This document shows positions 1 to 64,000 of a DNA stretch of 64,000 bases, piece after piece. The notes under the pieces were generated by a model. The model searched no databases and was not told where the DNA came from. It saw only the letters and a list, made by a program, of their open reading frames with translations. Source of the DNA: Plantactinospora sp. BC1. Its GTDB lineage: Bacteria > Actinomycetota > Actinomycetes > Mycobacteriales > Micromonosporaceae. Position numbers and translations under genes: made by a program. The stretch is taken from assembly GCF_003030345.1 (NCBI RefSeq), contig NZ_CP028158.1, positions 5,332,001 to 5,396,000 on the forward strand, in the 5' to 3' direction. Position 1 is the first letter of the stretch. Every line of letters starts with the position of its first letter.

Positions 1-875
1 TCGCCGCTGTAGATGCGGTTGTAGGCCACCCGGGCGACCTTGCCGAGGTCGTCGGCGTTGCCCGCCTCGGCCTGGGCGAGCGACGCCACGATCAGCGCCT
101 CGTACGGGCTGATCTCGCGCTCCTTCTGCACCCGGTCGACGAAGTCGATCTCCTCGGCGACCGACATGAACCGCTGCACCATCAGCTTGAGGATCGCCTC
201 GGCACTGGCGTTCGGCGGAAGCTCGTAGGTGTCCGGGAAGAGGAAGCCCTCGATCGACTTACGCGCCGACTGCTTGTCGTCGCGGTTGAACCAGAAGTCG
301 GCGATGCCGAGCCCCTTCAGGTCCTTGGCGGCCGTCTCGAAGTCCTTCACCGGGAGCTTCGTCTCGGCCGCCAGCGCCTTGAAGATCTGCTTGGCCGTCG
401 CGCCCTCCTTGACCAGGAAGCCGTTGACCAGCTTGTTCTTCAGGTCGAGCAGCAGGCCCAGCGCGGCCTTCGCGTTCATCTCCTTGCGGACCTTGTAGGT
501 GCCCGGCTGGATGTTCTGGCTCCGCGAGTTCTCCTGGGCCGCCTCGATGAACGCCTTGGTGCTCTTGACGACGCCGGCCGCGACCAGCGTGTCGGCGATC
601 TCGGCGATGCTCTGGCCCTCTTCGACCTGGACCTGGATCTCACCGCTGCCGGTGCCGTCGTAGTCCGGCGTGACGAAGTAGCCCTGCACCCGGTCGAAGC
701 CGTACCAGCCGGCGCCGCCGAGGACGCCGAGCAGCACGAACGTCATCAACAGTGCGGCGACCGTGCGGCCCCGCCCGCCACGCTTCTTCTTGCCGTCGCG
801 TTTGCGCTGCGCGCCGCGCCGGTGGCGTCCCTTCTCCGCACGCTCGTCGAACGCGAGCTCCAACTCGTCGATCAT
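1..875 (-). CDS. mltG: Endolytic murein transglycosylase MltG (3' end outside window)
   Basis: MltG cleaves nascent peptidoglycan glycan strands at the outer face of the membrane and so sets strand length. The 291 visible residues start with a basic cytoplasmic tail, followed by one membrane segment at about residues 38-58, a LysM-like region, and the YceG catalytic domain. The likely catalytic glutamate lies in the segment SLAQAEAGN near residue 270, equivalent to the ASxxExE region of the family. The ATG at 875 overlaps the ruvX stop as ATGA, so the two are translationally coupled; the order alaS-ruvX-mltG is typical of actinobacteria. The C-terminus runs off the left edge. Identification is firm. 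Confidence 0.93.
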   Translation of the reverse strand, partial: MIDELELAFDERAEKGRHRRGAQRKRDGKKKRGGRGRTVAALLMTFVLLGVLGGAGWYGFDRVQGYFVTPDYDGTGSGEIQVQVEEGQSIAEIADTLVAAGVVKSTKAFIEAAQENSRSQNIQPGTYKVRKEMNAKAALGLLLDLKNKLVNGFLVKEGATAKQIFKALAAETKLPVKDFETAAKDLKGLGIADFWFNRDDKQSARKSIEGFLFPDTYELPPNASAEAILKLMVQRFMSVAEEIDFVDRVQKEREISPYEALIVASLAQAEAGNADDLGKVARVAYNRIYSG

Positions 876-1333
876 CCTGTCCGCCTCCGCTGCCTGTCCA
901 GCCAGCTCTGCAGAATCTCCACCGCGGCCGCCTGATCGACCACCGCCCGTTGACGCCGTCCTCGGACGCCCCGCTCGGCTAGCCTACGAGAAGCCACGAC
1001 GGTCGACATCCTTTCATCCACCAGATCGACCGGCACGGGCGCGATCGCGGCGGCCAGCCGCCGGGCGTACGCCTTCGCCTGGGTCGCCGCCGGGCCGTGC
1101 GCCCCGGCGAGGGTCACCGGCAGCCCGACCACCACCGTGACCACCTCGTGGAGTACGACGAGCCGCGCGAGTTCCGAGATATCGGCTGGAACCGCCTCAA
1201 TACCGGTCTTCAGGTCCCGGGCCAGCGTCACCAGCGGGGTGGCCAGCACCCCGTCCGGGTCGGAGAGCGCCACGCCCACCCGTACCTGGCCGACGTCCAC
1301 GCCGAGCCGCACGCCACGGACCGGAGTCGTCAT
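872..1333 (-). CDS. ruvX: Putative pre-16S rRNA nuclease / Holliday junction resolvase-like RuvX (YqgF)
   Basis: RuvX/YqgF has an RNase H fold and is implicated in 16S rRNA 5' maturation; an older assignment is Holliday junction resolution. The 153-residue length is normal. Visible motifs are the first acidic strand LGVDVGQVRVGVALSD near residues 10-25, the GLP segment followed by ATQAKAYARRL near 85-105, the DERMST motif near 120, and a C-terminal DQAAAVEILQSWLD helix. The acidic residues in these blocks are the expected metal ligands. The ATG at 1333 gives the expected start just before the first strand. It lies between alaS and mltG and ends in an ATGA overlap with mltG. Confidence 0.94.
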   Translation of the reverse strand: MTTPVRGVRLGVDVGQVRVGVALSDPDGVLATPLVTLARDLKTGIEAVPADISELARLVVLHEVVTVVVGLPVTLAGAHGPAATQAKAYARRLAAAIAPVPVDLVDERMSTVVASRRLAERGVRGRRQRAVVDQAAAVEILQSWLDRQRRRTG

Positions 1334-1429
1334 CGTGCCGTGCCAGGGGAAGGTCGGTTCATCGTGTTACGCCACCGGAAAACTGGATCATCCGATTCCT
1401 GTCGGCCGGCCCGGGGCAACTCGGCCCGG

Positions 1430-1475
1430 CCGGCGGGCCGTCGTGGCTGGAGATCCAACCACAACGGCCCGCCGG
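1430..1475 (-). terminator. Hairpin downstream of alaS
   Basis: The arms CCGGCGGGCCGT (1430-1441) and ACGGCCCGCCGG (1464-1475) are perfectly complementary over 12 bp. The 22-nt loop holds a further GTGG/CCAC pair. It lies 20 bp past the alaS stop with no clear T tract, as is usual in actinomycetes. It would separate alaS from ruvX transcription. Confidence 0.55.
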
Positions 1476-1495
1476 GGAGCAACCAGTGCCGCAGG

Positions 1496-4173
<2,678 letters not shown>

Positions 4174-4177
<4 letters not shown>

Positions 4178-4229
4178 CTCGTGCCTTCCTCCGGAAACCT
4201 CATCTGGTGCCATCCTCCGGAAGCCTCAT
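4174..4229 (-). other. Two nested 9-codon mini-ORFs between the DUF6167 gene and alaS
   Basis: Reading the minus strand, the DUF6167 stop overlaps an ATG as ATGA. That ATG opens MRLPEDGTR-stop (4229-4200). Its stop overlaps a second ATG as ATGA, which opens MRFPEEGTR-stop (4203-4174). That stop in turn overlaps the alaS ATG as ATGA. Each ATG has an upstream GGAGGA. The mini-ORFs are a direct product of the 26-bp tandem duplication. Whether ribosomes use them is not known. Confidence 0.5.
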
Positions 4230-4250
4230 CTGGTGCCATCCTCCGGAAAC
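4181..4250. repeat. 26-bp tandem repeat spanning the DUF6167 stop and alaS translation start
   Basis: Units at 4181-4206 and 4207-4232 differ at only two positions, and a third partial copy occupies 4233-4250. In transcript sense each unit holds a GGAGGA Shine-Dalgarno, a spacer, and an ATGA stop/start overlap. Read from the minus strand, the last copy is the functional alaS ribosome-binding site and start, and the first encodes the end (FPEDGTR) of the DUF6167 protein. A one-junction ancestor with direct overlap of the two genes is the simplest inference. Confidence 0.9.
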
Positions 4251-4531
4251 AACTCGCGGTCGCCGATGCGCGGGTCCTCGCGCAGCTCCTCGAACTGGTC
4301 GTCGAACGCGACGCCCTCGGCGAACGCCTGGTGGATCTGCTGCTCACGCTCGGCCATGCCGTCCCGGACATCGTCCGCGAAGTCCCGCAGGGACTGCACC
4401 AGACCACCCGCCGACTCCGCCAGCGAACTCGCGATGCCACCCGGCGTGTACGCCTGGGCGGTGCGGGTCAGCTTGCGGACCACCAGGGCGCCGACGGCCA
4501 GCCCGATGCCCAACCAGAGCAGTCGTTTCAT
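4226..4531 (-). CDS. DUF6167-like small membrane protein
   Basis: This 101-residue protein starts with one membrane helix at about residues 3-20 (RLLWLGIGLAVGALVVRKL). An amphipathic region with the pattern LRDFADDVRDGMAEREQQ follows at about 50-70. That layout, a short TM anchor and a cytoplasmic LRDFxxDVRxGMxxRE helix immediately upstream of alaS, is that of the actinobacterial DUF6167 family, whose function is not known. The ATG at 4531 is preceded by a GGAAGGATGAG-type Shine-Dalgarno. Its last codons FPEDGTR lie in the 26-bp tandem repeat. It is likely co-transcribed with the DUF948 gene upstream and alaS downstream. Confidence 0.75.
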   Translation of the reverse strand: MKRLLWLGIGLAVGALVVRKLTRTAQAYTPGGIASSLAESAGGLVQSLRDFADDVRDGMAEREQQIHQAFAEGVAFDDQFEELREDPRIGDRELFPEDGTR

Positions 4532-4573
4532 GGCCTCATCCTTCCTCCGTACCGGATCGCCGTGTGCGGCGGG

Positions 4574-5044
4574 TCAGCGTGCGCTGCGCCGGGCGGCCCG
4601 ACGCTGCTGCTTGATGGTGGTACGGACCTCGCGCTCCTGTTCGGCGTGCCGCCGGGCCGAGGCGGCCTTGCGCACGCCGTACCCGAAGGCAGCCACCTTG
4701 ACCAGCGGATTCGCCGCCGCCGCCGAGACCACCGTGCTCAGGTTGGCGATGTTCGCGGTGACGTTCTGGGCGTGACCGGTCATCGTGTCGATCTTGGCGA
4801 GCTGGATGTTCACCCCGTCCAGCGAGGTGTGCACCTGCCCGAGCGCGGTGTTCACGTTCTCCACCGTGACGTTCATGTTGGCGAGCAGCGGCGCCGTGCG
4901 GTCATTGATGTCGTTGATCGCCTGGGTCGCCGCGTCCACCGTGTTGCCCAGCCGCCAGATCGGCCTGGCCAGCACCAACACCAGCATCAGGAACGCCCCG
5001 GCAGCGACGAGCGCAGCGATCTGGCCGATCTCTCCAGCGTCCAC
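4574..5044 (-). CDS. DUF948 domain membrane protein
   Basis: The protein has 156 residues. An N-terminal membrane helix (residues ~8-27, AALVAAGAFLMLVLVLARPI) is followed by a long helical, coiled-coil-like region rich in hydrophobic heptads (about 35-115, including TAPLLANMNVTVENVNTAL). The tail is basic and ends in QQRRAARRSAR. This is the arrangement of DUF948 proteins (YtxG-like), found next to alaS in many actinobacteria. The family is sometimes linked to general stress, but the biochemical role is unknown. It lies 42 bp upstream of the DUF6167 gene in the same direction, suggesting one operon with alaS. Confidence 0.8.
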   Translation of the reverse strand: MDAGEIGQIAALVAAGAFLMLVLVLARPIWRLGNTVDAATQAINDINDRTAPLLANMNVTVENVNTALGQVHTSLDGVNIQLAKIDTMTGHAQNVTANIANLSTVVSAAAANPLVKVAAFGYGVRKAASARRHAEQEREVRTTIKQQRRAARRSAR

Positions 5045-5184
5045 CCGTGTCCTCCTCTATGCACCGTCTCGGATATCGCGCGCGACCGTCTCACCCGGAC
5101 GTCCGGCGCCGTCCCACGACGGTTACCCGGAATGCCCTTCGGAGTACCAACCCCGAACCCTACCGTCGGTGACGACCGACGGCC

Positions 5185-8100
5185 TCACGACGGGGTGGGT
5201 GTGGGCGTCAGCCCGCCGAGCGGATCGTCGGTGAAGAGCGGGTCCGGGTCCACGCCGGTGAGCGACGGATCGGTGGTCGGCTGCGGGCCGATCCGGTCGT
5301 CCGCGATCGCGTTACGCACCTTGATCGAGACGAGCGCACCGTCGCAGTTCACCCCCTCCGGCCCGGTCGTGGCCGGCGGCGGCGACGCGCCCGGTACGGA
5401 GAGCGCCGGGTCGGGGCAGGCCGGCTTCCGTACCCACATGTCGAGGGTCAACTCGTCCCGGCGCCAGCAGGTGTAGTGCCCCTCCACCGGCTGCTCCGGG
5501 CAGAGCGCCACCTTCCACGGCCGCCACCCCTCGCGGGTCAGCGCGGCCTCGTAGACCTGCGCCGTCTCCTCCCACGGCCGGTCCGACTCGACGGTCCGCT
5601 CCCGGAAGCGGCACTCGATGAAGCACCACCGGCTGCCGCTCACCCCGTCGACCGTGTCGGTGGCGGCCCAGGCCGGCACCGCCAGCGCGTCGAGGGAGTT
5701 GAACACCGGATCCCGGGTCGCGGCCCGGACCCCGAAGTACGTCGGCAGGGCACCGAGCACCAGCAGGCTGGCCAGGAGCAGCGCGATCGTCTTCAACCGA
5801 CGCTGCTCACGCAGTTGACGCCGCAACTCCGCCCGGGCACCCCGGGCCGGCTCCGCCGACGGCTGCGCCGGATCGTCGAGTTCCGTACCGCCGTCGGGGC
5901 GGGCTCCGGCGACCGGCGGCGGGACCGCGGACCGGGCCGTCCCGTCCGGTCGGGGCGGGGCGTCGGGGCGGGCGGCGCCGTCCGGGCGTACCGGCGGGCG
6001 GGTCGGTGACTCGGGCCGGACCGGCGGATCGGGCCGGACCGCCTCGTCCCGGGACGGGCCGTCCGGCAGGCCCGATGCGGGCCGGACCGTCGGCACCCGA
6101 CCGGCCTGGACCGGGGCGGGGCGGGGCAAGGTACCGGCGCCGGGTTCCCGGATCGGTCCGGCCGGCGGGGCGGAACCGGGTCCAGGGTGGACGGGTGCGG
6201 CGGGTCCCCGGGCCGCTGCCCGAACGGGGCCGCCGGGCGTCGCGGCGGCACCGGGCCGCCCCGGTACGCCGACGTCCAGACCGGCACCACCCGGTCGACC
6301 GGCCGGGCCACCGTCGACGGGCGTACCGGCCCGACCGGCGGCCGGACGACCGCCGGGAACCTCACCCCGGCCCGGTACCGGCGGGCCGCTGCGGTCGGCC
6401 GGCACGGCAGGGTACCGGCCGCCCGGCGCGGCGCGCCGCTCCGCCGGTTCCACCGGGGTCCGGCCGAGCCCGGTGACCCGCGCGGATCCCGGCTCGCCAC
6501 CCGGCTCGACCGGACGGGGGGCACCGCCGCGCGGCGGGACGGTCCGGGAAGCGCCCGGCGCCACCGGGGCACCGGCTCCGGACGGAGCTCCGGCGGCCGG
6601 AAGATCGCCGCGGGTACCGGCGCCGGGCGGTGGTGCGACGGCGCCGTGCCGCCCGGGTACGACCGGCGGCAGCCCGCCGTGCCGGCCGCCACCCGTACCG
6701 TCGCCCTCGAACGGGGGTCCCGACGGAGTCGTACCGCCGGGGCGGCCCCGGGGGATCCGTCCGCCGTCCCGGGAGTCGTCGGTCGACGGTGCCCCGTGCC
6801 GGCCCGGGCCCGGATGCCCGGCGTCGAAGCCGTCCGGCCCGGACGGTGGCCGGTTGACCGCCCTGCCCGGCCTGGCCACCGAGCCCGGCGCGGATGCCGA
6901 ACCCGGCCCGGCTACCGGCCGGCCGCCCGCGTCGGGGCCGGCCGGACCACCCGGGACCGGACCACCCGGGACCGGCGGAAACCCTGGCGCCCCGGCGCCG
7001 GACGCCGGGGCCGGTGGCCCGTATCCGGCGGCCGGGGTGACCGGGCGGACGCCGCCCCGGCCAGCCTTGCGGATCCAGTCGGCGGGCCGTTCCGGGTGGC
7101 CGGACGGGCGGGTCTCCCGCTCGCCGGCCGAGTGCGCGCCACCCGGGACGGGATGCGCCGCCGAGCCGGGCGGACCGCTCACCGCGGCGTGCGCACCGCC
7201 ACCGGCGGCGTGCGCCGCACCAGCGGCGTGCGTACCACCGGGGGCGGAGTGCGTACCGGGGGCGGAGTGCGTTCCACCCGGGGCGGAGTGCGTACCACCC
7301 GGGGCGGAGTGCGTACCGGCGTCGGCGGAGTGCGCTCCGGAGGGGGGCGGAGCGGTGCCGGGGCGACGCGCGCCCAGCACCGGGCCGCCGCGTCCCGGCC
7401 CGCCCTGGTCACGCTCGGCGGCACCGGGCCGACCCGGTACGGCCGGAGCGGTCGGCACCGGTGGCGCGTTGCCGGAGGCCGGTACCACGAATTCCCCGCT
7501 GGTCGGCGGCGCGACCCGCCCGGCGGAGCCGGCCGGGCTGCCCGGACCGGCGAAGTCACCGGAGGCGGAGCCGGCCGACCGGCCGTGCCGACCGTCGCCG
7601 GGTTCGCTGGGCGGGGCCGCCCGGCGACCCGGGGACGACTCCTCGGCGCGGCCGCCCGCTGCCCGCCGCCCCGCAGCCGCGTCGACCGGCGCGGCGCCGT
7701 GCCGGGGCTGGTGCCCGGCGGGGGGTACCGGCTCACCCGGCCACGGTGCGGCGCCGGGCCGCATCGCCGGCTCGCCCCGGTCGCCGCCGGGACGACGCTC
7801 CGACGCCGGCCCGGTCCAGGCCGCCGGAGCGGGCTCGGCCGGGCGGCCGGGTCGACCGAGCGGTGGCGCCGGCACGACCGGCGGGACCACCGGGGTCGGG
7901 GTCGGCGGGACCACCGGGGAACGCGGCTCGGCGCGCGGCGGCTGGGGGCCGGAGCCCCGCACGGGCGGGGCCGGCTCGGCGGGCTCGGCTGCCCGCCGGG
8001 GCGGTGCCGGCGGCTCCGGCTCGTCGCGGCGCCGGCCTGGCCCGGCCATCGGATCCGTCGGCGGCAACCCGGGCGAGGGCACCGAGCCGGTGTCGTCCGG

Positions 8101-8364
8101 GCCGGCCTCGGGCAGCCGCTCGTAGGCGGCGGGGACCCGGGCCGGCGGGTCGGCCGGGGTGGTGCCGTCGGCCGGGCCGATGTCGACCTTCTGCTCCTTG
8201 GCGGTACGCAGGTCGGTGATCCAGCCGAGCTCCTCGCCGCTGACCTCCGGCTGCTCGGGCGGAGTCTCCTCCGACCTGCCCCGGCCCCAGCGGCGTCCCT
8301 TGCCCCGTGGTTCCCGCCGCTCGTCGTGGCCGTCCTCGCCCCGGTCCGAACCGCGCGATCTCAC
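5185..8364 (-). CDS. Large Pro/Gly/Ala-rich membrane protein of unknown function
   Basis: This 1059-residue protein is not recognised. The first ~830 residues are low complexity, dominated by Pro, Gly, Ala and Arg, and probably disordered. They include a run of GGTHSAP-type heptads at about residues 350-390. A membrane helix follows near residue 870 ([19 protein letters not shown]). The remaining ~170 residues look like a folded extracytoplasmic domain, with cysteines in [28 protein letters not shown] and VNCDG that could form disulfides. The GTG start at 8364 overlaps the rarA stop as GTGA. Strong GC bias alone can generate such ORFs, but the coupling, the TM and the non-repetitive Cys-containing C-terminus argue that it is real. 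The N-terminal start is less certain than the C-terminal part. Confidence 0.7.
7230..7330. repeat. ~20-bp direct repeats encoding GGTHSAP heptads
   Basis: Units close to CGGGGCGGAGTGCGTACCAC recur about five times. They are in frame with the Pro/Gly-rich gene on the minus strand and encode repeats of the type GGTHSAP. Unit spacing varies slightly (18-21 bp). The repeat is coding and not CRISPR-like, as there are no unique spacers. Confidence 0.8.
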
Positions 8365-10115
8365 TGGTCTTCCTCCCCCTCGGGCGTCCCGCCGCCGTCT
8401 GCTGTCACCCTGCCGCTCACGGCATCCTCCGGTGTCTCGCCGCTCGCGGCGCCCTCCGGCACCCTGCCGCTCGCGGCATCCGCCGGCCCCCTGCCGTTCC
8501 CGGCACCCTCCGGGGCGTCGCCGCTCGCGGCACCCTCCGGTGCGTCGCCGTTCGCGGCATCCGCCGCCGGCACCCTGCCGTTCGCGGCATCCGCCGCCGG
8601 CACCCTGCCGTTCGCGGCATCCTGCGGTGCCTCGCCGTTCGGGGTCTCCCCCGGTGCCTCGCCGGGCGCTGTCGCCGGGGCCCGCCTGTCGGGGCCGCCC
8701 CCACCTCCGGCCTGCCTGGCAGTGCCGCCGGTCGGCGGCGGGCTCTGGCCCCGGACGATCCGGCGCAGCAGCGGCAGCCGGGATTCGACGGCTCGCTCCG
8801 CGCCGTGTCCGCTCGGCTGGTAGTAGTCCACCCCGACCAGGTCGTCCGGGACGTACTGCTGGGTGACCACCCCCCGGTGGTCGTCGTGCGGATAGCGGTA
8901 GCCGGTGCCGTGCCCCAGCCCCCGCGCCCCGGAATAGTGCGCGTCGCGCAGCGCCCGGGGCACCGAACCGCCCCGACCGGCCCGTACGTCGCCGATCGCC
9001 GCGCCGATCGCCATGGTCGCCGAGTTGGACTTCGGCGCGGTGGCCATGTGGATGACGGCATGGGCGAGGTTGAGCTGTGCCTCGGGCAGGCCGACGTACT
9101 CCACGGCGTGCGCCGTGGCGGTGGCGACGCCCAGCGCGGTCGGATCGGCCATCCCGACGTCCTCACTCGCGAAGATCACGATCCGCCGGGCGATGAACCG
9201 GGCGTCCTCGCCCGCCACCAGCATCCGGGCCAGCCAGTGCAGTGCCGCGTCCACATCGGAACCCCGCATGCTCTTGATGAAGGCGCTCACCACGTCGTAG
9301 TGGGCGTCGCCGTCGCGGTCGTAACGGACCGCCGCCACGTCGACGGCCTGCTCGGCGGTGGCCAGGTTGATCACGGTCTCGCCCAGGGCCGTGGCCGAGC
9401 CGGCCGCCGCCTCCAGCGCGGTGAGCGCCTTGCGTACGTCCCCGCCGGCCAGCCGGACGAGGTGCTCCTCGGCGTCGGGGGCGAGGGTCAGCGTGCCGGC
9501 CAGTCCGCGCTCGTCGGCGACGGCACGGCGGAGCAGTCCGCGTACCGCGTCGTCGTCCAGCGGTTGCAGGGTGAGCAGTACGCACCGGGAGAGCAGTGGC
9601 GAGATGACCGAGAAGTACGGGTTCTCCGTGGTGGCCGCCAGCAGGGTGACCGTACGGTCCTCGACGGCCGCCAACAGGGAGTCCTGCTGGGTCTTGCTGA
9701 ACCGGTGCACCTCGTCGATGAAGAGTACGGTCGGACGCCCGCCGGCCCGCCGCTCGCGACGGGCGGTGTCGATCACCGCGCGAACGTCCTTCACCCCCGC
9801 GGAGAGCGCCGACATCGCCACGAAGCGTCGCTCGGTGGCCCGGGCCACCAGGTGCGCGATGGTGGTCTTGCCGCTGCCCGGTGGCCCCCACAGGATCACC
9901 GACATCGGTGACGCGCCGGTCACGAGCTGTCGCAGCGGCGCCCCGGGTGCGAGCAGATGGTCCTGCCCGATCAGCTCGTCCAGGCTGGCCGGACGCATCC
10001 GGACCGGCAGCGGCGAGTCGGCGGAGGGTACGGTGAAGCCGTCGGCGGCGGTCCCGGCCGGCGCGCTGCGCCCGCCTGCGGGATCGACGAGTGAGAATAG
10101 GCCGTCGGACTCCAT
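8361..10115 (-). CDS. rarA: Replication-associated recombination protein A (RarA/MgsA), extended repetitive C-terminus
   Basis: RarA is a clamp-loader-like AAA+ ATPase acting at stalled replication forks. The first ~450 residues match the family: [17 protein letters not shown] near 35-50, Walker [20 protein letters not shown] near 75-90, Walker [17 protein letters not shown] near 130, the sensor segment [13 protein letters not shown], and the C-terminal oligomerisation domain with [21 protein letters not shown]. The 584-residue length exceeds the usual ~440-480 because of a tail of ~110 residues built from [10 protein letters not shown]-like repeats. ATG 10115 is preferred over 10241 since homologues begin MESDxLFS, though the Shine-Dalgarno is weak. 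Confidence 0.93.
8400..8660. repeat. In-frame ~30-36-bp tandem repeats in the rarA 3' region
   Basis: Degenerate units of the type GCGGCATCC-CCGGC-CCCTGCCGTTC run through the last ~260 bp of rarA. Two adjacent copies at about 8551-8616 are almost identical. They encode alternating [18 protein letters not shown] and GAGNGRGPA blocks. The folded RarA domains end before this region. Confidence 0.8.
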
Positions 10116-10191
10116 CACGAAGACATTACCGGCCCGGTTTCCGGTGCCGGAAATGCACCGATAACCGGGCCGGTCGTGGTTCCGACGGAGA

Positions 10192-10413
10192 TCAGCCCCG
10201 ACCAGGCCGGCGACCCCGGTACCACCGTCCGCCACCGCCACCGCCGGCGGTGCGGGGGCCGCGACCCACTCCGGCGAGGTAGAGGGCGAGGCAGAGCAGT
10301 CCGATCAGCACCAGGGTGGAGAAGTTGAACAGGTCGGGCGCGCCCAGGTTCTCGTCGAACAGGTCCAGCAGCAGCGCGAAGGCGAAAACTCCGGCGGCGA
10401 TGTAGGCAAGCAT
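10192..10413 (-). CDS. Small two-helix membrane protein
   Basis: This is a 73-residue protein from ATG 10413, which is preceded by the strong Shine-Dalgarno GGGAGGAACTC. It has two predicted membrane helices: [17 protein letters not shown] at residues ~3-19 and [20 protein letters not shown] at ~28-47. A Gly/Arg-rich cytoplasmic tail follows. Similar small proteins lie next to rarA in related actinomycetes, but I do not know a function. It is 76 bp upstream of the rarA start and in the same direction, so it may be co-transcribed. A longer reading from 10539 adds an Arg/Pro-rich stretch with no motif and is not preferred. Confidence 0.6.
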
Positions 10414-10608
10414 GAGTTCCTCCCGGCGGGGGTCCCAGTAGGTCGGCCAGGATGTACCCGACGGCGCCCCGGGCCAATCCACCGGCGGCCGCCGGCCGGG
10501 GTAGCCGGCGGCGGTGGCGCGGGTAGCGGCCGGTGGCACCGCCGGACATCCTTCGGGGTGCGGGACCGGGAAGCCACCGGGCCGACCGGCGCTAGCCGTG
10601 GCTCGACG

Positions 10609-11979
10609 TCACCGACCCGCTCTCCCCTGGACCTCGACGGCGGTCGGCACCGACCCGGCCGGACCCGACTCGGTCGGAGCCGACCCGCTCGGAGCCGACT
10701 GGGTCGGATCTGGCTCGGTCGGATCTGGCTGGGCGGGGACCGGCGCGCGGCGGCTCGCCCACCAGGCCGGCAGGTAGAGCGGTGCGGCGGCGGCCAGTAC
10801 GACGCCGCCCACCACCATCGCCGTACTCACCGAGGTCGCCGCGGCCAGCGAGGTGAGCACGACGCCGCCGAGCGCGCCGGCCGGCTGGGCCACCATCGAG
10901 TTCAGCGAGATGACACTGTTCCGGTACGGCCCGTCGACCTGCCGGTGCAGCAGCCCGGCGTGCAGCGGGTTGGAGGCGCCGTGCACGGCGTAGCAGAGCA
11001 GGTAGGCCGCGATGATCCCGACCGGCCCGGCGAGCAGTCCCATCCCGACGACCGTGGCGCCCTGGAGGATCCGGAGCAGCCCGGCGCTGATCGGCACTCC
11101 CAGCCACCGGCTTGCGTACGCGATCAGCGCCGCGCCGCCCGCCGAGGCGAGCCAGGCCACCGAGGCGGTCGGACCGAGCAGCGCCGCCGCCCGGTCGGGG
11201 TCGCCGAGCACCTCGGCGAGCCGGACCGGCAGCAGCGCCTCGAAGGTGACCATCCCGAAGCCCCAGAACAGCTCCACCGAGATCAGCGCCAGCACGATCC
11301 GGGAGCGGCGGGCCAGCCCCAGCGCGCCGCCGATCGCGCCGGGTACCGCCCGGAGCGAGCCGCGCAGCGCGGCGACACCGGCGGCCGGGCGCACCTCCAC
11401 CAGCAGCAGCAGCATGGTGGCCAGGGCGCCGACCTCCAGGACGATCGCCACCAGCACCGGCAGGGTGAGCGCGCTGATTCCGCCGACCGGATCGAGCGCG
11501 ACCAGGCCGCCGCTGAGCAGTGCGCCGGCCCCGATGCAGATGCCGAGGACGACCCCACCGGCGCTGAGTCCCCGCTCGATCGGCGCGTCGGGGTCGGCGG
11601 CCAGCGCGGCGTCGACGTACCAGGACTCGAGCGGGCCGCTGTCCAGGGCCCGGTAGATGCCCTGGAGCAGGAAGACCAGGAGGAGCAGCGCGAAGGAGTC
11701 GGCGGTCAGCAGGAGCAGCAGCGATCCGAGGTTGATCAGCATCGCCCCGACCAGCACCGGTTTGCGTCCCAGCGCGTCGGCGAATCCGCCGGTCGGCAGC
11801 TCCAACGCGAGCACCACCAGTCCCTGGGCGGCGGCGACGAACCCGACCTGCGGCAGGCTGAGCCCGCGTTCCAGCAACAGCAGCATGAGCACGGGGATCA
11901 GCAGCCCGGTGGGCAGCCAGCGCAGCCCGTGCAGGATCAGGTAACGCCGCCGGACCTGCCGGCCGGTCAGCGCGGTCAC
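10609..11979 (-). CDS. MFS transporter
   Basis: The protein has 456 residues and about 12 hydrophobic segments. Between TM2 and TM3 it has the MFS motif A-like segment GGFADALGRKPVLVGA (near residue 60-75). The acidic/Arg pattern RALDSGPLESWYVDAAL near residue 110 is typical of the ExuT/YfmO-like exporters often paired with ArsR regulators. The substrate cannot be read from the sequence; export of a drug or metabolite is the likely role. The GTG at 11979 overlaps the regulator's stop as GTGA, so the two genes form an operon. The last ~40 residues are a low-complexity PTEPDPTQSAPSGSAP tail encoded by 15-bp repeats. Confidence 0.85.
   Translation of the reverse strand: MTALTGRQVRRRYLILHGLRWLPTGLLIPVLMLLLLERGLSLPQVGFVAAAQGLVVLALELPTGGFADALGRKPVLVGAMLINLGSLLLLLTADSFALLLLVFLLQGIYRALDSGPLESWYVDAALAADPDAPIERGLSAGGVVLGICIGAGALLSGGLVALDPVGGISALTLPVLVAIVLEVGALATMLLLLVEVRPAAGVAALRGSLRAVPGAIGGALGLARRSRIVLALISVELFWGFGMVTFEALLPVRLAEVLGDPDRAAALLGPTASVAWLASAGGAALIAYASRWLGVPISAGLLRILQGATVVGMGLLAGPVGIIAAYLLCYAVHGASNPLHAGLLHRQVDGPYRNSVISLNSMVAQPAGALGGVVLTSLAAATSVSTAMVVGGVVLAAAAPLYLPAWWASRRAPVPAQPDPTEPDPTQSAPSGSAPTESGPAGSVPTAVEVQGRAGR
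10652..10741. repeat. Six 15-bp tandem repeats at the end of the MFS gene
   Basis: Units beginning at 10652, 10667, 10682, 10697, 10712 and 10727 follow the pattern GACNCGGTCGGANCC. In the minus-strand reading frame they give a 5-residue period (S/D-P-T-E/Q-S-type). They form only the hydrophilic cytoplasmic tail after the last membrane helix. Confidence 0.85.
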
Positions 11980-12638
11980 GACCGCTCTCCGTCCCCGTCG
12001 ACTCCGCCGGCCAGGGGTATCCGGGTGCGCACCGGAAAGCTGTGCAGGTAGAGCAGGACCTGCTCGGTGCCGTCCCCGGGCTCCGGCAGGTCGGCAGCCT
12101 CGACCGCCGGTACGGCGTGCCGGTAGCGGTCGACCACCGCGTGCAGTTCGTCGTTGAGCTGGCGCAGCTCTGCCGGGGTCAGCCGGAGCAGCACGTCGGA
12201 GAAGGTCGCCGCGTCACGCCACTCGACCGGGTATTCGTGCTGCTCAATGATCCAGCGCTCGGTCAGGTCGGCGTGCAGCCGCACCGCGTGCCGGTGCAGC
12301 CAGTCGGCGGCGGCCAGCGCGTCCGGGTCGCCGTCGAAGTTGCTCCGGCGCCAACTGCTGAACTGGTGCGCGGCCCGCCACCAGCGCTGCCGCCCGGAAC
12401 CCCGGTCCGGCTCCTCCACCACCAGCCCGGCGTCGGCGAGCTGCCGCAGGTGGTAGCTGGTGGCGCCGGTGTTGGTGTCGAGTGCCTGGGCCAGCCGGGT
12501 CGCGGTGGCCGGACCGTGGGAGCGGAGCGCGATCAGCAGTCGGGCGCGCAGCGGATGGGCGAGGACGCGGATCTGGGTGCCGTCCAGCGCCACCACCGAG
12601 GACGAGGGCTGCTCCGGAGGTGTCGGCTCGGGTTCCAT
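11976..12638 (-). CDS. ArsR-family (HTH_20) transcriptional regulator
   Basis: This is a 220-residue regulator. The winged helix spans roughly residues 20-95: DGTQIRVLAHPLRARLLIAL, then the recognition region TRLAQALDTNTGATSYHLRQLADAGLV, then the wing EPDRGSGRQRWWRA. The rest is a helical C-terminal domain without metal-binding Cys clusters, so it is probably not a metal sensor. ATG 12638 was chosen over 12710 because the upstream codons run through the operator palindromes. No Shine-Dalgarno precedes it and a TATTGT-like -10 lies about 10 bp upstream, suggesting a leaderless transcript. It is the first gene of an operon with the MFS gene, which it probably represses. Confidence 0.87.
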   Translation of the reverse strand: MEPEPTPPEQPSSSVVALDGTQIRVLAHPLRARLLIALRSHGPATATRLAQALDTNTGATSYHLRQLADAGLVVEEPDRGSGRQRWWRAAHQFSSWRRSNFDGDPDALAAADWLHRHAVRLHADLTERWIIEQHEYPVEWRDAATFSDVLLRLTPAELRQLNDELHAVVDRYRHAVPAVEAADLPEPGDGTEQVLLYLHSFPVRTRIPLAGGVDGDGERS

Positions 12639-12641
12639 GAA

Positions 12642-12684
12642 TGCACAATAACTGTGCACAGGGCCTGTGCACAATAGTTGTGCA
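12642..12684 (-). promoter_or_regulatory. Twin palindromic operator of the arsR-MFS operon
   Basis: Two 17-bp inverted repeats, TGCACAATAACTGTGCA (12642-12658) and TGCACAATAGTTGTGCA (12668-12684), lie 26 bp apart and start 3 bp upstream of the regulator's ATG. They are identical except in the central bases. A TATTGT-like -10 on the minus strand falls inside the proximal copy, so protein bound there would block transcription. Autoregulation by the adjacent ArsR protein is inferred. Confidence 0.75.
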
Positions 12685-12747
12685 TAGAATCTGTGGACGT
12701 GGTGCGGCATGGTCTTCCGCCGACTGGGCGGGCCGGAAACCGAAGAG

Positions 12748-12783
12748 GCGTGCCGGCCGGGTCCGTGGACCCGGCCGGCACGC
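12748..12783 (-). terminator. Hairpin downstream of the DnaJ-C-like membrane protein gene
   Basis: The 17-nt arms GCGTGCCGGCCGGGTCC (12748-12764) and GGACCCGGCCGGCACGC (12767-12783) are perfectly complementary. The real loop would be about CCGTGG. The hairpin sits about 80 bp past the stop of the minus-strand gene and before the arsR operator, so it would insulate the two. Confidence 0.65.
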
Positions 12784-12814
12784 CGTCACCTATGGCACCG
12801 CCCCGCCCCCCGAC

Positions 12815-12868
12815 GGGAGGCCGTCATCGCCTCCGGTCAGCGGGAGGCGGTCGTCGCCGCCGGTCAGC
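12815..12868. repeat. 27-bp tandem duplication spanning a stop codon
   Basis: Units at 12815-12841 and 12842-12868 share 24 of 27 bases. The second contains the stop (12864-12866) of the minus-strand DnaJ-C-like gene, and the first is a non-coding copy just beyond it. This is one of five such gene-end duplications in the window. Confidence 0.88.
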
Positions 12869-14387
12869 CGCCCGGGAACGAGTTCGGGTCGACCTCGCTG
12901 GTCTGGGCGTTGCCGCCCGCGACCGGGGTCAGCGTGATCGTCCAGATCGTGTACTGGCTGGAGGTGGTGGTGAACTTGAAGGTGTCCTCGAACCGCTGGA
13001 AGTTGCAGTTCCGGCTGAACGCCTTGGCCCGGGCGTCCCAGTCCTTGCCACCGGTCATGTAGATCCGGTAGGTGCCGTCCTTGACCGAGGAGACGGTGTG
13101 CTTGCCCTTGGCCCGGACGTAGACGCTGACCGTCGGCGTCTTGGCGCTGCCCAGCACCAGGTTGATGACCGCGTCGCTGCTGCCGCCGTTCTCGATCTTC
13201 AGTTGCCCCTGCCCGCTGCGCACCCGCTTGATGTACGCGCCGTTGCTCAGCCGCCGGTTGCTGTCCGCCGTCTTCTTCGGCACGAACTTGCCGACCTGGT
13301 ACGGCTGCGCCGGGTCCGCCGCCGCCAGCGCCTGCTGCGCGGTGCGTACGTCCTCGGCGGCCGGGTCACGGCTCAGCCGGGCCAGCGCGGACGAACCGAG
13401 GCAGACCTCACCGGCCCCGGCGGCCGAACCCGTCTCGGTGATCGAGTCGACCATGCCCTCCAGCCCGCGCAGCAGGTCGGCGTGCGCCGTCGCGGCGTTC
13501 TGCGGCGGCACCACGTTGGACAGTGCGCTGATCTGCTGGTCGAGCGTCCGCCCGATGGTGCCGGCGGCGGCGCCCACCGCCTTGGGGTTCTTGGCCGCGC
13601 CGAGCTGGGTGAAGCCGGGCGCCAACGCCTTGTCGACCTCGGCCAGCAGCGCCTGGTATTCCTGGACGCTGATCGGCGCCGCGCTCGGCGACGGCTCCCC
13701 GTCCTGCCCGGAGGCCGTCCGGTTCGAGGGCGGGTCGTCGGAGCCCCGGTTGCCGGCCCAGATCAGCAGCGGTACCGCCAGGGCGACCAGCAGGACCACG
13801 GCGACGGCACCGCCGACGATGGCGATGATCTTGCCGCGCCCCGACTTGGCGGGCGGCGGCGGAAACGCACCGAACTGCGGCGGGCCGCCGAACGGCGGGC
13901 CGGGCGGGCCGGCACCGAACGGGGTCGGCGGACCCGAGACCGGCGGGGTGCCGAACGGAGCCGTGGGCGGACCCGAGACCGGCGGGGTGCCGAACGGAGC
14001 GGTCGGCGGGGCCGAGACCGGCGGCGGCGCCCCAAACTGAGCCGTCGGCGGGGCCGAGACCGGCGGCGGTGCCCCGAACGGCGTGGTCGGCGGGGCCGAC
14101 GTCACCGGCGGGACCGGGCCACCGAACGGAGCGGCTCCGAAGCTCGTGGGGACCGCGCCGCCTCCGCCCGGCACGATCCGGATCTGGACGTACGCGTCCC
14201 GGGGCGGGCCGCCGGGCACGGTCGCCGGCCCGATGCCGGGCAGCCGCAGTACGGTGCCGTCGCCGAGCCCGGCCGGGATCCGCAATGGGGTGCTCTGGCC
14301 CGACCAGGGCAGCACGACGGTCTTGACGACCTCGGTTCCCGCCTCGCTCGGGTCCAGGTCGATGATCAGATCAGGGTTGGGCGCCAT
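12864..14387 (-). CDS. Membrane protein with N-terminal DnaJ-C-like fragment and extracytoplasmic domain
   Basis: This is a 507-residue protein. Residues ~1-75 resemble one beta-barrel half of the DnaJ C-terminal substrate-binding domain (KTVVLPWSGQSTPLRIPAGL followed by GTVLRLPGIGP and DAYVQIRIVPG). No J domain is present. A Pro-rich linker of PPTAPFGTPPVSG-like repeats (~80-190) leads to one membrane helix (GKIIAIVGGAVAVVLLVALAVPLLIW). About 290 extracytoplasmic residues follow, first helical and then beta-rich (SVYVRAKGKHTVSSVKDGTYRIYM, with the cysteine in SRNCNFQRFEDTF). I know no family name for the whole. ATG 14387 is chosen because it directly precedes the DnaJ-like strand. It may sense or bind protein ligands, but that is speculative. 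Confidence 0.8.
   Translation of the reverse strand: MAPNPDLIIDLDPSEAGTEVVKTVVLPWSGQSTPLRIPAGLGDGTVLRLPGIGPATVPGGPPRDAYVQIRIVPGGGGAVPTSFGAAPFGGPVPPVTSAPPTTPFGAPPPVSAPPTAQFGAPPPVSAPPTAPFGTPPVSGPPTAPFGTPPVSGPPTPFGAGPPGPPFGGPPQFGAFPPPPAKSGRGKIIAIVGGAVAVVLLVALAVPLLIWAGNRGSDDPPSNRTASGQDGEPSPSAAPISVQEYQALLAEVDKALAPGFTQLGAAKNPKAVGAAAGTIGRTLDQQISALSNVVPPQNAATAHADLLRGLEGMVDSITETGSAAGAGEVCLGSSALARLSRDPAAEDVRTAQQALAAADPAQPYQVGKFVPKKTADSNRRLSNGAYIKRVRSGQGQLKIENGGSSDAVINLVLGSAKTPTVSVYVRAKGKHTVSSVKDGTYRIYMTGGKDWDARAKAFSRNCNFQRFEDTFKFTTTSSQYTIWTITLTPVAGGNAQTSEVDPNSFPGG
13925..14110. repeat. In-frame 39-48-bp repeats encoding PPTAPFGTPPVSG linkers
   Basis: At least five degenerate units carry the core GAGACCGGCGG-G-GCCCCGAACGG. 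They encode the proline-rich linker between the DnaJ-C-like region and the membrane helix of the minus-strand gene. Confidence 0.8.
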
Positions 14388-14460
14388 GGACCGAGTATGA
14401 GCATCCGAAGCAAGTCGATTGCCGCCCACCCCCGGTCGTCCCGGAGCGCGCCCCGGCAGC

Positions 14461-14490
14461 GCCTCCCGGTACACGGACGTCCCGGGAGGC
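14461..14490 (-). terminator. Hairpin downstream of aspS
   Basis: The arms GCCTCCCGG (14461-14469) and CCGGGAGGC (14482-14490) form a 9-bp stem with a 12-nt loop. It begins 16 bp beyond the aspS stop and lies 74 bp before the start of the next gene on the same strand, consistent with termination of aspS. Confidence 0.55.
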
Positions 14491-14505
14491 TTCGCCGCGA
14501 ATGCC

Positions 14506-16314
14506 TCAGGAGGGCTCGACCGGGGCGGCCACCCCGGCCGTGCCGCCGTGCGGCGCCGCCGCCGGCTTCGGCTTGGCGTCGATGCCCGCCTCGGCCCGCT
14601 GCTGCGCGGTGATCGGAGTCGGCGCGCTGGTCAGCGGGTCGAACCCGCCCCGGGTCTTCGGGAAGGCGATCACCTCACGGATCGAGTCCGCCCCGGCCAG
14701 CAGCATGCAGATCCGGTCCCAGCCGAAGGCGATCCCGCCGTGCGGCGGCGGCCCGTACTTGAACGCCTCCAGCAGGAAGCCGAACTTGTCGGCCGCGTCC
14801 TCCGGGCTGAGGCCGAGCAGGTCGAAGACCCGACGCTGTACGTCGGCCCGGTGGATACGGATCGAGCCGCCGCCGATCTCGTTGCCGTTGCAGACGATGT
14901 CGTACGCGTACGCCAGCGCCCGGTCCGGCGCCTCCTCGAACCGGTCCACCCAGTCGGCGTTCGGCGAGGTGAAGGGGTGGTGCACGGCGGTCCAGCCGCC
15001 CTCGTCGGTGCGCTCGAACATCGGCGCGTCGACCACCCAGCAGAACGCCCAGGCGCTCTCGTCGACCAGGCCGGCCCGCTTGGCGATCTCGATCCGGGCC
15101 GCGCCGAGCAGCTCCTGCGCATCCCGCCGGTCGGCGCTGGCGGCGAAGAAGACGGCGTCGCCCGGCTTCGCCCCGACCGCGTCGGCCAGCCCGGCCAGGT
15201 GCTCGGCCGACAGGTTCTTCGCCACCGGCCCCCGGGCCTCGCCGGACTCGGCGTCCAGCACCACGTACGCCAGGCCACGGGCGCCGCGCGCCTTGGCCCA
15301 GTCCTGCCAGCCGTCCAGCTCCTTGCGGCTCTGCCCGGCACCGCCCGGCATCACCACCGCGCCGACGTAGCCACCGGCGTCGATCGCACCGGCGAAGACC
15401 CGGAACTCGGTGCCGCGCAGGTAGTCGGTCAGCTCGGTCAGCTCGACCCCGTAGCGCAGGTCGGGCTTGTCGGAGCCGTACCGGTCCATCGCGTCGTGCC
15501 AGGTGATCCGGGGGATCGGCCGGCCGATCTCGTGCCCGGCCAGCTCCCGCCAGAGCGTGGCGACGATCTCCTCGCCGAGGTCGATCACGTCGTCCTCGGT
15601 GACGAACGACATCTCGACGTCGAGCTGGGTGAACTCCGGCTGCCGGTCGGCCCGGAAGTCCTCGTCCCGGTAGCAGCGGGCGATCTGGTAGTAGCGCTCC
15701 ATCCCGCCGACCATCAGCAACTGCTTGAAAAGCTGCGGAGACTGCGGCAGGGCGTACCAGGTGCCGGGCTGGAGGCGTACCGGCACCAGGAAGTCGCGGG
15801 CACCCTCCGGGGTCGACCGGGTCAGGGTCGGCGTCTCGATCTCCAGGAAGTCGCGGCCGTGCAGCACCTTCCGGGCGAGCTGGTTGGCCGCCGAGCGCAG
15901 CCGCAGCGCCCGGGCCGGACCGCTGCGCCGCAGGTCGAGGTAGCGGTATTTGAGGCGTACGTCGTCGCCGGCCTCCACCTGGTCGTCCACCGGCAGCGGC
16001 AGCGGCGCCGCCTCGGAGAGGATCTCCAGCCGGTCGACCGTCACCTCGATCTCGCCGGTGGCCAGCTCGGGGTTGTCGTTCCCCTCGGGGCGGCGGGTCA
16101 CCTCGCCGGTGACCTGGACGCAGTACTCGTTGCGCAGCGCGTGTGCCGAATCCATCCCCTCCCGGAAGACCACCTGCACGACACCGGAGGCGTCCCGCAG
16201 GTCGACGAAGATGACTCCGCCGTGGTCCCGCCGGCGGGCGACCCAACCGGCGAGGGTCACCGTGCTGCCGGCGTCCACCGCGCGCAGGGTGCCGGCGTCA
16301 TGGGTACGGATCAC
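14506..16314 (-). CDS. aspS: Aspartyl-tRNA synthetase (bacterial type)
   Basis: AspRS charges tRNA-Asp and, in organisms lacking AsnRS, may also charge tRNA-Asn. The 602 residues have an N-terminal OB fold ([23 protein letters not shown]). Class II motif 1 is [20 protein letters not shown], and motif 2 includes [20 protein letters not shown]. The bacterial GAD insertion lies in the middle. Motif 3 is [20 protein letters not shown] near the C-terminus. The GTG at 16314 ([12 protein letters not shown]) is chosen over 16365, since GAGGAGACACC lies just upstream and homologues begin at this point. Whether it is discriminating cannot be decided here. Confidence 0.96.
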
Positions 16315-16480
16315 GACAGGTGTCTCCTCACGTCTGTCCGGGCGGTCCGGGCTGCTGCCCGACATTCTGTCAGGACGGCCCGGACCGCCCGGCGCCCCAC
16401 CCGCCGCGATCGCCGAAACCCTCCTGGTCGTAGGCGCCTCCTGGTCGTACGTGCGTTCGAGCGGGGGTTACCATCGGCGC

Positions 16481-17137
16481 ATGACGTCCGGCGCCTACCA
16501 GCCCTCGATGCTGGATCTCGCCACCGGCGCGGGGATCGCCGGTGACGGTGCCGGGCTCGGTCCGCTCGCCGGGGCACTCCGCCGGCACGAGCTGAGCTCG
16601 GGTGCCTGGGTCGACCACCTGCCCGGCTGGGTCGAGGGCTCCGACGCGGTGCTGGGTACCCTGCTCGACCGGGTCGACTGGCAGGCCGAACGCCGCCGGA
16701 TGTACGACGGCGTGGTCGACGTCCCCCGGCTGCTCCGCTGGTACGCCGGCGGCGAGCCGCTCCCGCACCCGGTGCTGGACGCCGCCCGGGAGCGGCTGAG
16801 CCGGCACTACTCCGCGGAGTTGGGCGAGCCGTTCGTCACCGCCGGGATGTGTCTCTACCGGGACGGGCGGGACAGCGTCGCCTGGCACGGTGACACCCAC
16901 GGCCGCTCGGCCCGCGAGGACACCATGGTCGCGATCGTCTCCTTCGGCTCGCCCCGGCCGCTGCTGCTGCGTCCGCGCGGTGGCGGCGGGCCGAGCCTGC
17001 GCTTCCCGCTCGGACACGGCGACCTGATCGTGATGGGCGGCTCCTGCCAACGCAGCTGGGAGCACGCGATTCCCAAGACGTCCCGGCCGGTGGGTCCGCG
17101 GGTCAGCGTGCAGTTCCGGCCGGCCGGCGTGGCCTGA
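16481..17137 (+). CDS. AlkB-like 2-oxoglutarate/Fe(II) oxygenase
   Basis: AlkB-family enzymes oxidatively remove alkyl groups from nucleic acid bases. This 218-residue protein shows the metal-binding HxD as HGD in SVAWHGDTHGR (~residue 130) and the distal His in RSWEHAIPKT (~195). The 2-oxoglutarate-binding R-x5-R pattern appears in RPVGPRVSVQFRP (~202-212). FVTAGMCLYRDGRDSV is also typical. ATG 16481 follows a short spacer after GGGGGTTACC. It is divergent from aspS across about 165 bp and convergent with the 17214 gene. The protein is clearly an AlkB homologue; the substrate (DNA, RNA or protein) is inferred only from the family. Confidence 0.9.
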   Translation: MTSGAYQPSMLDLATGAGIAGDGAGLGPLAGALRRHELSSGAWVDHLPGWVEGSDAVLGTLLDRVDWQAERRRMYDGVVDVPRLLRWYAGGEPLPHPVLDAARERLSRHYSAELGEPFVTAGMCLYRDGRDSVAWHGDTHGRSAREDTMVAIVSFGSPRPLLLRPRGGGGPSLRFPLGHGDLIVMGGSCQRSWEHAIPKTSRPVGPRVSVQFRPAGVA

Positions 17138-17163
17138 CCGGACCCCGCCCGAGCGGAGTCCGG
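17138..17163 (+). terminator. Hairpin between convergent genes (AlkB-like and 17214)
   Basis: The arms CCGGACCCCG and CGGAGTCCGG pair over 10 positions with one mismatch around a 6-nt loop. The hairpin directly follows the TGA of the oxygenase gene. It could stop transcription from either side. Confidence 0.4.
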
Positions 17164-17213
17164 CGGAGCCCCGGTCGCCCGGGACCCCGCCGGGATGCGC
17201 GACGCCGCCGCCG

Positions 17214-17621
17214 TCAGCCCTGGTGGATGTCGTCGTGCCAGGGCCCGCTGTGTGCCACGAGGGTACGGATCTGCCCGATCGTGGCGTCCGGGGCGAGGAT
17301 CGCCGTGCGCCACCGCCGGATCATCATGGTCGCCTCCCCGACCACGGTCCGGAGTTCGGAAATCTCCCTGGTCGCCTTCTCCACCTGCTGCCGGGCGACG
17401 ATCGTCTCCGCCTCCAGCTCGGCGACCCGCAGCTTGAGCGGTTGCACCAGGGTGAGCGCGGTGTCGGTCAGTACGTCGGCGGCGTCCGCCCGGAACCGGC
17501 GCCGTTGCAGCAGCACTGCGGCGGCCGAGGCGACTCCGCCGCCGCCACCGAGGATGCCGATGGCGGAGAGCAGGATCTGGACCCAGGGCGGGCCCGACTC
17601 AGGGGGCACTGGAGCGGTCAC
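17214..17621 (-). CDS. Small membrane-anchored coiled-coil protein, possibly phage-derived
   Basis: The protein has 135 residues from GTG 17621, with GGAG six bases upstream. A single N-terminal membrane helix (VQILLSAIGILGGGGGVASAAAVLL, ~13-37) is followed by a basic stretch and a predicted coiled coil (~45-105, including LKLRVAELEAETIVARQQVE and ATREISELRTVV). A short tail ends in HDDIHQG. The family is not recognised. The gene overlaps the preceding membrane-protein gene by 23 bp. Small TM plus coiled-coil proteins downstream of a beta-helix gene are common in actinophage tail-lysis regions, so a holin-like or tail-accessory origin is possible but unproven. Confidence 0.6.
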   Translation of the reverse strand: MTAPVPPESGPPWVQILLSAIGILGGGGGVASAAAVLLQRRRFRADAADVLTDTALTLVQPLKLRVAELEAETIVARQQVEKATREISELRTVVGEATMMIRRWRTAILAPDATIGQIRTLVAHSGPWHDDIHQG

Positions 17622-18123
17622 CGAATGCTCCTTCCACGAGTACCGGTACCCCGACCGGACCGCGCCGCTCGTGCGCCCGGGCCAGCCGGTAGAGGTGCCG
17701 GGCGATCTGCGCGCACCGCCACCAGGAGGCGACGGCCACCGCGGCGATGAAGAGACCGGCGGCGAGTCCCGGCCGGCCCGAGATGACGAAGACCGCGATG
17801 GCGTACATCCCGGTGACGGCGCCGAAGGCCAGCAGCGCACCGAGTTCCACGCCCATGCCGGTGGCGGGTTGCCCCCGCCAGGCGACCCCGCACAGCCCCG
17901 CGACCCCGGCCAGGATGAGGCCGACGGCCCAGACCTGCTCCAGCAGGGTGGGCATGGCGACGGCGACCGACCGGGGGCGGCTGTCGAGCACCACCAGGAG
18001 CACCCCGCAGACCACGGCGGTGGCCAGCGAGGTCACCTCGAACGGATGCCGACCGGAGACCATCCGGACGGGCCGGGACCGCCAGCGCGGCTGGGGACGC
18101 GGGGGTACCTCGCGATCACTCAT
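17599..18123 (-). CDS. Multi-pass membrane protein of unknown function
   Basis: The protein has 174 residues from ATG 18123; the first in-frame ATG (18156) lies inside the preceding gene. A basic, Pro-rich N-terminus precedes about four hydrophobic segments (FEVTSLATAVVCGVLLVVL; LLEQVWAVGLILAGVAGLCGV; ELGALLAFGAVTGMYAIAVFVI; LAAGLFIAAVAVASWWRCAQI). A cytoplasmic tail follows. There is no family I recognise. It overlaps its upstream neighbour by 8 bp and its downstream neighbour by 23 bp, so the three genes (18868 to 17214) form a tight operon. The tandem arrangement suggests a joint role, possibly as a phage-derived module. Confidence 0.6.
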   Translation of the reverse strand: MSDREVPPRPQPRWRSRPVRMVSGRHPFEVTSLATAVVCGVLLVVLDSRPRSVAVAMPTLLEQVWAVGLILAGVAGLCGVAWRGQPATGMGVELGALLAFGAVTGMYAIAVFVISGRPGLAAGLFIAAVAVASWWRCAQIARHLYRLARAHERRGPVGVPVLVEGAFGDRSSAP

Positions 18124-18868
18124 GCCCGACCGGCCGGCCGTTGTCGAACCAGACATTGGACTTCTCCCAGGTCACTCCCGGGTGGGTGGGGCGGGCGACG
18201 ATGCCGGTGCGGTGGTGGCGGCCGAAGACGTTGCCCCGGAACAGCACCGCCGAGGCGGCGAGGTCTGGCCGGATCCCGATGGTGTAGTTGCCGCCGTCGC
18301 AGTAGTTCTCCTCGAAGCGCAGGTTCTGCACGGCGAGGCCGAGACTGAGGCACGAGTTCATCGCCTCGGCCGTACTCGGCCGGTAGGCGTCCAGCCGGTT
18401 GTGCCGGATGAGCACGTCGCCGACGCCGACGACCCGTACGCAGTCGTTGTGCGAGCCGGGCACCCGGACCAGGTCGTGGATCCACGAGTCGACGACGGTG
18501 ACCCGGGAGCCGATCCACAACCCGTCCTGGACATGGTGCAGGTTCACCCGGCGCAGGGTGTAGTCGTCGAAACAGACGCCGACCGGGGAGCGTCCCCGGC
18601 CGTCGATCTCCACGTCCTCGGCGACCAGGTTGACCGCCGAGTCGAAGGTCCGGATCGGAAAGGTGGCGCCGTCGGAGGTGATCCTCGACCGGCGGATCGT
18701 GACGTTCCTGGCGTGCACGCTGACCCGCCCGGTGATGTGCAGGTTCGAGATCACCTGACCGTCCCGCCGCAGGTCCAGCGGACCGGATCGGGTCAGGACG
18801 GTGTTGGGCGGTACGCCGGTGCTGGCCGGTCCCGGCCAACAGGTCAGTGGTACGAGCGGTGTGGGCAT
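18116..18868 (-). CDS. Right-handed parallel beta-helix protein
   Basis: The protein has 250 residues with repeated short beta turns typical of right-handed beta-helices (pectate-lyase-like fold): ISNLHITGRVSVHARNVTIRRSRI, VAEDVEIDGRGRSPVGV, CFDDYTLRRVNLHHVQDGLWI, VTVVDSWIHDL, VLIRHNRLDAYRP and NLRFEENYCDGG. No signal peptide is visible, which argues against a secreted polysaccharide lyase and fits a phage tail-spike-like or cytoplasmic structural protein. ATG 18868 is preceded by GGGAGAGACC. It heads a three-gene overlapping operon. Catalytic residues cannot be assigned from sequence alone. Confidence 0.75.
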   Translation of the reverse strand: MPTPLVPLTCWPGPASTGVPPNTVLTRSGPLDLRRDGQVISNLHITGRVSVHARNVTIRRSRITSDGATFPIRTFDSAVNLVAEDVEIDGRGRSPVGVCFDDYTLRRVNLHHVQDGLWIGSRVTVVDSWIHDLVRVPGSHNDCVRVVGVGDVLIRHNRLDAYRPSTAEAMNSCLSLGLAVQNLRFEENYCDGGNYTIGIRPDLAASAVLFRGNVFGRHHRTGIVARPTHPGVTWEKSNVWFDNGRPVGHE

Positions 18869-19056
18869 GGTCTCTCCCGAACAGACCTCGTGGGGTGCGG
18901 GCTACCGCGACAGATGCACGCCCAACGTCGCTCCGCCCGCCCGCGGGGTCCTTCAGAGGTCTGGCCCTACCGCCGGTCGGGTCGCCAGGTCGATGATCGA
19001 CGGAACTCGATCACCCCGGATATCACTCATGTTACCGACGTACCGGCCATGGGACA

Positions 19057-19074
19057 TTTGTTCGGACGGACAAA
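19057..19074. promoter_or_regulatory. Palindromic operator-like site upstream of the beta-helix cassette
   Basis: The sequence TTTGTTCGGACGGACAAA is an 18-bp inverted repeat with one mismatched pair. It lies about 185 bp upstream of the beta-helix ATG, in the 276-bp gap between that gene and the MarR-like gene. The flanking segment contains TAACAT on the minus strand, which could serve as a -10. No regulator is assigned. Confidence 0.4.
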
Positions 19075-19144
19075 TCACGGACAGAGAACGTCGCTGACCT
19101 GCGCATACTCCGTCGACGAGGCCGGTCGGGTCGGTGCGCCGGGG

Positions 19145-19645
19145 TCAGCCGGTCGACTCCCCGTGACTGCGCCGCCGGGTCTCGTTCCACCGCTCGACGA
19201 GCGCGGCCATCTCGTCCTGGACGAAGAAGAGGAAGTCGCGCATGTCGGCCAGTCGGGTACCGGCCGGTGACGCGTCGCCGCCGACCGCGACCACGCCCTG
19301 GTCCATCAGGTCGCCGAGTTTCTGGTAGACCCCGCTCTGCACCGCCGCCGTGTACCAGATGTCGTCCGGGGCGTGGTAGCGGTCCCGCCGGGAGTTGGGT
19401 ACCGGCTCCCGCAGCACCAGGTTGACGTGCAGCAGATAGCGCAGCGCGCCGGAGATCGCGGCGGCGCTGACGCCGAGCCGCTGCGCGATCTCCCCGGCGG
19501 TGAGCCCCGGCTCGTCGGTCACCATCAGGGCGCCCAGCACCCGGGCCGCCATCCGGGGTACGCCGAGGTCGCTGAAGGACAACGCGAACTGTTCGACGAA
19601 GCGGCGTACGGCCTCCTCGTCCCGAGGAACCTCGATTCGCGTCAT
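19145..19645 (-). CDS. MarR/GbsR-like transcriptional regulator
   Basis: The protein has 166 residues. The winged helix at ~25-95 reads FSDLGVPRMAARVLGALMVT, then AGEIAQRLGVSAAAISGALRYL, then HVNLVLREPVPNSRRDRYH. The FxxxFAxxxxxxGxPRMAARVLGxL opening is characteristic of the GbsR-type branch of MarR proteins. A helical dimerisation C-terminus follows. ATG 19645 has GAAGGACGGGA upstream. The gene lies downstream of, and in the same direction as, an ABC exporter, separated from it by a terminator, so it has its own promoter. A shared operator-like motif at 19654 and 22360 suggests that it controls both itself and the exporter. Confidence 0.87.
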   Translation of the reverse strand: MTRIEVPRDEEAVRRFVEQFALSFSDLGVPRMAARVLGALMVTDEPGLTAGEIAQRLGVSAAAISGALRYLLHVNLVLREPVPNSRRDRYHAPDDIWYTAAVQSGVYQKLGDLMDQGVVAVGGDASPAGTRLADMRDFLFFVQDEMAALVERWNETRRRSHGESTG

Positions 19646-19653
19646 TCCCGTCC

Positions 19654-19669
19654 TTCGCTAGCTTCTGAA
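19654..19669 (-). promoter_or_regulatory. Candidate operator upstream of the MarR/GbsR-like gene
   Basis: TTCGCTAGCTTCTGAA lies 9 bp upstream of the regulator's ATG. It matches 12 of 16 positions of the palindrome TTCACAAGTTTGTGAA found upstream of the ABC exporter. This supports a common binding protein, most simply the regulator itself. Confidence 0.5.
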
Positions 19670-19712
19670 GATCGTGTAATTGTGCCTCAACACCGCGTGA
19701 GCAGGCCAACGG

Positions 19713-19744
19713 CTCCAGCCGCGCCCGTCGGGGCGCGGCTGGAG
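19713..19744 (-). terminator. Terminator of the ABC exporter operon
   Basis: The perfect 14-bp arms CTCCAGCCGCGCCC (19713-19726) and GGGCGCGGCTGGAG (19731-19744) enclose a GTCG loop. It is placed 56 bp past the permease stop and before the MarR-like gene. Confidence 0.8.
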
Positions 19745-19799
19745 GGGTGGTAGGGGCGGCCGGCGGGACGCCTGCCGGTGGCCGGCGGGGCGGTGTCGT

Positions 19800-21428
19800 T
19801 CAGAGTGCCAGGTCACGCCGCCGGAACAGGGCCAGGCCGACGGCACCGAGCGCCACCGCCACCACCGCCAGCAGCACCAGCGGGGTCGCCGAGAGTTCGG
19901 CGGAGGGCAGCGCCGGTACGTGGCTGAACGGGGAGACGTCCCGGACCGCCCGGGGCAGGTTCAGCAGCTCGCCGAACTGACCGGCGATCAGGCTGACCGC
20001 GAAGCCGAGCCAGCCCAGCCCGACGGCGAGCCGGGGCAGCAGGCCGAAGACCAGCACGACGTACCCGATCATGATCAGCGCCGGCGCGGTCTGCACCAGT
20101 GCGGCGGCGCCGAGGTCCGCGAGCCGGTCGGTGAGCCCGCCGGCGCTCAGCCCGGCGACCAGGCCCGCCGAGAGGCCGGCGAGCAGCAGCAGGAAGACCG
20201 CGCCCAGGGCGGCGACGAGCAGGTGGCCGCCGAGCCAGCGCAGCCGGCCGGTGGCGGTGGCGAGCAGCGGCTCGGCCCGCCCGCCGGCCTCCTCCGCCCG
20301 GACCCGCAGCATCGCCTGCACCACGTAGCCGGCCGCCATCGCGCCGACCATCGCCAGCATCGCGGTGAAGAACGAGTCGGAGAGCGCCCCCTCGCCGCCG
20401 AGTTCCCGGATGGTCCGCGCGGCACCCTCGTTGCCGGCGAAGGCGTCCTCGACCGCGCCGGCCAGCGAGCCGATGGTCACCCCGAACAGCCCGATCGCGA
20501 CGGCCCAGCCGAAGAGCGTGCCGCGCTGGAGCCGCCAGGCCAGGCCGAGCGGGCTGAGCAGCCCGCTCGCCGCCCGGCCCGGACCCGACCGGGCGGAGAT
20601 CATGCCCATCCCGATGTCCCGGCGGTCGGCCAGCGCGAAGGCCACCGCGAGCAGGACGGCGAAGACCGCCACCGGGAGCGCCAGCACCCACCAGCGGTTC
20701 TCGGCGAACGGCCGGACCAGGGTGGCCCAGCCGATCGGGGAGAGCCAGGACGGCCAGGCACTGGTCATGGTGTAGCCGTCCGGCCGGACGTGGCCGAACG
20801 CGTCGCCGAGCCCGCGCAGCAGATAGCCGGCGCCGATGGTGGCGGCGGCGATCCCGTTCGCGGCCCGGGCACCCTGGCTCACCTGGGCGGCGACCGCCGC
20901 GACGGCGCCGAAGGTCAGGCCGGCGGCGCCGACACCGAGGCCGAAGGCGACCGAACCGGCGGCCGGCAGGCCGTTGCCGATCAGGGTCAGCGCGATCAGC
21001 GTGGCCAGCAGCAGGTTCGCCCCGGCGGTGACGATCATGGCCGCGGCGAGGCTGGCGTGCCGGCCGACCACCATCGAGCCGATCATCTCGGTACGGCCGG
21101 TCTCCTCGTTCTGCCTGGTGTGCCGGACCACGGCGAGGGTGCTCATGAACCCGGCCAGCACGGCGAGGAAGGTGAGGATCTGGAAGGCCATCATGTCGCC
21201 GTCGTCGACCCCGGTCGGCGCGTTGCGCAGCATCAGGATCGCCGGGGTGTCCACGGCGGTACGCAGCGCGGTCAGCCGCGCCGCCTCGGTCGGGAACTGC
21301 TCCCGTACGGCGGTGTACGTGAAGGAGGCCAGCACCGTCGTACTAAGGATCCACAGTGGCAGTTGGATCCGGTCGCGGCGCAGTGCCAGCCGGGTGAGCC
21401 GGGCGGTACCGGTGAAGGTGCCGGCCAT
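19800..21428 (-). CDS. ABC-2 type exporter permease (polyketide-antibiotic exporter-like)
   Basis: This is a 542-residue permease with about 12 hydrophobic segments in two homologous halves. Each half opens with an RxxRxxLPxWxL-like cytoplasmic entry (LALRRDRIQLPLWILSTTVL and LGLAWRLQRGTLFGWAVAIGL). This is the layout of the TnrB/SCO-type putative exporters of polyketide antibiotics, in which one permease with two fused six-TM halves works with one ATPase. The ATG at 21428 overlaps the ATPase stop by one base (TGATG). No polyketide cluster is visible here, so the substrate is unknown; drug efflux is the likely role. A hairpin terminator follows. Confidence 0.88.
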   Translation of the reverse strand: MAGTFTGTARLTRLALRRDRIQLPLWILSTTVLASFTYTAVREQFPTEAARLTALRTAVDTPAILMLRNAPTGVDDGDMMAFQILTFLAVLAGFMSTLAVVRHTRQNEETGRTEMIGSMVVGRHASLAAAMIVTAGANLLLATLIALTLIGNGLPAAGSVAFGLGVGAAGLTFGAVAAVAAQVSQGARAANGIAAATIGAGYLLRGLGDAFGHVRPDGYTMTSAWPSWLSPIGWATLVRPFAENRWWVLALPVAVFAVLLAVAFALADRRDIGMGMISARSGPGRAASGLLSPLGLAWRLQRGTLFGWAVAIGLFGVTIGSLAGAVEDAFAGNEGAARTIRELGGEGALSDSFFTAMLAMVGAMAAGYVVQAMLRVRAEEAGGRAEPLLATATGRLRWLGGHLLVAALGAVFLLLLAGLSAGLVAGLSAGGLTDRLADLGAAALVQTAPALIMIGYVVLVFGLLPRLAVGLGWLGFAVSLIAGQFGELLNLPRAVRDVSPFSHVPALPSAELSATPLVLLAVVAVALGAVGLALFRRRDLAL

Positions 21429-22339
21429 CACACGCCGGCCAGTTCGTCGCGGGCCTCGCGGCCGCCGTAGTGCCGCATGAACAGCTCCTCCAGCGAGGGC
21501 GGTGAACTCGTCAGCGCGCGCACCTCGAAGCGGCGCAGGTGTCCGAGTACCGGATCCAGCTCGGTGGAGTCGACGTCGAACCGGGCCTGCGTCCCCTCGA
21601 CCCGGGCGTCGTGCACCCCGGCCAGCTCGGCCAGCCCGGTGATCGGCCGGGCGGTCTGCACCGAGATGGAGGTACGGGTCAGGTGCCGCAGTTGCGCCAG
21701 CGTGCCGGACTCCACGGTCCGGCCCTGCCGGATGATGCTCACCCGGTCGCAGAGCGCCTCCACCTCGGAGAAGATGTGGCTGGAGAGCAGCACGGTCCGG
21801 CCCTGCCGCTTCACCTCGCGTACGCACTCCTGGAAGACCGCCTCCATCAGCGGGTCGAGCCCGGAGGTCGGCTCGTCGAGGATGTAGAGCTCGACGTCGG
21901 AGGCGAAGGCGGCGACCACGGCGACCTTCTGCCGGTTGCCCTTGGAGTACGTCCGGGCCTTCTTCGTCGGGTCGAGTTCGAAGCGCTCCAGCAGCTCGTC
22001 CCGGCGGCGCCGGTCCAGCCCGCCGCGCAACGCCCCGAAGAGGTCGATCGCCTCGCCACCGGTCAGGTTCGGCCAGAGGTTCACGTCACCGGGCACGTAC
22101 GCCAGCCGCCGGTGCAGCGCCACCGCGTCCCGCCACGGGTGTCCGCCGAGCAGGCTCACCCGGCCGGCGTCGGCCCGGAGCAGCCCCAGCAGGACCCGGA
22201 TGGTGGTCGACTTCCCGGCGCCGTTCGGGCCGAGGAAGCCGTGCACCTCGCCGACGTCGACGGAGAGGTCCAGCCCGTCCAGCGCGCGGCTCCGGCCGAA
22301 GGACTTGACCACGCCGGAGACCGAGATAGCAGTAGTCAT
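21428..22339 (-). CDS. ABC exporter ATP-binding protein
   Basis: The protein has 303 residues with one nucleotide-binding domain. Walker A is GPNGAGKST (~40), the Q-loop region is [20 protein letters not shown], the degenerate signature is [11 protein letters not shown] (~135), and Walker B is [13 protein letters not shown] (~160), followed by the H-loop LLSSHIFSE. The C-terminal ~80 residues are the regulatory extension typical of DrrA/CcmA-type drug ATPases. ATG 22339 is used. It is the first gene of a two-gene operon with the permease, transcribed away from the urease genes, and a palindromic site lies just upstream. Confidence 0.93.
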
Positions 22340-22359
22340 GAGGCCGACGGTACGCCCGA

Positions 22360-22375
22360 TTCACAAGTTTGTGAA
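22360..22375 (-). promoter_or_regulatory. Palindromic operator upstream of the ABC exporter
   Basis: TTCACAAGTTTGTGAA has 7-bp inverted arms and starts 20 bp upstream of the ATPase ATG, where a repressor would block transcription. It resembles the site in front of the MarR/GbsR-like gene (12 of 16 identical). Confidence 0.6.
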
Positions 22376-22489
22376 AACTCGGAAGCGTCAGGATTTCGTC
22401 AAGATACGACCTCCTCCCCCAGCCGTTCCGCCGGCCGTTCCGCCGGGCGTTCCGTCGGCCCGGCGGGTCGTCTCCGGCACGCGCCGGCC

Positions 22490-22516
22490 GTAACCTCATC
22501 GAAATCTCTGACTGAC
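22490..22516 (+). promoter_or_regulatory. GlnR-like box upstream of ureA
   Basis: GTAAC (22490-22494), six bases, GAAAT (22501-22505), six bases and CTGAC (22512-22516) match three consecutive half-elements of the actinobacterial GlnR consensus (gTnAC-n6-GaAAc-n6-gTnAC). The box lies about 40-65 bp upstream of the ureA ATG. GlnR control of urease is known in actinomycetes. Binding here is inferred from the motif only. Confidence 0.55.
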
Positions 22517-22553
22517 ACGATCCGCTGAGTCCTCGCCCGCTGCGGAGGTGTCG

Positions 22554-22856
22554 ATGTTCCTCACCCGTCACGAGCAAGAACGGCTGATGGTCCATGTCGC
22601 GGCCGATCTGGCGTGGCGCCGGCGTGAGCGCGGGCTGCGGCTCAACCATCCGGAGGCGGTCGCCGTGATCACGGCGTTCCTGCTGGAGAGCGCCCGGGAC
22701 GGGCGTACCGTCGCCGAACTGATGGAGACCGGGCGGACCGTGCTCGGCCGCGACGACGTACTCGACGGTGTCCCGGAGATGATCGCGGAGGTGCAGGTGG
22801 AGGCGACCTTCCCGGACGGTACGAAGCTGGTGACCGTACACGAGCCGATTCCGTGA
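22554..22856 (+). CDS. ureA: Urease gamma subunit
   Basis: UreA is the small structural subunit of the nickel enzyme urease, which hydrolyses urea to ammonia and carbamate in the cytoplasm. The 100-residue length is standard. It matches the family throughout: [64 protein letters not shown] and the C-terminal TVHEPI. ATG 22554 has GGAGG five bases upstream; the GTG two codons earlier is too close to that site. It is the first gene of ureABCFGD, overlapping ureB by GTGA. A GlnR-like box lies upstream. Confidence 0.97.
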
Positions 22857-23248
22857 CGGGGGCGGGCGTGATCCCCGGCGAGCTGCTGCCCGGTACGGGC
22901 GACGTGACGATCAACCCCGGCCGACCCGTGCGCACCCTCCCGGTGCTCAACACCGGGGACCGGCCGGTCCAGGTCGGCTCGCACTACCACTTCGCCGAGG
23001 CGAACCCGGCGCTGGAGTTCGACCGGGCGGCGGCCTGGGGGCACCGGCTCGGGATACCCGCCGGCACCTCGGTGCGGTTCGAGCCGGGCATCGGCCGGGA
23101 CGTCGACCTGGTGCCGCTCGGCGGCGCCCGGATCGTCCCCGGACTGCGCGGCGAGTGCGCCGGCCCGCTGGACCCGCCCGACCCCGACCCCGATTCCGAT
23201 CCCGTCCTCGATCCGGTCCCGCCGGAGCCCGCCGGGGAGGGTTCGTGA
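22853..23248 (+). CDS. ureB: Urease beta subunit
   Basis: The 131 residues contain the UreB core [19 protein letters not shown], then [28 protein letters not shown], then [11 protein letters not shown]. These form the beta domain that packs against UreC. The last ~25 residues are a [11 protein letters not shown]-type acidic proline tail, longer than usual. The GTG at 22853 overlaps the ureA stop as GTGA. A second GTG at 22868 (giving IPGELL at once, as in most homologues) is a possible alternative. It overlaps ureC by GTGA. Confidence 0.96.
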
Positions 23249-24954
23249 GCACCCTGGACCGGCGCCGGTACGCCGCCCTCTACGGTCCCACCGTCGGCGA
23301 CCGGGTCCGGCTCGCCGACACCAACCTGCTGATCGAGGTCGAGCAGGACCACTGCGGGTACGGCGACGAGGCGGTCTTCGGCGGCGGCAAGGTGATCCGC
23401 GAGTCGATGGGGCAGTCCCTGGTCACCCGCGCCAACGGCGCCCCGGACACGGTGATCACCGGCGCGCTGGTGCTGGACTACTGGGGCGTGGTCAAGGCCG
23501 ACGTCGGGATCCGGGACGGCCGGATCGTCGGGCTCGGCAAGGCCGGCAACCCGGACACCATGGACGGGGTGCACCCCGAGCTGGTGATCGGGCCGGGCAC
23601 CGAGATCATCTCCGGCAACGGCCGGATCCTCACCGCCGGTGCGATCGACAGCCACGTACACCTGATCTGCCCGCAGATCCTGGAGACCGCGCTGGCCAGC
23701 GGCATCACCACGATCATCGGCGGCGGTACCGGCCCGGCCGAGGGGACCAAGGCGACCACGGTCACCCCGAACCCCTGGTATCTGGGGCGGATGCTGGAGG
23801 CGCTCGACCCCTGGCCGGTCAACGTGCTGCTGCTCGGCAAGGGCAACACGGTCAGCGAGGAGTCGCTCTGGGAGCAGCTCCGCGGCGGGGCCGGCGGCTT
23901 CAAGCTGCACGAGGACTGGGGCACCACCCCGGCCGCGATCGACGCCTGCCTGCGGGTCGCCGACGCCTCCGGGGTGCAGGTCGCGATCCACACCGACACG
24001 CTCAACGAGGCCGGCTTCGTCGAGGACACCCTGCGGGCGATCGGCGGCCGGTCGATCCACGCGTACCACACCGAGGGGGCGGGCGGCGGGCACGCGCCGG
24101 ACATCATCCGGGTCGCCGCCGAGCCGAACGTGCTGCCGTCGTCGACCAACCCGACCCGGCCGTACACCCGGAACACCCTCGACGAGCACCTCGACATGCT
24201 GATGGTCTGCCACCATCTCAACCCGACCGTGCCGGAGGACCTGGCGTTCGCGGAGAGCCGGATCCGGCCCAGCACCATGGCCGCCGAGGACGTGCTGCAC
24301 GACCTCGGCGCGATCTCGATGATCGGCTCCGACTCGCAGGCGATGGGGCGGGTCGGCGAGGTGATCCTGCGTACCTGGCAGACCGCGCACGTGATGAAGG
24401 CCCGGCGCGGCCCGCTGCCCGGCGACGGCGCCGCCGACAACGCGCGGGCCCGCCGGTACGTCGCCAAGTACACGATCTGTCCGGCCGTCGCGCACGGCAT
24501 CGACGCCGAGGTGGGCTCGGTCGAGCCGGGCAAGCTCGCCGACCTGGTGCTCTGGGACCCGGCCTTCTTCGGGGTACGCCCGCACCTGGTGCTCAAGGGC
24601 GGCATGATCGCGCTCGGCCAGATGGGCGACGCCAACGCCTCGATCCCGACGCCGCAGCCGATGCTGCCCCGGCCGATGTTCGGCTCCTACGGCGCGGCAC
24701 CCGCCTCGACCAGCCTCGCCTTCGTGGCCCCGGCCGCCATCGACGCGCTGCTCGCCGACCGGATCGGGATCCGCCGGGCGTTGGCCCCGGTCGCCGACAC
24801 GAGGTCGCGGGGCAAAACCGACCTGCCCGGCAACGACGCCCTGCCGCGCATCGAGGTGGAGCCGGACACCTTCACGGTACGCATCGACGGTGCGGTCGTG
24901 GAGCCCGAGCCGGCGGTCGAGCTGCCGATGGCCCAGCGCTACTTCCTCTTCTGA
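23245..24954 (+). CDS. ureC: Urease alpha (catalytic) subunit
   Basis: The catalytic subunit has 569 residues. Nickel ligands and catalytic residues are all visible: [11 protein letters not shown] (two His near 135), the carbamylated lysine in [10 protein letters not shown] (near 217), His in [13 protein letters not shown], His in [13 protein letters not shown], the flap cysteine and His in MVCHHLNP, and the Asp in [12 protein letters not shown] (near 360). It should therefore be an active enzyme. The GTG at 23245 ([22 protein letters not shown]) overlaps the ureB stop as GTGA. A 13-bp gap separates it from ureF. Confidence 0.98.
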
Positions 24955-24967
24955 GGACCCGACCGCC

Positions 24968-25633
24968 ATGACCGGACTCGCCACCCTGCTGGTGCTCGCC
25001 GACGGCCGGCTGCCCGCCGGCGGCCACGCCCATTCGGGCGGGCTGGAGGCGGCGGTGACCGGTGGCCGGCTCCGCGACCTGACCGGCCTCGCCGGATTCC
25101 TCCGGGGCCGGCTCGGCACCACCGGCCGGGTCACCGCCGCCTTCGCCGCCGCCGCCTGCGCCGCCACCACCGGGGACCCCGACGGCCACCGACTCGACGC
25201 GCTGGACGCCGGGCTGGACGCCCGTACCCCCTCCCCCGCGCTGCGCCGGGCGTCCCGGGCACAGGGCCGGGCCCTGCTGCGCGCCGGTCGGGCGATCTGG
25301 TCGGTCGACCCGGCCCGCCGGGACCGGCACCATCCGGTCGCGCTCGGCATCGTGGCGGCGACGGCCGGACTCGCCCCGGTCGAGGCGGCGCTCGCCGGGG
25401 CGTACGGGACGGTCAGCGGCCCGGCCAGTGCCGCCGTACGGCTGCTCGGGCTTGACCCGTACGCCGTGCACGCGCTGCTCGCCGAGTTGGCCGGCCCGTG
25501 CGACCGGCTGGCCGCACTCGCCGCCGCCGGGGCGGACGATCCGGTCGACCGGCTGCCCGCCGACTCCGCCCCGCTGCTGGAGATCGGCGCCGAGGTTCAC
25601 GCGAGCTGGGAGGTGCGTCTCTTTGCATCCTGA
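24968..25633 (+). CDS. ureF: Urease accessory protein UreF
   Basis: UreF joins UreD and UreG to load carbamylated nickel into urease. The 221 residues include the family start [24 protein letters not shown], the segment [23 protein letters not shown], and [23 protein letters not shown] 24968 follows the ureC stop by 13 bp. The 3' end overlaps the proposed TTG start of ureG by 11 bp. The sequence is somewhat divergent and alanine-rich, but its identity is clear from order and motifs. Confidence 0.93.
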
Positions 25634-26489
25634 CCGACCCGACCACGAAACCGGCATCCGCCGACAACCCGACGGCGGAATGCCGCAGCAACACACCGAC
25701 GGTGGAATGCCGCTGGAACACACCGACAACGGGATCCCGCAGCAACACACCGACGGTGGAATGCCGCACCGGCACGACGATGATGTGGTTCCGCACCGGC
25801 ACCCGGACCCGGACGTCGACCCCCATCCCCCACTGGGGCGGTCGACGCGGAGCGGAGCGGTCCGGGTCGGCATCGGCGGCCCGGTCGGCTCGGGCAAGAC
25901 GGCCCTGGTCGCGGCGCTCTGCCGCACCCTCGCCGACGAACTGCGGCTGGCCGTGGTCACCAACGACATCTACACCACCGAGGATGCCGACTTCCTGCTC
26001 CGCAACGGCGTACTGCCGGCCGAGCGGATCCGGGCGGTGGAGACCGGCTGCTGCCCGCACACCGCGATCCGGGACGACATCTCGGCCAACCTCGACGCGG
26101 TGGAGGAACTGGAGGTACTGCTCGGGCCGCTGGACCTGATCCTGGTGGAGAGCGGTGGGGACAACCTCACCGCCACCTTCAGCCGGGGGCTGGTGGACCG
26201 GCAGATCTTCGTGGTCGACGTGGCCGGCGGGGACAAGGTGCCCCGCAAGGGCGGCCCGGGGGTGACCGGCGCGGACCTGCTGGTGGTGAACAAGACCGAC
26301 CTCGCCCCGCTGGTCGGCGCCGACCTGTCGGTGATGGCCCGGGACGCGTCCGCCCGGCGCGGCCCGCTGCCGACCGTCTTCCTCTCCCTGGTGGAGGATC
26401 CGGCCGCCACCCCCGTCGCCGACTGGATCCGCACCCTGCTGCCGGCACCGGCGGTGCCGGTGGACGACCGCCCGGGACACCCGGGCTGA
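25623..26489 (+). CDS. ureG: Urease accessory GTPase UreG with expanded His-rich N-terminus
   Basis: UreG is the GTPase that powers nickel insertion. Residues ~80-288 are the canonical domain: P-loop [30 protein letters not shown], the nickel-binding [13 protein letters not shown] (CPH motif), [11 protein letters not shown], and the NKTD base-recognition motif. The N-terminal ~75 residues hold five 9-residue repeats (DGGMPQQHT type) and end in [22 protein letters not shown] propose TTG 25623 because GGGAGG lies eight bases upstream and the resulting start MHPD resembles the MH(L/P)D start of actinobacterial UreG; an ATG inside the first repeat is an alternative. No ureE is present, so the His tract may supply nickel storage. 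Confidence 0.93.
25671..25805 (+). repeat. Five 27-bp tandem repeats encoding 9-residue His-containing units of UreG
   Basis: Units start at 25671, 25698, 25725, 25752 and 25779 and encode [36 protein letters not shown] and DDVVPHRHP. The last two have extra histidines. All are in frame with ureG and lie upstream of its P-loop. Confidence 0.92.
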
Positions 26490-27376
26490 TGCGGGCACTG
26501 GCCCGGATCGTCGCCGAGGCCGACCCGCCGCGCGGAACCCGGCTGACCGTGCTGCGCGGCGAACCGCCACTGCTGCCGCGCCGGACCGGACCGGTCGGCC
26601 CGGCGGACCCGGACCGCGAGGTCGAACTGCACCTCGTCGGCGGGGCGGCCGGACCGCTCGGCGGCGACCGGCTGCGGATCGAGATCGAGGTCGGGCCGGG
26701 GGCGCGACTCTGCGTACGGAGTGTCGCCGCCTCGCTGGCGCTGCCGGCGCGGGACGGTGCCGAGTCCCGGCTCGCCGTACGGGCCCGGGTGGCGGCCGGT
26801 GGACGACTGCGCTGGCTGCCCGAACCGCTGATCGGGGCGGCCGGCTGTGCGCACCGGACCGACTCCCGGGTCGAACTCGCCGAGGGTGCGGCGCTGTACT
26901 GGCGGGAGGAACTGGTCTGCGGCCGGCACGCCGAGCCGGTCGGCGACGTACGGCTGGAGATGACGGCGCGGTACGGCGGCCGTACGCTGCTCCGCAACGA
27001 TCTCGCGGTCGGACCCGGCGCGGCCGGCTGGTCGGGCCCGGCGGTGCTCGGCGGCGGCCGGGCGGTCGGCTCGGTGCTGCTGGTCGACCCGGCCTGGACC
27101 GAAACTCCGCCACCCCGGCCGGCCCCCGACGACCGGCTGGTGCCACCCGGTCCCGGCGCACCGACCCGGGTCGGGCCGTCCGGGGCGGTGCCGTCGGGGG
27201 TGGCGGCGGCGGTGCTGCCGCTGGCCGGCGGCCCGGCCGTGCTGGTCAGTGCGGTCGGCGCGGACGCGCGGGCGGTCCGGGCCCGACTCGACCGGGCGCT
27301 CGACTGGCCAGCCGGCGCGGTCGAAGCGGGCGGCAGAGCGGCATATCGACACGTACCCGGGCATGCTGTCACGTAG
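26489..27376 (+). CDS. ureD: Urease accessory protein UreD (UreH)
   Basis: UreD is the scaffold that binds apo-urease and hands over nickel with UreF and UreG. This 295-residue protein has the UreD-type beta-rich sequence: LRGEPPLLPRRTG, GGAAGPLGGDRLRIEIEVGPGARLCVRSVAASLALP, and LRWLPEPLIGAAGCAHRTDSRVEL. The last two correspond to the conserved GDxLxLxVxVxxGAxLxVxTxAA and LxWLPEPxI blocks. The ATG overlaps the ureG stop by one base (TGATG). Its TAG stop lies in the loop of a 13-bp hairpin whose 3' arm contains the next gene's ATG. Confidence 0.93.
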   Translation: MRALARIVAEADPPRGTRLTVLRGEPPLLPRRTGPVGPADPDREVELHLVGGAAGPLGGDRLRIEIEVGPGARLCVRSVAASLALPARDGAESRLAVRARVAAGGRLRWLPEPLIGAAGCAHRTDSRVELAEGAALYWREELVCGRHAEPVGDVRLEMTARYGGRTLLRNDLAVGPGAAGWSGPAVLGGGRAVGSVLLVDPAWTETPPPRPAPDDRLVPPGPGAPTRVGPSGAVPSGVAAAVLPLAGGPAVLVSAVGADARAVRARLDRALDWPAGAVEAGGRAAYRHVPGHAVT

Positions 27377-27390
27377 TGTGACGGCATGCC
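27360..27390 (+). promoter_or_regulatory. Hairpin joining the ureD stop and the DUF998 start
   Basis: The arms at 27360-27372 and 27378-27390 pair over 13 bp (one G-T pair), leaving a GTAGT loop. The loop holds the ureD stop codon TAG (27374-27376), and the 3' arm contains the ATG (27386) of the downstream gene. In RNA this would bury the downstream start until a ribosome finishing ureD opens it; in DNA it could be an operator. The downstream gene has no Shine-Dalgarno of its own. Confidence 0.6.
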
Positions 27391-28108
27391 TGCGGTGCCC
27401 TGGTGGGCGGTTTTCTCGGCGGCGGCCCTGCCGGTGCTGCTGGTGATCGGATGGACCGTCGCGGCCGTACGGCAACCGCCCGGCTACGACCCCTGGGGTG
27501 ACACGGTCAGTTCACTCTCCTCCTACGGGATGCTGGACCGGCAGATCCTGATCGGCTGCCTGGCCGGGCTCGGGGTGGCCCACCTGGTCACCGCGATCGG
27601 CCTGCGCCCGGTCCGCACCGCCGCCCGGCTGGTGTACGGCCTCGGCGGGGTGGCCACGGTCCTGGTGGCGGCGGTGCCGAAGACCGACGCCCAGACTCCC
27701 CGGGCGCACGGCGTCTCCGCGGTGGTCGCCTTCGTGGCCCTGGCCGCCTGGCCGGTGGTGGCCGCCCTGCCGCTACTGCGCCCCGCTCGGACCCGGCGCC
27801 GGCAGCTCGGGCCCCGACACGACCGGCCGGGCGAGCCCGGTCACCCCCCGGCGGACCGGACGGCAACCTGGGCGGCGGACCGGACGGCGGACCGGCCATG
27901 GGTACTGCGTCCGGCGGTCGGCACCGCCGTCTCGCTGGTGATGCTCGGCCTCGGCCTGTGGCTGGCGCTGCAACTGCCCGACGGCGGTTGGGCGGGGCTG
28001 GCCGAACGGCTGACCGCCGGCACGGAGGCGCTCTGGCCGCTGATCGTGGTGCTGACCCTGTTCCGTCGGACCCGTCGGCGACCGGCGACGGCACGCCGAT
28101 CGGCGTGA
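27386..28108 (+). CDS. DUF998 family membrane protein
   Basis: The protein has 240 residues with about six membrane helices. It contains the DUF998 hallmark DTVSSLSSYGMLDRQ near residue 38 after TM1, then helices LIGCLAGLGVAHLVTAIGL, LVYGLGGVATVLVAAVP, and VSAVVAFVALAAWPVVAALPLL. A hydrophilic loop rich in Arg/Asp (~130-170) interrupts the last pair. The function of DUF998 proteins is not known. The ATG is 10 bp past the ureD stop, has no Shine-Dalgarno and sits in a hairpin, suggesting translational coupling to the urease operon. A strong hairpin overlaps its stop. Confidence 0.8.
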   Translation: MPAVPWWAVFSAAALPVLLVIGWTVAAVRQPPGYDPWGDTVSSLSSYGMLDRQILIGCLAGLGVAHLVTAIGLRPVRTAARLVYGLGGVATVLVAAVPKTDAQTPRAHGVSAVVAFVALAAWPVVAALPLLRPARTRRRQLGPRHDRPGEPGHPPADRTATWAADRTADRPWVLRPAVGTAVSLVMLGLGLWLALQLPDGGWAGLAERLTAGTEALWPLIVVLTLFRRTRRRPATARRSA

Positions 28109-28167
28109 TCGGGAGGGTGGGTGCCGGCCGTTCGCCGACACCCACCGCAGATCCCGATCACGCCGAT
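28099..28167 (+). terminator. Long hairpin terminator overlapping the DUF998 stop
   Basis: The arms ATCGGCGTGATCGGGA (28099-28114) and TCCCGATCACGCCGAT (28152-28167) are perfectly complementary over 16 bp. An inner pair GGTGGGTG/CACCCACC (28116-28123 with 28139-28146) extends the stem. The TGA stop lies within the 5' arm. The hairpin separates convergent genes and could work in both directions. Confidence 0.8.
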
Positions 28168-28196
28168 GGATCACCGGCCCGAATCAGTCCGGTGGA

Positions 28197-29237
28197 TCAG
28201 TAGACCTGTACGCCGTACGCGTTGAGCGCCTCGACGACCGGCTGGAAGTACGTCGTGCCGCCGGTGCTGCAGTTGCCGCTGCCGCCCGAGGTCAGGCCGA
28301 GCGCCGTGTTGCCGGCGAAGAGCGGGCCGCCGCTGTCGCCCGGCTGGGCGCAGACGGTGGTCCGGATCAGGCCGGAGACGGTGCCGCTGCCCTGGTAGGT
28401 GACGGTCGCGTTGAGCGCGGTCACCCGGCCGCTGCGCAGCCCGGTGGTGCTGCCGCTGCGCTGCACCGACTGGTTGACGGTCGGGTTGGCCGCACCGGTG
28501 ATGTCCCGGCTGCCGCTGTACAGCCAGACGTCACCCGGCTGCTGCGCGGTGCTGTTGTACCGCACGATCCCGTAGTCGTTGCCGGGGAAGCTGCTGCCGG
28601 CCCGGGTGCCGATCACGGAGCCGCCGGAGCTGCTCGACCAGTTCGCCCCGGCGTTGGTGCAGTGGCCGGCGGTGAGGAAGTAGTAGGTGCTGCCGCTGCG
28701 GACGTTGAAGCCGAGCGAGCACCGGCTGCCGCTGGTGTAGATCGCCTGGCCGCCGGAGATGGTGGTGCTCAGCGTGCCGGGGATCGACTGGATCCGGACG
28801 GCACCGCCGAAGCGCGCCGTGACCGACTTGATCTTGGCGAGCTTGGCACCGGTGACCGTGCTGTCCACGTCGACCGCAACCTGGTTGCTGACCGGGTCGA
28901 CGTACCACGCGGTGCCCGGGATCCGGGCCGACCTGTCCAACTCGGCGGTGACCTGGGCCAGTTCGGCCGCACCGCGGGTGACGACCTTGGCGGTCGCCCC
29001 GGAGGCCCGGACCTGGCGGGCCGCCGCCTCGTCGGTCACGGTGACGACCATCTTGCCGTCGGCGCCGAGGTAGGTGCCGGCGGACCGGGCGCCGAGCCGC
29101 TCGGAGAGCGCCGTCGCGGCCTCCGGGCTGGCGACCGGGGCAGCCTGCGCCGGTACGCCGATCAGCATGCCGGCGACGAGTGAGCCCGCCGCGGACGCGA
29201 TCGCGACAAGGCGGATCGATGACCTTGTGGGTCGCAT
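28197..29237 (-). CDS. Secreted S1-family serine protease (alpha-lytic/streptogrisin type)
   Basis: This is a 346-residue preproprotein. A Sec signal peptide (residues ~1-32, ending VPAQAAP) is followed by a prodomain (~33-165) and the chymotrypsin-like domain. The catalytic triad is visible: His in [11 protein letters not shown], Asp in [11 protein letters not shown] and Ser in [12 protein letters not shown]. Cysteines in [19 protein letters not shown] and GNCSTGG are placed for disulfides as in streptogrisins. ATG 29237 has GGGAGG upstream; the longer reading from 29285 lacks sense as a signal peptide. A CCTCCaa...TTGGGAGG hairpin in the leader could mask that Shine-Dalgarno. It is likely an extracellular nutritional protease. 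Confidence 0.93.
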
Positions 29238-29451
29238 GTAGAGCCTCCCAAGGGGGGTTTGGAGGTGTCTGCGCCGAGTTGGCACATGTGATACGAGTAT
29301 TCAGACATCTAAGATCATGAACAAGATGCCTAACATATCGCCTGCAACAGGGCGTTCGCCTTATGGTCAGCTCCGTTGTGGAGACTCAGGCCGCTCTATA
29401 TGATTCGCCCACCCCCAGCTGGCTCAGGCAACCGCGATCCGGAGGCCGCCC

Positions 29452-30300
29452 ATGTCCGCTCCCCGCCGTACCGCCACCCTCCTCGCCACCCTCCTCGCCA
29501 CCGTCGTGCTCGTCGGCTCGGTCGGGCTCGTCGCCGGCCCGGCGCAGGCCGACCCCGGCCCACCGCCCGCCTCGATGGCCAGCCTGGGTGACTCGATCAC
29601 CCGGGGATTCAACGCCTGCGGGTGGTACGTCGACTGCCCGTCCCGCTCCTTCAGCACCGGTGACGACTCCGGGGTGAACAGCCACTACCTGCGGATTCGG
29701 GCGGTGAACCCGGCGATCGCCGGCCGCAACCACAACGACGGACGCTCCGGCGCCAAGTCCGCGGACATGGCCGGCCAGGCCGACACCGCCGTCTCGCAGG
29801 GCGTCGGCTACGTGACGATGCTGATCGGCGCGAACGACGCCTGCACCAGCTCCGAGTCGGGCATGACCCCGGTGGGCACCTTCCGGAGCAACATCGACGC
29901 CGCACTCGGCCGGCTGCGGTCCGGACTGCCGAACGCCCGGGTGTTCGTGATCAGCGTGCCCGACATCCAGCGACTCTGGTCGGTCGGCCGGGGCAGCGCC
30001 GCCGCCCGTACGGCGTGGTCGCTCTTCGGCATCTGCCAGTCGATGCTGGCCAGCCCGACCTCCAACGCCCAGGCCGACGTGGACCGGCGCAACCGGGTAC
30101 GCCAGCGGGTGGTCGACTACAACGGCCAGCTCGCCGCGGCCTGCGCCGCGTACGGGTCGAACTGCGTCTTCGACGGCAACGCGGTGTTCAACTATCCGTT
30201 CACGCTCGGCCAGTTGTCCGGCTGGGACTACTTCCACCCGAACGCGTCCGGGCAGCGGGTGCTGGCCGAGATCTCGTACGGCGCCGGGTTCCGCTGGTAG
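29452..30300 (+). CDS. Secreted SGNH/GDSL-family hydrolase
   Basis: This 282-residue secreted esterase or lipase-like protein starts with a signal peptide (~1-33, cut near GPAQA-DPGPP). Block I is ASLGDSITRGFNACG with the nucleophilic Ser, block III is LIGANDAC, and block V is WDYFHPNASGQ with the catalytic Asp and His. Six or more cysteines (FNACGWYVDCP, NDACTS, GICQS, LAAACAAYGSNC) suggest disulfides. ATG 29452 follows CCGGAGGCCGCCC. It is divergent from the S1 protease across a 214-bp AT-richer promoter region, and convergent with the WD40 gene, with a short GC-rich inverted repeat at the junction. The substrate is unknown. Confidence 0.92.
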   Translation: MSAPRRTATLLATLLATVVLVGSVGLVAGPAQADPGPPPASMASLGDSITRGFNACGWYVDCPSRSFSTGDDSGVNSHYLRIRAVNPAIAGRNHNDGRSGAKSADMAGQADTAVSQGVGYVTMLIGANDACTSSESGMTPVGTFRSNIDAALGRLRSGLPNARVFVISVPDIQRLWSVGRGSAAARTAWSLFGICQSMLASPTSNAQADVDRRNRVRQRVVDYNGQLAAACAAYGSNCVFDGNAVFNYPFTLGQLSGWDYFHPNASGQRVLAEISYGAGFRW

Positions 30301-30316
30301 CAGCCGGCCGGCCGGG

Positions 30317-32518
30317 CTATCCGGCCCGGTCCGGTGGTGGGCGGTAACCGACGAGTCCGTCCCCGGTCGCCACCACCAGCACCCCGGAGAGCGCGACGAG
30401 GTCGGTCACCGGTGCGGCCATCTCGATGGTCTGGCCCGGTCGTCCCGGCTCGCCGACGGGCTGCCACCGCAGCACGCTGCCGTCCGCCGCCACCAGCCAG
30501 CTGGTCCGGTCCGCCCGGACGACGGCCAGCGAGCGTACCGGCCGGGTGGCGGTCAGCACGACGACGGGCTCCGGCGGCAGCCCGTCGAGGACCGGAGGGG
30601 CCGGGCCGGCGGGCCCACCGCCGGCCTCGGCCCCGGCCCCGGCCTCGCCGAGGCGGCCGGCCCGGATCGACCGGACCAGCTCGGTGACGTCGGCGCAGCG
30701 GACCTGCCCGTTCCGGCCGGCTCCGAAGACCAGGCCGCGGCCGTGCACCGTCGCGGCCAGCACGGCGTACGCGGCACCGCCGAAACCGTCCAGCACCGGC
30801 CACCCGGACGGCTCCCGGGCGTCGAGTTCCCAGAGTCGTACGGTGTCGTCCTCGGCGGCGGTCAATCCGACCGGTACCCCGGCCAGCTCGCCGACCGCCA
30901 GCCCTCGGATCCGGCCGGTGTGCCCGGTGGCCGGCCCGTCCAGTCGGCCCGTGGCGACGTCGACCCGGAACAGCGCGGCCCCGTCGGCCACCAGCAGCAC
31001 CCGACGGCCGTCCAGCAGCGCCACGGCGAGCGGCCCCACCGGCGTGGCGCCGTCGGCCAGCCCCGAGACGCCCACCGCCGCCACCCCGGGCCGGCCCGGG
31101 TCACGCCCGATCGGCAGGGCGGCGATCCGCTCCCCGGTGGCCGGGTCCCAGAGCCGGAGATGGTCGGCTCCGGCCTCGGCCAGCAGCGGGTGCTCGCCGG
31201 GTACCAGCGTCACCTCCGCCGGAGTCCCGGCAAGCGGCAACTCGACCTCGGCCCCGGTCGTCGGCTCGAATCCCCGGGCCGGGTGCCCGGGCGAGGCCGC
31301 GAGGAGTAGCGGACTCGCCACCGACCCGCCGGCCGCGAGGCGGGGCCCGGGGAGATCCGGAGGAGCCGTCGACCCGTCCTCCCGGTCGGCGGGCGGAGGG
31401 TCGCGGCGGAACGGGTACGGCCGCTCCGGATCCCAGACCCAGACCAGTCCCGCACCGTCCCCGGTGACCAGCATCGGCCGACCGTCGATCTCGGCCCCGA
31501 TCGTCCGGGTCGGCGCCGCCTCGTACGGGTAGCGGAACGCCTCGCCGAGTTGCCGGCCGGTCTCCGGCAGCCAGGCCCGTACGGTCGCGTCGTCGCCGCT
31601 CCACAGCACGGCACGCCCGCCGAGCCGGCCGGCGAGTACGGAGTTGACCTGGCCGGTGTGCCCGGTGAACGCCGGTCCGAGCGGTCGCCCGGCGCGCAGG
31701 TCCCAGCCCTGGGCCACCCGGCCTGCGGCGCCGAGCAGGACCTGCCGGCCGGAGAGCTCCGCGAAGGTCAGCACGGTCACCAGCCCGGCGACCTCGAAGT
31801 CGTACCCGCCGAGCGGCTCGACCCGGACGGCGTCGCCGGCCGACGTCGACGCCAGCCGCCACAGCGAGACCCGGCCGGTGCTGGTGCCGACCGCCAGCAC
31901 GGCGCCCTCGCCCGCCTCGGTCGCGGCCAGGACGCTGATCCGGTCGCTGCCGGTCCGCAGCGTGCGCACCCGGGCGCCCCGGTCGGCACCGAGCGACCAG
32001 ATCTCCAGGTGCGGCGAGCCGCCGGTCAGCACCGCGAACGGGCGGCCGGCCAGCGCGACGGTCGCCAGGGAGCGCACGTCGCCGCACCACTGCCGCCACC
32101 GGTTCCGGCCGGTGTCGAGGTCGCTCACCTGGAGATAGCCGGCCCCGGCGCCCGAGACGACCAACTGCTCGCCGTCGATCCGGGTCGTCGCGGACGACCG
32201 CGCGTGCGCCCGTTCGTCCACCGCGCCGACGAGCGCACCGTCGGGCAGGTCGAGCACCACCCGGGCCCCGGCATAGCTGGTGACGAGGGCGCGGGGGCGC
32301 CCGGTCCGGTCGTCGGTGAAGCCGACCAGCGCGGTGACCCAGGCCGGCACCGGCTGGTACGGCCCGGGTCGCGCCGGCAGTGGTCGTGGTCGCCGACCGG
32401 CGGCGCCCCAGCTCCAGAGCGGTACGCCGGTCCAGGGTGGTGGACCGGTCCGGGCCGGTTCGGCGACCCCGGGCCGGACGGACCGCTGCGGGGTACGCCC
32501 CGCTGTCCCGTCGGTCAT
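30317..32518 (-). CDS. WD40 repeat protein
   Basis: The protein has 733 residues made of degenerate WD40 blades. Examples are GPAFTGHTGQVNSVLAGRLG with AVLWSGDDATVRAWLPETG (near 285-330), and GPATGHTGRIRGLAVGELAG with AAEDDTVRLWELDAREP (near 545-590). Other blades show the pattern LxxWDxxTGxxxG (HLRLWDPATGERIAALPIG). About 14 blades would fit, i.e. two propellers. There is no signal peptide or kinase/TIR/caspase domain, unlike many actinobacterial WD40 proteins; the N-terminus is Pro/Arg-rich. It should act as a protein-interaction platform, but its partner is unknown. ATG 32518 is used. Confidence 0.88.
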   Translation of the reverse strand: MTDGTAGRTPQRSVRPGVAEPARTGPPPWTGVPLWSWGAAGRRPRPLPARPGPYQPVPAWVTALVGFTDDRTGRPRALVTSYAGARVVLDLPDGALVGAVDERAHARSSATTRIDGEQLVVSGAGAGYLQVSDLDTGRNRWRQWCGDVRSLATVALAGRPFAVLTGGSPHLEIWSLGADRGARVRTLRTGSDRISVLAATEAGEGAVLAVGTSTGRVSLWRLASTSAGDAVRVEPLGGYDFEVAGLVTVLTFAELSGRQVLLGAAGRVAQGWDLRAGRPLGPAFTGHTGQVNSVLAGRLGGRAVLWSGDDATVRAWLPETGRQLGEAFRYPYEAAPTRTIGAEIDGRPMLVTGDGAGLVWVWDPERPYPFRRDPPPADREDGSTAPPDLPGPRLAAGGSVASPLLLAASPGHPARGFEPTTGAEVELPLAGTPAEVTLVPGEHPLLAEAGADHLRLWDPATGERIAALPIGRDPGRPGVAAVGVSGLADGATPVGPLAVALLDGRRVLLVADGAALFRVDVATGRLDGPATGHTGRIRGLAVGELAGVPVGLTAAEDDTVRLWELDAREPSGWPVLDGFGGAAYAVLAATVHGRGLVFGAGRNGQVRCADVTELVRSIRAGRLGEAGAGAEAGGGPAGPAPPVLDGLPPEPVVVLTATRPVRSLAVVRADRTSWLVAADGSVLRWQPVGEPGRPGQTIEMAAPVTDLVALSGVLVVATGDGLVGYRPPPDRAG

Positions 32519-32841
32519 CGGCGGCGCGCCGTCCCGGGATGCCGCCCGTCCGGCTGGGCGATGGCCGGAGAAAACGGAAACACGATCGTGGCGATCTCTC
32601 GTGGCGGCTAGGCCGGCGTCAGATCCACGTCAGCGGGATCGGATGGCGAGCCGACCGGAGGGAGGGGCGGAGAAGTGACCGGGCGACGCCAGCGCATCGA
32701 CGATCATTACCGCATCTTAGTCCGGTCGGCAGGGCGGTCCGGGCCCCGCGAAAGGAGGGGCATGCCCGACACGGGTGGCATGCCGGACACGGGCGGCAGC
32801 TCCGGACCGACCGGAGATCCCGCTGCTCCGCCCCGCGCCGG
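32519..32841. other. 323-bp gap between the WD40 gene and urtE
   Basis: This region separates the WD40 gene start (minus) from the urtE end (minus). It would carry the WD40 promoter. On the plus strand it holds a 16-codon frame at 32561-32611 (MAGENGNTIVAISRGG) without a good ribosome site, and the small frame listed at 32675. I see no hairpin terminator of note after urtE. Confidence 0.5.
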
Positions 32842-32845
32842 CTAG
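32675..32845 (+). CDS. Possible small protein (56 aa) antisense to the urtE end
   Basis: A GTG at 32675 preceded by GGAGGGAGGGGCGGAGAA opens a 56-codon frame ending at TAG 32845. It is Arg-rich at first and ends with MPDTGGMPDTGGSSGPTG. A second in-frame start, ATG 32762, has the very strong AAAGGAGGGGC upstream and would give only 27 residues. Two good ribosome-binding sites in one short frame are unusual for chance, but there is no homology evidence and GC-rich DNA gives purine-rich runs easily. No function is suggested. Confidence 0.25.
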   Translation: MTGRRQRIDDHYRILVRSAGRSGPRERRGMPDTGGMPDTGGSSGPTGDPAAPPRAG

Positions 32846-33537
32846 ACCGAGAGCAGCGAGTGCACCGACGGATCCCGCAGGTCGCTCCGGTCACCGGATC
32901 GGACCACCTCACCGGCGTCCAGGATCACGAACCGGTCGGCGAGCCGCAGCGCCAGGTCCAGGTACTGCTCGACCAGCAGGATGGCGAGCCCGAGTTCGTT
33001 GTGCAGCCGCTGTACCGCCTCCTCGATCTCCAGGATGATCGACGGCTGGATGCCCTCGGTCGGCTCGTCCAGCAGCAGCATCTTCGGCCGGCTGACCAGG
33101 GCACGGGCGATGGCGAGTTGCTGCTGCTGCCCGCCGGAGAGGAAGCCGGCCCGGCGCTTCAGCAGCCCCGGCAGCGCCGGGAAGAGGTCGAGGGCCTCGT
33201 CCACCGCCCCCCGGCTGACCTGACCGGCCGCCTCCGCCGCCACCTGGAGGTTCTCCCCGACGGTGAGCTGCGGGAAGGTCTCGTGGCCGGGCGGTACGTA
33301 GCCGAGTCCCCGGCGTACCCGCTCGTGGGTCTTCAGCCCGGTGATCTCCTCTCCGGCGAAGTGCACCCGGCCGGCCCGGACCGGCAGTACGCCCATGATC
33401 GCCTTGAGCAGGGTCGTCTTGCCGACCCCGTTGCGCCCCATCACGCAGACCAGGGAGCCGGCCGGCGCCGCCAGGTCCACCCCGAAGAGCACCTGCGCCC
33501 GCCCGTACGCCACGTCCAGGCCCTGCACGGTCAGCAT
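32842..33537 (-). CDS. urtE: Urea ABC transporter ATPase UrtE
   Basis: UrtE is one of the two ATPases of the high-affinity urea importer. The 231 residues resemble LivF: Walker A MGRNGVGKTTLLKAI, GLGYVPPGHETFPQLTVGENL, signature LSGGQQQQLAIARAL and Walker B LLLDEPTEGIQPSII. The phrase EPTEGIQPSII is diagnostic for UrtE versus amino-acid LivF. ATG 33537 overlaps the urtD stop by one base. It is the last gene of urtABCDE. Confidence 0.94.
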   Translation of the reverse strand: MLTVQGLDVAYGRAQVLFGVDLAAPAGSLVCVMGRNGVGKTTLLKAIMGVLPVRAGRVHFAGEEITGLKTHERVRRGLGYVPPGHETFPQLTVGENLQVAAEAAGQVSRGAVDEALDLFPALPGLLKRRAGFLSGGQQQQLAIARALVSRPKMLLLDEPTEGIQPSIILEIEEAVQRLHNELGLAILLVEQYLDLALRLADRFVILDAGEVVRSGDRSDLRDPSVHSLLSV

Positions 33538-34304
33538 CACGACGCCTCCCTGACCAGCTCGGCGCTCTCCTTGCGGGTCCGGCCGAGATAGACCTCCTGC
33601 ACCCGGGGATCGGCCTGCACCTGCGCCACCGTCCCCTCGCAGAGCAGCCGGCCCTCGTGCAGCACCGTCACCGTGCTGGCGAACCGGCGCAGGAAGTCCA
33701 TGTCGTGTTCCACCACGATCACCGTGTGCTCCTTCGCGACCTGCCGGAGCAGCTCGCCGGTCCGGGCCCGCTCGTCCCGGCTCATCCCGGCCACCGGCTC
33801 GTCCAGCAGCAGCAGGCTGGGCCGCTGGGCGAGCAGCATGCCGATCTCCAGCCACTGCCGCTGCCCGTGCGAGAGCACCCCGGCCGGGCGGTCGGCCAAC
33901 TCGGCCAGCCCGGTGGTCTCCAGCGCCGCCGCCACCTGGTCGGCGACGCCCCGGCGACGCCGCAGCAGGGTGCCGAGCGGGCGCCGGAACGTCGCGGCCA
34001 GGTCCAGGTTCTCCAGTACGGTCAACTGCTCGAAGACGACCGACGTCTGGAAGGTACGGCCGATGCCGAGCCGGACGATCTGGTGCTCCCGCCGCCCCAG
34101 CAGCTCCGTACCGGCGAAGCGGACCGAGCCGGCGGCGGGTCTGGTCAGCCCGGTGATCACGTCGATCAGGGTGGTCTTGCCGGCCCCGTTCGGCCCGATC
34201 AGGAAGCGCAGCTCGCCGGCGCCGACCGTGAAGTCGAGATCGGTGATCGCCCGGAAGCCGGAGAAGAGCACGTTCAGCCCGCGTACCCGGAGCAGCTCGG
34301 TCAT
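33537..34304 (-). CDS. urtD: Urea ABC transporter ATPase UrtD
   Basis: This 255-residue LivG-like ATPase opens with LLRVRGLNVLFSGFRAITDLDF, typical of UrtD. Walker A is LIGPNGAGKTTLIDVI, signature LSHGQRQWLEIGMLLAQ (SHGQ/QWLEIGM is a UrtD feature) and Walker B LLLLDEPVAGMSRDE. H-loop VIVVEHDMDFLRRF follows. It overlaps urtC by ATGA and urtE by TGATG, supporting one transcript. It pairs with UrtE below the membrane channel UrtBC. Confidence 0.94.
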   Translation of the reverse strand: MTELLRVRGLNVLFSGFRAITDLDFTVGAGELRFLIGPNGAGKTTLIDVITGLTRPAAGSVRFAGTELLGRREHQIVRLGIGRTFQTSVVFEQLTVLENLDLAATFRRPLGTLLRRRRGVADQVAAALETTGLAELADRPAGVLSHGQRQWLEIGMLLAQRPSLLLLDEPVAGMSRDERARTGELLRQVAKEHTVIVVEHDMDFLRRFASTVTVLHEGRLLCEGTVAQVQADPRVQEVYLGRTRKESAELVREAS

Positions 34305-35539
34305 GCCGGCTCCTCCGCCCGGTTGGCGGCCGCCACCGACACCCCGGCCGGGGAGCGCTCGACCGGTGCGACCGGGACGACGGAGTCGACGGGGCCGCGT
34401 CCGTTCGCCGCCGGGGTACCCGACGGGACCGGAGCCGCGACGGCCCGGCCCGGGCGGCGGCGCCGGTGCCGGACGGCGGCCCGGAGGTCGGCGGCGAGCC
34501 CGGCGAGCCCACGCGGCGCCCAGAGCATCACCACCACGAACATCGCGCCCTGGAGATAGATCCAGTTGTCCGCCGACTCCTCGCTGAAGACGGTCTTGGC
34601 GTAGTTGACCAGCAGGGCGCCGCCGACCGCGCCGGCCAGCGAGAACCGGCCGCCGATCGCCACCCCGATCAGCAGCTCGAGCGAGGCGACGATGCCCAGG
34701 TTGGCCGGGCTGAGCAGGCCGACCATCGGCACGAAGAGCGCACCGGCGATCCCGGCCATCCCGGCGGAGACGGCGAAGGCGATGGTCTTCACCACGGCCG
34801 GCTCGTAGCCGAGGAAGCGCACCCGGTCCTCACCGTCGCGCACGGCGAGGAGCAACTGCCCGAAGCGGCTGCGGCTCAACTGCCAGGCGAGCAGGAACAT
34901 CCCCCCGAGCACACCCACCACGACCAGGTAGAGGATCCGCTTGTCGCCCGGCTGGTAGAGGTCCAGCCCGTAGAACATCTGGAAGTTGGTCAGCCCGTTC
35001 GTGCCGCCGGTCAGCCCCTGCTGGCCGACCAACAGGATCACGAACGCGGCGGCCAGCGCCTGGGAGAGCACGGCGAAGTAGGCGCCCCGGACCCGCTGCC
35101 GGAACACCAGCAGGCCGAGCAGCACCGCGACGGTGACCGGCAGCAGCACCACCATGGCGAGCGCGAAGGCCGGGTTGGCGAAGGGCCGCCAGAGCGCCGG
35201 CAGGCTCTCCACCCCGCTCCAGACCATGAAGTCCGGCAGCCCGCCGGGACCGGCCTCGCGCAGCTTCAGGTGCATGCCCATGGCGTAGCCGCCGAGGCCG
35301 AAGAAGACGCCCTGGCCGAGGGTGAGCATCCCGCCCCGGCCCCAGGCCAGGCCGATCCCGACCGCGACGATGGCGTAGCAGAGGTACTTGCCGAGCAGGT
35401 CCAGCCGGAACGGCGAGAGCACCGCCGGGGCGACCAGTACCAGCAGCAGGCCGACCGCGACGAAGAGCGCCGGGCCGGTCAGCCGGCGCCGCAGCGGGCC
35501 GCCCCGCCGGTCCTGTGCGGCCGCGACCGTCCCGGTCAC
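34301..35539 (-). CDS. urtC: Urea ABC transporter permease UrtC
   Basis: This 412-residue LivM-like permease has about 10 hydrophobic segments. UrtC features are YAIVAVGIGLAWGRGGMLTLGQGVFFGLGGYAMGMHLKL near residue 55-90, the TGGTNGLTNFQMFYGLDL segment, and the EAA-like cytoplasmic loop VRDGEDRVRFLGYEPAVVKTIAF. The C-terminal ~60 residues are a Pro/Arg-rich tail beyond the usual length. It overlaps urtB upstream and urtD downstream by 4 bp (ATGA-type). Together with UrtB it forms the channel for urea. Confidence 0.94.
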   Translation of the reverse strand: MTGTVAAAQDRRGGPLRRRLTGPALFVAVGLLLVLVAPAVLSPFRLDLLGKYLCYAIVAVGIGLAWGRGGMLTLGQGVFFGLGGYAMGMHLKLREAGPGGLPDFMVWSGVESLPALWRPFANPAFALAMVVLLPVTVAVLLGLLVFRQRVRGAYFAVLSQALAAAFVILLVGQQGLTGGTNGLTNFQMFYGLDLYQPGDKRILYLVVVGVLGGMFLLAWQLSRSRFGQLLLAVRDGEDRVRFLGYEPAVVKTIAFAVSAGMAGIAGALFVPMVGLLSPANLGIVASLELLIGVAIGGRFSLAGAVGGALLVNYAKTVFSEESADNWIYLQGAMFVVVMLWAPRGLAGLAADLRAAVRHRRRRPGRAVAAPVPSGTPAANGRGPVDSVVPVAPVERSPAGVSVAAANRAEEPA

Positions 35540-36417
35540 GACAGTGCCCGGGTACGCACGACGAACATCCCCTGCGGGCGGAGCTGGAGGAAACCGATGA
35601 TCACGGCGAACACCACCACCTTGGCGAAGCTGGCCCCGTTGTCGACCCAGAATTCGACGAAGCTGTTCAGGATGCCGAGGGCGAAGGCGGCGATGACCGC
35701 GCCCCGGAGTTGTCCGAGGCCGCCGGCGACGACCACCAGGAACGCGTCCACGATGTAATTGGTGCCGAGGGTGGGCCCGACCGGGCCGATCAGGGTGAGC
35801 GCCACCCCGGCGACCCCGGCCAGGCCGGAGCCGATGAAGAAGGTGAGCTGGTCGACCCGTTCGGTGGCCACCCCGCTGACCGCGGCGAGCTGCCGGTTCT
35901 GCATCACCGCGCGCATCCGCCGGCCGTGCCGCAGCCGGGTCAGGTAGAGCCAGATCGCCAGCACGCAGCCGACCGCGAGCACCATGATGAAGACCCGGTT
36001 GTACGGCAGGCGTACGCCGCCGAGGTCGAGACCGCCGGTGAGCCAGCCCGGTGCGCGTACCTGCACGTTCGGCGCGCCGAAGATGTCCCGGGCGACCTGT
36101 TGCAGGACCAGGCTGATCCCCCAGGTGAGCAGCAGGGTGTCCAGCGGTCTGCCGTAGAAGTGCCGGATCGCCAGCCGTTCGAGGATCAGCCCGAGCACCC
36201 CGGCGACGGCGAACGCCAACGGCAGGGCGACCAGCACCGACTGGGTGCCGACCAGCGGTTGCAGCAGGTACGCCGTGTAGGCGCCGGCCATGATGAACTC
36301 GCCGTGGGCCATGTTGATCACGCCCATCTGGCCGAACGTGAAGGTCAGACCGAGGGCGATCAGGAGCAGCACCGCTCCGATGCTCGCCCCGATCACCAGT
36401 TGGTTGAGTGTCGCCAT
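35536..36417 (-). CDS. urtB: Urea ABC transporter permease UrtB
   Basis: This is a 293-residue LivH-like permease. Its opening LNQLVIGASIGAVLLLIALGLTFTFGQMGVINMAHGEFIM is diagnostic of UrtB. The loop MRAVMQNRQLAAVSGVATERVDQLTFFIGSGLAG is the ATPase-contact region. The final helices end at LRPQGMFVVRTRAL. ATG 36417 lies 56 bp after the urtA stop, with no strong hairpin between them. The length is that of the short UrtB form without an N-terminal extension. Confidence 0.94.
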   Translation of the reverse strand: MATLNQLVIGASIGAVLLLIALGLTFTFGQMGVINMAHGEFIMAGAYTAYLLQPLVGTQSVLVALPLAFAVAGVLGLILERLAIRHFYGRPLDTLLLTWGISLVLQQVARDIFGAPNVQVRAPGWLTGGLDLGGVRLPYNRVFIMVLAVGCVLAIWLYLTRLRHGRRMRAVMQNRQLAAVSGVATERVDQLTFFIGSGLAGVAGVALTLIGPVGPTLGTNYIVDAFLVVVAGGLGQLRGAVIAAFALGILNSFVEFWVDNGASFAKVVVFAVIIGFLQLRPQGMFVVRTRALS

Positions 36418-36473
36418 GGCGCCGGCGCCTCCGTCCCGGTTTCGCGGCCGTCAGTCGGGGATCTGTCCGGTGT

Positions 36474-37697
36474 TCAGGAGAGGCCGGCCGCCCACGGGTA
36501 GCCCTTCAGGTAGGGGTCGGGCTTGATCGGCTTGCCGGAGTTCCAGACCTCGCGGATCTGGCCGTCCGGCTGGACCAGCCCGATCCGGGCGGTCTTGAAG
36601 ACGTGCTGGTTCTCGCCGTCGATGGTGACGGTCCCCTCCGGGGTCTCCAGCGAGATCCCGGCCGACGCCTTCTTCACCGCCTCGACGTCGACGCTGCCCG
36701 CCTTCTTCACCGCCTCCGCCCAGAGGTGCACGGCGTTGTAGCCGGCCTCCATCGGGTCGGAGGTGACCTTGGCGGCGCCGTACTTGGCCTTGAACGCCTT
36801 CACGAAGGTCTCGTTCCGGGCCCCGGCCGTGGTCTGGTAGTAGTTCCAGGCCACCAGGTGGCCGGCGACGTTCTCCGGGCCGATGCCGACGACCTCCTCC
36901 TCGGCGACGCTGACCGAGACGGTCGGCATCGCCTCGGCGGTGATGCCGCTGCTGCGCAGCTGCTTGAAGAAGGCGACGTTGCTGTCCCCGTTCAGGGTGT
37001 TGAAGACCGCGTCCGGCCTGGCCTGCTGGAGCTTGTTCACCACCGTGCTGTATTCGGTGTGACCGAGCGGGGTGTACTCCTCGCCGAGCACCGTCATCCC
37101 GTTCGCCGCCGCGTACGCCTTGATGATCTTGTTCGCGGTACGCGGGAAGACGTAGTCGCTGCCGACCAGGAAGACGGTCTTCTTCCCCTGCTCCCTGAGG
37201 TAGTCCAGGCCGGGCACGATCTGCTGGTTGGTGGTCGCCCCGGTGTAGAAGATGTACGGCGAACTCTCCAGCCCCTCGTACTGGACCGGATACCAGAGCA
37301 GCGCCCTGTTGCGCTCGAAGACCGGCAGCATCGCCTTGCGACTGGCCGAGGTCCAGCCGCCGAAGACGGTGGCGACCCGGTCGGCGGAGATCAGCTTCTG
37401 CGCCTTCTCGGCGAAGGTGGGCCAGTCCGAGGCGCCGTCCTCGACGACCGGTTCGAGCTTCTTCCCGAGCAACCCACCGGCGGCGTTGATCTCCTCGATG
37501 GCGAGCAGTTCGGCATCCCGTACGGTCACCTCGCTGATCGCCATGGTGCCGCTCAACGAGTGCAGGATGCCGACCTTGATGGTGCTTCCACTGCCAGCAC
37601 CCGACGCCGTCGTCGGATCTTCGGCACATCCGCCCGCGGCCAGCAACACCGCCGCCGCGACCAGCATGACCAGCCGGTTCCGCACGCCTCGTGGCAT
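36474..37697 (-). CDS. urtA: Urea ABC transporter substrate-binding lipoprotein UrtA
   Basis: This 407-residue lipoprotein has a lipid signal ending [10 protein letters not shown] (acylated Cys24). The periplasmic-binding fold shows UrtA signatures: [89 protein letters not shown] and [16 protein letters not shown]. The branched-chain amino acid group lacks the YEG segment. ATG 37697 has AAGGGGAGAGGCGG upstream; the longer frame from 37739 adds non-signal residues. It is the first gene of the operon, divergent from padR, with a weak GlnR-like motif upstream. Confidence 0.95.
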
Positions 37698-37780
37698 CCG
37701 CCTCTCCCCTTTCGCCGCAGGACTGCTGCGTAGTGCCACGAACCGTAGGAATGCTGGATTTCATGAATCTGAGTGCATCG

Positions 37781-37796
37781 ATGTCTGTCGTGTTAA
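37781..37796 (-). promoter_or_regulatory. Weak GlnR-like motif upstream of urtA
   Basis: On the minus strand TTAAC, six bases and GACAT approximate one GlnR half-site pair (gTnAC-n6-GaAAc/t), about 85-100 bp upstream of the urtA ATG. It is weaker than the ureA box, with one mismatch in each element. Nitrogen control of urea uptake is plausible on biology alone. Confidence 0.3.
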
Positions 37797-37853
37797 CGAA
37801 CCCTCACAACGCAGTTCGATCACCGGAGTCACGCAGACGGTACGCACCCCGGC

Positions 37854-37885
37854 TATACATCCGGTGTATACCCGTGGTGTAGAGT
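37854..37885 (+). promoter_or_regulatory. Palindromic operator and -10 element of the padR operon
   Basis: TATACATCCGGTGTATA (37854-37870) has 6-bp inverted arms and resembles PadR sites built on ATGT/ACAT half-elements. TAGAGT at 37880-37885 lies 7 bp before the padR ATG, where a -10 would start transcription at the A of ATG. No Shine-Dalgarno is present, so a leaderless mRNA is likely. Confidence 0.6.
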
Positions 37886-37892
37886 CCCCCGC

Positions 37893-38486
37893 ATGTCGAT
37901 CGGACAGACTTTCCTGGGCCTGCTGGAGGCCAGCCCACGGCACGGCTACGAGCTGAAACGGGTCTACGACGAACGCTTCGGCCAGGGCCGACCGCTGCAC
38001 TACGGGCAGGTCTACTCGACGCTGGCCCGGCTGCTGAAAAGCGGTCTGGTCACCGTCGACGGCGTGGAGCCCGGCGCCGGCCCGGAGCGCAAGCGCTACG
38101 CCATCACCGCCGCCGGGGTCACCGACGTGCAGCACTGGCTGGCCCGGCCGGAGAAGCCCGACACCTACCTGCAGAACACCCTCTACGCCAAGGTCGTGCT
38201 CGGGCTGCTCACCGGCCGCGACGCCGCCGACATCCTGGACGTGCAGCGCGCCGAGCACCTGCGGCTGATGCGTACCCTCACCAGGCGCAAGGCCGACGGC
38301 GACCTCGCCGACCAGCTCATCTGCGACTTCGCGCTCTTCCACCTGGAGGCCGACCTGCGGTGGCTGGAGCTGACCGCCGCCCGCCTCGACCAGCTCGCCG
38401 CCACCCTCTCCGCCGACCCACCCGCCGCACGCTCCGGTTCGGCACAGCGGGACGGCGACCCGACCGGATCCGAGGTGTCGGCATGA
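37893..38486 (+). CDS. PadR-family transcriptional regulator
   Basis: The protein has 197 residues. The N-terminal winged helix reads GQTFLGLLEASPRHGYELKRVYDERFG, then HYGQVYSTLARLLKSGLVTVDG, then ERKRYAITAAGVTDVQHWLARP, which is characteristic of PadR (SxxHGYEL and xxGQVYxTLxRLxxxGLV). The C-terminal helices (~90-175) fit the PadR dimerisation domain. Its start lies just after a palindrome and a -10, with no Shine-Dalgarno. The stop overlaps the ABC ATPase start as ATGA, so it likely represses its own exporter operon; PadR-ABC pairs are common in actinomycetes. Confidence 0.92.
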   Translation: MSIGQTFLGLLEASPRHGYELKRVYDERFGQGRPLHYGQVYSTLARLLKSGLVTVDGVEPGAGPERKRYAITAAGVTDVQHWLARPEKPDTYLQNTLYAKVVLGLLTGRDAADILDVQRAEHLRLMRTLTRRKADGDLADQLICDFALFHLEADLRWLELTAARLDQLAATLSADPPAARSGSAQRDGDPTGSEVSA

Positions 38487-39175
38487 CCGCCGAGGAACAG
38501 CCGCTGCTGGCCGCGGTCGCGCTGCACAAGGCGTACGGGACGACCCCGGCGCTGGACGGGGCGAGCCTGGCGATCCGGGCCGGCGAGGTGGTGGCCGTGA
38601 TGGGTCCCTCCGGCTCCGGCAAGTCGACCCTGCTGCACTGCCTGGCCGGGATCGTCCGGCCGGACGCCGGTGCGGTGCGCTACCGCGACCGGGAACTCTC
38701 CGCCATGTCCGACGCCGAACGCAGCGCACTGCGCCGCAGCGAGTTCGGCTTCGTGTTCCAGTTCGGCCAACTGGTGCCCGAACTGAGCTGCCTGGAGAAC
38801 GTCGCGTTGCCGCTGCGGCTGGCCGGGGTACGCCGCCGCGAGGCCGAGCGCCGGGCGGCGCAGTGGCTGGACCGGCTGGAGGTCACCGACGTGGCCGGAC
38901 AGCGTCCCGGCGAGGTCTCCGGCGGGCAGGGGCAGCGGGTCGCGGTGGCCCGGGCCCTGGTCAGCGCGCCCCGGGTCGTCTTCGCCGACGAGCCGACCGG
39001 TGCGTTGGACTCGCTCAACGGCGAGCAGGTGATGCGGCTGCTCACCGGGGCGGCCCGGGAGGCCGCAGCCGCCGTCGTGCTGGTCACGCACGAGCCACGG
39101 GTCGCCGCGTACGCCGACCGGGAGGTCGTGGTGCGCGACGGTCGTACCCGCGAAACCGTGCTGGCGGACCGATGA
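38483..39175 (+). CDS. ABC transporter ATPase (MacB/LolD type)
   Basis: The 230-residue ATPase has Walker A MGPSGSGKSTLLHCLAGI, the MacB-like FVFQFGQLVPELSCLENVALPL Q-loop segment, signature VSGGQGQRVAVARALV, Walker B VVFADEPTGALDS and H-loop VTHEPRVA. The DEPTGALDSxxGxxVMxLL wording places it with the MacB/FtsE/LolD class, which partners FtsX-like permeases. The ATG overlaps padR by ATGA and its stop overlaps the permease start by ATGA. The transported substrate is not identifiable; an antibiotic or lipid is possible. Confidence 0.93.
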   Translation: MTAEEQPLLAAVALHKAYGTTPALDGASLAIRAGEVVAVMGPSGSGKSTLLHCLAGIVRPDAGAVRYRDRELSAMSDAERSALRRSEFGFVFQFGQLVPELSCLENVALPLRLAGVRRREAERRAAQWLDRLEVTDVAGQRPGEVSGGQGQRVAVARALVSAPRVVFADEPTGALDSLNGEQVMRLLTGAAREAAAAVVLVTHEPRVAAYADREVVVRDGRTRETVLADR

Positions 39176-41514
39176 GCCGGCACCGCAGCACCGGGTGGGC
39201 GGCGGACCTCGCCCTCGGCGCCCGGCTGGTCTTCGCCGGTGGCCGCAACGGGCTGCTGCGCACCCTGATGACCGCCGTCGGGGTGGGCCTCGGGGTGGCC
39301 CTGCTGCTGACCAGCACCTCCGTCTCCACCATGCTCGACGGGCGGTCGGAGCGGAACGCCGCCCGCGACGACCAGTTCTTCGGCTCCGCGCAGCCACCGC
39401 CCGGCGACCGGACCCTGCTCGTCACGGCGGCCGACACCGTCTACCGCAACGAGGTGATCCGGGGCCGCCTGCTCCAGCCCGACGGCGCGCATCCGCCGGT
39501 GCCACCCGGGCTGACCCGGCTCCCGGGCCCCGGTGAGCTGGTCGTCTCTCCCGCGCTGGCCCGGCTCCTCGACTCGCCGGACGGGGCGCTGCTCCGGCCC
39601 CGGCTGGACCATCCCGTCGTCGGTACCATCGCCGACGAGGGCCTCTCCGGGCCCAACGAGTACGCCTACTACCTCGGCACCGACCAGCTCCGGCCGGGCG
39701 GCCCAACGATGCGGATCGACCACTTCGGTTCCGAGTCGAGCAGCGAGGGGCTGGACCCCGTGCTGATGCTGCTCGTCCTGATCATCTTCGTGGTGCTGCT
39801 GCTGCCGATCGCGGTCTTCATCGCCGCCGCCGTACGCTTCGGCGGCGAGGCCCGGGACCGGCGGCTCGCGGCGCTCCGGCTGGTCGGCGCGGACGCGGTG
39901 ACGACCCGCCGGGTCGCGGCCGGGGAGGCACTGGTCGGCGCGCTCTTCGGACTCCTGGCCGGTGCGGCCTTCTTCCTGCTCGGCCGGCAACTCGTCGAAC
40001 AGGTCACCCTGGAGGGGATCAGCGTCTTCGCCGGGGACGTCCGGCCGAGCCCGGCGCTGGCCGTCCTGATCGTCCTGGCGGTGCCCGCCGTCGCCGTCGC
40101 GGTCGCCCAGCTCGCGCTGCGCCGGATCGTCGTCGAACCGCTCGGCGTGGTACGCCGCTCCGCGAGTCGCCGACGCCGGCTCTGGTGGCGGTTGACCGTG
40201 CCGATCGTCGGCGTCGCGCTGCTCGCCCCGCTGCACGGCGGGATCGACCAGACCGGTGGCCCGGTCAACCAGGTCCAGGTGATCACCGGAGTCGCCCTGC
40301 TGCTGGTCGGCGTCGCCGCGCTGCTGCCCTGGCTGGTCGAGTCCGTGGTCGGTCGGCTCCGCGGCGGCACCGTCTCCTGGCAGCTCGCCATCCGCCGGCT
40401 GCAACTCGACAGCGAGTCCTCGGCCCGGATGGTCAGCGGCGTCGCGGTCGCGGTGGCCGGCGGGATCGCGCTACAGATGCTCTTCGCCGGGGTCCAGCAC
40501 GAATACGTCCGGGCCACCGGGCACGACGTCAGCCGGGCCCAGACGATCGTGGTGATCGACGACGGCCTGGCCGGGGCCCACCCCGGCTCGCTGGCCGAGC
40601 GGTTCCGGACCATCCCCGGGGTCGACGCGGCGGTCGGCGTCCTCGACACCACCGTGTCGCCGGTCGGCTGGACCCCCGACGAGTACGGCGAGCGACCGGC
40701 GACCCTGCTGCGGATCGCGGACTGCGCGGCGCTGCGCGAACTCGCCGTACCGGATCGCTGTGTGGACGGCGACGTCTTCCGGATCACCGACGAGCGGCCG
40801 TTGGACCGGGCGAACATCCCGGCACCCGGCCGGGAGTTGGAGATCGGCTTCCGTGACCCGGCGACGACCACCCGGTGGACCGTGCCGGCCGGTCTGCGGA
40901 CCGTCCCCGGCCGCACCGACCCGGCCGGCAACCAGTTCACCGGCCTGCTCGTCACCCCCGGCGCGCTCGACCCGGGCACGCTGCGCGGGCTCGGCGGCAG
41001 GGTCTACCTCAGCATGGACCTGACCCGGCCCGACACCATCGAACTGGTCCGCAACGCGGCGGCCGGATTCGGCCCGGTGACGCAGGTGCAGACGTTGCGG
41101 GCCACCGAGGAGGTCACCCGGTTCGCCCAGCTCCGCCGTGGGCTCTACGTCGGGGTGGTGGCCACGCTGCTGCTGCTCGGGGCCAGCCTGCTGGTCGGCA
41201 TCCTGGAGCAGTTGCGGGAACGCCGCCGCGCGCTGGCCGTACTGGTGGCGTTCGGCACCCGGCGCGGCACCCTGAGCACCTCGGTGCTCTGGCAGACCGC
41301 CGTACCGGTGCTGCTCGGGCTCGTCCTGGCGATCGGGTTGGGTACGGCGCTCGGCGGCATCCTGCTGGTCCTGGTCGGCCAGCCCGTACGCCTCGACTGG
41401 CCCAGCATCGCCAGCATGTCCGGGATCGCCGGGGCCGTCGTCCTGCTGGTGACCGCGCTCAGCCTGCCCGCGCTGTGGCGGCTGCTCCGCCCGACCGGAC
41501 TGCGCACGGAATGA
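39172..41514 (+). CDS. FtsX-like ABC transporter permease
   Basis: This 780-residue permease begins with a TM helix (LMTAVGVGLGVALLLTSTSV). An extracytoplasmic domain (~45-190) leads to a cluster of membrane helices (MLLVLIIFVVLLLPIAVFIAAAV; GALFGLLAGAAFFLLGRQLV; LAVLIVLAVPAVAVAVAQLAL). A second half repeats this layout with helices near residues 660-770. The FtsX core motif AALRLVGADAVTTRRVAAGEALVGALFG is at ~235-265. ATG 39172 overlaps the ATPase stop. The last 32 bp, including the stop, are tandemly duplicated just downstream. Confidence 0.9.
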   Translation: MSRHRSTGWAADLALGARLVFAGGRNGLLRTLMTAVGVGLGVALLLTSTSVSTMLDGRSERNAARDDQFFGSAQPPPGDRTLLVTAADTVYRNEVIRGRLLQPDGAHPPVPPGLTRLPGPGELVVSPALARLLDSPDGALLRPRLDHPVVGTIADEGLSGPNEYAYYLGTDQLRPGGPTMRIDHFGSESSSEGLDPVLMLLVLIIFVVLLLPIAVFIAAAVRFGGEARDRRLAALRLVGADAVTTRRVAAGEALVGALFGLLAGAAFFLLGRQLVEQVTLEGISVFAGDVRPSPALAVLIVLAVPAVAVAVAQLALRRIVVEPLGVVRRSASRRRRLWWRLTVPIVGVALLAPLHGGIDQTGGPVNQVQVITGVALLLVGVAALLPWLVESVVGRLRGGTVSWQLAIRRLQLDSESSARMVSGVAVAVAGGIALQMLFAGVQHEYVRATGHDVSRAQTIVVIDDGLAGAHPGSLAERFRTIPGVDAAVGVLDTTVSPVGWTPDEYGERPATLLRIADCAALRELAVPDRCVDGDVFRITDERPLDRANIPAPGRELEIGFRDPATTTRWTVPAGLRTVPGRTDPAGNQFTGLLVTPGALDPGTLRGLGGRVYLSMDLTRPDTIELVRNAAAGFGPVTQVQTLRATEEVTRFAQLRRGLYVGVVATLLLLGASLLVGILEQLRERRRALAVLVAFGTRRGTLSTSVLWQTAVPVLLGLVLAIGLGTALGGILLVLVGQPVRLDWPSIASMSGIAGAVVLLVTALSLPALWRLLRPTGLRTE

Positions 41515-41546
41515 TGCTCCGCCCGGCCGGACGGCGCACGGAGTGA
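41483..41546. repeat. 32-bp tandem duplication spanning the FtsX-permease stop
   Basis: Units at 41483-41514 and 41515-41546 are directly adjacent and differ at four positions. The first ends exactly at the permease TGA. The second ends at another TGA, in a frame opened by ATG 41514 that would encode MLRPAGRRTE. The unit length is not a multiple of three. Confidence 0.9.
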
Positions 41547-41726
41547 GCCGTCGTCCCCGGCCCTCCGGTGGACCGATCGACAGTCGTCGCGATCGCCCAC
41601 CGGTGGGGCCGGGGACGACGCCCGGCGGGCGGTCCACAGCGGAGACCGCGTTTTCGGCCCGGCCGCTCTTGCCCCGGTCTGCTAGACAGGTGACCCAGTC
41701 CGGCGCGCATTTCGAGCGGAGTGGAT

Positions 41727-43415
41727 ATGGGCAGTCGAATTCCAGCAGCAGAGAGCCCCCGATTCGGGCGGTGGTCACGACGAGGCGTCCTCGGCGCCGG
41801 GCTGGCGGTCGGTGGCGCCGTCCTGCTCGGCGATCCGGCCCGGGCCCGGCCGGTCGGGGTGCCGGGCGGGCAGCCGCCGGCGCCCGGCAAGGAACGACTC
41901 CGGCCGGGGGCGGCGTTCCTCGGTTCGCCCGGCCCGCTCATCGACCCGGCGCGGGAGATCTCGCCGCCGCTGAATCCGGAGGCCCTCTGGGACGTGCCCC
42001 GGCTCTCCGCCGAGGACGCCCGCCGGCTCGCCCCCTCCGCCGAGTCGACCGCGGGCGTCGCGTCGCTCTCCTCGTCGAGTTCCGTGCCCGGAGTCCCGTT
42101 CGACTTCCAATACCACCCGTTCGAGATCCGGGACCTCCCCGACGAGATCCGGCCGTACTACCTGCGGCTCGCGGTGCCGCTGGAGGACACCGAGCCGCAC
42201 GACTCGACCGGGGTCCGGATGTCCATCCGCAACGGACGGATGTACGACCACCCGGTGGCCCAGGCGCAGTACGGGCTGGCGCTGATCGAGGCGCACCGGA
42301 TCACCGGCAACGCCGAATACCTGGAACGGGCGAAGAAGCAGGCCCAGCGCCTGGTCGACCGGCGGGTGGAGCACGGCGGCGGATGGTTCTTCCCGTACCC
42401 GTTCGAGTTCGTCCTGCACGGCACCAACGAGCTCTACGACCCACCGTGGTATTCGATGATGGCCCAGGGGCAGGCGGTCAGCCTCTTCTGCCGGCTCTAC
42501 AAGCTGACCGGGGCCGGCATCTGGCTGGCCGCCCTCAACGGCACCTTCGCCTCCTACCTGGTCACCCCGGTCGCCGGCCGCCCCTGGGGCGTCTACGTGG
42601 TGGACGGCCGCCTCTGGCTGGAGGAGTACGCGCACCCGCAGCGGATCTCCGGCGACCTCACCTACAACGGGCACAACTTCTCGCTCTTCGGCCTCTGGGA
42701 CTTCTTCGTGCTGACCGGGGACGAGCGGGCGAAGGTGCTGTTGCAGGGCGCGCTGACCACCATGCGCGACGTCTACGCCGACATCCGCAACCGGCACTGG
42801 CGCAGCAAGTACTGCCTGCGGCACGGCTCGGACGCCAACACCTACCACACCATCCACATGACCCAGCACATCTGCTGCTACGCGATCACCGGCGACACGA
42901 TCTTCGCGCAGATCGCCGAGCTCTACTACACCGACTTCCCGCCGCACGGCGTCGCCGGCCCGGTCACCTTCCAGCCCGGCCAGCACACCGGCTACCGGTT
43001 CGACAGCGCCGGTGCGGTCACCGCGAGCAAGACGATCAGCCTGAGCCGGCGCAGCAGCGCGCCCTCCGCCGACCGGCTGAAGATCCTCCGCCAGGAGGGG
43101 ATCTGGTACGAGATCACCGCCGGCTCGCTGGCCGGCTACTACCTCGAGGAGCTCCGGCAGCACTCGTACATGACCGGCGAGGCCGCTCCGATGGGCTACC
43201 GGATCCTGCGCCCGGCGACGGTGGCGCAGGAACCGCTGACCCTCTACACCATCACCTCGGGCGACTCGATGAGCTCGCTGGTCAGCGACTACCGGTTGAA
43301 CGATCCGATCAACCTAGACCGGCGGACCGTGGTGAACGGGGTGGCACACGTCCGGCTCGCCGACGGCGACCACGCCGGCTGGTTCGCCGGTTACACCGCC
43401 GTCAACCGGATCTGA
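41727..43415 (+). CDS. Tat-exported D-glucuronyl C5-epimerase-like protein
   Basis: The protein has 562 residues. It starts with a twin-arginine signal (SRRGVLGAGLAVGGAVLLG) ending near ARARP. The body matches the C-terminal domain of heparan/heparosan glucuronyl C5-epimerases: FDFQYHPFEIRDLPDEIRPYY, HPVAQAQYGLALIEAHRITG, GGGWFFPYPFEFVLHG, WYSMMAQGQAVSLFCRLYKLTG and LEEYAHPQRISGDLTYNGHNFSLFGLWDF. In characterised members tyrosines and glutamates of such blocks form the active site. ATG 41727 has GCGGAG five bases upstream. No glycosaminoglycan biosynthesis genes are nearby, so the polysaccharide substrate is unknown. It stands alone, convergent with the desaturase gene. Confidence 0.85.
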   Translation: MGSRIPAAESPRFGRWSRRGVLGAGLAVGGAVLLGDPARARPVGVPGGQPPAPGKERLRPGAAFLGSPGPLIDPAREISPPLNPEALWDVPRLSAEDARRLAPSAESTAGVASLSSSSSVPGVPFDFQYHPFEIRDLPDEIRPYYLRLAVPLEDTEPHDSTGVRMSIRNGRMYDHPVAQAQYGLALIEAHRITGNAEYLERAKKQAQRLVDRRVEHGGGWFFPYPFEFVLHGTNELYDPPWYSMMAQGQAVSLFCRLYKLTGAGIWLAALNGTFASYLVTPVAGRPWGVYVVDGRLWLEEYAHPQRISGDLTYNGHNFSLFGLWDFFVLTGDERAKVLLQGALTTMRDVYADIRNRHWRSKYCLRHGSDANTYHTIHMTQHICCYAITGDTIFAQIAELYYTDFPPHGVAGPVTFQPGQHTGYRFDSAGAVTASKTISLSRRSSAPSADRLKILRQEGIWYEITAGSLAGYYLEELRQHSYMTGEAAPMGYRILRPATVAQEPLTLYTITSGDSMSSLVSDYRLNDPINLDRRTVVNGVAHVRLADGDHAGWFAGYTAVNRI

Positions 43416-43420
43416 GCACC

Positions 43421-43459
43421 CGGCCCGGCCCCGGGGCGGATGCTCCCGGGACCGGGCCG
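43421..43459. terminator. Bidirectional hairpin between convergent epimerase-like and desaturase genes
   Basis: The arms CGGCCCGG plus CCCGGG (43421-43435) pair with CCCGGG plus CCGGGCCG (43445-43459). One C-A mismatch interrupts the stem, and the loop has 9 nt. It begins 6 bp after the epimerase-like gene's stop and ends 16 bp before the desaturase gene's stop. Confidence 0.65.
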
Positions 43460-43474
43460 CCCCCTCCCCCGGTG

Positions 43475-44422
43475 TCAGGCCCGGGCCAGCCGGGCCAGTC
43501 GGGCGTCCCGCTTCTCCTCGAAGCGGGCCGCCGCCCGGTCCAGCCCGTCGAGCTGCGCCGCCAACTCTTCGCGGGCAGCCTCGCCGTCGGCGTCCAGGCC
43601 GGTGACGTTCCAGACGTCCCACTGCCGGAGTACCGGCATCAGTACGTCGTCGCGGTGCTGGCGCAGGTCGTAGATGCCGGCCAGGGCGATCGCCACCGAC
43701 TTGCGGGCGAAGCCCTCGATGCCGTTGCCGGGCATCTGGAAGTCGGCCACCACGTCGGCGACCGCCCGCATCGCCTGGCTCGGTGCCAGTTCGAAGGCGG
43801 CGCCGAGCAGGTTGCGGTAGAAGACCATGTGCAGGTTCTCGTCGGCGGCGATCCGGGCGAGCAGCTGCTCGCAGCGCGGGTCGCCGGTGACCCGGCCGGT
43901 GTTGCGGTGCGAGATCCGGGTGGCGAGTTCCTGGAACGAGACGTACGCCAGCGAGTGCAGTACCTCGTCGTCGTGCGGGTTGTCGTAGCCGGCGGACATG
44001 TGCGTCATCCGGGCCCGCTCCAGCGCCACCGGGTCGACCGCCCGGGTCACGGTCAGGTAGTCGCGGATCGCCGTGCCGTGCCGCCCCTCCTCGGCGGTCC
44101 ACCGGTGCACCCAGGTCCCCCAGGCGCCGTCCCGGCCGAAGAGGGTCGCGATCTGGTGGTGGTACGACGGCAGGTTGTCCTCGGTCAGCAGGTTGACCAC
44201 CAGCGCGGTCCGGGCCACCTCGGGGACGATGCTGTCCTCGGGCTGCCACGCCTCGCCGTCGAGGATCCCGTCGAAGGTCCGTCCCTCGCCCCACGGCACG
44301 TACTCGTGCGGAAACCACTCCTTGGCCGCCCGGAGGTGCCGGTCGAGGTTGCCCGCGACGACCGGCTCCAACTCGATCAGCAGGGCGGTCTGGCCGAGCG
44401 GTGCGGTGGGGGTGACGGTCAC
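43475..44422 (-). CDS. Acyl-ACP desaturase (ferritin-like diiron)
   Basis: Soluble acyl-ACP desaturases insert a double bond into fatty acyl chains. The 315-residue protein shows all diiron ligands: Glu in LLTEDNLPSYHHQI, ExxH in TAEEGRHGTAIRDYL, Glu in YVSFQELATRISHRN and ExxH in IAADENLHMVFYRN. This matches the DesA group (FA_desaturase_2). GTG 44422 is preceded by GGGAGAGCCC. It lies 68 bp downstream of hisS in the same direction but has its own palindromic promoter region, so it is probably regulated separately, perhaps by a TetR-type fatty-acid regulator encoded elsewhere. Confidence 0.93.
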   Translation of the reverse strand: MTVTPTAPLGQTALLIELEPVVAGNLDRHLRAAKEWFPHEYVPWGEGRTFDGILDGEAWQPEDSIVPEVARTALVVNLLTEDNLPSYHHQIATLFGRDGAWGTWVHRWTAEEGRHGTAIRDYLTVTRAVDPVALERARMTHMSAGYDNPHDDEVLHSLAYVSFQELATRISHRNTGRVTGDPRCEQLLARIAADENLHMVFYRNLLGAAFELAPSQAMRAVADVVADFQMPGNGIEGFARKSVAIALAGIYDLRQHRDDVLMPVLRQWDVWNVTGLDADGEAAREELAAQLDGLDRAAARFEEKRDARLARLARA

Positions 44423-44431
44423 GGGCTCTCC

Positions 44432-44460
44432 CTACGCTGGCGTAAGTTACGTTAGCGTAG
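44432..44460 (-). promoter_or_regulatory. 29-bp palindromic operator upstream of the desaturase
   Basis: The left arm CTACGCTGGCGTAA (44432-44445), a central G, and the right arm TTACGTTAGCGTAG (44447-44460) form an inverted repeat with 2 mismatched pairs out of 14. It starts 10 bp upstream of the GTG and would overlap the promoter. Length and composition fit a TetR-type site. Confidence 0.65.
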
Positions 44461-44490
44461 GTTACGGCCGTCACCCCCGGTGATGCAAGA

Positions 44491-45837
44491 TCAGCCCACC
44501 GTCGGCCAGAGGTCCGCGGCCGGTGGCGACCAGGCATCCGGCGCCGCCGCCACCTGCTCGCCGGAGCGGATGTCCTTCACCTCGTCGCCGATCCCGTCCG
44601 CCCCGGGGAACCAGACGTACGGGATGCCGCGCCGCTCCGCGTACCGGATCTGCTTGCCGAACTTCGCCGCCGACGGCGACACCTCGGTCGGGATGCCCCG
44701 GCGGCGCAGCGCCTCGGCGATCCGGTTGCTCTCCGGCCGGCGCTCCTCGGCGGCCAGCGCCACCAGCACACAGGTCGGCACGCTGCGGGAGATCGTCAGC
44801 GCCTCCGCGCCGAAGAGCAGCCCGAGCAGCCGGGTGACCCCGATCGAGATGCCCACCCCCGGGAACCGGGCGTTGCCGTCGCTGGCCAGGTTGTCGTACC
44901 GGCCGCCGGAGCTGACCGAGCCGAACCGCTCGTACCCGCGCAGCTGGGTCTCGTAGACCGTACCCGTGTAGTAGTCCAGGCCCCGGGCGATGCGCAGGTC
45001 GGCGACGCAGAGCCCGGGGGCGTGCGCCACCGCGTTCTCCATCACCGCGACCAGTTCGGTCAGCCCCTCGTCCAGCAGCGGATCGGTCACCCCGAGCCCG
45101 CGCACCGCGTCGGCGAAGGACGGATCCGGGCTGGCGATCTCGGTCAGCGCCAGGCACGCCTTGGCCTGCGCCTCGGTCGCCCCGGCGGTCTCGGCCAGCA
45201 GCGCCGCCACCCGGTCCGGCCCGACCCGGTCCAGCCGGTCCACCGCACGCAGCGCCGCCAGCGGATCGGCCAGCCCGAGCCCCCGGTAGAAGCCTTCGAG
45301 GATCTTGCGGTTGTTGACCTGGACGGTGATCGGCAGCCGTCCGTCGGTGCCACGGATCGGCAGGCCGCCGAGCGCGTCGCCGAGCACCAGCGGGATCTCG
45401 GCCTCGTGGTGCGGCGGCAGGGTGTCCCGGTCCACGATGTCGATGTCGGCCTGGAGGAACTCGCGGTAGCGCCCCTCCTGCGGGCGTTCGCCCCGCCAGA
45501 CCTTCTGGATCTGGTAGCGCCGGAACGGGAACTGGAGCTTGCCGGCGTTCTCCAGCACGTACCGGGCGAACGGCACCGTCAGGTCGAAGTGCAGCCCCAG
45601 GGTGCCCTCGCCGGTGCTGGCCGGCCCCTCCTCCTGGAGGCGACTGATCAGGTAGACCTCCTTGGAGGTCTCGCCCTTGCGCAGGAGCTGCTCCAGCGGC
45701 TCGACGGCGCGGGTCTCCAGCGGCGCGAAGCCGTACAGCTCGAAGGTGCGGCGGATCCGGTCGAGCACGTACTGCTCGATCATCCGCTGCGGCGGCGCCC
45801 ACTCGGGGAAGCCGGAGATGGGTGTTGGCTTGCTCAT
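44491..45837 (-). CDS. hisS: Histidyl-tRNA synthetase
   Basis: HisRS charges tRNA-His. The 448 residues show class II motif 2 (RYQIQKVWRGERPQEGRYREF), the HisA signature LRIARGLDYYTGTVYE, motif 3 (FPGVGISIGVTRLLGLLF) and the anticodon-binding domain (ESNRIAEALRRRGIPTEV). ATG 45837 begins MSKPTPISGFPEW, the usual start. The gene lies 40 bp downstream of the metallo-hydrolase gene in the same direction, a conserved actinobacterial pairing near rel. Confidence 0.96.
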   Translation of the reverse strand: MSKPTPISGFPEWAPPQRMIEQYVLDRIRRTFELYGFAPLETRAVEPLEQLLRKGETSKEVYLISRLQEEGPASTGEGTLGLHFDLTVPFARYVLENAGKLQFPFRRYQIQKVWRGERPQEGRYREFLQADIDIVDRDTLPPHHEAEIPLVLGDALGGLPIRGTDGRLPITVQVNNRKILEGFYRGLGLADPLAALRAVDRLDRVGPDRVAALLAETAGATEAQAKACLALTEIASPDPSFADAVRGLGVTDPLLDEGLTELVAVMENAVAHAPGLCVADLRIARGLDYYTGTVYETQLRGYERFGSVSSGGRYDNLASDGNARFPGVGISIGVTRLLGLLFGAEALTISRSVPTCVLVALAAEERRPESNRIAEALRRRGIPTEVSPSAAKFGKQIRYAERRGIPYVWFPGADGIGDEVKDIRSGEQVAAAPDAWSPPAADLWPTVG

Positions 45838-45877
45838 GACGCTCCTGTCGGATCTCGCGCAGCCGCGCGAGCGGGGA

Positions 45878-46630
45878 TTACCAGCCTCGGGTGGACGCGA
45901 CCCGCGGCCCGTCCGGGCCGGCGACCTCGATCAGGTACGGGTTGCTGGCCCGCTCGCGGCCGATGCTGGTCGCGGGGCCGTGGCCGGGCAGCACGACGGT
46001 GTCGTCGGCGAGCGGGAGGATCTTCTCCCGCAGGCTGCGTACCATCGTCGACGAGCTGCCGCCCGGCAGGTCGGTGCGGCCGATCGACCCGGCGAAGAGC
46101 ACGTCGCCCGCCAGGCAGATCTGCTCCGCCGCCCAGTCCACACCCGGTGGAAGGGGCAGGTCGGACCGGACCGCCGAGCCCGTGCCCGGCAGCCGGAACA
46201 GCACCGACCCGCCGGTATGGCCCGGGGCGTGGTCGACGGTGATCTCCAACCCGGCCAGCGCCAGGGTCGCCCCGTCGGTCAGCTCGGCCACGTCCTCCGG
46301 CTCGGTGTACGGCAGCCGCCCGCCGAAGAGCCGGGTCAGGTCCGCCGAGAGCCCCTTGGCCGGGTCGGCGAGCAGCTCGCGGTCGCCCGGATGCACGTAC
46401 GCCGGAATGCCCCGGGCGCCGCAGACCGGCGCGACCGAGAAGGTGTGGTCGAGATGGCCGTGGGTCAGCAGCACGGCGGCCGGCCGCAGCCGATGCTCGG
46501 CCAGCAGGTCGTCGAGCCGGTCCAGCACCCCGATGCCGGGGTCGACGACGACACACTGTTCCCCGGGCGCGGTGGCCACCACGTAGCAGTTGGTGCCGAA
46601 CGCGTCCGCGGGGAAGCCGGCGACGAGCAC
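45878..46630 (-). CDS. Metallo-beta-lactamase-fold hydrolase (glyoxalase II-like)
   Basis: The protein has 250 residues. The metal-binding motif is LLTHGHLDHTFSV (THGHxDH) near 58-70, followed by His in DHAPGHTGGSVLF, Asp in LAGDVLFAGSIGRTDL and His in VVLPGHGPATSIG. This is the full MBL-fold set in the arrangement of hydroxyacylglutathione-hydrolase-like enzymes. GTG 46630 is chosen because GGGAGGAGC lies just upstream; the ORF could begin at 46645. Actinomycetes lack glutathione, so the natural substrate is probably another thioester. The gene neighbours hisS, as in related genomes. Confidence 0.9.
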   Translation of the reverse strand: MLVAGFPADAFGTNCYVVATAPGEQCVVVDPGIGVLDRLDDLLAEHRLRPAAVLLTHGHLDHTFSVAPVCGARGIPAYVHPGDRELLADPAKGLSADLTRLFGGRLPYTEPEDVAELTDGATLALAGLEITVDHAPGHTGGSVLFRLPGTGSAVRSDLPLPPGVDWAAEQICLAGDVLFAGSIGRTDLPGGSSSTMVRSLREKILPLADDTVVLPGHGPATSIGRERASNPYLIEVAGPDGPRVASTRGW

Positions 46631-46956
46631 GTCCGCTCCTCCCATCCGACGGTCTCAGGGGCGGTACGGCCCCTGGGTCTCGGTAGCGATTCGACCCCAC
46701 CATATCGGGCGGCCATCGGGACCGACCGCCCATATACACCTGCCCCGGGAGGCATCAGGGGACACAGTGATAATCTCCGATGGTTTCGGAGTGACCTCGT
46801 ACAACACTTTCCCAGCGGTTACCCGTACACTCTGGCGGGCGTGTGGCGTGGCGCACTTGACGCCGGGGCGGCGGATCGTGCCGTTGGCCAGGACGACCGT
46901 CGGCGCGGCAACCAGAGGCAAGACGACGACCAGGGCACATGGAAAGGGGAGCTCGG
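46631..46956. other. 326-bp divergent promoter region between the MBL-fold gene and a cyclophilin
   Basis: No gene is convincing here. A GATAAT element at 46769-46774 could be a plus-strand -10 for the cyclophilin gene, implying a leader of about 180 nt. CTCCGA (46775-46780) and TCGGAG (46786-46791) form a small hairpin immediately after it. The rest is GC-rich and unremarkable. Confidence 0.4.
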
Positions 46957-47913
46957 GTGGCTTCCAGCAGGGACCGGCAGCGCAAACTCGCGCGGGCGAA
47001 GCTCGACCGGCAGATGGCCCGGCGGGCGGCCACTGCCCGGCGCAAGCGACAGATCCGCGCCGGGATCGGCTCCGCCCTCGCGCTGCTGCTGATCGTGCTG
47101 GGCTCGTTCTGGGCGCTCGGCGGTTTCGACCGCGAGCCGGCCGACGACACCGCCGCCGCCGAGACCTGCGCCTGGAGCAGCCAGGACGCCCAGGCGAACA
47201 CGAACCTCAAGGACGTCGGCACCCCGCCCACCCGGGACCTCCCCACCACCGGCACCCGGCCGATGACGATCACCACGAACCAGGGCGCCCCGGTCACCGT
47301 CGAGCTGGACCTGGCCACCGCGCCCTGCGCGGCGGCCAGCTTCACCCACCTGGCCGGCAAGTCGTTCTTCGACAACACCAAGTGCCACGAGCTGACCAGC
47401 GAGGGGGCGCTGCGCTGCGGCGACCCGAGCGGCACCGGCCAGGGCGGCCCGACCTACACCTTCCTGAGCGAGAACACCCCGGAGGCCCCGGCGGCGAGCC
47501 CGTCCGCCGACCCGTCGGCCAGCGCCAGCCCGGCGGCGAGCCCGTCCGCCAGCCCGGCGGCGACCACTCCGGCCGCACCGCTCTACCCGGTCGGCACCGT
47601 CGCCATGATCGGAAACGCGCCCGGCGCCAACGGCAGCCAGTTCCTGATCTTCTTCAAGGACTTCAGCCCGACCCAGCCCAGCTATCCGATCGTCGGCCGG
47701 GTGACCAGCGGACTCGACGTGATCAAAAAGATCGGCGCCATGGAAACCGTGGACAATGGTTCTGGCGTCAAAATCAAGCCGAAGACCGACGTGGTGATCC
47801 AGAGCCTCACCGTTGGTGAGCCGGCGTCGGCCGACCCGACGGCCGTGCCGTCGGCGGCGACCCCGACGCCGCCGGTGCCGTCGGCCAGCCCGACGGTTGC
47901 CGGACAGTCCTGA
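46957..47913 (+). CDS. Membrane-anchored cyclophilin-type peptidyl-prolyl isomerase, linker-inserted
   Basis: The protein has 318 residues from GTG 46957 (GGGGAG seven bases upstream). A very basic N-terminus (RDRQRKLARAKLDRQMARRA) precedes one membrane helix (GIGSALALLLIVLGSFWAL). The cyclophilin domain starts at PMTITTNQGAPVTVELDLATAPCAAASFTHLAGKSFFDNTKCHEL. An insertion of ~45 Pro/Ala/Ser residues interrupts the loop before AMIGNAPGANGSQFLIFFKDF, the catalytic-site segment. The catalytic Arg expected in the FHRV motif is replaced (CHEL), so isomerase activity is doubtful. A homologous gene follows after 64 bp. Confidence 0.9.
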   Translation: MASSRDRQRKLARAKLDRQMARRAATARRKRQIRAGIGSALALLLIVLGSFWALGGFDREPADDTAAAETCAWSSQDAQANTNLKDVGTPPTRDLPTTGTRPMTITTNQGAPVTVELDLATAPCAAASFTHLAGKSFFDNTKCHELTSEGALRCGDPSGTGQGGPTYTFLSENTPEAPAASPSADPSASASPAASPSASPAATTPAAPLYPVGTVAMIGNAPGANGSQFLIFFKDFSPTQPSYPIVGRVTSGLDVIKKIGAMETVDNGSGVKIKPKTDVVIQSLTVGEPASADPTAVPSAATPTPPVPSASPTVAGQS

Positions 47914-47977
47914 GAACCGCAGAGACCAGCACAGCCGCGGACCCGGCCGCGCTGCACATAGTCCAGGAGGAGCCACC

Positions 47978-48805
47978 GTGACGTCCACCAGAGAGCGGCA
48001 GCGCGCCGCGGCGCGGGCCAAGCTGGAACGGGAGATGGCCGAGCGCGCCGCTGCCGCCCGCAAGCGCCGGCAAGTGCAGGCCAGCATCGGCGCCGGGGTG
48101 GCGTTGCTGCTGGTGGTCGCGGGCACGGTGTGGCTGGTGATGAGCGTCGGTGACGACAAGGACGGCTCGACCCAGGCGGGCACGGCCACCTGCGCCTGGA
48201 CCGACATCCCGGCCGACCAGCGCAACGCGGCGACCAAGGACGTCGGGCTGCCGCCGACCTCGGTGAAGAACACCGGCAGTCAGGTGATGACGATCGACAC
48301 CAACCTCGGGCCGATCACCGCCAAGCTCAACCTCGCCGACGTGCCCTGCACCGCCGCCAGCTTCACGCACCTGGCCGAGAAGAAGTTCTTCGACAACACC
48401 AAGTGCCACCGGCTGGTCACCCAGGGCCTCCAGGTCCTCCAGTGCGGCGACCCGAGCGTCACCGGTGACAAGTGGAAGGAAACCGACGGCACGGGCGGCC
48501 CGGCGTACCGGTTCGCCGAGGAGAACCTGCCGACGGACAAGCGGCCGCCGTACCCGGCCGGGGTGATCGCGATGGCGAACTCGGGGCAGCCGGGCAGCAC
48601 CGGCAGCCAGTTCTTCATCGTGTACGGCGACTCGCAGCTCCCCTCCCAGTACACCGTGCTCGGCACCGTCACCAGCGGCCTGGACCTGGTCGCCCAGGTC
48701 GGCGCGGCCGGCGACGACGGCGCCTTCGCGCAGCAGGCCGGTGGCGGCCACCCGAAGAAGGAAGTTCTGATCAAGTCGCTGACCATGGCTTCCCCGGTCG
48801 GCTGA
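47978..48805 (+). CDS. Membrane-anchored cyclophilin-type peptidyl-prolyl isomerase
   Basis: This 275-residue paralogue has the same basic N-terminus (RERQRAAARAKLEREMAERA), one membrane helix (SIGAGVALLLVVAGTVWLVM) and an outside cyclophilin domain. The domain retains TKCHRLVTQG in the position of FHRV, with the catalytic Arg present. It also has QCGDPSVTG, GVIAMANSGQPGSTGSQFFIVYGDS and YTVLGTVTSGLDLV. It lacks the long Pro/Ala/Ser insertion of the upstream copy. GTG 47978 follows GGAGGAGCCACC. The tandem pair upstream of rel is conserved in actinomycetes. A near-perfect terminator follows. Confidence 0.93.
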   Translation: MTSTRERQRAAARAKLEREMAERAAAARKRRQVQASIGAGVALLLVVAGTVWLVMSVGDDKDGSTQAGTATCAWTDIPADQRNAATKDVGLPPTSVKNTGSQVMTIDTNLGPITAKLNLADVPCTAASFTHLAEKKFFDNTKCHRLVTQGLQVLQCGDPSVTGDKWKETDGTGGPAYRFAEENLPTDKRPPYPAGVIAMANSGQPGSTGSQFFIVYGDSQLPSQYTVLGTVTSGLDLVAQVGAAGDDGAFAQQAGGGHPKKEVLIKSLTMASPVG

Positions 48806-48825
48806 GACTTCCGACCGCGGTCGAC

Positions 48826-48867
48826 AACGGCGCCGCGCCACCCCGTCGGGGGTGGCGCGGCGCCGTT
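48826..48867. terminator. Strong intrinsic terminator between the cyclophilin gene and rel
   Basis: A perfect 19-bp stem (48826-48844 with 48849-48867) closes a GTCG loop. Each arm contains GGCGCCG. The plus side is followed by TCTGT. It separates convergent genes and can act both ways. Confidence 0.88.
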
Positions 48868-48921
48868 TCTGTCATCCGTGCCGGGTGCCGCCCCTATTGA
48901 GGAGCCGGCCCCGGGCGGCCC

Positions 48922-51576
48922 TCAGGCGCCCGAGGTGACTCGGTAGGCGTCGAAGACGCCGTCCACCTTGCGTACGGCGGCCAGCAGGTGCCCCAGGTGC
49001 TTCGGGTCGGCCATCTCGAAGCTGAACCGGCTCACCGCCACCCGGTCCCGGGTGGTGGTGACGGTCGCCGAGAGGATGTTGACCCGCTCGTCGGAGAGCA
49101 CCCGGGTCACGTCCGCGAGCAGCTTGTGCCGGTCCAGCGCCTCGACCTGGATCGCGACCAGGAACGTCGAGGCCGAGGTGAGCCGCCAGCTCACCTCGAC
49201 GATGCGCTCGGTCTGCACCTTGAGTTCCTCGGCGTTCGCGCAGTCGTCCCGGTGCACGCTCACCCCGCCGGAGCGGGTCACGAACCCGAAGACGGTGTCC
49301 GGCGGCACCGGCGTGCAGCAGCGGGCCAGCTTGATCCAGACGTCGCTGACCCCCCGGACCACCACGCCCGGGTCGTTGCTGTTGCCCCGGCGCTGCGGCC
49401 GGGTCGCTACGGCGGTCTCGGCGAGGTCCTCGGCGGCCCCCTCCTCGCCGCCGTAGCCGGCCATCAGCTTCTGCACCACCGACTGGGCGGAGACCTGGCT
49501 GTCGCCGACCGCGGCGTAGAGCGAGGCGACGTCGGCCAGGTGCAGGTCCCGGGCAATGGTCATCAGGTTGTCCGTGGTCAGCATCCGCTGCAACGGCATG
49601 CCCTGCTTGCGCATCGCCTTGACGATCGCGTCCTTGCCGGCCTCGATCGCCTCCTCGCGGCGCTCCTTGTTGAAGTATTGTCGGATCTTCGTCCGCGCCC
49701 GGGGGCTCTTGACGAAGCCCAGCCAGTCCTGGGTCGGACCGGCGGTGTCGGACTTCGAGGTGAAGATCTCGATCACGTCGCCGTTGGAGAGCGTCGACTC
49801 CAACGGCACCAGCTTGCCGTTCACCCGCGCGCCGATGCACTTGTGCCCCACCTCGGTGTGCACCGCGTAGGCGAAGTCGACCGGGGTCGAGGCGGTCGGC
49901 AGCGGGATCACGTCGCCCTTGGGCGTGAAGACGTAGACCTCCTGGCTGGAGAGGTCGAAGCGGAGCGCGTCGAGGAACTCGCTCGGGTCGGCCGCCTCGC
50001 GCTGCCAGTCCAGCAGCTGCCGCAGCCACGTCATCTCGTCGATGTGGGCCGGCGGGCCGACGACCGTCTCGCCCTTCTTCTCCTTGTACTTCCAGTGCGC
50101 GGCGATGCCGAACTCGGCCGTACGGTGCATCGCGTACGTGCGGATCTGCATCTCGACCGGCTTGCCGCTCGGCCCGATCACCGTGGTGTGCAGCGACTGG
50201 TACATGTTGAACTTCGGCATCGCGATGTAGTCCTTGAACCGGCCCGGCACGGGCTGCCAGTTCGCGTGGATCACACCGAGGGCCGCGTAGCAGTCCCGCA
50301 CCGTGTCGACCAGGATGCGCACGCCGACCAGGTCGTAGATGTCGTTGAAGTCCCGACCCCGGACGATCATCTTCTGGTAGATCGAGTAGAGGTGCTTGGG
50401 TCGACCGGTGGTCTCCGCCTTGATCTTGGCGGACCTCAGGTCGACCTGCACCTTCTGGGTCACCTGCCGCAGCAGCGCCTCACGCTGCGGCTGGTGCTCC
50501 CCGATCAGCCGGTTGATCTCCTCGTAGCGCTTCGGGAAGAGGTTGGCGAAGGCCAGGTCCTCCAGCTCCCACTTGATGGTGTTCATACCGAGCCGGTGCG
50601 CCAGCGGAGCCAGGATCTCCAGCGTCTCCTTGGCCTTCTGCTCCCGCTTGGCAGGCGGCAGGAAGGTCAGGGTACGCATGTTGTGCAGCCGGTCGGCCAG
50701 CTTGATGACCAGCACCCGGGGGTCCTTGGCCATCGCCACGACCATCTTGCGGATCGTCTCCGCCTTGGCCGCGTCGCCCAGCTTGACCTTGTCCAGCTTG
50801 GTGACGCCGTCGACCAGCAGCGCGACCTCGGCGCCGAAGTCGGCGCGCATCTGGTCGAGCCCGTAGTCGGTGTCCTCGATGGTGTCGTGCAGCAGCGCGG
50901 CGACCAGGGTGGTGGTGTCCATCCCGAGGTTGGCCAGGATGGTGGCTACCGCCAGCGGGTGGGTGATGTAGGGGTCGCCGGACTTGCGGTACTGCCCGGA
51001 GTGCCACCGGGCGGCCATGTCGAAGGCGCGTTGCAGCAACCGCGCGTCCGCCTTGGGGTGCGCGGCGCGGTGCGTCGCGATCAGCGGCTCCAACACCTCG
51101 CTCACCTGCGGGGTCTGCCAGGGCGCGTTGAACCGGGCCAGCCGGGCCCGGACCCGGCGCCCGGTGGGCGCGTTGGCCAGGGCGAAGCTCGTCGCGGGCG
51201 GCGGTGCGACCCCGGCGGCCATTCCGGCGAACTCGGCGGCCGCGCCGGCCCCCACGGTGGCGCCGACACCGGCCGGCACCGCCCCGCCGTCGACGACGGG
51301 ACCGACCGGCGACCCGGCGACCGGTGCACCGGCCCCGGCCTGGCTGCCGGCGGCCGGCTGGACCGCGCCGAGCGGTCGGTTCGGCGTGGCCGCCCGTCCG
51401 GAGTCAGGCTGGGCCTGCTCGGCGGCGACCACCGGCTCCACCGGCCCACCGGCTCGGACGGACCCGTTGACCTGGGGCTGGCCACCACCGGCGCCGGTCG
51501 TGCCGTCGGCAGGGGTATCAGCTTCGTTGGTGGGATGCACCATGCCCTCCGCCGGAGGGGCGACATCGGAAGACAC
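48922..51576 (-). CDS. rel: Bifunctional (p)ppGpp synthetase/hydrolase Rel
   Basis: Rel makes and degrades the stringent-response alarmone. The 884 residues have a long Ala/Pro/Gly-rich N-terminus (~1-140), the HD hydrolase domain with [15 protein letters not shown], and the synthetase domain with [23 protein letters not shown] and [15 protein letters not shown] domain ([32 protein letters not shown]), a zinc-finger-like CC segment ([11 protein letters not shown]) and a C-terminal ACT domain follow. Both active sites look intact. GTG 51576 follows GAGGAGG, but GTG 51591 or ATG 51543 are possible. It lies downstream of apt, as in other actinobacteria. Confidence 0.95.
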
Positions 51577-51745
51577 CGGCCTCCTCAACACTTCGCCGGG
51601 AATGACCCGACCGTAGCCGGTCGAGCCGGTCCTACGCCAGTCGCGGGCATGTCACCCGGGCCGGCCACGAAGGGCAATCGTACCCGCACCGGCGACCTGG
51701 TGACCGTCCTCCGGCGTACGGGCCGGTCGTGGCGGTCAAGCGGGA

Positions 51746-52309
51746 CTAAACAGTCAACAGGGCATGAACCGGACGAGGCGCCAGCCGGTCACGGCCGTTC
51801 AGGAAGCTCAGTTCCAGCAGCACGCTGAACCCGGCCACCGTGCCACCGGCCCGCTCCACGAGATCCAGGGTGGCCCGCGCCGTCCCGCCGGTGGCGAGTA
51901 CGTCGTCGACCACCAGCACCCGGTGTCCGGCCGTGAACGCGTCCTGGTGCACCTCCAGGGTGGCCTCGCCGTACTCCAGGGCGTACGAGGCGGCGTACGC
52001 GGCCCGGGGCAGCTTGCCGGCCTTGCGTACCGGCACCACCCCGACCCCGGTGGCGTACGCGATCGCGGCGGCCACCACGAAGCCGCGCGCCTCGATCCCG
52101 ACCACCACGTCGAACGAGTCCCGGCCGTGGTGGTCGACGATGTCGTCGATCACCTCCCGGAACGCGGCGCCGTCGGCGAACAACGGCATCAGGTCCTTGA
52201 ACACGACGCCCGGCTTCGGGAAGTCGGGCACGTCCAGTACCCGGCTGGCCACCAGCTGGGCCGTCACCGGGCCGCTGTCGCCGCGTACCTCGGTCGGGGT
52301 CTCCGTCAC
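51746..52309 (-). CDS. apt: Adenine phosphoribosyltransferase
   Basis: APRT salvages adenine to AMP using PRPP. The 187 residues contain DVPDFPKPGVVFKDLMPLF, GIEARGFVVAAAIAYATGVGVVPVRKAGKLP and the PRPP-binding motif VLVVDDVLATGGTA. GTG 52309 is preceded by GAGAGGACGCAGT, giving the normal N-terminus; the frame extends upstream through the secF terminator and is not used. The order secD-secF-apt-rel is conserved in actinobacteria. Confidence 0.95.
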   Translation of the reverse strand: MTETPTEVRGDSGPVTAQLVASRVLDVPDFPKPGVVFKDLMPLFADGAAFREVIDDIVDHHGRDSFDVVVGIEARGFVVAAAIAYATGVGVVPVRKAGKLPRAAYAASYALEYGEATLEVHQDAFTAGHRVLVVDDVLATGGTARATLDLVERAGGTVAGFSVLLELSFLNGRDRLAPRPVHALLTV

Positions 52310-52327
52310 ACTGCGTCCTCTCCGGGC

Positions 52328-52371
52328 AAAGGCGCCCGACCCGCCGCCTGGGCGGCGCGTCGGGCGCCTTT
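52328..52371 (-). terminator. Terminator after secF
   Basis: AAAGGCGCCCGAC pairs with GTCGGGCGCCTTT (13 bp). A C-C mismatch and a further 7-bp CGCCGCC/GGCGGCG stem follow, with a tight loop. On the minus strand the hairpin ends in TTTGCC. It lies 17 bp past the secF stop. Confidence 0.85.
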
Positions 52372-52388
52372 CGATCCGTTCGTCCGGC

Positions 52389-53615
52389 TCAGCGCCGCTT
52401 GCCACCGGGCCGGTTGCCACCGGAGCGGCCGCCCCGGGCGCCACCGGACCGCTTGCCCGACGGCCGGGAGCCGACCTTCGGCGCGGCCCCGGCCAGCGCG
52501 GTCGCCTCGGTGGCCGGCGCCGGAGCCTCCTCGCCCGCCGGCTGGTCGGCCGGCGCCTCGGCGGCGGTCGACCGGGCCTGGCCGGGCTGCCGGTTGGGGC
52601 GACGCACGGCGGAGGCGTCCCGGCCGCCGCCGGCCCGGCGGGTCAGCACCCGCTGGGTGTGCTGCCGGATCCGCGGCTCGCGGTTCTTCAGCGCCACCAG
52701 CAGCGGCGTCGAGAAGAAGATCGACGAGAAGAACGCGGCGCCCATACCGACGAAGAGCACCAGGCCGAGGTCCTTCAGCGTGCCGGCGCCGAGCAGCCCG
52801 GCGCCGATGAAGAGCAGACCACCGACCGGCAGCAGGGCGACCACCGAGGTGTTGATCGACCGCATCAGCGTCTGGTTCAGGGCCAGGTTGGCCGCCTCGG
52901 CGTACGTCTGGCTGCTGCCCCCGGTGATGCCCCGGGTGTTCTCTTGGATCTTGTCGAAGACCACCACGCTGTCGTACAGGGCGAAGCCGAGGATGGTGAG
53001 GAAGCCGACGACGGTCGACGGGGTCACCTCGAAGCCGACCGCCGAGTAGACGCCGGCGGTGAGCAGCAGGTCCAGCAGGAGGCCGGCGACGGCGGCGATC
53101 GCCATCCGCAACTCGAACCGGAGCACCAGGTAGCCGGTGACCAGCACCACGAAGATCACCAGACCGAGCAGTGCCCGCTGGGTGATCTGGGCACCCCAGG
53201 CCGCGCTGACCCGGTTGTCGCTGATCTCGTCGACCGCGATGCCCAGATCGGCGGCGACCGCCGTGCGGACCTCGGTGGCCTGCTGCTGCTCCAGCGGCGA
53301 GGTCCGGAACAGATAGGTGGCGTCGCCGACCCGCTGGCTGGAGACCACCTCGGCCGGCCCCTCCGGGGTCGACTCCTCGGCGAGCGCCGAGTCCAGCGCC
53401 TCCTCGGCCCGCTGCATCGTGCCGACGCTGGTCGGCACCTGGAACTCGTTGCCGCCCCGGAACTCGATGCCGAGGTGGAAACCCTGGATCAGGAAGCTGA
53501 GGATGGTCAGCAGCACCAACCCACCGGCGATGCCGAACCACAGCTTGCGGCGGGGGACGATGTCGAGACCGGCCTCGCCGCGGTACAAGCGGCTGGCGAG
53601 CCCACTCCTGCTCAT
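52389..53615 (-). CDS. secF: Protein translocase subunit SecF
   Basis: SecF, with SecD, uses the proton gradient to help SecYEG release exported proteins. The 408 residues have TM1 (LWFGIAGGLVLLTILSFLI), the GIEFRGGNEFQV motif of the P1-like region, five further helices, and the conserved GFALYDSVVVFDKIQENTRG and NQTLMRSINTSVVALLPVGGLL. The final ~110 residues form a disordered Arg/Gly/Pro tail, longer than in most homologues. ATG 53615 lies one base after the secD stop region. Confidence 0.95.
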   Translation of the reverse strand: MSRSGLASRLYRGEAGLDIVPRRKLWFGIAGGLVLLTILSFLIQGFHLGIEFRGGNEFQVPTSVGTMQRAEEALDSALAEESTPEGPAEVVSSQRVGDATYLFRTSPLEQQQATEVRTAVAADLGIAVDEISDNRVSAAWGAQITQRALLGLVIFVVLVTGYLVLRFELRMAIAAVAGLLLDLLLTAGVYSAVGFEVTPSTVVGFLTILGFALYDSVVVFDKIQENTRGITGGSSQTYAEAANLALNQTLMRSINTSVVALLPVGGLLFIGAGLLGAGTLKDLGLVLFVGMGAAFFSSIFFSTPLLVALKNREPRIRQHTQRVLTRRAGGGRDASAVRRPNRQPGQARSTAAEAPADQPAGEEAPAPATEATALAGAAPKVGSRPSGKRSGGARGGRSGGNRPGGKRR

Positions 53616-53616
53616 C

Positions 53617-55530
53617 TCAGGCCTCCTTCACGCGGGTCTTGCCGGTCGTCGGCGCCTCGTCGTCGTCCTGAGTGTGCAACGCCCGACCGAGACCGCTGAC
53701 CCGTGGCGACAGGAACGCCGGGGTACGCGCGAACATCGTCATGATCGGATGCCGGAACAGGAAGACGACCACCAGGTCGAGGATGGTGGCCAGACCCAGC
53801 GCGAAGGCGAAGCCCTGCACCGTGCCGACCGAGACGAGGTAGAGCACCACGGCGGCCATGATCGAGATCGCGTTCGCCGAGATGATCGTCCGGCGGGCCC
53901 GGGCCCAGGCGCGGGGCACCGCGCTGCGCGGGCTGCGCCCCTCCCGGATCTCGTCTTTCAGACGTTCGAAGTAGATGACGAAGGAGTCGGCGGCGACACC
54001 CAACGAGACGATGAAGCCGGCGATTCCGGCCAGGGTCAGGGTGAAGCCGATCTGCCGGCCGAGTACCACCAGCGCGCCGAAGACCAGGATCGCGGAGAGG
54101 ACCAGGCTGAGGAAGATCACCGAGCCGAGCAGCCGGTAGTAGAAGAAGGCGTAGATGATCACCAGGAGCATCCCGATGCCGGCGGCGAGCAGGCCGGCCC
54201 GCAGGTGCTCGGTGCCGAGCGTGGCGGTGATGTTCTGCGCCTCCTGCGGCTGGAAGGTCAGCGGCAGGGCGCCGTAGCGGAGCTGGCTGGCCAGCTCGCT
54301 GGCGGTGGCGTTGGTGAAGCTGCCGGTGATCTGCGAGTCACCGGTCAGTACGCCCTGGATCTCCGGGGAGGAGATGATCTGGTTGTCGAGTACCACCGCC
54401 ACCCGGCACCGGCCCTCGTCGCCCAGGGCCGCCTGGTCGCACTGGCTGTCGGTGTTGTTGTACGCCTCGCGGGTCAGGTTGGTCCACTTGCTCTGACCGC
54501 TGCCGGTGAAGTCCAGGCTGACCACCCACTGGCTGGTGGTCTGGTCGAGCACCCCGTCGGCGTCCTCGACGTCGGTCCCCTCCACCTTGGCGACGTCCAG
54601 CAGGTTCTTCTGCTGGCCGCTCTCGCAGGCGACCACCTGCTGGTCCGACTCCTTGATCGAGCCGGGCGGCCGCTGGTCGAGCTTCTCGCAGGTGATGGTC
54701 GGTACGTTGAACTGGATGTTGGCGGGCAGGACCCGGATCTCCTGCGGGGTCAGCTCGGCGAAGGGCTTGAGCTTCTCGGCGAGGGCCGGGTCCGCGCTGA
54801 AGTCCGCCGGCGCCTGGAGCGCGGTGGCGGCGGCCCAGGCCTCGGCGCCGACCTTCTGCTCCACCGCCGCGCGCTGGGCCTCCAGGGTCTGGTCGCCCGG
54901 AGCCGCCGGGGCGGCGCTGGCCGAGGCGCTCGGTGCCGGCGAGGCGCTGCCGCTCGGGGTCGGCGTCGGGGCCGGAGCACCACCGCCCTGACCGCCGCCG
55001 GCACCCGGCGACGAGGTCACGTCCGGAGCCGGGCTGCCGGACGGGCTGGCGCTGCCGGACGGGGCCGGGCTGCCGGAGGGCGCCGGGCTGGCCGAGGCAC
55101 CGGGCGACGGCGCGGCGTTGACCGGCCCGCCACCGTCGACGGTCTTGAGCACCTTGCGGAACCGCAGCTCGGCCGGGGTGCCGACGTCGTCGAGGTCGGC
55201 GTTCTGCCCGGGTACCGAGATCACGATGTTGCGGTTGCCCTCGGTGACCACCTCGGCCTCGGCGACACCTCGGCCGTCCACCCGGGCCTGGATGATCTGC
55301 CGGGCCTCCTCGAGGGAGCTGGCGGGGGGCGCCTGGCCGGCCTCGGTGGCCGCCTCCAGGGTCATCCGGGTGCCGCCGATGAGATCCAGGCCGAGCTTCG
55401 GCTCAAGCCGCTCCGTCCAGCTTCCCTTGGCCCCGGCGGCGAAGAACACCAGAAGGTAGAGGACGGTGAAGATCAACCCGAGGACGGCCAGCTGCCGCCC
55501 GGGTCGCATCTGTCCCTGAGGTGGTGCCAC
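53617..55530 (-). CDS. secD: Protein translocase subunit SecD
   Basis: This 637-residue partner of SecF has TM1 (LAVLGLIFTVLYLLVFFAAG), the LGLDLIGGTRMTLEA motif, a large extracytoplasmic P1 domain, and five C-terminal helices with IGFTLTLAGIAGFIVSLGVAADSFVIYFERLKDE. The P1 domain carries an ~80-residue Ala/Pro/Ser/Gly insertion (~150-235), a common actinobacterial feature that is pronounced here. GTG 55530 is chosen after AGGGAGACAGGAAAGCC; upstream codons in the frame lie in the yajC-secD gap. Confidence 0.95.
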   Translation of the reverse strand: MAPPQGQMRPGRQLAVLGLIFTVLYLLVFFAAGAKGSWTERLEPKLGLDLIGGTRMTLEAATEAGQAPPASSLEEARQIIQARVDGRGVAEAEVVTEGNRNIVISVPGQNADLDDVGTPAELRFRKVLKTVDGGGPVNAAPSPGASASPAPSGSPAPSGSASPSGSPAPDVTSSPGAGGGQGGGAPAPTPTPSGSASPAPSASASAAPAAPGDQTLEAQRAAVEQKVGAEAWAAATALQAPADFSADPALAEKLKPFAELTPQEIRVLPANIQFNVPTITCEKLDQRPPGSIKESDQQVVACESGQQKNLLDVAKVEGTDVEDADGVLDQTTSQWVVSLDFTGSGQSKWTNLTREAYNNTDSQCDQAALGDEGRCRVAVVLDNQIISSPEIQGVLTGDSQITGSFTNATASELASQLRYGALPLTFQPQEAQNITATLGTEHLRAGLLAAGIGMLLVIIYAFFYYRLLGSVIFLSLVLSAILVFGALVVLGRQIGFTLTLAGIAGFIVSLGVAADSFVIYFERLKDEIREGRSPRSAVPRAWARARRTIISANAISIMAAVVLYLVSVGTVQGFAFALGLATILDLVVVFLFRHPIMTMFARTPAFLSPRVSGLGRALHTQDDDEAPTTGKTRVKEA

Positions 55531-55780
55531 GGCTTTCCTGTCTCCCTGCGCGGTTCGGCCGCTAGTGGTGGGCGGCGGGTCGGACGCCGGTGGAGTCCGG
55601 CGACATACGTACCGCACCGGTGGGGGTCCCACCGGCCCGTCGATCTATTATCTTCGATGCCGAACCCGTCCCGTCGGCCGGGTGGGTCATCGAGCGTTTC
55701 TCAACCCGGAGAGCGCGGAGCGCACGCCCCGACCTCCACCCACGGCGACCACGGACCGCGAGGGAGGTTGAGCAGGGGGC

Positions 55781-56116
55781 TCACTCCTTCGCGTCGACCT
55801 CTTCGGGTACCGACTCGACCCGCTCCACCTTCTTGACGACCCGGGCGATCGCCGGCCGCGCGTACCGCGTCTGCACGCCGGGCGCCACCTCGAGCATCAC
55901 GGTCTCGTCGTCCATACCGGTGACGGTGCCGTAGAGCCCGCCGATCGTGACCACCTCGTCGCCGGGGCCGATCGAGGACTGCATCTGCTCGGCCTCGCGA
56001 CGCCGCTTCTGCTGCGGCCGGATCATCATGAAGTACATGACGACGAAAAGCAGGACAATCATGAGGAGCGGCATGAAACTCCCGGCTCCGCCGCCGCTCT
56101 GTGCTGCCAAAGGCAC
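55781..56116 (-). CDS. yajC: Preprotein translocase subunit YajC
   Basis: YajC associates with SecDF. The 111 residues start with a short Gly-rich segment and one membrane helix (PLLMIVLLFVVMYFMMIRPQQKRRREAE; the RPQQKRRxE end is diagnostic). A small KOW-like beta domain follows (IGPGDEVVTIGGLYGTVTGMDDETVMLEVAPGV). It lies between ruvB and secD in the expected order. The 250-bp gap to secD holds no gene I can support. Confidence 0.94.
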   Translation of the reverse strand: MPLAAQSGGGAGSFMPLLMIVLLFVVMYFMMIRPQQKRRREAEQMQSSIGPGDEVVTIGGLYGTVTGMDDETVMLEVAPGVQTRYARPAIARVVKKVERVESVPEEVDAKE

Positions 56117-56252
56117 TGTTACGACCTTCCCATCGGCCTCGTCACGGCACGGGTATGCCGGAGCGGAGGCAGGAACTCACGTCCTGTACAAACCGCGGCG
56201 AGTCTAGTCCCTGCACCTGAGAACACCGAATGCGGCACAGATCACGAACGGA

Positions 56253-57320
56253 TCACACCTCCTGGGACCCCGCGGAGAAGAGGTCGGGCCCTCCGGGCCC
56301 ACTCACGCCGAATGTACCATTTGGCGGAGTACGCCCCAAGTGTCGCCAAGCGGCCTCGGTCGCCACCCGCCCCCGGGGCGTCCGGGCCAGCAGACCGGCC
56401 CGGACCAGGAACGGCTCGCAGACCTCCTCCACGGTGTCCGGCTGCTCCCCCACCGCCACCGCCAGGGTCGACAACCCCACCGGACCGCCCCGGAACGAGT
56501 CCACCAACGCGGTCAGCACCGCCCGGTCCAGCCGGTCCAACCCCAGCTCGTCCACGTCGTAGACCCGCAGCGCGGCCCGGGCGGTCTCCAGGGTCACCGT
56601 CCCGTCGGCCCGGACCTCGGCGAAGTCGCGTACCCGGCGGAGCAGCCGGTTGGCGATCCGGGGCGTACCCCGGGACCGGCCGGCGATCTCCGCCGAACCG
56701 TCGGAGGTGATCGGCACCCCCAGGATCCGCGCCGAGCGCTGGAGCAGCACGTCCAGCTCGTCCGGGGAGTAGAAGTCGAGATGCGCGACGAAACCGAACC
56801 GGTCCCGCATCGGACCGGTCAACAACCCGGACCGGGTGGTCGCGCCGACCAGGGTGAACGGCTCGACGTCCAGCGGGATCGCGGTGGCCCCCGGCCCCTT
56901 GCCGACCACCACGTCGACCCGGAAGTCCTCCATCGCGCTGTAGAGCAGCTCCTCGGCCGGCTTGGCGATCCGGTGGATCTCGTCGATGAAGAGCACGTCG
57001 CCCTCGGCGAGGCTGGTCAGGATCGCCGCCAGGTCACCGGAGCGCTCGATCGCCGGGCCGCTGGTCACCCGGATCCCGGCACCCAGCTCGGCGGCGACGA
57101 TGTTCGCCAGGGTCGTCTTCCCCAGGCCGGGCGGGCCGGAGAGCAGGATGTGGTCCGGCGGGGTGCCCCGGCCCATGGCGCCGCGCAGCAGCAGGTCGAG
57201 CTGGTCGCGTACCCGGTGCTGGGCGATGAAGTCGGCGAGCCGCTTCGGGCGTACGGTGACCTCCGCGTCCCGCTCGGCGTCGTCCGCGTACGCCGAGACG
57301 AGCCCCTCGGGATCGGTCAC
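56253..57320 (-). CDS. ruvB: Holliday junction branch migration ATPase RuvB
   Basis: RuvB is the hexameric AAA+ motor that drives branch migration with RuvA. The 355 residues include [22 protein letters not shown], Walker [19 protein letters not shown], Walker [21 protein letters not shown], sensor 1 [11 protein letters not shown] and a C-terminal winged helix ([23 protein letters not shown]). Its start overlaps the ruvA stop by 4 bp. It is the last gene of the ruvCAB operon here. Confidence 0.97.
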
Positions 57321-57919
57321 CGGGTCCTGCCCAGCAGTCGGATCGCCTGCTTCAGCAGCACCGGCACCGGCGGGACCTCACCGTCGACGGTCTCGGCCAC
57401 CGCCGCCACCGCCTGGTCCGCCTGGGACGCCGTCCAGCCGAGCCCGACCAGCGCCTGGCGCACCTGCTCCGGCCAGGCACCGGCGGTGACCCCGGCCGCG
57501 CCGTCCGGGCCGACCGGCACCGGGCCGATCCGGTCCCGCAACTCCAGCACCAGCCGCTCGGCGCCCTTCTTGCCGATCCCCGGCACCCGGGTCAGGGTGC
57601 CGGTGTCGGCGTTCGCGATCGCCTTGCGCACCACGTCGGGCGCGTGCACGGCGAGGACGGCCTGGGCGAGCCGGGGGCCGACCCCGCTGGCGGTCTGGAG
57701 CAGTTCGAAGAGGTGCTTCTCGTCGTCGTCGGCGAAGCCGTAGAGGGTCAGCGAGTCCTCCCGGACCACCAGGCTGGTGGCGAGCCGGGCCGGCGAGCCG
57801 ACCCGCAGCCCGGCCAGGGTGCCGGGCGCGCACTGCACCGCCAGCCCCACCCCGCCGACCTCGATCACCGCGCCGTCCGGGGACAGCCCGGCGACCACGC
57901 CCCGGACACTCGCGATCAT
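57317..57919 (-). CDS. ruvA: Holliday junction DNA helicase subunit RuvA
   Basis: RuvA binds four-way junctions and loads RuvB. The 200 residues begin [28 protein letters not shown] (OB fold). The double helix-hairpin-helix segment is [20 protein letters not shown] and [24 protein letters not shown] flexible linker and the C-terminal RuvB-binding domain ([26 protein letters not shown]) follow. It overlaps ruvC and ruvB by 4 bp each. Confidence 0.97.
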
Positions 57920-58527
57920 CCTGTACCTCCCTGTCGTTCCGGACCCGGCCGGGCGGCCCGCCGGGGCGTACCCGATCGGGCGCCGGCCCGGGACGCGGCC
58001 GACGTCGCCGCCCGCTGCCGGACCGCGTCGGCCGCCGCCGCGATCCGGGACCGGGTGCCGCCGCGCCAGATGTGGCAGATCGCCAGCGCCAGCGCGTCGG
58101 CGGCGTCGGCCGGCCGGGGCGGCTCGGCCAGCCGCAGCAGCCGGGTCACCATCGACATCATCTGCGCCTTGTCCGCCTGGCCGGAACCGGTGACCGCCGC
58201 CTTGACCTCGCTCGGGGTGTACGTCTGCACCGGCAGCCCGGCCCGGGCCCCGGCCAGCACCGCCACCGCGCTGGCCTGCGCGGTCCCCATCACCGTCCGG
58301 ACGTTGTGCTGGCTGAAGACCCGCTCCACCGCGACACTCTGCGGCTGGTGCTCGGCGACCAGCCGGGTCAGCTCGGTGTCCAGGTGCAGCAGCCGCAGCG
58401 GCAGCTCGTCACCCGGGTCGGTGTAGACGACGTAGTAGGCCACCAGGGTGCACGGCCGGCCGGGCACCCCCTCGACCACGCCGACCCCGCACCGGGTCAA
58501 CCCCGGGTCGACGCCCAGCACCCGCAC
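57916..58527 (-). CDS. ruvC: Holliday junction resolvase RuvC
   Basis: RuvC cuts Holliday junctions. The 203 residues carry the four acidic catalytic positions of the family: Asp in [13 protein letters not shown], Glu in [12 protein letters not shown], and the paired Asp in [38 protein letters not shown] is the conserved DNA-binding region. GTG 58527 is chosen because the upstream frame contains no homologous sequence and GGGGAGGGGGCGGC precedes it. The C-terminal ~35 residues are a basic Ala/Arg/Pro tail. Confidence 0.96.
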
Positions 58528-58729
58528 GCCGCCCCCTCCCCGTGCCGCAGCACGTACGTGTGTTCGACACCCTACTGGCCTGCGCCGGAGCCGGAAACGC
58601 CGACACGCCCGTACCCGATCATCAGAGCCGGGCCGGCGGGCCCGCCGAAGGTCGCCACATAGGCCGGTGCCGGAGTATGTGGCCGACGCCCATGTGCCGC
58701 CGCCCGGTTGGCTCGTAGCTTTTTCGGCC

Positions 58730-59593
58730 ATGACGGTAGAACCCGGTCGGGACGACCAGGCCGCGCGACGGCGGCGCCAGCAGGTCGGATCCCCGGCCTC
58801 GGCCGACGACCCGCCCCGGGCCGGCCGGGCCGCCCCGCCGGTCGTCCGGCTCGACCTGTCCGGGCGGACCGCCCTGGTCACCGGCGGTGCCAGCGGGATC
58901 GGGCGGGCCTGCGCGGCACGGCTGGCCGAGGCCGGCGCGACCGTCACCGTGCTGGACCGGGACGCCGACCGGGCCGAGGCGGTCGCCGCCGAGATCGGCG
59001 GTCGGGCGCTCGGGCTGGACCTCGCCGATCCGCACGCCACCGACCGGATCGACCCCGAGCTGGACATCGTGGTCAACAATGCCGGGCTGCAACACGTGGC
59101 GCCGCTGCACGAGTTTCCGCCGGACCGCTTCGACCACCTGCACCGGGTGATGGTGACCGCCCCGTTCCTGATCGTCCGGCGGGCGCTGCCGCACATGTAC
59201 GCCGGCAACTGGGGCCGCATCGTCAACATCTCCTCGGTACACGGGCTGCGCGCCTCGGCGTTCAAGTCGGCGTACGTCTCGGCCAAGCACGCCCTGGAGG
59301 GGCTGTCGAAGGTGGTCGCCCTGGAGGGGGCGGCGCACGGGGTGACGGCCAACTGCGTGAATCCGGCGTACGTGCGCACGCCGCTGGTCGAGGGACAGAT
59401 CACCGCGCAGGCGAACGCACACGGCATCGCCGAGACCGAGGTGATCGAGCAGATCATGCTGGCCCGGGCGGCGATCAAACGACTGATCGAGCCGGAGGAG
59501 GTCGCCGAACTCGTCGCCTACCTCTGCACCCCGGCCGCCTCCTTCCTCACCGGCGCCTCGATCCCCCTCGACGGGGGCTGGACGGCGAACTGA
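58730..59593 (+). CDS. 3-hydroxybutyrate dehydrogenase-like SDR
   Basis: The protein has 287 residues: a ~40-residue Arg/Ala-rich N-terminal extension, then a short-chain dehydrogenase. The NAD site is [22 protein letters not shown] with LDRD after the second strand, and [20 protein letters not shown] is also present. The catalytic Ser is in [12 protein letters not shown], and Tyr and Lys are in [12 protein letters not shown]. The [11 protein letters not shown] and SSVHG(L)xAS phrases and the [23 protein letters not shown] segment fit D-3-hydroxybutyrate dehydrogenase. ATG 58730 has no strong Shine-Dalgarno; the next start, GTG at about 58842, would trim the extension. It is followed by a PucR-type regulator. 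Confidence 0.88.
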
Positions 59594-59611
59594 GTGGGCG
59601 CCTCCCGCAGA

Positions 59612-61567
59612 ATGGACCCCGTGTCCACGCCGATCGAGTTCCTGGAGCTGCTGGCCCGGGAGGCCGCTCCGGTCGAGTTCGAGGGGCCGCTGGTGGCTGC
59701 CCGGGCGGCCGGGGTACCAGCCGACCGGCTCGCCGAGCTGGAGGCGGCCAAGGTGGTGGCGCTGCGGGTACGCGCCCTGCTGGAACGGCGGCGGCGCCGC
59801 GAGGCGGAACTCTCCGGCCTGTACGACACCGCCAGCGACCTCGCCGGGCTGCGCGACTCCGACGACGTACTGCGGGCGATCGTGCACCGGGCCCGGCACC
59901 TGCTCGGCACCGACGTGGCGTACATGACGCTGGTCGACGACGACCTGGGCGACACGTACATGCGGGTCACCGACGGTTCGATCTCGGCCCGGTTCCAGGG
60001 ACTGCGGCTGCCGATGGGGGCCGGACTCGGCGGCCTGGTGGCGCAGACCGGCAGCCCGTACGCGACCGCGAACTATCCGGAGGACGCGAGGTTCCACCAC
60101 ACCGGCGAGATCGACGCCGGGGTCGGCGAGGAGGGGCTGGTCGCCATCCTCGGGGTGCCGCTGCGGCTCGGCTCCCGGGTGATCGGGGTCCTCTACGCCG
60201 CCAACCGGTCGGCCCGGCCGTTCGCCCGGGAGGAGGTGTCGCTGCTGCTCTCGCTGGCCGCGCACGCGGCGGTCGCGATCGACACGGCGCGGCTGCTCGC
60301 CGAGACCCGGGCCGCGCTGGCGGAACTCTCGGCGGCCAACTCGACGATCCAGGCGCACAGCGCGTCGGTGGAGCGGGCCGCCGCCGCGCACGACCGGATG
60401 ACCTCGCTGGTGCTGCGCGGCGGCGGGGTGGAGGACGTGGCGGCGGCGGTGACCGAGGTGCTCGGCGGTGCGCTGCTGGCGCTCGACGCCGAGGGGCGGA
60501 CACTGGCCCGGGTCGGCGAGATCGACGAGCCGGAGCGGGCGGCGCTGGACGAGGCGGTGGTGGCGTCGCGTACCGAGGGGCGCAGCGTGCGCCGGGGCGA
60601 CCTCTGGTACGCCGCCGTGGTCGCCGGTACCGAGAACCTCGGCGCCCTGGTCTCCCGCCCCGAGGAAGAGCTGGTCGACGCCGACCAGCGGATCCTGGAG
60701 CGGGCGGCGCTGGTCACCGCGCTGCTGCTGCTCTTCCGGCAGAGCGTCGCCGAGGCGGAGGGGCGGGTCCGGGGCGAACTGCTCGACGACCTGATCGCCC
60801 GGCCGGTACTCGACGCCGCCGCGCTGCGCGGCCGGGCCCGCCGGCTCGGCGTGGACCTGGACGCCCCGCACGTACTCGTGGCGGTCGGCGACGACGCGAT
60901 GGTCGGGAGTACCTCGGTACGGCAGCGGGTCACCTCCTGGGCCAGCACGTACGCCTCGGCGCAGGGTGGGCTGGCGGCGGCCCGGGACGGCCGGGCGGTG
61001 CTGATGCTGCCGGGCGGCGACGCCGGTTCGGCGGCCCGGACCGTGGTCCGGGACCTGTCCCGGGCACTGGGCCGGCCGGTCACCGCCGGAGCGGGCGGGC
61101 CGGCGACCGGCCCGGCGTCGCTGGCCGGGGCGGCCCGGGAGGCGGACCGCTGCCTCACCGCGCTGCGTGCGCTCGGTCGGGCCGGCGAGGGTGCCAGCAG
61201 CGCCGAACTCGGTTTCGTCGGGCTGCTGCTCGGCGCGGTCGGGTCCGGCGGCGACCGGGAGGTGGCCCGGTTCCTGGTCGACACCGTCGGCCCGGTGGTC
61301 GACTACGACGCCCGCCGGGGCACCGCGCTGGTGAAGACCCTGGAGGCGTACTTCGGGGTCGGCGGCAGCCTGGCCCGGGCCGCCGAGCTGCTGCACGTGC
61401 ACGTCAACACGGTGACCCAGCGGCTGGACCGGGTGGGGCAACTGCTCGGGCCGCAGTGGCAGAAGCCGGAGCGGGCGCTGGAGGTGCAGCTCGCACTCCG
61501 GCTGCACCGGCTGCGCGCCGCGGCCGGCCAGAGCGGGGCGGGTGTCGGCGGCACCGAGCTGCCCTGA
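59612..61567 (+). CDS. GAF-domain PucR/CdaR-family transcriptional regulator
   Basis: This is a 651-residue regulator. A short N-terminal helical region is followed by a GAF-like sensor (~80-235; LLGTDVAYMTLVDDDLGDTYMR, LRLPMGAGLGGLVAQTGSPYATANY, GVPLRLGSRVIGVLYAANRS). Then come a coiled-coil linker (~235-275), a CdaR-like middle domain, and the PucR C-terminal HTH (LVKTLEAYFGVGGSLARAAELLHVHVNTVTQRLDRVGQLLG). It may control the upstream SDR or 3-hydroxybutyrate use, as in related gene pairs. The start is uncertain: GTG 59594 abuts the SDR stop, and GTG 59621 is another option. The gene's 3' end lies in a 41-bp tandem repeat. Confidence 0.88.
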   Translation: MDPVSTPIEFLELLAREAAPVEFEGPLVAARAAGVPADRLAELEAAKVVALRVRALLERRRRREAELSGLYDTASDLAGLRDSDDVLRAIVHRARHLLGTDVAYMTLVDDDLGDTYMRVTDGSISARFQGLRLPMGAGLGGLVAQTGSPYATANYPEDARFHHTGEIDAGVGEEGLVAILGVPLRLGSRVIGVLYAANRSARPFAREEVSLLLSLAAHAAVAIDTARLLAETRAALAELSAANSTIQAHSASVERAAAAHDRMTSLVLRGGGVEDVAAAVTEVLGGALLALDAEGRTLARVGEIDEPERAALDEAVVASRTEGRSVRRGDLWYAAVVAGTENLGALVSRPEEELVDADQRILERAALVTALLLLFRQSVAEAEGRVRGELLDDLIARPVLDAAALRGRARRLGVDLDAPHVLVAVGDDAMVGSTSVRQRVTSWASTYASAQGGLAAARDGRAVLMLPGGDAGSAARTVVRDLSRALGRPVTAGAGGPATGPASLAGAAREADRCLTALRALGRAGEGASSAELGFVGLLLGAVGSGGDREVARFLVDTVGPVVDYDARRGTALVKTLEAYFGVGGSLARAAELLHVHVNTVTQRLDRVGQLLGPQWQKPERALEVQLALRLHRLRAAAGQSGAGVGGTELP

Positions 61568-61705
61568 GCGCATGCCTGCTCTGATCGCGTTCACCCGGCC
61601 TGCCCTGAGGGCGTGCCTGCAACTGAGCGCGTTGGCCCGGCCTGCCCTGTGCGCATGCCTGCTCTGCTTGCGTTCACCCGGCCTGCGCTGAGCGCATCGC
61701 CGCGG
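61559..61705. repeat. 41-bp tandem repeat array beginning at the PucR-gene stop
   Basis: Units start at 61559, 61600 and 61642 (41-42 bp each), with a partial fourth at 61683. Each opens with CTGCCCTGAG or a close variant (CTGCCCTGTG, CTGCGCTGAG) and continues GCGCATGCCTGCTCTG before CACCCGGC. The first unit contains the PucR TGA (61565-61567). The array occupies most of the gap between the convergent PucR and TetR genes. Confidence 0.92.
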
Positions 61706-61720
61706 CACGGCGCCGCGACC

Positions 61721-61768
61721 GGTCAGCGGGCGGGGATGCCGGCAGGTCAGCGGGCGGCGATGCCGGCG
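61721..61768. repeat. 24-bp tandem duplication spanning the TetR-gene stop
   Basis: Units at 61721-61744 and 61745-61768 match at 22 of 24 positions. The second contains the minus-strand TetR stop (61747-61749) and its last codons (AGIAAR). The first is a non-coding copy that repeats the same end as AGIPAR-stop. It lies next to the 41-bp array. Confidence 0.92.
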
Positions 61769-62355
61769 ATCACCGCGTCGACGACCCGGGCCGGCAGGTC
61801 CCGCTCGTCCAGGTTGGGCTGGGCGCGGAGCAACCGCTGCATCAGCAGCGGGGCCGTGAGCAGCGAAAGCGTCAGCTCGACGTCGAGGTCCGCCCGCAGC
61901 TCGCCGAGGTCGATTCCCCGGCGCAGCACCTCGCGGATCATCCGCCGCCGGGGCTCGACCAGCTCCTGGTAGAGCCGGTACTGCTCGGGGCTGCGGCTGA
62001 TCGCGGGCATCAGGCAGGGCATGATCTGCCGCATCCTGGGGTCCGGGTTGTGCCCGGTGTTGCCGACCAGCGCGATCAGGTCTTCGCGTACGGACCGCCC
62101 GGGCGGTGGCGGCGGTGGCGGCTTCAGCCGGCGCAGGGCGTCCTGGAGCAACGCCTCCTTGCCGGACCAGCGTCGGTAGATGGTCGCCTTGCCCACGCCG
62201 GCCCGGGTGGCGATCGCCTCGATCGAGAGCGTCTCGATGCTGCTGCCCTCGGCGAGCAGGTCGAGGGCGGCCTCCAGGATCGCCTCGTCCGCGCGGATGC
62301 TCCGCGGGCGTCCTGGCGCCCGCGGAGCATCCATCGTTTCGGTCACGTTAACCAT
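61747..62355 (-). CDS. TetR-family transcriptional regulator
   Basis: This 202-residue regulator has the TetR HTH at ~20-65 (ILEAALDLLAEGSSIETLSIEAIATRAGVGKATIYRRWSGKEALLQDAL). The C-terminal ligand domain starts with a PPPPPPP linker and resembles the TetR_C_16/AcrR-like group (PRRRMIREVLRRGIDLGELRADLD). ATG 62355 has GGGGACA upstream. It starts 13 bp after the stop of the MFS exporter gene, in the same direction, so it is probably co-transcribed with, and represses, that exporter. Its 3' end is tandemly duplicated. Confidence 0.92.
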   Translation of the reverse strand: MVNVTETMDAPRAPGRPRSIRADEAILEAALDLLAEGSSIETLSIEAIATRAGVGKATIYRRWSGKEALLQDALRRLKPPPPPPPGRSVREDLIALVGNTGHNPDPRMRQIMPCLMPAISRSPEQYRLYQELVEPRRRMIREVLRRGIDLGELRADLDVELTLSLLTAPLLMQRLLRAQPNLDERDLPARVVDAVIAGIAAR

Positions 62356-62368
62356 TGTCCCCTGTCGC

Positions 62369-63940
62369 TCAGGCGGCGACCAGTTCGGGATCACCCACCG
62401 GCTCCGGCGGCAGCAGCTGCTCCTCGGCGTTGCGGCCGGGCAGCCAGCGGAGCACCACCACGATGCCGAGGGCGGCGACCACCGCCGAGATCCCGCTCGC
62501 CCAGTGCATGGCGGAGACGAAGGCGTCGTTGGCGGCGCTGGTCACCGCCGAGCCGGCCGGGCCGCCGAGCCGCTCCGCGACCGCGTACGCCCCGGAGACC
62601 GACTCGGACGCGGCGTCCCGGACCGGTGCCGGCAGCGCGCGGGCCGCCGGCTCGATCTGGTCCCGGTAGACCCCGGAGAGCACCGAGCCGAGTACCGCGA
62701 CGCCGAGCGCGCCGGCCACCTGGCGGACGGTGTTGCTGACCGCCGAACCCACCCCGGCCTTCTCCCGGGGCAGCGCTGACATGATCGACTCGGTCGCCGG
62801 CGGCATGATGTTGGCCATCCCGACGCCCTGGACGAAGAAGATCAGCCCGATGATCCAGATCGGCGTGGTCGCGGTGGCGAAGGCGAACGCCACCAGCGCC
62901 GCCGAGGTCAACGCCAGCCCGGTCACCGCGACGGCCCGACCGCCGTACCGCTTGACCATGGTGGCGCTGCGCGGTGCGAAGACCAGCTGGGCGACGGCGA
63001 ACGGCAGCATCAGCAGGCCGGTCTCCAGCGGGCTGTAGCCGCGGACGAGCTGGAGGTAGAAGGCGCTGAAGAACATCACGCCCATGGCGGCGAAGAAGAC
63101 CAGGCCGATCACCGCGACCGGAGCGGCGAAGCGGGGTACCCGGAACAGCCGTACGTCCAGCGACGGGAACTCGACCCGGCGCTCCCAGGCCACGAAGGCG
63201 GCCAGTACGGCCAGCCCGCCGACGATCGACGCCCAGATGAGCGGCCGACCGAAGCCGTGCTCGCCACCGTCGATGATCCCGTACGAGAGCGCGACCAGAC
63301 CGACCACCGAGAGCAGTACGCCGATCACGTCGATCCGGCCCGGCTTCGGGTCCCGCGAGTCCGGCACCAGCAGCGCGACCGCGACCAGCCCGATCAGCAC
63401 CACCGGCACGTTGATCAGGAAGACCGAGCCCCACCAGTAGTTCTCCAGCAGCAGACCGCCCAGCACCGGGCCGATCGCCACACCGAGGCCGATCGCGCCG
63501 GCCCAGACCCCGATGGCGCGACCGCGCTCCCGGGGGTCGAAGACGTTGGAGATGATCGACAGGGTCACCGGCATCACGGCGGCGGCCCCGAAGCCCATCA
63601 GCGCGCGGGCGCCGATCAGTTGACCGGGGCTCTGCGCGTACGCCGACAGCAGCGAGGCCAGGCCGAAGAGGGCGAGCCCGACCAGCAGGAACCACTTGCG
63701 CCCGTACCGGTCGCCGAGCACGCCGAAGGTGAAGAGCAGCCCGGCGAAGACCAGCGTGTACGAGTTGATCGACCATTCCAGTTCGCCCTGGCTGGCGCCG
63801 AGGCCGTGCACCGGGTCGGCCAGGGTACGCAGTGCGACGTTCAGGACCGTGTTGTCCAGCACGATCACCAGCAGGCTGACCACGAGCACGCCGAGAATGG
63901 CCCAGCGCCTCGGGTGCCCGGTGTTTTCGGTTAACTCCAT
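62369..63940 (-). CDS. DHA2-family (14-TM) MFS drug exporter
   Basis: The 523-residue transporter has 14 predicted helices. It opens with WAILGVLVVSLLVIVLDNTVLNVALRTL (motif D1, LDxTVxNVAL). Motif A is LGDRYGRKWFLLVG, motif B is LIGARALMGFGAAAVMP, and motif C-like AGAIGLGVAIGPVLGGLLLENYWW follows. These are the EmrB/QacA features of proton-driven drug export. ATG 63940 follows GGGGGGACAAAACACCGC. Direct repeats GGTGTTTT at 63920 and 63943 flank the start. The adjacent TetR gene is its likely regulator. Confidence 0.93.
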   Translation of the reverse strand: MELTENTGHPRRWAILGVLVVSLLVIVLDNTVLNVALRTLADPVHGLGASQGELEWSINSYTLVFAGLLFTFGVLGDRYGRKWFLLVGLALFGLASLLSAYAQSPGQLIGARALMGFGAAAVMPVTLSIISNVFDPRERGRAIGVWAGAIGLGVAIGPVLGGLLLENYWWGSVFLINVPVVLIGLVAVALLVPDSRDPKPGRIDVIGVLLSVVGLVALSYGIIDGGEHGFGRPLIWASIVGGLAVLAAFVAWERRVEFPSLDVRLFRVPRFAAPVAVIGLVFFAAMGVMFFSAFYLQLVRGYSPLETGLLMLPFAVAQLVFAPRSATMVKRYGGRAVAVTGLALTSAALVAFAFATATTPIWIIGLIFFVQGVGMANIMPPATESIMSALPREKAGVGSAVSNTVRQVAGALGVAVLGSVLSGVYRDQIEPAARALPAPVRDAASESVSGAYAVAERLGGPAGSAVTSAANDAFVSAMHWASGISAVVAALGIVVVLRWLPGRNAEEQLLPPEPVGDPELVAA

Positions 63941-63962
63941 GCGGTGTTTTGTCCCCCCGAGA

Positions 63963-63990
63963 CCCCGCTTCGCCCGATTCGGCGGCGGGG
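63963..63990 (+). terminator. Hairpin near the right window edge
   Basis: CCCCGC and CGCC (63963-63968 and 63971-63974) pair with GGCG and GCGGGG (63981-63990) around CGATTC, followed by AAGTTTCTT. The T-rich side faces right on the plus strand. No plus-strand gene precedes it, so its role cannot be judged within this window. Confidence 0.3.
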
Positions 63991-64000
63991 AAGTTTCTTG

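Follow-up and report, generated by a model that had tools for sequence, protein, structure and literature searches.

Genes and features at the locus

The window, that is, the whole 64-kb stretch of DNA that was analysed, hosts a ureD gene followed on the same strand by a gene of the DUF998 family, with 9 nt separating the ureD stop from the DUF998 ATG (Table 1). The product of the latter is probably a membrane protein. The accessible parts of the papers on this family describe a Frag1-like six-helix fold (PMC10584675) and list DUF998 among the hits of a metagenomic esterase screen (PMC6302743), and within that coverage neither of them links DUF998 to urea.

Table 1. Positions of genes and regulatory features at the ureD-DUF998 junction
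Feature	Positions in the window	Strand	Basis
ureD, 295 aa	26489..27376	+	Pfam UreD, E 2e-28
DUF998 gene, 240 aa	27386..28108	+	Pfam PF06197, 74.2 bits (cut-off 30), E 1.4e-20
Reported hairpin, GGCATGCTGTCAC-GTAGT-GTGACGGCATGCC	27360..27390	+	Sequence, repeat search
Inner palindrome GTCAC-GTAGT-GTGAC, 15 bp, operator-like	27368..27382	+	Conservation; fits BldD box TNAC-N5-GTNA
Putative -10 hexamer TAGTGT (TANNNT), which begins with the ureD stop codon	27374..27379	+	Position relative to ATG, relatives
DUF998 start codon, predicted transcription start of a leaderless mRNA	27386..27388	+	-10 spacing

Downstream, at 28197-29285 and convergent with DUF998, a trypsin-like protease is encoded that has an alpha-lytic-protease prodomain (Pfam). 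A similar protease sequence was recognized by eye beside DUF998 in loci L002, L006, L007 and L026, where the gene order looks conserved. Positions 28099-28167, where DUF998 ends and ahead of this convergent serine-protease gene, hold a perfect 16-bp inverted repeat, with the two copies 37 nt apart and a 13-nt repeat nested inside, which is possibly a two-way terminator. A search of 26400-28600 returned no known RNA family, the only match (28100-28166, E 0.2) being far below threshold.

The locus was compared across seven genomes of the same genus, most likely Plantactinospora, including that of the window's strain (G000, 8.33 Mb). Among them are P. mayteni (G058), P. endophytica (G092), P. alkalitolerans (G104) and Micromonospora sp. 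HM5-17 (G078). DUF998 has a match in all seven and in 40 of the 121 genomes of the family that were searched, own genome included. We fetched the 30 best DUF998 loci, from 30 of the 40 matching genomes (ten matching genomes were left out); seven of these loci are in the genus and 23 outside it.

A hairpin covers the ureD stop and the DUF998 start

The hairpin is composed of two 13-nt arms (27360-27372 and 27378-27390, 92% complementary in the repeat search) and the 5-nt loop GTAGT, and can be divided into an inner palindrome and the outer arms GGCATGCT and GGCATGCC. The TAG of ureD (27374-27376) lies in the loop and the ATG of DUF998 in the 3' arm. An initial annotation of this DNA had described a 13-bp stem with a GTAGT loop spanning the two codons; the stem is present, with 12 Watson-Crick pairs and a single T-G pair, which is a wobble in RNA. 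The same annotation had stated that DUF998 is not preceded by a Shine-Dalgarno sequence, and we could see no such run by eye in the 18 nt 5' of the ATG.

As RNA, the 31-mer of the window's strain folds with -23.6 kcal/mol (z -5.0), and none of 200 shuffles equalled this value. Stems of 13 bp (G-T allowed, loop of 3-8) gave 21 raw hits in the window; in five controls generated by a first-order Markov model the raw hits numbered 1, 3, 7, 3 and 9. Since these hits correspond to 10 distinct places, including the hairpin itself, the stem alone is not unique.

The inner palindrome is conserved in front of DUF998

The inner 15 bp, GTCAC[GA]TANNGTGAC, occupy positions -18 to -4 relative to the DUF998 ATG in six of the seven same-genus genomes, and are lost in Micromonospora sp. 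HM5-17. When the ATG is included in the pattern, GTCACNTANNGTGACNNCATG matches the 8.33-Mb genome of the window's strain exactly once, and its reversed control not at all. It occurs once per genome in the six carriers, always at DUF998, and its reversed control occurs in none. The 15-mers of the six carriers are 80-100% identical in all 15 pairs, and identity across the preceding region (-60 to -19) is 21-36% in 12 of the 15 pairs and 64-93% in the other three. Over positions -60 to -1, only 13 columns are invariant in four divergent lineages (-18 to -14, -12, -11, -8 to -4 and -1), and they correspond to both arms of the palindrome, the first two bases (TA) of the -10 box, and position -1. 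By exact pattern, the palindrome is absent from the 23 fetched loci outside the genus. The exact motif GTCAC-N5-GTGAC was found at 12 places, each viewed with 40 nt of flank, and the reversed control at one.

An imperfect direct repeat (GGCATATCGACACGTA and GGCATGCTGTCACGTA, 20 nt apart, 75%) extends over 27340-27375. The block TATCGAC..GTACCCGGGCAT, which includes the upstream copy of the repeat, is also present in P. mayteni, where it is non-coding, and in G032. This repeat is possibly a second protein site.

The palindrome encloses the -10 box of a predicted leaderless promoter

The first T of TAGTGT lies 12 nt 5' of the DUF998 ATG, with six bases between the hexamer and the start codon. 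We looked for TANNNT placed 5-7 nt 5' of an in-frame start codon near the DUF998 match, and found it in 19 of the 30 fetched loci, including all seven in the genus. The distance was exactly 6 nt in all 19 loci, which are not independent events because the 30 loci are homologous. Each of 31 control hexamers, also with three fixed A or T positions, was found in 0-3 of the 30 loci. The exact pattern TANNNT-N5-7-start is missing in the remaining 11.

Read directly, the sequence 5' of the ATG is GTCACGTAGTGTGACGGC, with no Shine-Dalgarno. No -35 element of the nTGACn type known from Actinoplanes, which belongs to the same family as the window's strain, was seen by eye at the expected distance from the DUF998 start. 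In the Actinoplanes study, nTGACn is the -35 consensus and leaderless transcription starts account for 14.03% of CDS (PMC7682106). According to two further studies, a TANNNT-type hexamer precedes the start codon of leaderless genes by about 12 bp (PMC3160421) and Mycobacterium tuberculosis has no conserved -35 element (PMC3898074); the spacing that these studies give for leaderless genes agrees with that of DUF998. The DUF998 element thus resembles actinobacterial leaderless promoters in hexamer, spacing and missing Shine-Dalgarno. It differs from them because it lies inside a genus-conserved 15-bp palindrome and because, in one strain, the hexamer is also the stop codon of the upstream gene. 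We searched the genome for further promoters built in the same way (TNACNTANNGTNANNNNRTG), and found this site only, with zero matches of the reversed control.

From these sequence data we consider it highly probable that the palindrome element serves as the promoter, and probably also as the operator, of DUF998, and that it gives rise to a leaderless mRNA. RNA polymerase would recognise the -10 box TAGTGT (27374-27379) and start transcription at the A of the ATG, or within 1-2 bases of it, and the resulting mRNA would be translated without a Shine-Dalgarno sequence. The inverted repeat of 15 bp in which the -10 box is set would be the site of a dimeric DNA-binding protein, which would most simply act as a repressor blocking polymerase. 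The initial annotation had mentioned a DNA operator as its alternative, and this is the reading that fits the data best. The inner palindrome is kept in six of seven genomes regardless of ureD. The role of the TAG as part of a -10 box had gone unseen there.

A strong stem 3' of a stop codon could also be an intrinsic terminator after ureD. In this case, however, the stem is not followed by a T run, its loop coincides with the predicted -10 box and its 3' arm covers the start of the next gene, so that termination here is hardly credible.

Outer arms and distance to ureD vary among relatives

The initial annotation had favoured a different mechanism, in which the stem hides the DUF998 start on the ureD mRNA until a ribosome ending at the TAG in the loop opens it, and had suggested from this a role of DUF998 in urea or ammonia handling. 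Several features of the window's strain are in line with such coupling: the stem of -23.6 kcal/mol lies exactly over stop and start, the gap is of 9 nt, and there is no Shine-Dalgarno. A model of coupling through RNA unfolding is described in a review (PMC12548453), and the two systems are alike in that stop and start lie within one stem in the window's strain. They are unlike in that here neither the position of the stop nor the outer arm is conserved.

Folding of the relatives gave a divided picture. The whole stem is present in the window's strain and in P. mayteni, and has one mismatch in G032. A continuous outer stem is absent from the other four of the seven genomes (P. endophytica, P. 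alkalitolerans, G113 and Micromonospora sp. HM5-17), with the inner stem extended to 7 bp in P. alkalitolerans. A continuous stem over the start codon is therefore seen in only three of seven folds, which argues against coupling. On the other side, the 31-mers of four genomes fold clearly better than shuffles (z -5.0 in the window's strain, -7.0 in P. mayteni, -4.8 in G032 and -3.5 in P. alkalitolerans); those of P. endophytica, G113 and Micromonospora sp. HM5-17 are not clearly better.

Covariation of the arms, which the initial annotation had proposed as a check, speaks both ways. The covariation score, obtained by counting pairs, was equalled in only two of 500 shuffles, with 78% of cells paired, but it is inflated by the relatedness of the sequences and by the structure being taken from one row. 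Two-sided changes occur in five cells and four pairs, in P. endophytica, P. alkalitolerans and Micromonospora sp. HM5-17; outer pairs 1, 2 and 6 are broken in four of seven genomes. A DNA palindrome bound by a dimer would give the same covariation. Moreover, ATGCC in the 3' outer arm is coding sequence and does not vary among the seven genomes, so that this arm may be kept for that reason alone.

The position of ureD varies as well. The ureD stop precedes DUF998 by 9 nt in the window's strain, 173 nt in P. mayteni, 200 nt in P. endophytica and 677 nt in G113; the end of the ureD match lies about 3.5 kb 5' of DUF998 in G032 and about 9.3 kb in P. alkalitolerans. No UreD match was found in the Micromonospora sp. 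HM5-17 genome (96% complete), which has DUF998. In P. mayteni the whole hairpin is kept with the ureD stop 173 nt upstream, and in G032 and P. alkalitolerans the inner palindrome is kept with ureD kilobases away. The window's strain is the only one of the six carriers of the inner palindrome to have the ureD stop in the loop, and in the other five an upstream stop near the hairpin is not kept. Conservation of the palindrome is independent of the distance to ureD.

ureD is followed by DUF998 on one strand, within a 1.5-kb flank, in seven of the 30 fetched loci (the flank of L018 reaches only 685 nt), including three of one other genus (L009, L028 and L030) with about 450-550 nt between the genes. 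This local synteny is in line with coupling, but it does not show shared function. In L030, the interval 945-1494 between ureD and DUF998 holds what resembles a gene for a small multidrug-resistance-type transporter.

Finally, the conserved leaderless promoter would yield an mRNA without the 5' arm of the stem. Relatives include DUF998 genes away from ureD and, in four of seven genomes, outer arms that form no continuous stem, the two outcomes that the initial annotation itself had set against its proposal. Ribosome-driven opening of the stem is very improbable as the mechanism that controls DUF998. A conserved coupling of urease and DUF998 was rejected on the basis of the varying distances and of the genome without a UreD match, and with it the proposed tie to urea or ammonia handling is not borne out.

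Origin of the stop codon in the loop

The comparison of the window's strain with P. mayteni suggests how the ureD stop may have come to lie in the loop. In the alignment, the end of ureD is followed by about 110 nt that are missing in the window's strain, and then by nearly identical promoter DNA. Residues 274-295 of the window's UreD match positions 4923-4988 of the P. mayteni locus (L059) with 77%, and the P. mayteni ureD stops earlier, at 4825-4827. The C-terminal tail of ureD in the window's strain hence corresponds to DNA that does not code for protein in P. mayteni. The window's strain has apparently lost about 110 nt; this deletion would have removed the old stop and fused the end of ureD to the DUF998 promoter, so that the TAG of TAGTGT now ends the ureD frame. 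A deletion is the simplest account of the stop in the loop, the direction of the change being presumed.

The two ureD genes differ also in length, 340 aa in P. mayteni and 295 aa in the window. The former contains about 60 additional residues of repetitive sequence (L059:4510-4722), inserted between the positions that match residues 235 and 245 of the window's UreD.

Candidate binding proteins

The inner palindrome is likely an operator, with protein binding predicted from its sequence and conservation. Among known regulators, the best-matching candidate that we found is BldD, which with c-di-GMP would repress DUF998 during vegetative growth. The sequence TCACGTAGTGTGA fits the consensus TNAC-N5-GTNA, as given in PMC4151990, in six of seven genomes, and a BldD orthologue is present in all seven (69-70% identity to a BldD query sequence). 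A precedent is Streptomyces sspA, which is reported to be transcribed from the start codon itself, with the box and the -10 region protected by BldD (PMC4282423). sspA and DUF998 are alike in the transcription start at the start codon and in a TNAC-N5-GTNA-like box at the -10 region, both start and binding being predicted for DUF998. They are unlike in that sspA is SigF-dependent and encodes a spore protein, and in that a search at two control genes gave no exact box here. However, the consensus has only six fixed bases, with about 0.04 chance hits per 400 nt of shuffled upstream DNA. In addition, no exact box was found in the 320 nt before bldD in any of the seven genomes, where only TCACGCTCCGTAG, a 5-of-6 match by eye, is present in all seven, nor in the 400 nt before bldC in any of the seven. 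These target controls comprise two genes only, bldD and bldC. As they lack the exact box, we hold the operator likely and BldD a lead only, one that is possible and that we would sooner expect to fail than to hold.

The half-sites GTCAC and GTGAC also resemble the GTnAC of GlnR, which would link DUF998 to the control of nitrogen and urease; ureA is a GlnR target in Streptomyces (PMC10704036). The boxes given there, however, are mostly 5-bp sites separated by n6 and arranged head to tail, whereas here an inverted repeat with n5 is kept in six of seven genomes. A GlnR box (GTnAC-n6-GTnAC or GaAAC, head to tail) was therefore rejected on spacing and orientation, and we give hardly any credence to control by GlnR.

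The operator and the RNA fold might also act together. In this case, the DNA operator would repress the promoter, the fold would keep DUF998 silent on ureD read-through RNA, with only the leaderless mRNA being productive, and the capture of the -10 box as stop codon would add ribosome gating in this strain alone. Such a dual role appears quite unlikely.

Conclusions

The DUF998 element is probably a leaderless promoter of an ordinary type, whose conserved palindrome is likely to bind a protein. As the locus illustrates, a conspicuous hairpin that spans a stop and a start codon can turn out to be a disguised promoter, and a -10 box whose first letters are TAG can be taken over as a stop codon where a deletion has moved a gene up to it. 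The lead towards urease is weakened, and the DUF998 protein of unknown function gains a testable, conserved regulatory site.
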